This document shows, piece after piece, positions 1 to 34,352 of a stretch of 34,352 nt of DNA (position 1 is the stretch's first letter; each line of letters begins with the position of its first letter). Under the pieces are notes generated by a model. It ran no database searches and had not been told where the DNA came from. It saw nothing but the letters and a program-made list of their open reading frames with translations. Location: positions 1 through 34,352 of the forward strand of contig JABSRB010000053.1 of the NCBI GenBank assembly GCA_013215375.1, in the 5' to 3' direction. The translations under genes were made by a program, and so were the position numbers. The DNA comes from Oceanospirillaceae bacterium (GTDB lineage: Bacteria > Pseudomonadota > Gammaproteobacteria > Pseudomonadales > Balneatricaceae).

Positions 1-800
1 GAGAAAGCATTAGCTAAATAACTGTCTGGGGTAATGGTGCATCCCCTATTTTTAGTGAAGCTATCACGCGAATCATTCACGACTTGAGCAAAACGCCCCA
101 TGTCAGAATCCGTACCGCTTGGATGCTTCACAAAGTTATAAAACGGATAATTAACTAAATCACCGTAATAACCACTGTAGTGCAATCCCAACGCAAACCA
201 ACCGAAGGGAGACAGCTCGACCTGCGTGCTGGAGTTTTTAAAATGTTGCTCCGGTACATTTGCCACGGCTGAAGAAGTAAAAACAAAAGTAGCAAAGCGC
301 ATTGCCGTTTGAGAGTACCCATAGGCAGAATCTAAATAGTGCAAGCCTTTACTAATAGCTTTGCTAAGAGGGTCTACAACTTTGGACGCGCCTGTTGCAG
401 TAAAGTTAATCACTGAGGCATATCCATTTAACGCACCACTCAAAGCTTGACCTATATAGGGAATACCGTTCAGAGCTGCTCCTATAAGCTTTAAGTTGGT
501 AACTTCGTCCTTTCTCAGCTTACTCCATGAAGCCAAACTCACCATCTGCCCAATCGCTACTTCATTTGCCACCATCGCTCGGTTCATATAAGCGCCGTAA
601 TTCAGATCTCGCGCCTCCAGGACGGACACACTGTAAGCGGTGGCATCTGCAGCATTTTGCATTTGCATTTTTTCACTGGTCAGCATGCCGGTGCTAACCA
701 GTGCAATGGTGCTAATTACCCCTATCACCGCCAGCAATAGAACAAGCACTATGGCTTGGCCTGATTGTTGACTTCGTCCTTTATGACAGGGTAACGACAT
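1..800 (-). CDS. TadG-like Flp pilus assembly protein, N-terminal part (cut by window edge)
   Basis: The frame is open from an ATG at 798-800 down to base 1, so at least 266 residues are present and the C-terminus lies outside the window. After a short polar leader comes the motif GQAIVLVLLLAVIGV and one hydrophobic segment (about residues 15-37). Next is NAADATAYSVSVLEARDLNYG, broken here as NAADATAYS then VSVLEARDLNYG. An N-terminal membrane anchor followed by an NAADAAA-type stretch and a Tyr/Asn-rich region is typical of Tad/TadG-like proteins, which act in assembly or secretion of Flp (type IVb) pili. An AAGG lies about 7 bases before the ATG. It follows the Flp-type pilin gene by 70 bp on the same strand, which supports the call. 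The exact subfamily cannot be fixed from the N-terminal part. Confidence 0.72.
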   Translation of the reverse strand, partial: MSLPCHKGRSQQSGQAIVLVLLLAVIGVISTIALVSTGMLTSEKMQMQNAADATAYSVSVLEARDLNYGAYMNRAMVANEVAIGQMVSLASWSKLRKDEVTNLKLIGAALNGIPYIGQALSGALNGYASVINFTATGASKVVDPLSKAISKGLHYLDSAYGYSQTAMRFATFVFTSSAVANVPEQHFKNSSTQVELSPFGWFALGLHYSGYYGDLVNYPFYNFVKHPSGTDSDMGRFAQVVNDSRDSFTKNRGCTITPDSYLANAF

Positions 801-870
801 AGAAAACCTTATTGGCTACTTATCTAAGTAAGCTATTAATATATATAGAGTAAATCAAGGAACTTATTAG

Positions 871-1131
871 TTACTTGGTCTGCCCAGTGTAATCACCTAA
901 AGTTTTACTACCACTAGCGTCTTCTGTAATCGCCTCTGTTCCCGCTGTTTTCGCTCTCTCCAACGCATCACCGCCATCTTGTCCGGATAGCTCAGCAGTC
1001 ATAGCACCAACTTGCCCACGAATCGTATCGCCAAAGAATCCATAAACAGCAATCGCCGCTATTGCTATTAAAGCCACAATAATAATGTACTCAGTCATAC
1101 CTTGGCCTAGCTGTTTCATTTTAGTTTTCAT
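871..1131 (-). CDS. Flp-type (type IVb) pilin-like protein
   Basis: This is an 86-residue protein with a short basic leader ending in GQG, then MTEYIIIVALIAIAAIAVYGFF. The Gly-Met junction followed by Thr-Glu-Tyr, with a Glu at mature position +3 to +5 and a single long hydrophobic helix, is the usual Flp/Fap prepilin pattern processed by a TadV/PilD-type peptidase. The C-terminal half is polar and rich in Gly, Asp, Thr and Glu, which is longer than the shortest Flp pilins. A clear AAGGTG ribosome-binding site lies 5 bases before the ATG. It sits between an unknown membrane protein and the TadG-like gene, all on the minus strand. It is probably the major pilin or a pilin-like subunit; the peptidase and the ATPase of the system are not in the window. 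Confidence 0.8.
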   Translation of the reverse strand: MKTKMKQLGQGMTEYIIIVALIAIAAIAVYGFFGDTIRGQVGAMTAELSGQDGGDALERAKTAGTEAITEDASGSKTLGDYTGQTK

Positions 1132-1183
1132 ACTTCACCTTTTTCATTAAATATTAGTTAATTTTCAATCCAATAAACAGCCC

Positions 1184-1636
1184 TCAACCAGCCTGCTTAT
1201 TAAAGACTATTTTTCTTTTTCGCCGATGCTTTATGAGCAAGCCAATTAATAGAGGACATAACATCCCTGCGATTAATTCAGGACCATTTTTTTCAAAACT
1301 CAGCAGTAATAGACCACTCGTTGTCAACGACACTAACCCTAAATTAAGCAACACATTTCCCTTCGCTGCTTTAAAAACTGGCCACAATACAAGCGACAAT
1401 CCGATATAAATCAATAATTGAACAGCCTGCCACTGAGTGCTTAAAACCAACTGCTCTATTACAAAAGCTAAGCATGAAAGCTCTACCTGCTCACCGCAAA
1501 TATATTGCGTGGCACTTGGTAAATACATCACCCGATAAAGCAGCATGACAATCGATGAAAATACCAATAATGAATAATACAAAACTGCACTAAGCATTAC
1601 CCTTTTCCAGGGAATTTCTGTTTTATTCAATCTCAT
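1184..1636 (-). CDS. Unknown four-helix membrane protein
   Basis: This 150-residue protein is not recognised. It has about four hydrophobic segments (roughly residues 14-37, 57-86, 93-113 and 118-136) and ends in a basic tail (HRRKRK). The second loop carries two cysteines (CGEQVELSC). It lies 52 bp upstream of the pilin gene on the same strand, so it may be co-transcribed with the Tad genes, but nothing in the sequence gives it a role. The ATG at 1634-1636 has no good ribosome-binding site. Met14 (ATG ending at 1597) follows a GGAAAAGGG stretch and could be the true start. Confidence 0.55.
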   Translation of the reverse strand: MRLNKTEIPWKRVMLSAVLYYSLLVFSSIVMLLYRVMYLPSATQYICGEQVELSCLAFVIEQLVLSTQWQAVQLLIYIGLSLVLWPVFKAAKGNVLLNLGLVSLTTSGLLLLSFEKNGPELIAGMLCPLLIGLLIKHRRKRKIVFNKQAG

Positions 1637-1991
1637 ATGTTTAATAATGATAGCTCAATCAAGTTATTAATATACATTTTAGCTTCGATTAACATTTTAT
1701 TGGCGATTAATAATTAACTCAAAATTAACAAGATATTACCCAGTATTTTTCATTTACAAACTATTTTAAAACTTGAGCCATAATAGGTAAAGACCTGCTG
1801 CCAAGCTATTAACTTAAGTTAGTTTTTACTGTAATTATTCATCACTAAAGCACATTAATCAGCCGTTTAAAGTATACTCTATAGCTATGTGGTTAATTAA
1901 CTTTGTACCGTTTATACAGCATATAGTTAAATACTTACCCATAAAAAATAAAAACAATGTCAGAACCCGTCAAATAAAGGTCTATATTAAT
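1637..1991. other. Gene-free AT-rich stretch between divergent genes
   Basis: This 355-base stretch separates the minus-strand pilin group from the plus-strand sensor gene. It is visibly AT-rich. The only promoter-like element I can point to is TATACT at 1873-1878, without a convincing -35. An in-frame ATG at 1887 would extend the sensor by 35 residues, but the extension is AT-rich, hydrophobic and lacks a ribosome-binding site. Confidence 0.5.
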
Positions 1992-2873
1992 ATGTCATTA
2001 AGATTCAAATTTAATTTAATATTAATGCTAACCAGTATAATTGGCATCTTAATATCTGGCGTTATCTCTTTTAACCTGCAAAGAGAAAATGCACGCACAG
2101 AAGCGCTTGAAACTGCTGCCATTTTATTAGAGAGCGCAATCGCCGTGCGCAACTATACTGTTGAAGAGGTAAGGCCTTTAATTAGCGGCGCATCACAAAC
2201 CACCTTTTTGCCGCAAACCGTTCCCGCTTATGCTGCCGCTCAATACATTGCCAATTTACAAAAACGCCACCCCGATTACAATTACAAAGAAGCTGCCCTG
2301 AACCCAACAAACCCAAACAACCGCGCCTCGGATTGGGAAGCAGATATCATTAGTTATTTTAGAACTCACTCAGATGAGCGTATTGTCGGAGAGCGCGATA
2401 CCCCGACAGGGAGATCGCTGTATTTAGCCAAGCCCATTCGCATTACCAATGGTAAATGCCTCGCCTGCCACTCTACCCCCGCTGCTGCACCTAAATCTAT
2501 GCTCGCAATTTATGGCAATGCCAACGGCTTTGGCTGGAAACTCAACGAAGTGATAGGTACCCAAGTCGTATCTGTTCCTCTGTCTCTGGCACACACGCGC
2601 GCCGATAAAGAATTTTTATTGTTCATGGGCACTATTGTCATTGTTTTTTTTGCTATTGGTATCATGCTCAATATACTGCTCAACATTTTTGTCATCACCC
2701 CCGTCACCACTATGGCGAAACACGTCGATAAGGTCAGCATGGGCACGCTTAATCTAGAGCCTATCGTGATTACCGGAAAAGATGAAATAAGCTCCTTAGG
2801 TCGCTCGTTTAACCGTATGCAAAACAGCCTAGACAGCGCGGTTAAAATGCTCGATGAAACACTGGATGATTAA
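1992..2873 (+). CDS. Membrane c-type haem sensor: Tll0287-like (DUF3365) domain plus HAMP, no output domain
   Basis: The protein has 293 residues from the ATG at 1992, preceded by AAAGG. A first membrane helix (about 8-28) is followed by a periplasmic domain and a CxxCH haem-c site, C156-L-A-C159-H160. That domain has the layout of Tll0287-like/DUF3365 haem-binding PAS-like sensors. A second helix (about 208-236) leads to a HAMP-type linker (VITPVTTMAKHVDKVSMG, then KDEISSLGRSFNRM). The protein ends about 15 residues after the HAMP, so there is no kinase, methyl-accepting or cyclase domain in this chain. The next gene, a Ser/Thr kinase, starts 9 bases after the stop, so the signal may pass to that separate protein. 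Likely input is redox state, or a gas or small ligand at the haem; this is inferred. Confidence 0.82.
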   Translation: MSLRFKFNLILMLTSIIGILISGVISFNLQRENARTEALETAAILLESAIAVRNYTVEEVRPLISGASQTTFLPQTVPAYAAAQYIANLQKRHPDYNYKEAALNPTNPNNRASDWEADIISYFRTHSDERIVGERDTPTGRSLYLAKPIRITNGKCLACHSTPAAAPKSMLAIYGNANGFGWKLNEVIGTQVVSVPLSLAHTRADKEFLLFMGTIVIVFFAIGIMLNILLNIFVITPVTTMAKHVDKVSMGTLNLEPIVITGKDEISSLGRSFNRMQNSLDSAVKMLDETLDD

Positions 2874-2882
2874 CCAATTAAC

Positions 2883-4220
2883 ATGAATAAAACACCTAGC
2901 AGCTTTGGTAAATACCAAGTAGAAAAAGTCCTCGGCCAAGGTGCCATGGGCGTTGTCTACCAGGGCTTTGATCCTGTTATTGAGCGTACTGTTGCGATAA
3001 AAGTATTGCATGAACATCACTTAGCTGGCGAGCACGGCGAAGAGCTGAGCTTGCGGTTTAAGCGTGAAGCACAAGCTGCTGCGCGCTGTTTGCACCGTAA
3101 TATAGTGGCGGTTTTTGACTACGGTCATGCGGATAACCAAGACTATATAGTGATGGAGTATATAGAGGGGGAAGAGCTCAGCCAGTTCTTGCGCTCTGAG
3201 GAAAAATTAAGTACCGATGAGGCTGTTTTTATTACGCTATCGGTATTGCGCGCACTCACTGCTGCTCACCAGTTCAACATAGTACATCGCGATATCAAAC
3301 CCGCCAATATTATTTTGCTCAACGATGGCGAGGTTAAAGTTGCCGATTTTGGCGTCGCACTACTAGACAAATCAGACCTTACTTTAGCCGGCAACATGGT
3401 GGGCACGCCCAACTATATGTCACCTGAAGGACTGCGCGGAGAAACCGTTACCGAACAAGCTGATTTATACAGCACTGGCATGGTCTTACTAGAGATGTTA
3501 ACCGGTGCCAGACTTAGCCCACAACAGCTTTATACGATGCCAATCGCCGATTTTATAGATTCGATATTCGAGCAGCACTCTCATATATCCCTACCTTTGC
3601 AAAAAGTTATCCGCCAAGCATTAGCCCCTCTTCTAACAGATCGATATTTGAGCGCAAAAGCATTCATTGAAGGCCTAGAATCCCTTGCCAGCCTTGAAGC
3701 ACAAGCCGATGCAACTATCTCGGCAAAAGCGGGCATCCAGGAAAAATCCCAACAATTACTGGAACTCCCCCCTCAGACTCTGGCTGATTTAAAGCAGGAA
3801 TTAGCCACTCACTTGGGGCCTATGGCCAGTTTTGTGATCAAAAAAGCTTCAACCCACACTCGCTCCGCACGCGAGTTTATGCTGCAATTATCAGAGCACA
3901 TCAGCAACCCCGAACAGCGCGAAATATTTATTACTCAAGCCAGTAAAACTTTAGCGATTGACGACACAGTCCCCTATGCCACCTCTTCTGCCAACGCATC
4001 CGTAGCTACTGTGATTAATCAACCTGCACTCATCTTATCGACAGCACGACGTGAGTTAATCACCACAGCGCTTATTTTTTATATTGGCCCCGTGGCTAAA
4101 CATCAGATAAAACGCTATATAAAACGTGTTAGCAGTGATTCTGAACTCTGTGAATTACTGGCAGAACTCATTTTAGACCCCAGCGATAAACACTCATTTA
4201 AAGAGAAAGTACTCGATTAA
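2883..4220 (+). CDS. Soluble Hanks-type Ser/Thr protein kinase with duplicated C-terminal module
   Basis: This 445-residue protein has a complete kinase domain (about residues 8-270): glycine loop GQGAMG (18-23), VAIK with Lys40, alpha-C Glu62, HRDIKPAN with catalytic Asp137, DFG at 155-157, and GTPNYMSPE at 174-182. All the key residues of an active kinase are present. No transmembrane helix follows, unlike PknB-type receptors. The last 150 residues contain two related copies of a helical module of about 55 residues, each centred on a Gly-Pro-(Met/Val)-Ala motif followed by Ile-Lys; I cannot name this module. The gene starts 9 bp after the haem sensor and is almost certainly in the same operon. 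Substrates cannot be told from the sequence; the downstream histidine kinase is an obvious candidate. Confidence 0.92.
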   Translation: MNKTPSSFGKYQVEKVLGQGAMGVVYQGFDPVIERTVAIKVLHEHHLAGEHGEELSLRFKREAQAAARCLHRNIVAVFDYGHADNQDYIVMEYIEGEELSQFLRSEEKLSTDEAVFITLSVLRALTAAHQFNIVHRDIKPANIILLNDGEVKVADFGVALLDKSDLTLAGNMVGTPNYMSPEGLRGETVTEQADLYSTGMVLLEMLTGARLSPQQLYTMPIADFIDSIFEQHSHISLPLQKVIRQALAPLLTDRYLSAKAFIEGLESLASLEAQADATISAKAGIQEKSQQLLELPPQTLADLKQELATHLGPMASFVIKKASTHTRSAREFMLQLSEHISNPEQREIFITQASKTLAIDDTVPYATSSANASVATVINQPALILSTARRELITTALIFYIGPVAKHQIKRYIKRVSSDSELCELLAELILDPSDKHSFKEKVLD

Positions 4221-4318
4221 CTTTAGTTAGTAATTAAGTGCTTTTAAGAATAGACATAGACTTTAATATTTTATTAACAAATACTCTAATAGTTTTATTA
4301 CAACCATTAAGGGGCAGA

Positions 4319-6043
4319 GTGAATAATAATAGTGTTTTAGTCGCCCAATTAGAGACAATGTACCCGCAGGTAAAGTTTTTATTTATGGGGGTAGCGGCGC
4401 TTACCTTAGTTATCGTTAATATCTTTTGGGATAAAGTCGAGCTTATAACTTTGATTAGCTGGGCTTCTATCAGTACGTTATTAATTATTATCCGCGCTTT
4501 TTTTCTTATTTATTCCAAAAACAATTTAAACTTAAATAATGCCCGTATGCACGCGTCATTGTTTGCCCTTGGTAGTTTAATTTCTGGTTTTATTTGGGCG
4601 AGTGCAAGTTTTATTTTTTTGGATATAAACAATACTATCTCACTAATCGTAATAGTCACTTTACTAATGGGCTCTACCGCTGGCGCACTAGTCACCCTCT
4701 CCGCTTATTTACCTGCCTTTTACGGCTACAGCATTAGCGTATTAATACCATTAGCTTGGTTGCTGATCGACCAACCGCGCTCTGAAATAGCTCAAATAGG
4801 CTACCTTGTGGTAATCTATTTAATGGCGCTTATCGGCTATTCCCATGCCGTTAATCGCAATTTAAAACAGTTTATTGCACTGCGCTTTAACAACCAGGTA
4901 TTACTTAAAGATCTGACCAAGCAACGCGATATTGCCGAGCAGGCCAATATCGAAAAATCTCGTTATCTTGCCGCAACCAGCCATGATTTAAGACAGCCAT
5001 TACATGCTTTGCAGCTGTACTTAGGAAATTTAGAAACACTGGATAACACATCCCAACAACAACTTTTAATTACCAAGTCTATCACCGCTGGCACCACCTT
5101 AAATAAATTACTATCAGCTCTCATGGATGTCTCTAGATTAGACTCAGGTGAAGTGGCTTTAAACATGCAAAGCGTCGCCCTTGAAGACATCATTGGTGAA
5201 ATAGCCCAAGAGTTTCAGCCCAAGGCAGAGCTACATGACATCCAATTTCTCGTTACCCCGTTAGCGGTGAATGTCTTCAGCGATCCACTGCTATTAGGTC
5301 GCTGCATCAGAAACTTAGTCGATAACGCCTTTGCCCATGCCAATGCTCAGAAAATTATTATCAACACTTCTTTAGAAGCACAAAACCTAGTCAAAATATC
5401 TATTAACGATAATGGCATCGGTATTAAAGAAAGTGAAAAAGACAGTGTTTTTTCTGAATTTTACCAACTCAAAAATCCCGAAAGAGACAGAAACAAAGGC
5501 CTGGGACTTGGCTTAGCTATTGTAAAAAAATTGACGAAATTAATGGGACATGAGCTCCAACTAACTTGTGCAGAAGGTCAAGGCAGTCAGTTTTCTATTA
5601 CTTTAGCGGCGTCTGACTTACTCCCTAGCTCAAAGCTGATACCTGCTGAAAATCTTGATGTAAGTGGCTTGTTTGTGGTCATGGTCGATGATGATCCCGA
5701 TATATGTGAAGGCATGTCACTGACCTTAAAAAGATGGGGCTGTGAAGTGATTATCTGTAACGACACTCAGCAGTTAATTGATGAGTTAAATCGCTTAAAT
5801 TATACCGCCCCTGATATTATTATCGCCGATTACCGACTGCGCGAAAACTTGACTGGCGTGGAGACTATTAAACAGGTAAGAGCCCTGTTCAATCAGGAAA
5901 TCCCAGCCATTTTAATGAGCGGCGATACTGGTGAGACGGTGATTAAAGAAAGTGCGGGGATCAAATGTCTGTATCAGCAAAAACCCGTATCAGTACCCGA
6001 CTTAAAACAGCTCATTGTACAGATGACCAACAGCGACATTTAG
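4319..6043 (+). CDS. Hybrid sensor histidine kinase (multi-TM, HisKA, HATPase, receiver)
   Basis: From the GTG at 4319, which has AAGGGG just upstream, the protein has 574 residues. An upstream in-frame GTG at 4238 would add 27 residues but lacks a ribosome-binding site; ATG 4358 is another option. About six or seven hydrophobic helices fill the first 185 residues, with no recognisable periplasmic sensor domain. The dimerisation box SRYLAATSHDLRQPLHAL carries phospho-accepting His222. The ATPase domain shows the N box (NLVDNAFAHA), INDNGIGI and GLGLGLAIVKKL. The C-terminal receiver has an acidic VDDDPD cluster, Asp504 in IIADYRL and Lys555. It resembles NahK/ErcS-type hybrid kinases of gammaproteobacteria. 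Its probable partner regulator is the convergent gene that overlaps its stop codon. Confidence 0.92.
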   Translation: MNNNSVLVAQLETMYPQVKFLFMGVAALTLVIVNIFWDKVELITLISWASISTLLIIIRAFFLIYSKNNLNLNNARMHASLFALGSLISGFIWASASFIFLDINNTISLIVIVTLLMGSTAGALVTLSAYLPAFYGYSISVLIPLAWLLIDQPRSEIAQIGYLVVIYLMALIGYSHAVNRNLKQFIALRFNNQVLLKDLTKQRDIAEQANIEKSRYLAATSHDLRQPLHALQLYLGNLETLDNTSQQQLLITKSITAGTTLNKLLSALMDVSRLDSGEVALNMQSVALEDIIGEIAQEFQPKAELHDIQFLVTPLAVNVFSDPLLLGRCIRNLVDNAFAHANAQKIIINTSLEAQNLVKISINDNGIGIKESEKDSVFSEFYQLKNPERDRNKGLGLGLAIVKKLTKLMGHELQLTCAEGQGSQFSITLAASDLLPSSKLIPAENLDVSGLFVVMVDDDPDICEGMSLTLKRWGCEVIICNDTQQLIDELNRLNYTAPDIIIADYRLRENLTGVETIKQVRALFNQEIPAILMSGDTGETVIKESAGIKCLYQQKPVSVPDLKQLIVQMTNSDI

Positions 6044-6669
6044 CGACCGCCACCGGCACGATTGATACCTAAAATTTCTGCTCCTTTGTGACTCGCTTGT
6101 ACCCGGTTATCAACGTCTAATATTCGCAACAATTTTGTCACATATTGTTTGATCGTGCCCTCCGATAGAAACATCCCCTCTCCTATCTCTTTATTGCTTT
6201 TCCCCTGCACGATAAACGCCAAAATTTGCAACTGTTTATCATTGAGTTGTACTTGCATATTGGGGCCATGACCAACAGCCCCCTGCAACGTATTAGGCAG
6301 GTAAACACCGCCTTCAACAACCTGCTTTATGGCTTTTAGAATGGTTGTCCCCTGTGCAGATTTTGGCACATAACCTTTCACTCCGGCATTAATACACTGC
6401 TGTATTACACGAGGATCCTCTTCCGCTGAGACGATAATCACTGGGGTAGAGCCCAGGCCTTCACATATTTTTTTGACACTAATAGCACCTTGCATATCGG
6501 GCATATACAAATCCAAAATGATCAAATCAAACTGCTGCTCTGCGATCGCCTGCTGTGTAGAAAGTAAATCACTGGCAAATAATATTTCCACATTCTTATC
6601 TAGCTGCTGTAGCCAAAGTGCGATACTGTCACGAAAAAGACCGTGATCATCCGCTAATAACAACTTCAT
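6040..6669 (-). CDS. NarL/LuxR-family response regulator
   Basis: This 209-residue protein has an N-terminal receiver (acidic pair D7-D8, phospho-acceptor D53 in LIILDLYMPD, Lys103 in GYVPKSA). A C-terminal LuxR-type helix-turn-helix (about 145-200) contains LNDKQLQILAFIVQGKSNKEI and FLSEGTIKQYVTKLL, the first broken as LNDKQLQILAFI and VQGKSNKEI. A strong AAGGGA ribosome-binding site precedes the ATG by 6 bases. The gene is convergent with the hybrid kinase and their stop codons overlap by 4 bases (6040-6043), a tail-to-tail arrangement that suggests long co-inheritance. It probably binds DNA on phosphorylation; its target genes are unknown. Confidence 0.93.
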   Translation of the reverse strand: MKLLLADDHGLFRDSIALWLQQLDKNVEILFASDLLSTQQAIAEQQFDLIILDLYMPDMQGAISVKKICEGLGSTPVIIVSAEEDPRVIQQCINAGVKGYVPKSAQGTTILKAIKQVVEGGVYLPNTLQGAVGHGPNMQVQLNDKQLQILAFIVQGKSNKEIGEGMFLSEGTIKQYVTKLLRILDVDNRVQASHKGAEILGINRAGGGR

Positions 6670-6767
6670 AAATTATTCCCTTAATAAACTCACACGCTTC
6701 GAGCGCTCTATTAGTTATATCTGTAACAAACCTTAGTCCGTCAACTTTTAATAAATTTCACTGTCAA

Positions 6768-6962
6768 TTAATCACTTCCATACCGGTAATTGTGTGCCAG
6801 AGTAGTTGCCCGCTTTAAAAACAATGCATAGAAAATGGTGATCAACGAAATAATAGTAGTGGAGGCGGCCCAGATGGCCATTAATACTTTGTTATCAATT
6901 TGCTCAGCAAATACATACAGACTCATAGCCATTATGACCATTGGGCCCAGCGGCTCAATCAT
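6768..6962 (-). CDS. Small two-helix membrane protein, unknown
   Basis: This 64-residue reading frame encodes two hydrophobic segments (about 8-20 and 26-49) and a basic C-terminal tail (LKRATTLAHNYRYGSD). I do not recognise it. No good ribosome-binding site precedes the ATG at 6962; Met8, Met11 or Met13 could be the start. It lies between the response regulator and the CbiM-like gene on the same strand. The membrane-like composition favours a real gene, but evidence is thin. Confidence 0.4.
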   Translation of the reverse strand: MIEPLGPMVIMAMSLYVFAEQIDNKVLMAIWAASTTIISLITIFYALFLKRATTLAHNYRYGSD

Positions 6963-7100
6963 CTATTGATGATCGAATCAATTTTAATCGCTGCTCTACT
7001 CTATACTGCAAAATCAAGACCACTAATTTCACTTTGATTATCATTTACACTAATGAATAACCCTTTGAAAAGCAACAAGACTTAGTGCAATACTGATTAC

Positions 7101-7772
7101 TTATTGGTCATCTATATAAGCTTTTGCATCAAAGCTGCGGATCCAATCGGGGTAAAACACCATGATCGCGGTAAGCAAAATTCCATTGAGCAAACCCTCG
7201 GGAAATATAGTCAGAATAATGATGGTCACTATGTCTTGCTCTATCTTAAACCAGGGGTATACATCTGTTAACCAGAGCGTGAGACTGACCGATAAACCGG
7301 TCAATGCAGCGCTGAGTCCCGCGCAAAAAAAACCACACACAAACAGATAAACGAAGAAATTTTTAGGCATGGTCTTGGTGACCCACAACATCACCAGCTG
7401 AGTCACCGCCACCGGCAGCAAAATAGTTAATACACCATTGGCGGCAAAGTTAGACCAATCCCCTCCTGAGAATAAGGCAATAAGTGCTAGCGCGACACTA
7501 CCGCAAACAATGGCTAAATCCCAACCCAGCACTAAACACAGCGCCGTCATACCGAGAAAGTGAATACTAACGCCCTCGGACAGATCCGCTCTAATACTCC
7601 AAATAATAACTAACAACACGGTTGCCCCAAAACACAGATGCTGCAACCCCTGATTAACCCTCAATTTATGCCAGGGAGCGCGATAGAGGGTAAACAAAAA
7701 AACACAGGCATAAAAAAGGTTAAACACATAAAAACTAAGGCCTGGGAGGATTTCAGCGTTGAGGCTAATCAT
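7101..7772 (-). CDS. CbiM-like energy-coupling-factor transporter membrane protein
   Basis: This 223-residue protein has about six hydrophobic helices. Features shared with CbiM/NikM-like (COG3235-type) proteins include SIHFLGMTALCLVLGWDLA, a central helix pair, and a C-terminal PEGLLNGILLTAIMVFYPDW segment, here shortened to EGLLNGILLTAIMVF. CbiM-type proteins bind a metal ion or vitamin and work with an ATPase and a coupling protein; neither is encoded nearby, so it is either an orphan S-component or served by proteins elsewhere. Its ATG overlaps the rimI stop codon by 8 bases (ATGATTAG), so translation is probably coupled to rimI. The substrate cannot be stated. Confidence 0.7.
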   Translation of the reverse strand: MISLNAEILPGLSFYVFNLFYACVFLFTLYRAPWHKLRVNQGLQHLCFGATVLLVIIWSIRADLSEGVSIHFLGMTALCLVLGWDLAIVCGSVALALIALFSGGDWSNFAANGVLTILLPVAVTQLVMLWVTKTMPKNFFVYLFVCGFFCAGLSAALTGLSVSLTLWLTDVYPWFKIEQDIVTIIILTIFPEGLLNGILLTAIMVFYPDWIRSFDAKAYIDDQ

Positions 7773-8238
7773 TGGGCGCCAGCACTAAGCTATACAACAA
7801 TGCATCTTCTTTTAATCCCGGGGTAGTACTTGGATAGTAATTTTTACGTCGACCATCGAGTAAAAAACCTAGTCGCTGATAAAGCTTAATCGCGGGGGTA
7901 TTAGTGGCGTTTACATCTAACAGAATTCGAGTTATCCCCTGCTGCTGTAACAGCGCAAAAGATTTAACCAACAGCTCATTGGCTAAACCACGCTGTTGAT
8001 AACTTGGGTCTATGGCTATTTGTAAGATCTCGGCCTCATCAAATAACAGCTGATAAAAAATAAAGCCCAACAGCTGCTTGTGATCATACAAGGCAATGTT
8101 TAAACCGCGTTTGGCGCTGAGTTGCCGCTGGATAATTGCCAGCGACCAAGGGGGATGAAAACAGCTTTTTTGCAGGGATTCGATGCACGTTACATCACAC
8201 TTGAGAGCGGTACTGTTTAATATCCGTAACGACATCAT
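7765..8238 (-). CDS. rimI: RimI, N-terminal acetyltransferase of ribosomal protein S18
   Basis: This 157-residue GNAT protein would acetylate the N-terminal alanine of ribosomal protein S18. The acetyl-CoA-binding motif region is IAIDPSYQQRGLANELL (Q/RxxGxA-type), followed by ILLDVNATNTPAIKLYQRLGF, shown here as LLDVNATNTPAIKLYQRLGF, with YYPS near the end as in RimI proteins. I chose the ATG at 8236-8238, five bases after the stop of the upstream gene; a GTG at 8277 would add 13 residues and overlap that gene. The upstream neighbour is a HolD-like gene, matching the holD-rimI order of enterobacteria, and the downstream gene overlaps by 8 bases. Confidence 0.88.
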   Translation of the reverse strand: MMSLRILNSTALKCDVTCIESLQKSCFHPPWSLAIIQRQLSAKRGLNIALYDHKQLLGFIFYQLLFDEAEILQIAIDPSYQQRGLANELLVKSFALLQQQGITRILLDVNATNTPAIKLYQRLGFLLDGRRKNYYPSTTPGLKEDALLYSLVLAPND

Positions 8239-8243
8239 GGGGA

Positions 8244-9161
8244 CTAGCTGACCAGTATTTTTTGTAAATCTTGCCACACTTCTCGCTTGCAGCCTGGTAT
8301 GTTCAACATTTGCGTCAAACTGTAACTGGTAATTGATTTTGTATCCGAGCGCAGTGAGAAAACAATGCCACGCATCGCCTCAAAATCATCTTCGACATTC
8401 ATTAACATCTGCGCCGATGACTCACCTAACATCAATACTAGCTTTGGCGAGTAGTTTTGCAGCAACTTGGCCAGTTTGTATTGGACCGCACTGACTGCTT
8501 GGTCCCATCCTTGATCAATACTTAATCCGGCCAGCGTTGGCCAGTTCAACACATAGGGCTGACTGCCTGCATCTATTCTGCTGGCATTCATGCCCATCGC
8601 CAAAATCATATTATTCAATAACTTTTCATACGCAGCAGAGGCTAAGGTTCCACGAGTATGGGTTGGCAGAGAATCGACCACTAACACATCCGGGTACTGC
8701 CAGAACATCAAACGCATTTGCGGCGTCTCTTTAGTACTGCGTTTGATATTAGCGGCTAATTGATTAGGAATAATTTGAGGGGCCGGCTGTTTATTGACCG
8801 TCACTGCTTTGACTATTTCTGCAACAGGCGCCATACGACTATCAACTACTGGCTGCGCAGCAGGCAAGTGAGTGACCACATCTTGGGCGATAAGCTGCGC
8901 ATCTTGACTAATCTGCTGTGCATCAAGCGCTGGTGTTTGCAGGGAAGCTGCCAGTGACTTAGCCGGTGCTGGCTGCTCACTTTTAGTAGACCCCGATTCA
9001 GCTGACGCTACAGCGAGGCATTGATCAAGTACTGATTCATCATAGACAAACTGTGCCACCCAAGGCTCTGAGGGAGCGGCATTGGGCAGTGGTGCACGCG
9101 ATAACCAGCTATCGATACCTAGTGTTGCCAAATATTGGTGCCTAAGATGCTGCGCCTGCAT
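8244..9161 (-). CDS. holD: HolD-like protein (DNA polymerase III psi subunit), long form
   Basis: The protein has 305 residues, about twice the length of E. coli psi (137). The N-terminus YLATLGIDSWLSRAPLP matches the LQQLGITQW-R-RP start of psi, the part that contacts the clamp loader. The C-terminal half (from about residue 150) begins RLMFWQYPDVLVVDSLP and contains a LLNNMILAMGMN helix and a long helical tail, in line with the psi core. Between them lies about 100 residues of Ala/Gln/Pro/Ser-rich, probably disordered linker. Pseudomonads are known to have a long, divergent psi that was first missed by similarity searches. The position directly upstream of rimI is the enterobacterial holD position. 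The assignment rests on short motifs and context. Confidence 0.68.
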   Translation of the reverse strand: MQAQHLRHQYLATLGIDSWLSRAPLPNAAPSEPWVAQFVYDESVLDQCLAVASAESGSTKSEQPAPAKSLAASLQTPALDAQQISQDAQLIAQDVVTHLPAAQPVVDSRMAPVAEIVKAVTVNKQPAPQIIPNQLAANIKRSTKETPQMRLMFWQYPDVLVVDSLPTHTRGTLASAAYEKLLNNMILAMGMNASRIDAGSQPYVLNWPTLAGLSIDQGWDQAVSAVQYKLAKLLQNYSPKLVLMLGESSAQMLMNVEDDFEAMRGIVFSLRSDTKSITSYSLTQMLNIPGCKREVWQDLQKILVS

Positions 9162-9355
9162 TGATTGAAATCCTATCGAGAATTGTAAAGAGACAGTTTA
9201 ACTGCTTAAGGCAAAGCTGACTAGCCGGATTTGTAAAAACAACCGCTTCTTTGATGCGATAAATTTTTCACTATCACAGCGTTAATAACGGTGCCCCAGA
9301 CAAATATCTGCGGTAAGCTGTCTCTCAATAAATTGACACCGAGGATTAAGTAATT

Positions 9356-10525
9356 ATGTCAAAAGTTGATTTCAACCAACCCGTCAATCGACACAACACT
9401 TCCAGCGTAAAATGGGAGCGTTATACAGATCAATCAGTGCTCCCGATGTGGATCGCCGACACTGATTTCAAAGCGCCTGATGCTATTTTGAAAGCCCTGA
9501 CACAACGCATTGAACACGGTGTGTTTGGTTATACTAATGCCTCGGATGAGCTCAACCAGACCATCGTTGAGCGCATGCAGAGATTGTATGATTGGCAGAT
9601 TAACAGCGAGTGGATCGTGTGGATTCCAGGTTTAGTCTGCGGCTTAAATATTTCCTGTAGAGCCCTGTCTGCGCTGAGTCCTGAAATCGACAGCAATGTA
9701 CTTATTCCCGATCCTATCTACCCTTATTTTAACAGTGCCGCTAAATACTCAAATGTCGCGGTCAATAAGATTCCGATGTCGCTGCAAGGCGAGCGCTGGG
9801 TGGTTGACTTTGAAGCGTTAGAGGCCAGCATCACTCCCGAGACCATCGCGCTATTATTTTGTAATCCACACAATCCCGCTGGCACCGTTTATACCGTGGA
9901 TGAATTACAAAAAATCTCGGATATTTTACTTAGGCATAATTTATACATTTGCTCCGACGAAATTCACTGTGATTTACTGCTGGATAAAAACGTCGTACAC
10001 ACGCCACTGGCCTCTCTCAACACAGAGATAGGGCAGCAGTGCATTACCTTAATGGCACCGAGTAAATCCTTTAACATCGCGGGATTAGGCTGCTCCTTTG
10101 CTATTATCGCCAATAAAGACTTACGTCATAAATTTCAAGGCGCCGCTGCAGGCATAGTGCCCTCGGTGAATTTATTGGGTTACAGTGCCACATTGGCCGC
10201 TTATACCCAGTGCGACACATGGCTGGAACAGAAAACAGCGTACATTAGTGCCAATCACGATTATCTAATGCAAGAAATCAACGCCATACCCGGTTTAAAG
10301 ATGCTACCTCATCAAGCCACGTTTCTGGCCTGGATAGATGTCAGTGCTGCAAAACTGGATAATCCAGCAGCGTTTTTTGAACAGGCCGGTGTAGGCTTAT
10401 CCCCTGGAAGTGAATTTGGTGACAACAACTATGTGCGCATGAACTTTGGTTGTACTAAAGAGCTATTGGTAGAAGCGGTGACACGGATGCGCAATGCGAT
10501 AACTAAGCAGTTACAAGGTCTTTAG
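9356..10525 (+). CDS. PatB/MalY-type cystathionine beta-lyase (PLP C-S lyase)
   Basis: This 389-residue fold-type I aminotransferase-like protein has MWIADTDFKAPDAI near the N-terminus, GLVCGLN, CNPHNPAGTVYT, DEIHCDLL, and the PLP lysine K237 in APSKSFNIAGLGCSFAII. These are signatures of the PatB/MalY group, which cleaves the C-S bond of cystathionine or cysteine conjugates to give pyruvate, ammonia and a thiol. Length is normal. It is divergent from the HolD-like gene; the ATG follows a GAGGA at a rather long spacing of about 11 bases. The stop codon TAG (10523-10525) falls inside the first units of a heptanucleotide repeat, so the last residues (GL) are encoded by the repeat. Confidence 0.9.
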   Translation: MSKVDFNQPVNRHNTSSVKWERYTDQSVLPMWIADTDFKAPDAILKALTQRIEHGVFGYTNASDELNQTIVERMQRLYDWQINSEWIVWIPGLVCGLNISCRALSALSPEIDSNVLIPDPIYPYFNSAAKYSNVAVNKIPMSLQGERWVVDFEALEASITPETIALLFCNPHNPAGTVYTVDELQKISDILLRHNLYICSDEIHCDLLLDKNVVHTPLASLNTEIGQQCITLMAPSKSFNIAGLGCSFAIIANKDLRHKFQGAAAGIVPSVNLLGYSATLAAYTQCDTWLEQKTAYISANHDYLMQEINAIPGLKMLPHQATFLAWIDVSAAKLDNPAAFFEQAGVGLSPGSEFGDNNYVRMNFGCTKELLVEAVTRMRNAITKQLQGL

Positions 10526-10555
10526 TCTTTAGTCTTTAGTCTTTAGTCTTTAGTC
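10518..10555. repeat. Heptanucleotide array, GTCTTTA x5 plus GTC
   Basis: Five perfect GTCTTTA units (10518-10552) and a terminal GTC overlap the end of patB, whose TAG stop lies in the boundary of units one and two. This is the left block of a composite repeat that continues to 10760. Confidence 0.95.
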
Positions 10556-10588
10556 GAAATTATTGCTCGCGCCAGCTCCCTAAAAGCT

Positions 10589-10680
10589 TTTCCACCACAG
10601 AGGGCACAGAGGCGCTTCGCTACACCGAGAAATGACTAAACAAAATATTATAATCCCCTCTCCGTGCCTCCGTGGTGAAA
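10589..10680. repeat. Imperfect inverted repeat between two heptamer blocks
   Basis: The left arm (10589-10612) contains CCACCACAGAGGGCACAGAGG-type sequence, with key parts CACCACAGAGG and CACAGAGG. The right arm (10657-10680) is its near reverse complement, with key parts CCTCTCCGTGCC and TCCGTGGTGAAA. Mismatches become G-U pairs only in RNA from the minus strand, the direction of epmA read-through, so the stem is better in the epmA 3' transcript. A lone inverted heptamer unit GACTAAA sits in the loop at 10634-10640. Similar CACCAC-GAGG-CAC sequences are common dispersed intergenic motifs in bacteria. Confidence 0.75.
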
Positions 10681-10683
10681 TAT

Positions 10684-10760
10684 GTCTTTAGTCTTTAGTC
10701 TTTAGTCTTTAGTCTTCTGACTATCGACTTGTGACTAACGACTAACGACCAATCCCTATG
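10684..10760. repeat. Heptanucleotide array, GTCTTTA x4 grading into inverted GACTAAC-type units
   Basis: Four perfect GTCTTTA units (10684-10711) are followed in register by GTCTTCT, GACTATC, GACTTGT, GACTAAC, GACTAAC, GACCAAT and CCCTATG. The GACTAA core is the reverse complement of TTAGTC, so the block changes orientation. The last unit contains the stop codon of epmA (10756-10758). Confidence 0.9.
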
Positions 10761-11721
10761 CCCTAGTGATATCAAAGGGCAACACCTCTTTAATGTGCCC
10801 TTTACCTAGGGCCAACATCAATAATCTATCAAATCCCAAGGCAACGCCTGCACACTCTGGCATGCCTTGTGCGAGGGCAGTGACTAAACGTGACTCAACC
10901 GGTCGCTGCGGTAGTTTCAACAACTTGCGCTGTTGCAAGTCAGCGCTAAAACGCCGGGCTTGCTCTTCACTATCAGTTAATTCGTGGTAACCGTTGGCCA
11001 ATTCAACGCCATCGATAAACAACTCAAATCTAGCGGCCACCGCCACACCTTCTGCATCGATTTTCACTTTGGCTAACGCCGCTTGACTCGCGGGATAGTC
11101 GTAGATAAAAACAGCACCTTTTAACTGCGGTTCTATACAGTGTGAAAACAACAAATTTAACCAGCCATCAGTGTCGTAATCACCACTGACCTCTATATGC
11201 TCGCGCATTGTCTGTGCTAATAACGAATCACTGGCACTGACAATATCTAGCCCTAAATACTCTACAAACGCCTGGCGATAACTGATGCGACGAAAGTTTT
11301 TTATGTCGGTAACCGCCGTTATTAAATCACTGACTTCATCCATCAACTGCTGCTCATCCAGGCCCAATCTATACCACTCAAGCATGGTAAATTCAGGATT
11401 GTGCCGATGACCTATTTCGCCGTTACGAAATACTTTCGCCATTTGATAAATACAGCCACTGCCAGCAGCTAACAAACGTTTCATGGCATATTCAGGAGAG
11501 CTTTGCAGATAATAACTAATCGGATCATCTTCTACAAAATGGCGATACTCGACCACTAGTGAATCAATAAAAGGATCGCTCACTGCCGCTTGGGAAAGCA
11601 CCGGCACATCCACTTCAAGCACCTCACGCCGGAAAAAAAACCGCCGGATCTCGGCCAACATTTTGCCGCGCTTATGCAATGTTTGTATAGTGGCACTTGG
11701 CTGCCAGAGATCATTATTCAA
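10756..11721 (-). CDS. epmA: EpmA, EF-P (R)-beta-lysine ligase (GenX/PoxA/YjeA)
   Basis: This 321-residue class II lysyl-tRNA-synthetase-like catalytic domain lacks the N-terminal anticodon-binding domain, as expected for EpmA. Motif 2 is seen in KVFRNGEIGHRHNPEFTMLEWYR (key parts FRNGE and HNPEFTMLEWY) and motif 3 in GVALGFDRLLMLALG. It activates beta-lysine and attaches it to the conserved lysine of EF-P (Lys33 in the efp of this window). The protein ends in the usual ITRA. efp lies upstream on the same strand and epmB is divergent beyond it, so the whole known ligation route except the EpmC hydroxylase is within 3 kb. A heptamer array follows the stop directly. Confidence 0.95.
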   Translation of the reverse strand: MNNDLWQPSATIQTLHKRGKMLAEIRRFFFRREVLEVDVPVLSQAAVSDPFIDSLVVEYRHFVEDDPISYYLQSSPEYAMKRLLAAGSGCIYQMAKVFRNGEIGHRHNPEFTMLEWYRLGLDEQQLMDEVSDLITAVTDIKNFRRISYRQAFVEYLGLDIVSASDSLLAQTMREHIEVSGDYDTDGWLNLLFSHCIEPQLKGAVFIYDYPASQAALAKVKIDAEGVAVAARFELFIDGVELANGYHELTDSEEQARRFSADLQQRKLLKLPQRPVESRLVTALAQGMPECAGVALGFDRLLMLALGKGHIKEVLPFDITRA

Positions 11722-11754
11722 CTGTTAACTCCAGAGTTGAGGCTCTTTAACCAT

Positions 11755-11787
11755 AAAAAAGGCCCATATCAAAGATAGAGGCCTCTT
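11755..11787 (-). terminator. Rho-independent terminator of efp
   Basis: On the minus strand AAGAGGCC (11787-11780) pairs with GGCCTTTT (11764-11757) across a 15-base loop, with one G-U pair, and the stem runs into six T. It lies about 110 bases beyond the efp stop, so the TTTTAGC array would be part of the efp 3' untranslated region. Confidence 0.7.
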
Positions 11788-11793
11788 AAAATG

Positions 11794-11905
11794 TTTTAGC
11801 TTTTAGCTTTTAGCTTTTAGCTTTTAGCTTTTAGCTTTTAGCTTTTAGCTTTTAGCTTTTAGCTTTTAGCTCGAAACTCGTAGCTCGAAACTAATCCCTA
11901 TCCCT
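11794..11905. repeat. Heptanucleotide array, 11 perfect TTTTAGC units plus degenerate units
   Basis: Eleven perfect TTTTAGC units occupy 11794-11870. In register after them come TCGAAAC, TCGTAGC, TCGAAAC, TAATCCC and TATCCCT. The efp stop codon (11898-11900) lies at the junction of the last two units. Units next to the gene are diverged and those far from it are identical. Confidence 0.95.
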
Positions 11906-12467
11906 TAGACGCACGACTTACATAGTCACCGGTACGGGTATCTATTTTCAGCAGCTCGCCCTGTTCAATGAACAGTGGTACACGTACGACAGCACCGGTA
12001 CTCAATGTAGCAGGCTTTGATCCGCCCTGTGCTGTATCGCCCTTAAGGCCTGGATCAGTCTCTGTCACTTCAAGCTCAACAAAGTTTGGCGGGGTAACCA
12101 CAATCGCTCGGTCATTCCACAATGTGATAATGCACATGGTATTGTCTTTCAACCATTTAGCACTGTCGCCAACGGCACTTTCTTCTACAGCGTACTGCTC
12201 ATAAGTTACCGGCATCATGAAATTAAACATGTCGCCATCTCTGTACAAATATTCCATGTCACATTCTACAACATCAGCAGCTTCAAGAGATTCGTTGGAC
12301 TTAAAAGTTCGCTCCCATACACGGCCTGTTAACAGGTTGCGCATTTTAACACGGGTGAAGGCCTGGCCTTTACCTGGCTTGACGAATTCAACTTGTTGCA
12401 TTGAACAAGGATCGCCATCGATTATAACTTTTAAACCGTTTTTAAGCTGATTGGCTGAATATGACAT
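11898..12467 (-). CDS. efp: Translation elongation factor P
   Basis: This 189-residue protein has the three-domain length of EF-P and is collinear with the E. coli protein throughout. The modification loop is [11 protein letters not shown] with the target lysine at position 33 (E. coli Lys34). The C-terminal domain shows [20 protein letters not shown] and [20 protein letters not shown] rescues ribosomes stalled on polyproline. I chose the ATG at 12465-12467, which gives the family N-terminus; a GTG at 12500 would add 11 residues. The tail SRASKG is two residues longer than in E. coli, and its final codons border the repeat array. It is divergent from epmB, with epmA downstream. Confidence 0.97.
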
Positions 12468-12520
12468 TAAATTTCTCTGTATCGATAATTGGGATTTCAC
12501 AGCATTCTACTACAAAGGAG

Positions 12521-12526
12521 ATTATA
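12521..12526 (-). promoter_or_regulatory. Likely -10 box of the efp promoter
   Basis: The minus strand reads TATAAT exactly here, about 54 bases upstream of the efp ATG. The -35 at optimal spacing is poor (ATAAAG), so only the -10 is convincing. Confidence 0.4.
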
Positions 12527-12549
12527 TGTAGCCGCTATGCCTGCTTTAT

Positions 12550-12578
12550 TTGACAGCTATTGTACTTAAAAGCACAAT
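12550..12578 (+). promoter_or_regulatory. Possible sigma-70 promoter for epmB
   Basis: A perfect TTGACA (12550-12555) is followed after 17 bases by CACAAT (12573-12578), a 4/6 match to the -10 consensus. The epmB start codon is 100 bases downstream. Confidence 0.4.
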
Positions 12579-12677
12579 GCGAGCAAATTTTAGAGTATTT
12601 CAGATTTTAGTACTCAGTCGCAGCATATTGATGCGTCTAAATTTTTACCATATTACTGCGATTATAGGCACAGCACT

Positions 12678-13700
12678 GTGAACAACAATATCGACACCCT
12701 GCAATTATCACTAGATAACGACCCCAGCTGGCAGTATCAATTAGGTCATTGTATAAAAGATTTGAAGAGTCTCTGTGACTTTACCGCACTCGATATTGAA
12801 AAAATCGCTTTCTCAGCAGGGGCTAGTCATGACTTTCCCATGCAAATCCCCTACGCATATGCATCGCGTATCAAAAAAGGCGACTATAACGACCCACTGT
12901 TGTTACAAGTATTACCCCAGCCTAGAGAGCTTGAAAACATCCCTGGATTTACTAAAGATCCGCTGGAAGAAGCCGACGCCAATCATCTAACCGGGCTAAT
13001 CCACAAATACCAACACCGTGTATTACTCACCTTAAGCGGCGCCTGCGCCATTAACTGCCGCTACTGTTTTCGCCGGCATTTCCCCTATGCGCAGAACAAT
13101 GTAGGCTCACAACAATGGGCAGACATCATTGAATATATAAAAGCAGATAGTAACATTGAAGAGGTGATTTTTTCCGGGGGCGACCCTCTAGCGACTAGCG
13201 ATAAAAGACTCGATAAATTCATTAATGAGCTCGATCAAATAACCCATGTACAGCGTTTACGTATCCACACGCGTCTGCCGGTGGTAATTCCCAAACGTAT
13301 TTCAGAGCAACTTTGCAATACCTTGCGTGACTCCAGACTGCAAACGGTGGTGGTGATACACGCCAACCACGCCAATGAATTTGATGAAGAGGTAAGTGCT
13401 GCACTGGCTAAACTGAAACAAGCAGCTGTCACTGTGCTTAATCAAGCAGTGTTATTGAAGGGCATAAATGACACCCCAGATAGCCAAAAAGCACTGCATT
13501 TAGCTTCCTTTAAAGCAGGCGCCCTGCCCTATTATTTATTTGTATTAGATCAAGTGCAGGGGGCTGCACATTTCAATATCGAAGATAGTGAGGCGCAACA
13601 GTTAATGCGTGAATTGCAGTGCATGTTACCAGGTTACTTAGTTCCCAAACTCGCCCGCGAGATTCCTGGGAAGCCACATAAAACGTTATTGGCCATCTGA
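12678..13700 (+). CDS. epmB: EpmB, EF-P-specific lysine 2,3-aminomutase (radical SAM)
   Basis: This 340-residue KamA-family radical SAM protein converts alpha-lysine to (R)-beta-lysine for loading onto EF-P. The 4Fe-4S motif is CAINCRYCF with C123, C127 and C130, followed by RRHFPY. IEEVIFSGGDPLA is the SAM/PLP region typical of the family, and GALPYYLFVLDQV lies near the C-terminus. Length equals that of the E. coli protein. The start is a GTG at 12678; no ATG gives a family-length N-terminus. It is divergent from efp with a 210-base shared upstream region. Confidence 0.95.
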   Translation: MNNNIDTLQLSLDNDPSWQYQLGHCIKDLKSLCDFTALDIEKIAFSAGASHDFPMQIPYAYASRIKKGDYNDPLLLQVLPQPRELENIPGFTKDPLEEADANHLTGLIHKYQHRVLLTLSGACAINCRYCFRRHFPYAQNNVGSQQWADIIEYIKADSNIEEVIFSGGDPLATSDKRLDKFINELDQITHVQRLRIHTRLPVVIPKRISEQLCNTLRDSRLQTVVVIHANHANEFDEEVSAALAKLKQAAVTVLNQAVLLKGINDTPDSQKALHLASFKAGALPYYLFVLDQVQGAAHFNIEDSEAQQLMRELQCMLPGYLVPKLAREIPGKPHKTLLAI

Positions 13701-13869
13701 AGCACCAATAAAGATGCTTTATGACTCAAAACCTTGGTTGCTTTAGTTCAATCTTGGTTAATAAGCAAACAACACTTCATATTCAGAATGAATTCATGGC
13801 AGAATAGCAGCCCGATAGGAATATCATAACTTCCCCTTTTGCCTCGTGCACTCTTCCAAGGACGATAAT

Positions 13870-14325
13870 ATGAACACATGGAAATTAGCAGTACTGTCTA
13901 TCACGGCTATTACACTTATAGGCTGCGCCAAAAAACAGCCAGTGACTCAAGTATCCCCGCCGCTAATTATCGCTGATGCCACGCCCCTAATATCATCATC
14001 CAAGCGCTCAATTGGCGTCAGAGTTGCCTTTGAGAACATCGCGCATTCTGACTACAAATACGCGCGCTTTAAGCTCACCGCCTACAACAGTGCCGGCGAT
14101 CTTGTAAAACCAAAAAAAGGCATTCGTGAAAGCGCCTATGTACGCCTAGCAGGGCCCATTTCTCCAGGGCAGACCAAAACCACTACTTGGACTAACACTT
14201 GGGCAAATACGGATGTGCAGTGCATTAGCTTAGATGCCGTAGAAATTATTTTTAATGACGGCAGTGTCGAAACGGCTAAAGATGGACGCTTGCTCAACAA
14301 GACTTCAGGAAACCGTTGTCTTTAG
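13870..14325 (+). CDS. Putative lipoprotein, unknown function
   Basis: From the ATG at 13870 (AAGGA ribosome-binding site about 8 bases upstream) the protein has 151 residues. It begins with a lipoprotein signal peptide, MNTWKLAVLSITAITLIGC, giving a lipidated Cys at position 19. The mature part is beta-rich, with IGVRVAFENIAHSDYKYARF and a later GPISPGQTKTTTWTNTWAN stretch, a pattern like an immunoglobulin-like or FxLYD-type domain that packs hydrophobic and polar residues alternately. The second Cys pair (C in VQCIS and NRCL) could form a disulphide. A start at 13846 would add 8 residues and spoil the signal peptide. I cannot name the family. It is convergent with DUF1820. Confidence 0.75.
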   Translation: MNTWKLAVLSITAITLIGCAKKQPVTQVSPPLIIADATPLISSSKRSIGVRVAFENIAHSDYKYARFKLTAYNSAGDLVKPKKGIRESAYVRLAGPISPGQTKTTTWTNTWANTDVQCISLDAVEIIFNDGSVETAKDGRLLNKTSGNRCL

Positions 14326-14334
14326 CAGCTTGAT

Positions 14335-14353
14335 AGGGAGCCCAGAGCTCCCT
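14335..14353. terminator. Stem-loop between convergent genes
   Basis: AGGGAGC (14335-14341) and GCTCCCT (14347-14353) form a perfect 7-bp stem with a 5-base loop between the lipoprotein and DUF1820 stop codons. The T-run is weak on both strands, so termination efficiency is uncertain. Confidence 0.5.
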
Positions 14354-14374
14354 CTTCTCGTCGCTCTGTAACCC

Positions 14375-14698
14375 CTAATCTTTACGCGGTGGTGGCATCA
14401 TTGGAAATTGTGCAACATTGCCTTTCACCTCTGATAATTTTGCCACCCCAGAGCGCTCTACTTCATCAATACGCAAAATTGCTTGAGTGGGTATAAATGA
14501 GCTTTTAACCTCATTAAATAACTGTTTAACTTTCTCTTCGCCAGGGTCAACTAACAATTCAGAACGCTGTCCAAAAATAAACCCTTCTAACTGAATAAAC
14601 CCCCAAATATCACTTTGATAAACGTGATTAACAAACACTTCGACCACTTTATCCTGATTGATAAAGGTCACACGATATACCGCATCTTCTTTTGCCAT
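14375..14698 (-). CDS. DUF1820 family protein
   Basis: This is a 107-residue soluble protein with YRVTFINQDKVVEVFVNHVYQSDIWGF, key parts VTFINQDKVVEVF and VYQSDIWGFI, then EGFIFGQRSELLVDPGEEK and IPTQAILRIDEVER. The length and these blocks fit DUF1820, a gammaproteobacterial family of unknown function that is often found next to miaB in pseudomonads, as here. No catalytic motif is seen. The repeated valine-rich strands suggest a small beta-rich fold. Confidence 0.85.
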   Translation of the reverse strand: MAKEDAVYRVTFINQDKVVEVFVNHVYQSDIWGFIQLEGFIFGQRSELLVDPGEEKVKQLFNEVKSSFIPTQAILRIDEVERSGVAKLSEVKGNVAQFPMMPPPRKD

Positions 14699-15003
14699 TA
14701 CATACTCTCAATTTCTTTGTTCTCAATGTCTGTATAGATAGGGGTTACTCGATAGTTTTTCAAGCAAGATAACGTGAACCACGTCTTTATTTGTCCGTTA
14801 ATCGCCTGCAAAATAGCTATAAAGGATAACAGGCAGTATAATGCCTCAAAATTCCCTCTGGTCTATTTTGCTACTCAATTAAATCTGATTTTTTGAGTAA
14901 CTATTCGTCTTTAACAGACAGAAAAAGCAAATAGGCTAAGAGCTTAATCATTAGCAATATCCTGGCGTAAGCCGGTGACAGAAAGTATAGAGCAAGGTGC
15001 ACA
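14699..15003. other. Gene-free stretch upstream of miaB
   Basis: This 305-base stretch separates the divergent DUF1820 and miaB genes. It contains a perfect TATAAT at 14836-14841 without a good -35, set inside a small inverted repeat AGGCA/TGCCT. A second inverted repeat, TACTCAA (14871-14877) and TTGAGTA (14893-14899), lies closer to miaB. No coding sequence is supported. Confidence 0.45.
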
Positions 15004-16344
15004 ATGGCGAAAAAGCTATTTATAAAAACTCACGGTTGTCAAATGAACGAGTACGACTCGTCACGTATGGCGGATCTCCTTGGCGAGAGCCATGAACTCG
15101 AATTAACAGACAACCCTGAGGACGCCGATGTATTGCTCCTCAACACTTGCTCTATTCGTGAAAAAGCCCAGGAAAAAGTATTTCATCAGCTGGGTCGCTG
15201 GCGCAAGCTTAAAGAGAAAAACCCCAACCTGAAAATTGGTGTTGGCGGCTGTGTCGCCAGCCAAGAGGGCGATAAAATCCTCAAGCGCGCACCTTTTGTT
15301 GACATGGTATTCGGCCCACAAACACTACACCGCCTACCTGAAATGATCGATTTAACCAATCAGGGAAAAATGGGTGTAGTTGATGTCAGTTTCCCTGAGA
15401 TTGAGAAATTCGACGTATTGCCTACACCTGTCGCTACAGGTGCCGAAGCTTTTGTCTCGGTCATGGAAGGTTGCAGTAAGTACTGTACTTTTTGCGTAGT
15501 CCCCTACACCCGCGGCGAAGAAGTCAGCAGACCCCTTGATAGTGTTTTAAAAGAGTGCACCGAACTGGCAGAGCAAGGCGTGCGAGAAGTAAATCTACTC
15601 GGACAAAACGTCAATGCTTATCACGGCGAAACTGAAGATGGCGAATTTGCTGATCTTGCCGAATTAATCCGTTTGGTCGCTGCCATTGACGGTTTAGATC
15701 GGATACGATTCACCACCTCGCATCCGGTTGAATTCACCGATTCTCTGATTGATGTATACGCAGAAGTACCTGAGTTAGTCAGCCATCTGCACTTACCGGT
15801 ACAGTCCGGATCAGACACCATTTTGATGGCGATGAAACGTGGCCACACTATTCTTGAATACAAATCGAAGCTGCGTAGAATCAAAAAGGTTCGCCCAGAC
15901 ATCTGTTTTTCCTCTGATTTCATTATCGGTTTTCCCGGTGAGAGCGAGTACGATTTTGAGCAGACGATGAAACTGATCGAACAAATAGGCTTCGACATTT
16001 CCTATAGCTTCATTTACAGCCGCCGACCTGGCACACCTGCCTCAGACATTCCAGACACTGTCACAGAAGAGACCAAAAAGGGTCGTTTAAAAATCTTACA
16101 AAATAAGATCACCCAAAACGCGCAAATGATTAGTCGTGCGATGGTTGGCAGTACCCAGCGTATTTTGGTCAACAGTTATTCCAAGAAAGATCCAGGCATG
16201 TTGTCAGGGCGTACCGAGAACAACCGTGTGGTTAACTTTCGCTGTGACGATCCGCACTTGATCGGAAATTTCGCCAATGTCGAGATTCTCCAAGCCTACA
16301 CCAACTCTTTAATTGGTAAGTTAATCAGCTCTGAGCTCGATTAA
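15004..16344 (+). CDS. miaB: MiaB, tRNA-2-methylthio-N6-isopentenyladenosine synthase
   Basis: This 446-residue methylthiotransferase adds a methylthio group to i6A37 of tRNAs reading UNN codons. The N-terminal UPF0004 domain has cluster cysteines in [12 protein letters not shown] (C12), [10 protein letters not shown] and GVGGCVASQ. The radical SAM motif is [19 protein letters not shown] with C157, C161 and C164 at the same positions as in E. coli MiaB. A TRAM domain closes the protein (from about 380). AAGG stands 6 bases before the ATG. It opens the miaB-phoH-ybeY-corC-lnt block. Confidence 0.98.
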
Positions 16345-16355
16345 ACTGACAGATT

Positions 16356-16384
16356 GAGCCGCCTAAAATTTAGTCAGGCGGTTT
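16356..16384 (+). terminator. Weak terminator or attenuator stem after miaB
   Basis: CCGCCT (16359-16364) pairs with AGGCGG (16376-16381) over an 11-base loop, extended by A-T and G-T pairs. Only TTTA follows, so read-through into phoH is likely. Confidence 0.4.
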
Positions 16385-16456
16385 AGCTCCGATTAATATA
16401 ACTCTCAGTAATCGTGCTACAATTGAGTCATTATCTTGTATTGAGGAGTAAACATA

Positions 16457-17461
16457 TTGAAGACTAGTGAGTCACTAAGCTTTACTTTGTCACACAGTGA
16501 CACTCAGGCACTTGCCAACCTCTGTGGACAATATAATGAACACCTTAAACTCATCGAAAAGCGCCTCAACGTTATTATCAACAACCGCGCTACCGATTTT
16601 AACATTACCGGCGACATTCACTTAGTTAACAAAGTTGCGCTGCTGCTCAAAGAGCTGTATCGCGATGCTTGTGACGGAAAATTATTAGATTTAGAGCAAG
16701 TACATCTATGCCTGCAACAATCTGGCATTGAACAAGATACTACAGCCTTAGAAGGTGCCGCTGATGCTGGCTTGGTGATTCGCGCGCGTAAAGTGATGGT
16801 TAAGCCCCGCGGCCCCAACCAACAAAAATATGTGCGTTCAATACTCACCTCTGACATCAACTTTGGTATCGGCCCCGCCGGTACTGGCAAAACCTATCTC
16901 GCTGTTGCCTGTGCAGTAGAAGCGCTAGAAAAAGAACAAGTAGAGCGCATTGTATTGGTCAGGCCCGCCGTTGAAGCCGGTGAAAAACTGGGCTTTTTAC
17001 CTGGCGATTTAGCACAAAAGGTCGACCCTTATTTACGCCCGCTTTATGATGCCCTCTTTGAAATGCTTGGCTATGAGCGCGTGGCAAAATTGCTTGAGCG
17101 TAACATCATAGAAATTGCGCCCCTGGCCTACATGCGCGGACGCACACTCAACAACTCTTTTGTCATCTTAGACGAGAGCCAAAATACCACCCGTGAGCAA
17201 ATGAAGATGTTCTTAACCCGTATCGGGTTTGGCTCTACGGCAGTGATTACCGGTGATATTACCCAGATAGATTTACCCAAAGGCACCCCTTCGGGACTTC
17301 GTCACGCCGCTGAAGTACTCGATGGCGTTAAAGGTATTGGCTTTAGCTACTTCTCCTCGAAAGATGTGGTGCGCCATCATCTGGTACAACATATCGTTGA
17401 AGCATATGACAGATACGAACTTAAACAGAGCAACCCACCTAAATTGACCGTCACCCGATGA
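16457..17461 (+). CDS. ybeZ: PhoH-like ATPase (YbeZ)
   Basis: This 334-residue P-loop protein starts with TTG at 16457, supported by GAGGAG 8 bases upstream; no ATG fits the family N-terminus. The Walker A is GIGPAGTGKTYLA (about residues 136-148), Walker B is FVILDESQNTT, and the ITGDITQIDLP motif matches PhoH/YbeZ. It works with YbeY in rRNA maturation and ribosome quality control in other bacteria, probably as an RNA-dependent ATPase. The stop codon overlaps the ybeY start by 4 bases (ATGA), so the two are translationally coupled. Confidence 0.95.
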   Translation: MKTSESLSFTLSHSDTQALANLCGQYNEHLKLIEKRLNVIINNRATDFNITGDIHLVNKVALLLKELYRDACDGKLLDLEQVHLCLQQSGIEQDTTALEGAADAGLVIRARKVMVKPRGPNQQKYVRSILTSDINFGIGPAGTGKTYLAVACAVEALEKEQVERIVLVRPAVEAGEKLGFLPGDLAQKVDPYLRPLYDALFEMLGYERVAKLLERNIIEIAPLAYMRGRTLNNSFVILDESQNTTREQMKMFLTRIGFGSTAVITGDITQIDLPKGTPSGLRHAAEVLDGVKGIGFSYFSSKDVVRHHLVQHIVEAYDRYELKQSNPPKLTVTR

Positions 17462-17919
17462 GTACAGAATTAGAAATTCAATTTGCCACACAAACCCAGC
17501 CACTACCTACTCAAGCACAGCTACAAACGTGGGTAGACGTGGCGCTCAATCAATATCCCCAGCAGTTTTCAATCTGTATTCGCATTGTCGACGACACTGA
17601 AAGCCAAGCTTTAAACAGCGAGTATCGCGGTAAAGATAAACCCACTAATGTGCTGTCATTTCCCTTTGAAATACCAGAGTGTGTCGAGGTTGAAAGCGAG
17701 ATCCTCGGCGATCTAGTGGTTTGTGCACCCGTGGTAGAAAAAGAGGCTGCTGAGCAAAATAAGCAACTTTTTGATCACTGGGCGCATATGATTATTCACG
17801 GCACCTTGCATCTTTTAGGTTTCGACCATATAAAGGATGATGAGGCTGAGGAAATGGAGCAACTGGAGCGAGACATTCTTGCTAAGCTGCAAATCGCAGA
17901 CCCTTATTTTATTCAATAA
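17458..17919 (+). CDS. ybeY: YbeY, rRNA maturation endoribonuclease
   Basis: This 153-residue single-domain metalloprotein has the zinc motif HGTLHLLGFDH (HxxxHxxxxxH) at about residues 117-127 and the upstream SxExRGKDKPTNVLSFPFE block, here SEYRGKDKPTNVLSFPFE. YbeY processes rRNA 3' ends (16S in E. coli) and is needed under heat stress. Length is the usual 150-155. It overlaps phoH by 4 bases and precedes corC by 35. Confidence 0.97.
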   Translation: MSTELEIQFATQTQPLPTQAQLQTWVDVALNQYPQQFSICIRIVDDTESQALNSEYRGKDKPTNVLSFPFEIPECVEVESEILGDLVVCAPVVEKEAAEQNKQLFDHWAHMIIHGTLHLLGFDHIKDDEAEEMEQLERDILAKLQIADPYFIQ

Positions 17920-17954
17920 TTGTTAACTATTAAAAGCGTGGAGCTTTACAACTA

Positions 17955-18794
17955 ATGACAGAAGATCGACCGGAAAAACCACGAAGTATATTTGGGCGTA
18001 TCGCCCAGGCATTATCGTTTGATCCAAAAACCAAGCAAGAGGTGCTAGACGTAATAGAGGAAGCCGTTGAAGATAACTTATTAGACAGCGAAGCACTCTC
18101 TATTATCAAAGGTGCAATGCAAGTTGCCGATCTTCAAGTGCGAGACATTATGGTCCCGCGTTCAAAAATGGTGGTAGTAGAGGCAGACCAAACCCTCAAA
18201 GAGTTCCTGCCAACTATCATCTCTAGTGCTCACTCACGATTTCCTGTGATTGGTAAAAGCCCCGATGAAATCATCGGCGTATTACTTGCCAAAGACCTAT
18301 TACCCAATTTATTAGATAAAAACGAAACCGAGTTTACGGTACAAGATAAACTGCGAAAAGTAACTTTTATCCCAGAGAGCAAAAGACTCAATATTCTATT
18401 AAAAGAATTCCGCGCCACCAGAAGCCACCTTGCTATTGTGGTCGATGAATACGGTGGTATTGCCGGACTGATCACCATCGAAGATGTATTGGAACAAATC
18501 GTTGGCGAAATTGAAGACGAGCATGATGCTATTGATGACGATGGTAACATTCGCCCTTTTGACGATAATGCCTACCTTGTCAAAGCGCTGACTGAGCTTG
18601 AAGATTTTGACGAGTATTTTGGCACCAAGTTTAATAGCTACCAATTTAATACCGTCGGCGGTATCGTCACCAAACGCTTTGGGCATTTACCGCAGAAAGA
18701 CGAAGAGATTGAAATTGACGGCTTTAAGTTTAAAGTTCTCTCATCAGAAAATCGTCGCATCAGACTGCTTCAAGTAGAACGGATGGTCACCTAA
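17955..18794 (+). CDS. corC: CorC/YbeX, CBS-pair protein
   Basis: This 279-residue cytosolic protein has a short N-terminal segment, then VRDIMVPRSKMVVVEADQ, shown here as the DIMVPRSKMV motif opening the first CBS domain. A second CBS domain ends in YGGIAGLITIEDVLEQIVGEIEDE, key part GLITIEDVLEQIVGEI. A CorC_HlyC transporter-associated domain fills residues 200-279. There are no membrane helices, which separates it from CorB/YfjD. In enterobacteria it is linked to Mg/Co efflux and to ribosome function with YbeY. It is followed after 2 bases by lnt. Confidence 0.95.
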   Translation: MTEDRPEKPRSIFGRIAQALSFDPKTKQEVLDVIEEAVEDNLLDSEALSIIKGAMQVADLQVRDIMVPRSKMVVVEADQTLKEFLPTIISSAHSRFPVIGKSPDEIIGVLLAKDLLPNLLDKNETEFTVQDKLRKVTFIPESKRLNILLKEFRATRSHLAIVVDEYGGIAGLITIEDVLEQIVGEIEDEHDAIDDDGNIRPFDDNAYLVKALTELEDFDEYFGTKFNSYQFNTVGGIVTKRFGHLPQKDEEIEIDGFKFKVLSSENRRIRLLQVERMVT

Positions 18795-18796
18795 GC

Positions 18797-20287
18797 GTGT
18801 GGCTTTCGGCTTTATTAGCACTAATATCTGGCGCAATAACTACTTTAGCATTTGCGCCTTTTGATATTTTTGCAATTGCACTAATCACCCCTGCAGCACT
18901 GTACATACTGTTAAATAAACGCAGTATTAAACAGGCCTGCCTGCTCGGCTGGTTATTTGGATTGGGATTTTTTGGCTCAGGGATTTCCTGGGTCTATGTC
19001 AGCATTCACACTTATGGCAACACGCCAGCTCCATTGGCCGCCCTGCTCACTTTGATTTTTTGCGCAGCCCTTGCACTGCTGTTTTTAGGGCAAATTTGGC
19101 TGTATCGAAAGCATTTCTACGCCAGTCATAAAGTTATAAGTTTTGCAGTATTATGGTTAGTATTTGAATGGTTACGCAGCTGGCTCCTAACCGGCTTCCC
19201 CTGGTTATACCTCGGTTACACCAGCATTGACACACCCCTGGCACCACTGGCCTCAATCGGCGGTGTTTGGCTCAGTTCAGCCGTTGTCATCGCTATTAGC
19301 TTATCAATTGCACATGCTCTAGAAGCTCAAACTAAACGCGCGATTGGACTGGCCATTGCCATCCCTACCCTCGCCATCATGGTCAGTTTAAACACTCCTG
19401 CCAACTGGACCAAAAGCTCTGGTGAGCCTATCGACATCGCTATAATACAGCCTAACATCCCACAATTAACCAAGTGGAACAGCTCCTATTTAGCAGGCAT
19501 TTTAAACAAGCACTACCAGAGCACAGAACCCTTATTAGGCAACAAAGTCATCATCTGGCCGGAGACCGCCATACCGAGCTTGTACCCAGACGTCGCTGAA
19601 TATTTGGCCCCGTTAGTAAAGAGGCAAGCGGAATTGGGCGGATCATTAATTAGCGGTATTCCCAGCATGGTCCCCGATATAGAACATCCTTTAGGGCGGC
19701 GCATTCACAATTCAATCTACAACCTAACCCAGGACACTATCTACCACAAACAGCGTTTAGTGCCCTTTGGCGAGTACGTGCCTTTACAAGATACATTCAG
19801 AGATTTATTCAATTTTTTAAATATTCCCGACCTCACTTTTAGCCGGCCCAAGATTGAACAGCAAGCATTACTACAAGTGGGGGATTATCAGTACAGTACC
19901 GCAATTTGCTACGAAATCGCCTATCCGGAATTAGTGCGACAATACAGCAAAAATGCCGACTTGATCCTCACCTTATCGAACGATACTTGGTTCAGTCACT
20001 CCATCGGCCCAGATCAGCATTTTCAAATCGCTAGAATGCGTGCCATCGAAAACGGACGCTGGCTTGTTCGCAGCGCCAACAATGGCATTAGCGCTATAGT
20101 AAATCCACAGGGAGAGGTCGTGCATATAGCACCGCGCTATCAAGAGGCGATACTTGAGGGAAAGGTAGTACCTATGCAAGGGTTAACACCTTACCAGCGC
20201 ACAGGTCACTGGCCTTTAGTCACTCTATATTTTTTAATTCTGGCTTTTATAGGGTGGCGTAACAGGCGGGTACCGCTAACTAACTAG
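18797..20287 (+). CDS. lnt: Apolipoprotein N-acyltransferase
   Basis: This 496-residue inner-membrane enzyme transfers an acyl chain to the N-terminal Cys of diacylated lipoproteins such as BamE in this window. About seven N-terminal helices occupy the first 190 residues, then the periplasmic nitrilase domain carries the triad E256 (WPETAIPSL), K318 (HKQRLVPFGEYVP) and C371 (AICYEIAYPE). A last helix is at 475-490. The start is a GTG two bases after the corC stop, so it depends on upstream translation. The stop TAG (20285-20287) is formed by the CTAG end of an inverted-repeat element. Confidence 0.97.
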   Translation: MWLSALLALISGAITTLAFAPFDIFAIALITPAALYILLNKRSIKQACLLGWLFGLGFFGSGISWVYVSIHTYGNTPAPLAALLTLIFCAALALLFLGQIWLYRKHFYASHKVISFAVLWLVFEWLRSWLLTGFPWLYLGYTSIDTPLAPLASIGGVWLSSAVVIAISLSIAHALEAQTKRAIGLAIAIPTLAIMVSLNTPANWTKSSGEPIDIAIIQPNIPQLTKWNSSYLAGILNKHYQSTEPLLGNKVIIWPETAIPSLYPDVAEYLAPLVKRQAELGGSLISGIPSMVPDIEHPLGRRIHNSIYNLTQDTIYHKQRLVPFGEYVPLQDTFRDLFNFLNIPDLTFSRPKIEQQALLQVGDYQYSTAICYEIAYPELVRQYSKNADLILTLSNDTWFSHSIGPDQHFQIARMRAIENGRWLVRSANNGISAIVNPQGEVVHIAPRYQEAILEGKVVPMQGLTPYQRTGHWPLVTLYFLILAFIGWRNRRVPLTN

Positions 20288-20448
20288 TTCTCATCCCGAA
20301 ACGGGGCCTTAGCGAGGGTGGTCCAATTGATCGAGATACGCAATACTAGGTGTGGGCGTTTGGTCATTCCAAATAACGACATCTAGTAGTGAGCAGATTG
20401 AGCTAGTGGGACATCCGCAGTAGACATCGGTTTCTGGATGGGAACTAG
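20284..20448. repeat. CTAG-bounded inverted-repeat element, long form (165 bp)
   Basis: The left end CTAGTTCTCATCCCGAAA (from 20284) and the right end TTTCTGGATGGGAACTAG (to 20448) are an 18-bp inverted repeat with three mismatches. The CTAG ends supply the stop codons of both convergent neighbours. Inside is a second inverted pair, TACTAG (20344-20349) and CTAGTA (20383-20388), around a small TTTGG-TCATT-CCAAA hairpin. The tetramer CTAG occurs at least five times in the element. Its right end matches that of the 54-bp element at 23448-23501. Confidence 0.8.
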
Positions 20449-20852
20449 CTAGCTAGCCATACCTTTTCACACCAATCCCACATTGAATCCCAGTAGACAT
20501 TCTCATTGATACCAACTTCTGGCAGCCAGACGCTGACATATCCTTCCTGAGCAATAAAATAATACCCTTCAAGATACTCGCAGATAGGCAGGTATTCCCT
20601 TGGCATACCACGATCCCAAGCCACTGAAGCCATTTCAGGTAAATGGCTCGCCGCGTACTCATCTGTCACAGTGACAGGAATGATACTACCGTAAACCACA
20701 TTACTGACATTTAATAAAAAATCTTTTAAATCAACGGGCAAATGCAACAATAGTTGCTCTTGGACGATGACTAACTGGTCTTCATCAGGCAAGGCCATGC
20801 TAGAAAATCGATCTTGGTTTTTCTCTTGTAACTCTTCTACTATTTCGTTCAT
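20445..20852 (-). CDS. SMI1/KNR4 (SUKH) family protein
   Basis: This 135-residue acidic protein has LPVDLKDFLLNVSNVVYGSIIPV (key part LPVDLKDFLLNVSN), a middle ICEYLEGYYFIAQEG strand pair and a C-terminal WDSMWDWCEKVW helix. This fits the SUKH (SMI1/KNR4) fold, whose bacterial members are often immunity proteins of polymorphic toxins but are also found alone. No toxin gene is adjacent. It starts 16 bases after the pilU stop, so it is probably co-transcribed with it. The last codons GCTAGCTAG run into the repeated CTAG sequence at the element end. Confidence 0.75.
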   Translation of the reverse strand: MNEIVEELQEKNQDRFSSMALPDEDQLVIVQEQLLLHLPVDLKDFLLNVSNVVYGSIIPVTVTDEYAASHLPEMASVAWDRGMPREYLPICEYLEGYYFIAQEGYVSVWLPEVGINENVYWDSMWDWCEKVWLAS

Positions 20853-20868
20853 GGTAATCTTTCAGTCA

Positions 20869-22032
20869 TTATAATAATTCAAACCTACTAGTACTAGGTC
20901 CACTGGTTGGGGGCTTTTCTTCAGACTCTTGCGCTTCGCTTACCGGTTCAGGAGCGGCAGCATGGGCTTCATCCATATCTTCTAGCTTGAGCCTAAGGCG
21001 CAGGTTGTTGACAGAATCGGCATGGCGAAGCGCTTCTGATTCAGAGATTTTACCCGATTTCACTAACTTATACAGCGAAGAATCAAATGTTTGCATGCCC
21101 AAATTTTCTGATTTAGCCATGATCTCCTTAATAGACTCAACATCCCCTTTGAGAATAAGCTCTCTGATGGTGGAGGTATTGAGTAGAATCTCTATTGCTG
21201 CAGTACGTTTTCCATCGATGGTTTTAACCAAACGCTGTGAAACTATTGCCTTAATATTAAGCGATAAATCCGAGAGTAGCTGGGCACGTTTTTGCTCGGG
21301 GAAAAAATTAATAATACGATCTAACGCTTGGTTGGCATTATTCGCATGCAAGGTAGATATCGCCAAATGCCCTGTCTCAGAAAACGCCAAACAATGCTCC
21401 ATGGTTTCGCGATCACGGATCTCACCAATTAAAATCACATCCGGTGCTTGTCTTAGAGTATTTATTAAAGCACTGTGAAAGCTGCGTGTATCTACGCCAA
21501 CCTCACGCTGATTAACGATAGATTTCTTATGCCGGTGAATAAACTCAATCGGATCTTCAATGGTAATAATGTGCCCGCCGGCATTTTCGTTTCTATAATC
21601 AAGTAACGCCGCCAGAGAAGTCGACTTACCCGAACCAGTTGCCCCGACAAATAAGATCAAGCCGCGCTGACTCATCACCACATCTTTAAGATGCTCAGGC
21701 AAGCCTAAATCTGAAATTTTAGGAATATCACTTTTTATGTTGCGCGCTACTAATGCAAACTGATTGCGCTGTTTAAAAATATTCACCCTAAAACGCCCGA
21801 CACGAGCAATAGAGATCGCCAAGTTCATTTCTAAATCTTGCCCAAATTGCTCCCACTGCTGATCATCCATAATCTCACGGGCAACAATTTCTAGCTCTCC
21901 AACACCAATTTTTTCATCACTGAGCGACACCATCTCGCCCTGAAATTTAGCACTGGGAGTGGCCCCCGTCGAAAGATATAAATCAGAGCCATCTTTCGTT
22001 GCTAATTCGGTGAGGTATTTATGAAAATCCAT
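20869..22032 (-). CDS. pilU: PilU-type pilus retraction ATPase (PilT/PilU family)
   Basis: This 387-residue secretion ATPase has the N-terminal KDGSDLYLSTGATPS block, Walker A GATGSGKSTS (about residue 130), Asp box IITIEDPIEFIH, Walker B VILIGEIRDRETM and His box STLHANNANQALDRIINFFP. The end GMQTFDSSLYKLVKSGKIS, then HADSVNNLRLRLKL, resembles P. aeruginosa PilU rather than PilT. It would power retraction of type IVa pili together with PilT, which is not in the window. About 35 Ala/Glu/Pro/Ser-rich residues extend past the usual PilU end. It is followed by the SUKH gene after 16 bases. Confidence 0.88.
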   Translation of the reverse strand: MDFHKYLTELATKDGSDLYLSTGATPSAKFQGEMVSLSDEKIGVGELEIVAREIMDDQQWEQFGQDLEMNLAISIARVGRFRVNIFKQRNQFALVARNIKSDIPKISDLGLPEHLKDVVMSQRGLILFVGATGSGKSTSLAALLDYRNENAGGHIITIEDPIEFIHRHKKSIVNQREVGVDTRSFHSALINTLRQAPDVILIGEIRDRETMEHCLAFSETGHLAISTLHANNANQALDRIINFFPEQKRAQLLSDLSLNIKAIVSQRLVKTIDGKRTAAIEILLNTSTIRELILKGDVESIKEIMAKSENLGMQTFDSSLYKLVKSGKISESEALRHADSVNNLRLRLKLEDMDEAHAAAPEPVSEAQESEEKPPTSGPSTSRFELL

Positions 22033-22240
22033 TGTTGTTTATCCCATGGTGAATAATGTAAATAAGACGTTTTATCACTGCTGTGTAACATCAATAATTA
22101 AACCTAAATGATAAAACAAAGCACATGAATGTAACTTAAACAAAAGAGCAGTATCGGTGTTTATCTGCATTTGAGTTATCAATAGTTTGATAAATTCTTA
22201 TTATCTAACTGACATCAGCCTAAGCTGCCATGCTAGTGGC

Positions 22241-22828
22241 CTAAAGCACTTGATGCGGTCTTCTTTGCAGCTCAATATTTGCCAATAATGACACATTGAG
22301 AAATTCCATTAATATATAGGAAGTTAGCCCCCAAATTAAGTGCCCTTCGAACAAATAACAAGGTGCGTAGCGCGCTTGTAGCCGATATTCACTCAAGTGA
22401 TCACAGCGATTGCTCGCATCTAAGAAGAAACTTAAAGGTACTTTAAATAGACAATCCAATTCTGTTTTATTCGCAGTGAGACTTTCGTTGGCTGCTATCA
22501 CTCCAACACAAGGCGTGACTTTTAAACTGTGTAGTGAAATTTTGTCATCCAAGCAGCTTATCACTTCTACTTTATCGGGAGCCAAATCAATTTCTTCATG
22601 GGCCTCACGCAGCGCTGTATAAACAATGTCGACATCAGTGCTATCACGCTTGCCACCGGGAAAGGCAATTTCCCCCCCATGACTAGATAAAATTTTAGCC
22701 CGTTTAGTCAAAATAACTTTTGGCTCAAGCTCATCAGTGATAGCGATTAACACACCGGCCTGAGGAAAATCGCGAATAATTTTTTCCGGTTGATAGGCCG
22801 CTAAACGGCGCTTTATTAATGACACCAC
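22241..22828 (-). CDS. Nudix hydrolase, CoA pyrophosphatase type (NudL/YeaB-like)
   Basis: This 195-residue protein has VILTKRAKILSSHGGEIAFPGG (key parts LTKRAKILSSH and GEIAFPGGK), the UPF0035 signature of CoA pyrophosphatases. The Nudix helix follows as TALREAHEEIDL, with the metal-binding REAHEE. The usual glycine near the end of the box is Asp here. These enzymes cleave CoA or its derivatives to phosphopantetheine and 3',5'-ADP. It is preceded by a strong terminator, so it has its own promoter or is read from leakage. Confidence 0.85.
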   Translation of the reverse strand: MVSLIKRRLAAYQPEKIIRDFPQAGVLIAITDELEPKVILTKRAKILSSHGGEIAFPGGKRDSTDVDIVYTALREAHEEIDLAPDKVEVISCLDDKISLHSLKVTPCVGVIAANESLTANKTELDCLFKVPLSFFLDASNRCDHLSEYRLQARYAPCYLFEGHLIWGLTSYILMEFLNVSLLANIELQRRPHQVL

Positions 22829-22886
22829 GCTATTTATTACTCCGCAGACCAGTCATCAATATCTTGTACTCCAAAATTTTAGGCAT

Positions 22887-22923
22887 AAAAAAACACTTGG
22901 CAATCTAGATCGGCAAGTGTTTT
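22887..22923 (-). terminator. Rho-independent terminator after DUF3461
   Basis: AAAACACTTG (22890-22899) and CAAGTGTTTT (22914-22923) form a perfect 10-bp stem with a 14-base loop. On the minus strand the stem ends in seven T, just after the DUF3461 stop codon. Confidence 0.85.
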
Positions 22924-22936
22924 ATAAAACATTGTA

Positions 22937-23326
22937 TTAAAGTTCTTCGATTTGGCGTCTTAAATCTTCAATCTTACGAGATACAACACGGTTTAAGTGC
23001 TCCATTTCTTCTAAGATATCTTCTTTTTTCGCCTTTGAAGACTTATCACCTGCCACTAATTTATCTAGCTCAGTGATCGCTTTCAAGAAAAAAGGCGAAG
23101 ACTCTGTAGTATCACGAAAAGCAGTGAGACCTTCGTTAACTCTTAATTTTTTATGTAGACGTTTAAATTTAAATTTCTTAGATTTAGTCATCCATTCGCC
23201 TTGTTGACGACGGTGATAAACCTTAAGAATATCAACATCACCTTCAATACGCGTCGTATAACGATCGATATCTGAAGGCTCTTCAAAACCCATTTCAGCG
23301 AGAGCGGGGAACTTTTCCACAGCCAT
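22937..23326 (-). CDS. DUF3461 family protein
   Basis: This 129-residue basic, helical protein begins EKFPALAEMGFEEPSDIDRYTTR, key part LAEMGFEEPSDIDRY, then LKVYHRRQQGEWMTKSKKFKFKR, key part YHRRQQGEWMTKSKKF. It ends in a heptad-like Glu/Leu-rich helix. These blocks match DUF3461, an uncharacterised gammaproteobacterial family. AGGAG lies 6 bases before the ATG. Its charged, compact make-up suggests a cytosolic binding protein, possibly of RNA, but no motif proves this. It is a single-gene unit with its own terminator. Confidence 0.85.
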   Translation of the reverse strand: MAVEKFPALAEMGFEEPSDIDRYTTRIEGDVDILKVYHRRQQGEWMTKSKKFKFKRLHKKLRVNEGLTAFRDTTESSPFFLKAITELDKLVAGDKSSKAKKEDILEEMEHLNRVVSRKIEDLRRQIEEL

Positions 23327-23447
23327 TGGTAACTCCTGTATTGTTTATAAAAAAAGCGAAATACGTCTCAACATTTTCGCTCAATCATTAAATAATAAAC
23401 CTAGATAAACGAAATAGCTCGAAATTTCCCAACAAATACCAAAATAG

Positions 23448-23501
23448 CTAGTGTTCGTCCTGAAATAGGCTCGTAGACATCTATTTCAAGATGGGCACTA
23501 G
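23448..23501. repeat. CTAG-bounded inverted-repeat element, short form (54 bp)
   Basis: The sequence from CTAGTGTTCGTCCTGAAATA to the matching end TATTTCAAGATGGGCACTAG is almost one long hairpin, extended by flanking G and C to GCTAG/CTAGC. Its right end shares GTAGACATC, TTTC, GATGGG and ACTAG, in that order and spacing, with the 165-bp element. It sits between dapB and DUF3461, downstream of dapB, where it could act as a terminator-like or transcript-protecting hairpin. Confidence 0.8.
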
Positions 23502-23545
23502 CATCTCCTGGTTTGAAATTACTCACTAAATCCGCTGAGTTTTAT

Positions 23546-25157
<1,612 letters not shown>

Positions 25158-25233
25158 AGTAATTTACCTGTAATGGAGTACTTCTGTATAAAATAACAAG
25201 ACTATAAAGCCTAAGGATATTTATGTCAGACAC

Positions 25234-25435
25234 ATATGCGCTCTTTGGCATCCATGCCACCGCGCTATACCGTACATCCTGTACATATGCGCTCTTTGGC
25301 TTTGCTCACATGGATGTGAGTACTTGTGATTTGTCGGGAACAAAATCACGCCTTGCCACTTACGCTATACCGTACATCCTGACCATATGCGCTCTTTGGC
25401 ATCCATGCCACCGCGCTATACCGTACATCCTGACC
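25234..25435. repeat. Three tandem repeat units (51, 100, 51 bp) rich in small hairpins
   Basis: Units start at 25234, 25285 and 25385. All begin ATATGCGCTCTTTGGC and end GCTATACCGTACATCCTG. Units 1 and 3 have identical 51-bp copies apart from the last bases; unit 2 has a different, longer centre. Small perfect hairpins are GGCAT-CC-ATGCC in units 1 and 3, CTCACAT-GG-ATGTGAG in unit 2, and GTACA-TCC-TGTAC at the unit 1/2 junction. On the minus strand this gives three CAGGATG and two ATGGATG motifs. Confidence 0.9.
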
Positions 25436-25440
25436 ATAAA

Positions 25441-25464
25441 AAAAGCCGCTGCGCGGCTCTTTTT
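25441..25464 (-). terminator. Rho-independent terminator of dnaJ
   Basis: AGCCGC (25444-25449) and GCGGCT (25453-25458) form a G+C-rich stem with a 3-base loop, flanked by A-run and T-run, so it can work on both strands. It begins 10 bases after the dnaJ stop. Confidence 0.88.
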
Positions 25465-25473
25465 AACTTTGAA

Positions 25474-26592
25474 TTAATCTTCAAAAAGCTTTTTTACCGA
25501 GTCAAAGAATGACTGCTTTTTTGGGCTGTGTTTTTTCTGGCCCTCATCAGTGGTCTCTTGGAACTCACGCAATAAATCTTTTTGCTTACTGTTCAAGTTA
25601 ATCGGTGTTTCAACCAAAACTTTAACCATCAAATCACCGGTTGCACCACCACGCACTGGAGATACACCTTTACCGCGTAATCTAAACATCTTGCCGGTCT
25701 GCGTTTCAGCCGGGATTTTCAGCTTAACACGACTTTCAAGGGTGGGCACTTCAAGACTACCACCTAGGGCAGCATCGAGGAATGAAATAGGCACTTCACA
25801 GTATAAGTGACGACCATCGCGCTCAAATATATCATGCTCTTTAACATCTACTTGCACATACAAATCACCAGAGGGACCGCCATTCGCGCCAGCTTCACCT
25901 TCACCGGTCAATCTAACTCTATCACCAGTGTCTACACCTGCAGGTATTTTAACCGCGAGTTTCTTCTCTTTGTTAACACGTCCCTGACCGCGACAGCTAG
26001 TACAAGGATCCGAGATAATACGCCCTTCACCACGACAGGTTGGACAAGTCTGCTGTACAGAGAAAAACCCCTGTTGCATACGCACTTGACCAACGCCACC
26101 ACAAGTCTGACATGCACTAGAGCTAGTACCCGGCTTAGCGCCTGACCCATCACAGGGCTCACAACCTGCCAAAGTATTAACTTTAATGGTTTTCTCTACG
26201 CCGCGAATCGCCTCTTCCAAGGAGAGTGACATAGTGTATCTAAGATCAGCACCGCGCTGCACAGAGCTCTGACGTCCACCGCCACCACCGCCGAAAATAT
26301 CGCCGAACACATCGCCAAATACATCGCCAAAACCTTGGCCTGCACCACCGCCACCGCCACCACCTTGTTCAAGGCCAGCGTGACCGTATTGATCGTAGAC
26401 GGCGCGTTTTTGCGAATCCGACAGTATTTCGTTGGCTTCGTTAAGTTCTTTAAACTGCGCTTCCGCCTTGGAGTCTCCAGGGTTACGATCTGGGTGACAT
26501 TTCATTGCCTGACGACGATACGCCTTCTTAATATCGCGATCGCTGGCGTTTTTATCCACACCAAGAATTTCATAGTAATCTTGCTTCGACAT
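25474..26592 (-). CDS. dnaJ: DnaJ, Hsp40 co-chaperone
   Basis: This 372-residue class A J-protein has the J domain with HPD at 33-35, a Gly-rich linker with [15 protein letters not shown], and four zinc-binding repeats [24 protein letters not shown] and CTSCRGQG. The C-terminal substrate-binding domains follow. It stimulates DnaK ATPase and delivers clients. It lies 204 bases downstream of dnaK; the gap holds two large hairpins that could lower its expression relative to dnaK. Confidence 0.98.
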
Positions 26593-26625
26593 ATTCTAAC
26601 TCTGATAGACAGTGATGAAATTAGT

Positions 26626-26661
26626 AATCCCAGCTCAGAATCATGCTCACCAGCTGGGATT
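26626..26661 (-). other. Perfect 10-bp stem-loop in the dnaK-dnaJ gap
   Basis: AATCCCAGCT (26626-26635) and AGCTGGGATT (26652-26661) pair fully over a 16-base loop, about 34 bases before the dnaJ start. There is no T-run after it on the minus strand, so it is an RNA stem or processing site rather than a classic terminator. Confidence 0.65.
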
Positions 26662-26722
26662 GGAAATATTCTTTTATTCATAAAATCATAGGCAAAAAAA
26701 TGTTGCCCATTTTTAACGCGAT

Positions 26723-26753
26723 AAGCCTCTGACAATAAATTGTGCAGAGGCTT
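26723..26753 (-). other. Long stem-loop just downstream of dnaK
   Basis: AAGCCTCTG (26723-26731) pairs with CAGAGGCTT (26745-26753), and the inner ACAAT/ATTGT extends the stem to about 14 bp with a one-base bulge and 2-base loop. It lies about 45 bases after the dnaK stop and lacks a T-run on the minus strand. Confidence 0.65.
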
Positions 26754-26796
26754 GCGCGTCAGACTATAACGGGACTGGCCCGCCGGTAATCAATGA

Positions 26797-28734
26797 TTAC
26801 TTTTTGTCTTCGTTTTCTTCTACAACTTCTGCTTCTTTAACTTCTTCGAATTCAGCATCGACAGCATCATCGGCAGGAGAGGCTGCTTCCGCTTGCGCGC
26901 CTTCGCCTTGTGCTTGCGCCTGTGCCTGCATTTTCTCTGCAAGAGGACCCATCACTTCGGTCAGTGCTGCTGTTTTAGCTTCGATCTCTTCTTTATCGTT
27001 CTCTTTAAGCACAGTTTCTAATGCTTCAACAGCACCTTCAACAGCAGTTTTCTCATCTGCAGATGCAGCATCGCCAGCTTCTTCTAAAGCTTTCTTAGCA
27101 GAGTGAACCATGGCATCGCCCTGGTTACGAGCAACGGTTAGCTCTTCGAACTTTTTATCTTCTTCAGCGTTAGCTTCAGCATCCGCTACCATTGCATCGA
27201 TCTCTTCATCAGACAGACCAGAAGATGCCTTGATCACGATAGACTGTTCTTTGCCCGTCGCCTTATCTTTAGCAGAAACGTTCAAAATACCGTTAGCATC
27301 AAGGTCGAAAGATACTTCAATTTGTGGCATACCACGTTGTGCTGGTGGAATGTCCTGAAGATCGAAACGACCTAGAGACTTATTCGCGCTCGCTTGTTTA
27401 CGCTCGCCCTGGATAACGTGGATAGTTACCGCAGATTGGTTATCTTCGTAAGTTGAGAACACCTGCGACTTCTTAGTCGGGATAGTGGTGTTTTTCTCGA
27501 TCAGTGCAGTGGCAACACCACCGGCAGTTTCGATGCCCAATGTAAGCGGCGTAACGTCTAATAGTAATACGTCTGTTACATCACCAGAGAGAACCGCGCC
27601 CTGAATAGATGCGCCAACGGCAACAGCTTCGTCTGGGTTAACGTCTTTACGTGGAGCTTTGCCGAAGAACTCTTCAACCAACGCTTGTACCATTGGCATA
27701 CGTGTCTGACCACCGACCAAGATAACTTCGTCGATTTCAGAAGCGCTTAGATCAGCATCTATTAACGCTTGCTTACAAGGACTCAAAGTACCTTTAACAA
27801 GATCTTCAACTAATGCTTCTAGCTTAGCGCGAGTCAACTTAACGTTTAAGTGCTTAGGACCTGTTGCATCAGCAGTGATGTAAGGTAAGTTAACATCTGT
27901 AGACTGTGTCGAAGAAAGCTCAACTTTCGCTTTCTCAGCCGCTTCTTTAAGACGCTGTAGCGCCAATGGATCGTTGTGTAGATCAATGCCAGTGTCTTTC
28001 TTGAATTCTGTCGATAGGAAGTCGATTAGACGTAAATCGAAATCTTCACCACCTAGGAAAGTATCACCGTTAGTCGCTAGTACTTCGAACTGGTGCTCGC
28101 CATCTACTTCAGCGATTTCGATGATAGAGATATCAAAAGTACCGCCACCAAGATCGTATACAGCAATAGTCTTATCGCCTTTAGACTTGTCCATGCCGTA
28201 AGCCAGTGCAGCAGCAGTCGGCTCGTTGATAATACGCTTAACTTCAAGACCGGCGATACGACCAGCATCTTTAGTCGCTTGACGCTGTGCATCGTTGAAG
28301 TATGCAGGAACTGTGATAACCGCTTCGGTTACTGACTCACCTAAGTAATCTTCAGCTGTTTTCTTCATCTTCTTCAAGATTTCAGCAGAGATTTGCGGTG
28401 CTGCTAGTTTCTGGTCTCTTACCAAAACCCATGCATCGCCATTGTCGGCTGCAACGATCTTGTAAGGCACCATCTTGATATCTTTTTGAACGACTTTATC
28501 TTTAAATTGACGACCGATTAAACGCTTGATCGCAAAAAGAGTATTTTCAGGGTTAGTGACCGCCTGGCGCTTAGCAGGTTGACCTACCAAGATTTCGTTT
28601 TCTTCAGTGTAAGCAACGATCGATGGGGTAGTACGATCGCCTTCTGCATTTTCAATTACTTTGGCGCTGTCGCCATCTAAAACTGCGACACAGGAGTTTG
28701 TTGTTCCTAGATCGATACCAATAATTCTGCCCAT
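26797..28734 (-). CDS. dnaK: DnaK, Hsp70 chaperone
   Basis: This 645-residue chaperone has [18 protein letters not shown] (key part GIDLGTTNS), the [13 protein letters not shown] hinge and [13 protein letters not shown] phosphate loop in the ATPase domain. The linker [15 protein letters not shown] leads to the substrate domain and an Ala/Gln-rich, acidic tail ([17 protein letters not shown]). GGAGAG lies 6 bases before the ATG. A sigma-32-like promoter stands 64 bases upstream of the ATG, between grpE and dnaK, so dnaK can be induced independently of grpE. Confidence 0.99.
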
Positions 28735-28797
28735 TTTTTTCTCTCCAATTGCACGCCCTTAGGCTGTGCTTAATTCTGTTCTGACCGCTTAACTGTT

Positions 28798-28825
28798 ATA
28801 TGGATACTAATTAAGCCATTTCAAG
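28798..28825 (-). promoter_or_regulatory. Sigma-32-like heat-shock promoter of dnaK
   Basis: On the minus strand CTTGAA (28825-28820), 14 bases, then ATCCATAT (28805-28798). The consensus is CTTGAA-N(13-14)-CCCCATNT, so the -35 is perfect and the -10 has two mismatches. Confidence 0.7.
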
Positions 28826-28872
28826 TGTCTGTGACATCTAACTGAAAATATTACTAAACTATTTTAGCCGCC

Positions 28873-29499
28873 TTATTTGGCAACCATCACCATTGCAGGG
28901 CGTAATAAACGTCCGCTGATGGTAAAACCTTTCTGCATCACGGCAATCACAGTATTGCTGGCAGCTTCACCGCCATCAACCATAGACATCGCCTGGTGTA
29001 GTTCCGGGTTAAACACTTCACCTTGTGGATCAACAGCAACCACATTGAATTTCTCCAGTGCCGACAACAGCATGCTCAAGGTCATTTCAACCCCTTCGTT
29101 AACAGTTTTAGCTGCTTCGTTGTCCGCGTTGCTCTGTAACGCCATGGCCAACGAATCGACAATAGGCAACATTTCATTGGCAAATTTTTCAGTGCCAAAC
29201 TTACGCGCTTTAGTCACATCTTGCTCTGCGCGGCGCTTAGTATTTTGTGAATCCGCGACAGTACGTAACATCTGGTCTTTTAAGCTGGCTATTTCTTCTT
29301 GAGCGGTCGCTAGCTGCTTGATCATATCAAGACCTGCCAACGGGTCTTGCTCATCACTGACTAGCTCAGCCTCAACTGCTTCAACTGGCTCTAGCGTTGT
29401 CTCTTCTACAACTTCGCCGTCTAAAACTTCAACATCTTCAACAACTTTCGCATTTTCAACATCATTAACATCTGCAGGCTTGTCTTGCTGGTCACTCAT
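28873..29499 (-). CDS. grpE: GrpE, DnaK nucleotide exchange factor
   Basis: From the ATG at 29497-29499 (GGAG 7 bases upstream) the protein has 208 residues. An in-frame start at 29583 would add 28 hydrophobic residues not found in GrpE. The N-terminus is acidic and flexible, followed by a long coiled-coil with RTVADSQNTKRRAEQDVTKA (key part ADSQNTKRRAEQD) and the beta domain with NPELHQAMSMVDGG and ISGRLLRPAMVMVAK. It releases ADP from DnaK and acts as a thermosensor in other species. It has its own sigma-32-like promoter and opens the grpE-dnaK-dnaJ group. Confidence 0.97.
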   Translation of the reverse strand: MSDQQDKPADVNDVENAKVVEDVEVLDGEVVEETTLEPVEAVEAELVSDEQDPLAGLDMIKQLATAQEEIASLKDQMLRTVADSQNTKRRAEQDVTKARKFGTEKFANEMLPIVDSLAMALQSNADNEAAKTVNEGVEMTLSMLLSALEKFNVVAVDPQGEVFNPELHQAMSMVDGGEAASNTVIAVMQKGFTISGRLLRPAMVMVAK

Positions 29500-29613
29500 T
29501 TTTTTCTCCGCGGTTTTCTCATTCTCTACTAAGAACTTTATAAAGCACCCAACAATAAATAGTGCAGGGCTGAAAAAGTTCAATTTAGAGCGCTAAAATT
29601 CTAGTTCAAATGT

Positions 29614-29641
29614 ATATGGGGATAGGCCTGCGCTCTTCAAG
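29614..29641 (-). promoter_or_regulatory. Sigma-32 heat-shock promoter of grpE
   Basis: The minus strand reads CTTGAA (29641-29636), 14 bases, then CCCCATAT (29621-29614), a full match to the sigma-32 consensus. The expected leader to the grpE ATG is about 105 bases. Confidence 0.88.
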
Positions 29642-29678
29642 TACCTAGGCTTAAAAAAGCTGCTAATAAAATTTACCC

Positions 29679-29707
29679 TTGCAACAGATTACAAAATAAC
29701 CTATAAA
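29679..29707 (+). promoter_or_regulatory. Sigma-70 promoter of recN
   Basis: TTGCAA (29679-29684) is followed after 17 bases by TATAAA (29702-29707), 34 bases before the recN ATG. Confidence 0.7.
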
Positions 29708-29710
29708 GTA

Positions 29711-29726
29711 CTGTATAAATTATCAG
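29711..29726 (+). promoter_or_regulatory. LexA-like (SOS) operator of recN
   Basis: CTGTATAAATTATCAG matches the gammaproteobacterial LexA box (CTGT-N8-ACAG) except for one base in the right half-site. It lies just downstream of the -10, over the expected transcription start, and 15 bases before the recN ATG. recN is a strongly LexA-controlled gene in E. coli. Confidence 0.72.
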
Positions 29727-29740
29727 ATACCGGAATTATC

Positions 29741-31396
29741 ATGCTTACACATCTCAGTATTCACAACTTTGCCATTGTTGAACGCCTAGAGCTAGAACTC
29801 GATAGCGGGATGACTGTCGTCAGCGGTGAAACCGGTGCCGGTAAGTCCATCATGATAGACGCCCTGCAATTAGCGCTTGGTGGACGCGCCGACAGCGGCG
29901 CGGTCAGATCCGGCACAGCCAAAGCAGAAATCATTGCCAACTTTGATATTAGAGGGCTCCCACGTGCTCAAGCATGGTTAGATGCACAAGAGCTCAGCTT
30001 AGATGCCGAGTGCATATTACGCAGAGTGGTCACCAGCGAAGGCCGATCACGCAGTTTTATCAACGGCCGCAACTGCCCCTTAAGCTCACTGCGGGAAATC
30101 GGTAAATTTTTGGTGGCCATTCACGGGCAACACGAACACCAAAGCTTGATGCAAAAAGAACATCATCGCACCTTATTAGATAATTTTGGCGCTCACCACC
30201 GTTTGTGTGCCAGCACAGAAAACAGCTACCGCAAACTCTTCGCCCTCAACAAATCATTAACCACACTCTCTAGCCAGAGCGCTGAACAGCAAGCTAAAGT
30301 TCAACTACTTAGCTACCAAGTTGAAGAGTTGGATCTACTCGATCTGCAAATTGATGAGTTAAACCTACTGGAACAAGAGCAACAGAGCTTGTCCCAAGCC
30401 AGTGAAATACTCACCAGTGGCCAACAGTTATTGGATATCATTGATGAAAATGACGACCAGCCAATCGTGCATCTGTTAAATCAATGTATTTCACTGCAAA
30501 CACAATTACCACAGCAGAATGAAAAAGTACTGCAAGCTGGCGAATTGATCAACTCGGCACTGATTCAATTGGAAGAAGCAGGTAGCGAAATCCGCCACTA
30601 CCTCAATAACGTTGAAATAAATCCCAGTCGTCTAATTGATGTAGAAGAACGTTTATCTAGCATTTTCAACTTAGCCCGCAAACATAAAGTGGAGCCGAGC
30701 GAGTTAGTGGCACTACACAGCCAATTAAATGAAGAGCTAAACCTGATTAACGGTTCCGATGAGTCCATCGCTGATCTACAAAAACAAGTGCAAGATGCCG
30801 AACAGCAATACCTAAAAAGCGCGCAAAAGCTAAGTAAGCAACGCAGTAGCGCCGCCTCTAAACTCAACAAATTGATTAACGCACAGCTGAGCGTTTTAGG
30901 CATGCCTAACGCCGAGTTCATCGTCAGCTTAAGTGCTTGCTCAAATAGCTCACACGGCCTTGAAGACATAGAGTTCATCATCAGCACCAACCGCGGCCAA
31001 GAGGCAAAACCGCTGATTAAAATAGCCTCTGGCGGCGAGCTATCTCGGATCAGTTTGGCCATTCAAGTAGTGACTGCACAGAGCAACCCAACCGCCACTT
31101 TGATGTTTGATGAAGTAGATGTAGGTATTGGTGGCGCTATCGCCGAAGTTGTCGGTAAGTTATTACGTCAACTAGGTGAGCAGAGCCAAGTACTGTGCAT
31201 TACCCACCAACCTCAAGTTGCCTCACAGGGCCATCAGCATTTATATGTCAGCAAACAAGCCGACAAAAAACATACTCACACCAAAGTACAGCGCATTGAC
31301 GATAAAATGAGAATAACCGAGATTGCCCGTATGTTAGGCGGTGTTGATATCACCGAGAAAACGCTAGATCACGCCCGCGAAATGTTACATCTTTGA
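29741..31396 (+). CDS. recN: RecN, DNA double-strand-break repair SMC-like ATPase
   Basis: This 551-residue protein has the split ABC ATPase of SMC-like proteins: Walker A GETGAGKSIMIDAL at about 30-43, two coiled-coil regions (about 150-370), the signature SGGELSRISLA, Walker B TLMFDEVDVGIGG and a final ITHQPQVAS switch. It aids RecA-dependent repair by holding broken DNA together. Length equals E. coli RecN. It is divergent from grpE and carries an SOS operator. A 33-bp palindrome separates it from convergent fur. Confidence 0.98.
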   Translation: MLTHLSIHNFAIVERLELELDSGMTVVSGETGAGKSIMIDALQLALGGRADSGAVRSGTAKAEIIANFDIRGLPRAQAWLDAQELSLDAECILRRVVTSEGRSRSFINGRNCPLSSLREIGKFLVAIHGQHEHQSLMQKEHHRTLLDNFGAHHRLCASTENSYRKLFALNKSLTTLSSQSAEQQAKVQLLSYQVEELDLLDLQIDELNLLEQEQQSLSQASEILTSGQQLLDIIDENDDQPIVHLLNQCISLQTQLPQQNEKVLQAGELINSALIQLEEAGSEIRHYLNNVEINPSRLIDVEERLSSIFNLARKHKVEPSELVALHSQLNEELNLINGSDESIADLQKQVQDAEQQYLKSAQKLSKQRSSAASKLNKLINAQLSVLGMPNAEFIVSLSACSNSSHGLEDIEFIISTNRGQEAKPLIKIASGGELSRISLAIQVVTAQSNPTATLMFDEVDVGIGGAIAEVVGKLLRQLGEQSQVLCITHQPQVASQGHQHLYVSKQADKKHTHTKVQRIDDKMRITEIARMLGGVDITEKTLDHAREMLHL

Positions 31397-31544
31397 TAGC
31401 GATGACAGTGGCATGTAATAGGGCGGATAACAAAGAGATATAAAGCAGAGGGAATAACTTGATAAACTGCTGTTAAATATTTACAGCAGAGAAAAAGAGC
31501 AAAACTCAGATTCCTTTTTAATTCGAAATGCTATTGAAAATTCA

Positions 31545-31577
31545 AAACTATCCTGTCTTGGCAAGACAGGATAGTTT
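31545..31577. terminator. Perfect 33-bp palindromic terminator between recN and fur
   Basis: AAACTATCCTGTCTTG (31545-31560) and CAAGACAGGATAGTTT (31562-31577) pair over 16 bp with a single G at the centre. It sits between convergent recN and fur, and short T-runs occur on both sides, so it probably serves both. Confidence 0.75.
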
Positions 31578-31601
31578 ACTTAGCGACTCTGTAATTAACG
31601 C

Positions 31602-32030
31602 TTAGTCGTCGCTTTCACACTTAGGCTCGCAAGTACCGTATAGGTACAAAGTACGATCGGTCAGTGCATACCCTAGATCCGTAGCAATTTTATGCTGGCG
31701 TTTCACAAGGTCAGAATCAATAAATTCACGTACCTTGCCACATTTCACACAGACAATATGATCGTGCTCTTCATCACGAGACAACTCAAATACGGAGTGA
31801 CCGCCTTCAAAGTGATGCCTAGAGACAAGTCCCGCTGACTCAAATTGTGTCAATACACGATACACAGTTGCAAGACCTACATCTTCGCCAAGTTCCATCA
31901 ATATTTTATAAATATCTTCAGCGCTGAAGTGATCTCCCTCGCCTGCTTTTTCTAAAATTTGATATATTTTTACCCTAGGTAAGGTAACTTTTAAACCGAC
32001 TTTTCGTAATTCTTGATTTTCAAGAGCCAT
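31602..32030 (-). CDS. fur: Fur, ferric uptake regulator
   Basis: This 142-residue metal-dependent repressor has the winged helix with EDVGLATVYRVLTQFESAGL (key part GLATVYRVLTQFE), then HHFEGGHSVFEL and HDHIVCVKCGKVREF. Structural zinc cysteines C94/C97 and C134/C138 match those of E. coli Fur. It represses iron-uptake genes when loaded with Fe(II). The divergent neighbour is bamE (omlA), the same pair as in pseudomonads, with about 80 bases of shared control region. I did not find a convincing 19-bp Fur box there by eye. Confidence 0.98.
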   Translation of the reverse strand: MALENQELRKVGLKVTLPRVKIYQILEKAGEGDHFSAEDIYKILMELGEDVGLATVYRVLTQFESAGLVSRHHFEGGHSVFELSRDEEHDHIVCVKCGKVREFIDSDLVKRQHKIATDLGYALTDRTLYLYGTCEPKCESDD

Positions 32031-32045
32031 AATTATCTTTCTCTA

Positions 32046-32075
32046 TTGATTCTAGCGACTGGATGCTACTATATT
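32046..32075 (+). promoter_or_regulatory. Possible sigma-70 promoter of bamE
   Basis: TTGATT (32046-32051), 18 bases, TATATT (32070-32075), about 38 bases before the bamE ATG. Spacing and both hexamers are acceptable but not strong. Confidence 0.42.
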
Positions 32076-32112
32076 AACTTAAATATTGGATAATAGTGGA
32101 AATAATTTACCC

Positions 32113-32433
32113 ATGCGAAAATTCTTATTATTAACAACGGCTGCTATTTTGCTCTCTGGCTGTACTCAATTTCCAGGTGTCTACAAGCTAGATATCCCAC
32201 AAGGTAATATCATCACCCAAGAAAAGGTCAATCAATTACGACCTGGTATGACCCCAAGACAAGTACAATACATTATGGGCACCCCTATAATTGCCGATAC
32301 CTTTAATGCTGATCGTTGGGACTACATATATACCATGAAAAAACCCAATCAAACACCTACAAACACTAAGGTTACTGTTTTCTTCAGCAATGGCGTTTTA
32401 GCCAACATTAAAGGCGACCTTCGCCCGCAATAA
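32113..32433 (+). CDS. bamE: BamE, outer-membrane assembly lipoprotein (OmlA/SmpA)
   Basis: From the ATG at 32113 the protein has 106 residues and begins MRKFLLLTTAAILLSGC, a lipoprotein signal with lipidated C17. The mature domain has VYKLDIPQGNIITQEKVNQLRPGM (key parts IPQGN and VNQLRPGMT), QVQYIMGTPI and DRWDYIYTMK, the BamE signatures. It joins the BamABCDE complex that inserts outer-membrane proteins. A TTG at 32086 would add 9 residues before the signal peptide and is rejected. It is divergent from fur. Confidence 0.96.
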   Translation: MRKFLLLTTAAILLSGCTQFPGVYKLDIPQGNIITQEKVNQLRPGMTPRQVQYIMGTPIIADTFNADRWDYIYTMKKPNQTPTNTKVTVFFSNGVLANIKGDLRPQ

Positions 32434-32456
32434 TATTGTTACCAGAGTCAGCGCTA

Positions 32457-32777
32457 CTATTTAGCTTTGTTAGCGCGGCTCTCTGCCTCTTCTTGCGCTT
32501 TTAGCTTTTCTGCCCGTCGCGCTCTGATCACTTTAGGATCAGCCATTAAAGGGCGATACAATTCAACACGATCACCCTCACGCAAAATCTCGTCTTTAGG
32601 CTTGCGAATGCCCTTGCCAAAGATCCCCATCGGGATAGTCTCTACATCTATTTCAGGAAATACGGCCACTATATTAGAGGCAACCACAGCATCGTAAACA
32701 CTACAGCCCTCCTCTACTTGTACCACTAATATTTTTTGCACTTTAGGGCCTGCAAATGCCACTTCAACTTTTATCAT
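32457..32777 (-). CDS. rnfH: RnfH family (UPF0125) protein
   Basis: From the ATG at 32775-32777 the protein has 106 residues and a ubiquitin-like beta-grasp pattern: IKVEVAFAGPKVQKILVVQV at the start (key part VEVAFAGPKVQ), IGIFGK-type MGIFGKGIRKP and REGDRVELYRPLMADPK (key part GDRVELYRPL). The C-terminus is an Ala/Lys/Arg/Glu-rich helix. The start follows the ratA stop by one base (TGA-A-ATG), so the two are translationally coupled as in most gammaproteobacteria. Function is unclear; some relatives are linked to Rnf complexes. Confidence 0.93.
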   Translation of the reverse strand: MIKVEVAFAGPKVQKILVVQVEEGCSVYDAVVASNIVAVFPEIDVETIPMGIFGKGIRKPKDEILREGDRVELYRPLMADPKVIRARRAEKLKAQEEAESRANKAK

Positions 32778-32778
32778 T

Positions 32779-33219
32779 TCACACTTTGCTATCGTAGAGA
32801 TCATCGGCACGCTGTACAAAAGCTTCCACCATAGTATTCGCTACTTGTGAAAACACTTTAGACATCGCAAACGCCGCTATTTTTCCCGAAAAGGCAAATC
32901 TCATTTCTAGGCTAATTTTACAAGCTTGCTCGTTAAGCGCATTAAAGCGCCAACTACCTGACAAATGCTCGAACGGTCCCTCGACCAATTCAAACTCAAT
33001 TTGGCTGGGCATCTGTAACAAATTACAAGTAGTAAAACTGTATTTTAGACCCGCTTTGGCCAGATGCAAAGAAGCCACCATTTTATCCTCGGTACTGGAG
33101 ACGATGTCAGAAGAGGCGCACCAAGGCAAAAACTGCGGATACAAATGCACATCATTGACCACATCAAACATTTGCTGAGCACTGTGCAAAACTAATGCAC
33201 TTCTCTCTATTTTGACCAT
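32779..33219 (-). CDS. ratA: RatA/Coq10-like START-domain protein
   Basis: This 146-residue protein has VLHSAQQMFDVVNDVHLYPQFLPWC (key parts AQQMFDVVNDV and YPQFLPWC), then LEGPFEHLSGSWRF-type EGPFEHLSGSWRF, the core of the polyketide-cyclase/START fold. In E. coli RatA was described as a toxin blocking 70S formation, while homology to Coq10 suggests ubiquinone binding. Its order with rnfH is conserved, but the gene usually beyond it, divergent smpB, is not found: a sodium symporter gene on the same strand takes that place. Confidence 0.93.
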   Translation of the reverse strand: MVKIERSALVLHSAQQMFDVVNDVHLYPQFLPWCASSDIVSSTEDKMVASLHLAKAGLKYSFTTCNLLQMPSQIEFELVEGPFEHLSGSWRFNALNEQACKISLEMRFAFSGKIAAFAMSKVFSQVANTMVEAFVQRADDLYDSKV

Positions 33220-33295
33220 TTAAAAACAACACCTATACACATTGAGATTACGCCGCAGACTATACGCTTAACTAGATAATGGACAACCATAACCC

Positions 33296-34352
33296 CTAAA
33301 AATGGGCTTTTATTTTATCGCTCATCAAGGTTAAAGCCGCCTCATCAAATTGATTTAATACCAACACAAAGACAAACAAGCTCGGCACAATGAAGCGAAT
33401 CAGAAAATACCATAGATACAGCCAACCAATACCGAAGCTAACAATCTCATCACGCACTAGCGCAGGCTTGAGCACCCAACCGGCGTATATCGCCACCAAC
33501 AGCCCAGCCAGAGGCAATATAAACTTAGCCGTGATCAGATTTAGCACATCGAACAGCTTGTATTCAAAGCCCGTATAATCGCTGATGAAGCTCCAGTGAT
33601 CTAAGCTCGCCAAGCCTATTAGCCAAGCGACAAAGCCAACCAGCAAAGCCGCTGCTGCCCGCCCTGTTTTGAAACGCTGTGAACACCACATAATAGAAGG
33701 CTCTAACAGCACTAGCGCTGAGGAGAGTGCGGTGAGTATCACAAAGATAAAAAACATCACCCCTATCAACTGGCCATTCACCATATCTCCATAGGCGATG
33801 GGCAATGATACAAATAACAAATCATAACCTGAGCCCGGCGCAGTGTGTGTCAGTAACAAGCTTGGCATAATCACCAGCCCCACTAATACCGAGACAATGA
33901 TATCGACGATGGCAACACTGAATACAATCGCCCCTACCCCTCTTTTTTTAGGCAGATAAGCGCCAAACACCATTAGCGAGCCCATGCCAATTGAGAGTGT
34001 ATAAAAGGCGTGTTCAAACGCCAATAAAAACGAACTTAGGCTTATTTTACTGGCATCAAAACTAATCAGATAGGCAATAGACTGTTCAAAGAAGCGACTA
34101 TTAATCGAGTAATAAAGCAAAAACAGCAGCACGATGACCGACATAGGCACCAAGTAAATAAGGCTCCTCGCTAACCCCCTATTAACCCCGAGCATTAAAA
34201 TCACCACGACGGTTGCTACAAATCCACTCTGGTATAAAAATAACTGATCAGCATCCGCTCTTATTTCAGCAAATACCGCGATGGCATCGGTGCGTCCTAT
34301 ATCGGAGAAACCGCCCTGATACATTTCAAACAAATAGCTGATAGTCCATGCA
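33296..34352 (-). CDS. Sodium-dependent transporter of the SNF/NSS family, C-terminal part (cut by window edge)
   Basis: The frame is open to the last base of the window, so the N-terminus (with the sodium-binding TM1) is missing; at least 351 residues remain. The visible part begins AWTISYLFEMYQGGFSDIG and has about nine hydrophobic helices. FYTLSIGMGSLMVFGAYLP (key part SIGMGSLMVFGAY) and ILTALSSALVLLEP match TM6/TM7-8 signatures of neurotransmitter:sodium symporters. It would import an amino acid or related solute with sodium, in line with a marine lifestyle. The substrate cannot be told. It ends 77 bases upstream of ratA. Confidence 0.88.
   Translation of the reverse strand, partial: AWTISYLFEMYQGGFSDIGRTDAIAVFAEIRADADQLFLYQSGFVATVVVILMLGVNRGLARSLIYLVPMSVIVLLFLLYYSINSRFFEQSIAYLISFDASKISLSSFLLAFEHAFYTLSIGMGSLMVFGAYLPKKRGVGAIVFSVAIVDIIVSVLVGLVIMPSLLLTHTAPGSGYDLLFVSLPIAYGDMVNGQLIGVMFFIFVILTALSSALVLLEPSIMWCSQRFKTGRAAAALLVGFVAWLIGLASLDHWSFISDYTGFEYKLFDVLNLITAKFILPLAGLLVAIYAGWVLKPALVRDEIVSFGIGWLYLWYFLIRFIVPSLFVFVLVLNQFDEAALTLMSDKIKAHF

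Follow-up and report, generated by a model that had tools for sequence, protein, structure and literature searches.

A haem-type sensor ending at HAMP and an adjacent Ser/Thr kinase with a GPxA-repeat domain as a probable receptor in two polypeptides

How a membrane receptor could pass on its signal when its polypeptide stops at HAMP, a domain known as a signal relay within one protein, is the question raised by the window analyzed here (34,352 nucleotides of contig JABSRB010000053.1 from an Oceanospirillaceae bacterium). We know of no established partners of receptors that end at HAMP. The first-pass annotation of this DNA described a CxxCH membrane protein ending in HAMP without an output domain, an intact soluble Ser/Thr kinase beginning 9 bp after the stop of the sensor gene, and a hybrid histidine kinase followed by a convergent LuxR-type regulator, and all of these were recovered in our analysis (cf. 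Table 1). It also proposed that the first two products form a two-gene receptor kinase, which might feed the neighboring two-component pair; these proposals fared differently, as described below.

The open reading frame of the sensor begins at 1887, though an alignment of six orthologues placed the start at the ATG at 1992. The frame is intact. Its product has a Tll0287-like (sCache_heme) domain in the periplasm, two membrane segments, seen by hydropathy as hydrophobic stretches (residues 3-30 and 204-242), and HAMP. The protein scored 143 bits against PF11845 (cut-off 24.1), while Pfam detected no output domain C-terminal to HAMP, so that it departs from the canonical HAMP receptor with a fused output. 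The CXXCH motif was present in all 91 non-redundant sensors, and no other Cys or His was conserved in at least 60% of their periplasmic domains; this pattern was compared with the features of sCache_heme NO sensors, i.e. no axial Cys on the distal side and slow NO release. The motif and the published family together suggest that the sensor carries haem. That the sensor is a chemoreceptor or kinase cut short by truncation or frameshift was considered and ruled out, since the orthologues are equally long and dN is far below dS: in a second species with the same pair, the sensor is 86% identical (dN 0.089, dS 1.65), which indicates that its gene is under purifying selection. Furthermore, the C-termini of 107 aligned sensors lie 6-31 residues beyond the FNRM column of HAMP, and a truncation confined to this strain, against which the first-pass annotation had cautioned, is not what is seen.

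The kinase frame is likewise intact, and hydropathy analysis revealed no hydrophobic stretch in its product. The protein is of the Hanks type, with a PF00069 domain and the catalytic Lys, HRD Asp, and DFG Asp, a set retained by 94 of 97 kinases; two kinases of genome G413 have lost catalytic residues. The kinase domain is followed by a tail of about 180 residues without family assignment, absent from the first-pass annotation. The AlphaFold2 model of the kinase (mean pLDDT 86) resolved this region into two sets of helices (residues 297-323/329-337/343-356 and 387-413/419-427/433-444), and comparisons with Pfam (E up to 0.1), NCBIfam, and PDB sequences gave no family match. It is a previously undescribed helical domain with GPxA repeats, referred to below as C. 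A possible counterpart lies in the sensor, where R275, S279, and A283 at the end of the second HAMP helix were kept in 106, 107, and 105 of the 107 sensors, respectively, versus 8, 7, and 5 of 31 control HAMP rows (9 of these rows being gapped at position 279 and 20 at position 283). Such conservation suggests that the HAMP end may be the surface on which C docks.

Table 1. Features of the locus, with coordinates given as positions in the window
Feature	Position	Strand	Details and basis
Sensor gene	1992..2873	+	293 aa; ORF list, Pfam, six-orthologue alignment, hydropathy
Tll0287-like domain (PF11845)	2085..2579	+	residues 32-196; Pfam E 1.1e-41; same place in genome search
CLACH, c-type haem attachment motif (CXXCH)	2457..2471	+	residues 156-160
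HAMP domain	2691..2831	+	residues 234-280; Pfam E 7.4e-9
End of second HAMP helix, candidate docking surface	2814..2840	+	residues 275-283; R275, S279, A283 nearly invariant
Ser/Thr kinase gene	2883..4220	+	445 aa, soluble; ORF, Pfam, hydropathy; AlphaFold2 model
Hanks-type kinase domain	2913..3644	+	residues 11-254; Pkinase E 2.6e-50; Lys40, HRD Asp137, Asn142, DFG Asp155
C domain, proposed HAMP-coupled adaptor	3756..4202	+	two helical repeats: GPMA (residue 312), GPVA (residue 402)
Hybrid histidine kinase (HisKA, HATPase, receiver)	4319..6043	+	ORF opens at 4238; homologues start near GTG 4319
LuxR-type response regulator	6040..6669	-	convergent; 4-bp overlap with histidine kinase gene; ORF, Pfam

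The pair proved to be widespread. In 78 of 80 related sensor loci (drawn from 192 confirmed relatives, many of the sampled genomes being metagenome bins), a gene for the kinase and/or C was found close by on the same strand, at most 600 bp downstream in 73 of these 78, and the pair occurs in many proteobacterial genera. An order-wide draw added 34 loci, taken from 140 genomes with PF11845 among the matches listed and selected on their score and on how long the open frame was (about 270-470 aa; L150-L152 are longer). Among the matches listed, all 19 loci of this sensor subfamily had the partner, while an adjacent kinase of this kind was seen at none of 18 further Tll0287 loci examined in the order. 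The idea that such a kinase accompanies DUF3365-HAMP sensors thus holds for this subfamily and not for the other Tll0287 loci. HAMP-terminated proteins without a C neighbor were also encountered (L009/L216 and a 302-aa Rippkaea plasmid sensor that resembles this subfamily), and three cyanobacterial plasmid matches had neither kinase nor C within the stretches examined. The order of sensor and partner genes differs among loci (compared for 99 sensors, i.e. the 107 minus two without a nearby partner and with identical ones merged), and the linkage is therefore not that of one frozen operon. No frame of L031-L152 or of the window joins the sensor to C or to a kinase, so that fusions lend no support to contact. 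In many relatives an exported protein precedes the sensor; it was not found in the genome of the window.

Reverse searches clarified which part of the kinase protein is the constant one. When genomes were searched with C alone, it turned out to be rare (28/369, 5/337, and 5/398 genomes); the C profile was initially built from sensor-adjacent genes, while the surveys themselves were genome-wide. Thirty-two of the 35 distinct C-bearing genomes have this sensor type adjoining C, and in another one (G694) sensor and kinase-C gene share a contig at a distance of about 260 kb, so that sensor and C co-occur in 33 of 35 genomes, once unlinked. One further genome has a different HAMP-terminated sensor adjacent to C, and G699 has C and no sensor match, on a contig of 3.2 kb. 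In G498 the contig includes no more of the supposed sensor than its final 43 residues. The genome of the window itself encodes five Tll0287 proteins, four of them fused to outputs (HisKA or GGDEF), and its sole C match adjoins the output-less one. Among 112 distinct C proteins (those with identical last 60 residues counted once), 74 were kinase-C, 23 kinase-cyclase-C, 9 cyclase-C, and six C-only, the last including two fragments (L048, L187); the cyclase part is a class III cyclase-like domain. The most constant partner of the sensor is hence the C-terminal domain of the kinase protein and not the kinase domain. The notion of a two-gene receptor kinase is supported, with the constant partner now placed in C. 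The first-pass annotation would have given it up had sensor homologues regularly lacked the kinase, but in this subfamily a sensor nearly always has its partner.

We propose that sensor and kinase probably constitute a single receptor split over two polypeptides, with C as the link by which HAMP controls interchangeable effectors. Through its c-type haem the membrane protein would sense in the periplasm, nitric oxide or redox state being the most likely input, and the signal would travel to the cytoplasmic end of HAMP. There, C of the separate kinase would dock and, as the coupling module, let the signal switch the kinase in trans. In relatives, C would bring other effectors to the same type of sensor: a class III cyclase-like domain, a kinase joined to a cyclase-like domain, or once an MscS channel. 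The gene structure, the conservation of the pair, the near-obligate co-occurrence of sensor and C, and the exchange of effectors are direct observations and make action in trans well supported at the genomic level; the HAMP-C contact, the direction of signaling, the ligand, and the kinase targets are what we infer from them.

The same co-occurrence and docking would be expected if the signal ran in reverse, with the kinase acting on the sensor, e.g. by phosphorylating HAMP or the tail, with C as a substrate-docking domain and the haem protein tuned by the kinase; the presence of Ser279 in every aligned sensor would fit this. The cyclase-like-C, MscS-C, and small C-only partners, however, contain no kinase domain, so phosphorylation cannot be the common purpose, and a HAMP that follows a sensor domain is established as a signal relay. 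We regard this reversal as improbable. It is also quite unlikely that the two products are co-regulated neighbors without contact, the haem protein being a periplasmic redox protein and the kinase working independently on the same physiological problem. Although redox roles have been proposed for stand-alone members of the haem family (PMC12889525) and the lack of sensor-C or sensor-kinase fusions would agree with this, HAMP is conserved throughout the 107 sensors, the sensor gene is under purifying selection, and sensor and C stay together in nearly all C-bearing genomes despite changes of effector or gene order.

Even less probable, and in our view very unlikely, is a four-gene pathway in which the signal passes from sensor and kinase into the hybrid histidine kinase and LuxR regulator next to them. 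The four genes are arranged alike in two same-genus genomes (L039, L040), the only two of the 80 sensor loci with homologues of the histidine kinase/LuxR pair (at least 59% identity), and the core of the histidine kinase is similar to the NahK/ErcS family; its score against NF041832 (289 bits) is nevertheless below the curated cut-off of 400, and we do not assign it to that family. Moreover, the histidine kinase/LuxR pair is missing from the locus of a third genome of the genus (G006) and, at comparable identity, from the other 77 loci; L065 carries, on the opposite strand, a histidine kinase with 32% identity, and four further loci have weaker ones. A link to these two genes as a general feature was therefore ruled out, and the first-pass suggestion that the sensor and kinase feed them is not supported. 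The histidine kinase and the regulator are neighbors and not part of the conserved module.

Returning to the two-polypeptide receptor, some loci hint at a wider use of C. An MscS channel joined to C was met in a single case, as were a dCache_1 and a PF21623 HAMP-terminated sensor, each adjoining a C-unit gene. In addition, two of the 18 further Tll0287 loci mentioned above encode divergent HAMP-terminated sensors (L135 and L136, which share 27% and 24% identity with the window sensor) that have no kinase but do have small C-unit frames, identified among 2,327 frames checked. The L135 sensor is immediately preceded by one of 94 aa (E 4.7e-6), and one of 91 aa overlaps the L136 sensor at its start (E 2.5e-6). 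No plasmid match was obtained when either the L024 C-repeat protein or the L135 sensor served as query. We lean slightly towards the view that C acts as a plug of general use for output-less receptors, which would dock on the free HAMP end, bring interchangeable detached effectors, and be used by several kinds of sensor. The effectors named for such a plug are the Ser/Thr kinase, the cyclase-like enzyme, the mechanosensitive-type channel, and small adaptor proteins; the sensor kinds are two Tll0287 subfamilies, dCache_1, and PF21623. If true, this would offer a mechanism for orphan receptors that end at HAMP and a signaling route beside fused histidine kinases and chemoreceptors.

Known systems share single features with the pair. 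PASTA/PknB-type kinases unite the sensor, a membrane helix, and the kinase in a single polypeptide that bears PASTA domains. StkP and PknB were among the best PDB sequence matches of the window kinase, which scored 270 bits against NF033483 (PASTA kinases; cut-off 450) and therefore falls outside that family; neither PASTA domains (Pfam) nor a membrane helix (hydropathy) were found in it. In CetA/CetB of Campylobacter jejuni, it is the PAS sensor that forms the separate part, and a chemotaxis domain serves as output. This too is a bipartite receptor system made from two genes (PMC2628428), but the window pair keeps its sensor in the membrane and has a free-standing effector. The best PDB sequence match of the window HAMP was Af1503 of Archaeoglobus fulgidus, in the excerpted account also a membrane protein with HAMP and no cytoplasmic output; unlike the window sensor, it is called non-signaling there and lacks a periplasmic input domain as well, and the excerpt names no partner (PMC3585426).

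A close counterpart of the sensor is the NO-binding sCache_heme (DUF3365/Tll0287) protein WP_033902098 of Pseudomonas azotoformans, described in a 2026 preprint, which stops at HAMP and shares with the window sensor the periplasmic Cache-type CXXCH domain, the two membrane helices, and HAMP; the main text of the preprint names no Ser/Thr kinase partner, and the words "serine" and "operon" are absent from it (PMC12889525). L135 and L136 are possibly akin to this type. PpkA of type VI secretion differs from the window pair in that a single polypeptide contains both a membrane helix and a periplasmic part (PMC12607579). Of 125 loci examined, 8 had type VI genes nearby; five of these 8 are plasmid copies of the pair that adjoin type VI secretion genes, with a PP2C phosphatase next in two. 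In the window, none of seven type VI proteins (PP2C, TagF, TssB, TssC, Hcp, TssH, and part of TssM) had a match, and the pair is thus not encoded in a type VI cluster as the PpkA pathway is. Among the matches listed in open-licence literature on DUF3365/Tll0287, on HAMP with Ser/Thr kinases, and on DUF3365 with PpkA, there was no account of the pair. Set against these systems, the pair offers receptors that end at HAMP a concrete and widely conserved candidate partner, namely a separate effector whose helical domain is undescribed. It also suggests that haem-based signals may enter bacterial Ser/Thr phosphorylation and, in some lineages, lead toward the control of type VI secretion.

Open reading frames and domain searches bore out the positions and gene descriptions that the first-pass annotation had assigned to this locus. 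In the window, the gene of the membrane sensor and that of the kinase are separated by 9 bp and are followed by a hybrid histidine kinase and then a convergent LuxR-type regulator. The domain search found no match C-terminal of HAMP in the window sensor, and the C-terminal part of the kinase received no domain assignment. Six sensor orthologues aligned end to end, and among 107 aligned sensors the chain stopped a median of 15 residues (range 6 to 31) beyond the FNRM column of HAMP, so that the lack of an output belongs to the family and does not reflect truncation. Comparison with the closest relative (G003) gave dN 0.089 and dS 1.65 for the sensor, and dN 0.20 and dS 2.1 for the kinase, both dS values being near saturation. 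Other parts of the window hold a CbiM-like membrane protein (PF01891, 223 aa, 7101-7772, downstream of the LuxR gene) and, at 10756-13700, a 321-aa protein resembling class II tRNA synthetases, then a minus-strand 200-aa frame and, past it, a 340-aa radical SAM protein, an arrangement that looks like the EpmA/EF-P/EpmB set for lysine modification of EF-P. A MiaB-like radical SAM protein with TRAM, a CorC-like CBS protein and an apolipoprotein N-acyltransferase lie on one strand at 15004-20287, an ordinary, conserved cluster (some of the names are tentative).

Coordinates of the features of the sensor-kinase module and of related loci
Feature	Position	Strand	Description
Sensor gene	window:1992-2873		293 aa; Tll0287-like (PF11845, E 1.1e-41), CLACH haem-attachment motif, HAMP
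Kinase gene	window:2883-4220		soluble Hanks-type Ser/Thr kinase (Pkinase E 2.6e-50)
First C unit, helices	kinase residues 297-323, 329-337, 343-356		AlphaFold2 model
Second C unit, helices	kinase residues 387-413, 419-427, 433-444		AlphaFold2 model
C-unit frame of L135	L135:4889-5170	-	94 aa, one C unit, E 4.7e-6 among 2,327 frames
C-unit frame of L136	L136:3580-3852	-	91 aa, one C unit, E 2.5e-6 among 2,327 frames
GFWPTWP proteins	L042:6957-7982, L058:6915-7976, L105:7499-7972, others		predicted exported proteins
Pair beside type VI secretion genes	L220, L221, L222, L225, L226		plasmids of Paraburkholderia, Caballeronia, Skermanella

The kinase tail contains two copies of a GPxA-centred unit (at residues 312 and 402), hereafter C, that matched nothing in Pfam, NCBIfam or the PDB sequence families. 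An AlphaFold2 prediction for the window kinase (41-row alignment, mean pLDDT 86, pTM 0.67) folds each unit into one helix of 27 residues with two short ones after it, and gives low confidence for the linker between the units (residues 362-379).

The sensor and C proved to be closely associated in both directions. Among the best 80 of 192 confirmed relatives from a genome collection scan, with partners scored on the strand of the sensor, a kinase-C gene started within 600 bp downstream in 66; in 3 of the 80, a kinase gene lay within this distance with its C part cut by the contig end or placed in the next frame. A C gene devoid of a kinase domain was found within 600 bp downstream in 4 of the 80, three of which also had an upstream kinase-C gene, and in 5 the kinase-C gene was upstream only, 13 to 592 bp away (at one of these five, L103, another gene intervenes between the two). 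Two of the 80 loci, L107 and L108, had no partner, and the contig of L107 starts about 150 bases before the sensor. A less selected sample came from screening 390 genomes of the order for PF11845, with membership of the sensor subfamily set by its own profile (scores of at least 367; the other Tll0287 loci fetched scored 83-218). All 19 subfamily loci had an adjacent C gene, in 17 cases with a kinase domain, and none of the 18 other Tll0287 loci fetched had an adjacent kinase. In the reverse search, an alignment of C alone was compared with whole genomes. Within the class, 28 of the 369 genomes had C; the counts were 5 of 337 in a second class of the phylum and 5 of 398 in the phylum, making 35 distinct genomes. 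The sensor adjoins C in 32 of these 35, including two in which the contig start cuts the sensor (G565 keeps residues 123-290 and G498 residues 247-290, so that G498 is recognized by its HAMP end alone). As to the other genomes, G694 carries, on a single contig, the sensor at 1.809 Mb, the coordinates of the partnerless locus L108, and a kinase-C gene at 2.069 Mb; in G425, C adjoins a different HAMP-terminated sensor (dCache_1); and in G699, whose C gene is on a 3.2-kb contig, no sensor was found. Furthermore, full-length sensors occurred in 6 of 57 relatives, and a single-sequence search detected C in five genomes, all among those 6; in the remaining one, a profile revealed a divergent C (L035). 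The genome of the window itself encodes five Tll0287 proteins, four of which carry PAS-HisKA, GGDEF, GGDEF and HisKA-HATPase-receiver parts, and its single C match lies beside the only one without output. Kinase-like matches in this genome number five, including the window kinase.

The effector varies while the sensor and C persist. Profiles divided 112 distinct C proteins into 74 kinase-C, 23 kinase-cyclase-like-C, 9 cyclase-like-C and 6 C-only proteins (two of the latter being fragments). Guanylate_cyc (PF00211) is the family matched by the cyclase-like part, at E 8e-9 in L105. At L212:2601-4981, a Tll0287-HAMP sensor gene overlaps the start of a gene for an MscS-type channel (PF00924, E 7e-11) that carries one C unit, and the C part of L191 follows a weak ACT-like stretch that scores below threshold. 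A quick tree built from 99 sensors requires at least 11 changes of arrangement versus a shuffle mean of 39.8; the arrangement is therefore inherited with the sensor, yet has repeatedly switched. The catalytic Lys, HRD Asp and DFG Asp are kept in 94 of 97 kinases; one exception is cut by a contig end. The other two belong to G413, which has two sensor/kinase-C loci (L174 and L175) with degenerate catalytic residues in both kinases, likely pseudokinases.

Taken together, the proposal that the sensor acts in trans on the kinase is well supported by genomics, and, judging from sequence, the C domain would couple an output-less HAMP receptor to a detached effector. The further suggestion that this module feeds the histidine-kinase/LuxR pair found no support as a general link: two genomes of the same genus carry the pair next to the module, and a third lacks it at this locus. 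Plasmid records matching the sensor numbered 9, of which three are cyanobacterial; the stretches retrieved around these three contain neither a kinase nor a C gene. Among them, the Rippkaea record encodes a 302-aa sensor ending in HAMP and is therefore a counter-example. The 6 proteobacterial records are annotated as a DUF3365 protein followed by a serine/threonine kinase, and C is present in the kinases. Type VI secretion genes adjoin the pair on five of the 6, two of these five also having a PP2C phosphatase gene after the pair, which suggests a route other than the PpkA pathway on these plasmids. Since type VI genes occur at just 8 of 125 loci, these five plasmids included, the type VI link is a side branch.

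In many gammaproteobacterial loci, the sensor gene is preceded by that of a GFWPTWP-motif protein predicted to be exported, matched by profile in 35 of the best 80 of 192 relatives. A motif scan of 86 loci gave at least 29 such frames, each of which stops no more than about 150 bp before the sensor or overlaps its extended frame. The domain is C-terminal, all 17 aligned rows share two of its Cys residues, and in several loci the protein has a lipobox-like Cys and a long linker. Two members tested matched no Pfam family, and a search that detected the positive control (G056) found no such protein in the genome of the window. This exported protein is possibly a periplasmic partner of the sensor.

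At the HAMP end, 106 of the 107 sensors carry R275, all 107 carry S279 and 105 carry A283, versus 8, 7 and 5 of 31 control HAMP rows (gapped at 279 in 9 and at 283 in 20, some being near-copies); because these residues are near-universal in the sensors and scarce in the controls, this end is a candidate docking site. Five HAMP-terminated proteins were met outside the subfamily, and a C-unit gene is directly adjacent in four: (i) a dCache_1 sensor beside a small one-C-unit protein (L192/L217), found via C and thus not an independent draw; (ii) a PF21623 sensor from a genome of the window's own family, whose gene overlaps that of a small one-C-unit protein by 4 bp (L024/L215); and (iii) the divergent HAMP-terminated Tll0287 sensors of L135 and L136, among the 18 other loci of the order, with a small C-unit frame directly upstream. 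The fifth, L009/L216, has no adjacent C-unit gene. As for the ligand, all 91 non-redundant sensors carry CXXCH; beyond this motif, none of the Cys or His positions reaches 60% conservation across the periplasmic domains. A 2026 preprint describes a HAMP protein of P. azotoformans that has two transmembrane helices, lacks the axial Cys and releases NO slowly, as known NO sensors do (PMC12889525). By analogy, NO may be the ligand, the leading candidate although we regard it as possible rather than probable, with redox state the next. The small frames of L135 and L136 may represent the missing partner of sensors like this NO-binding protein.
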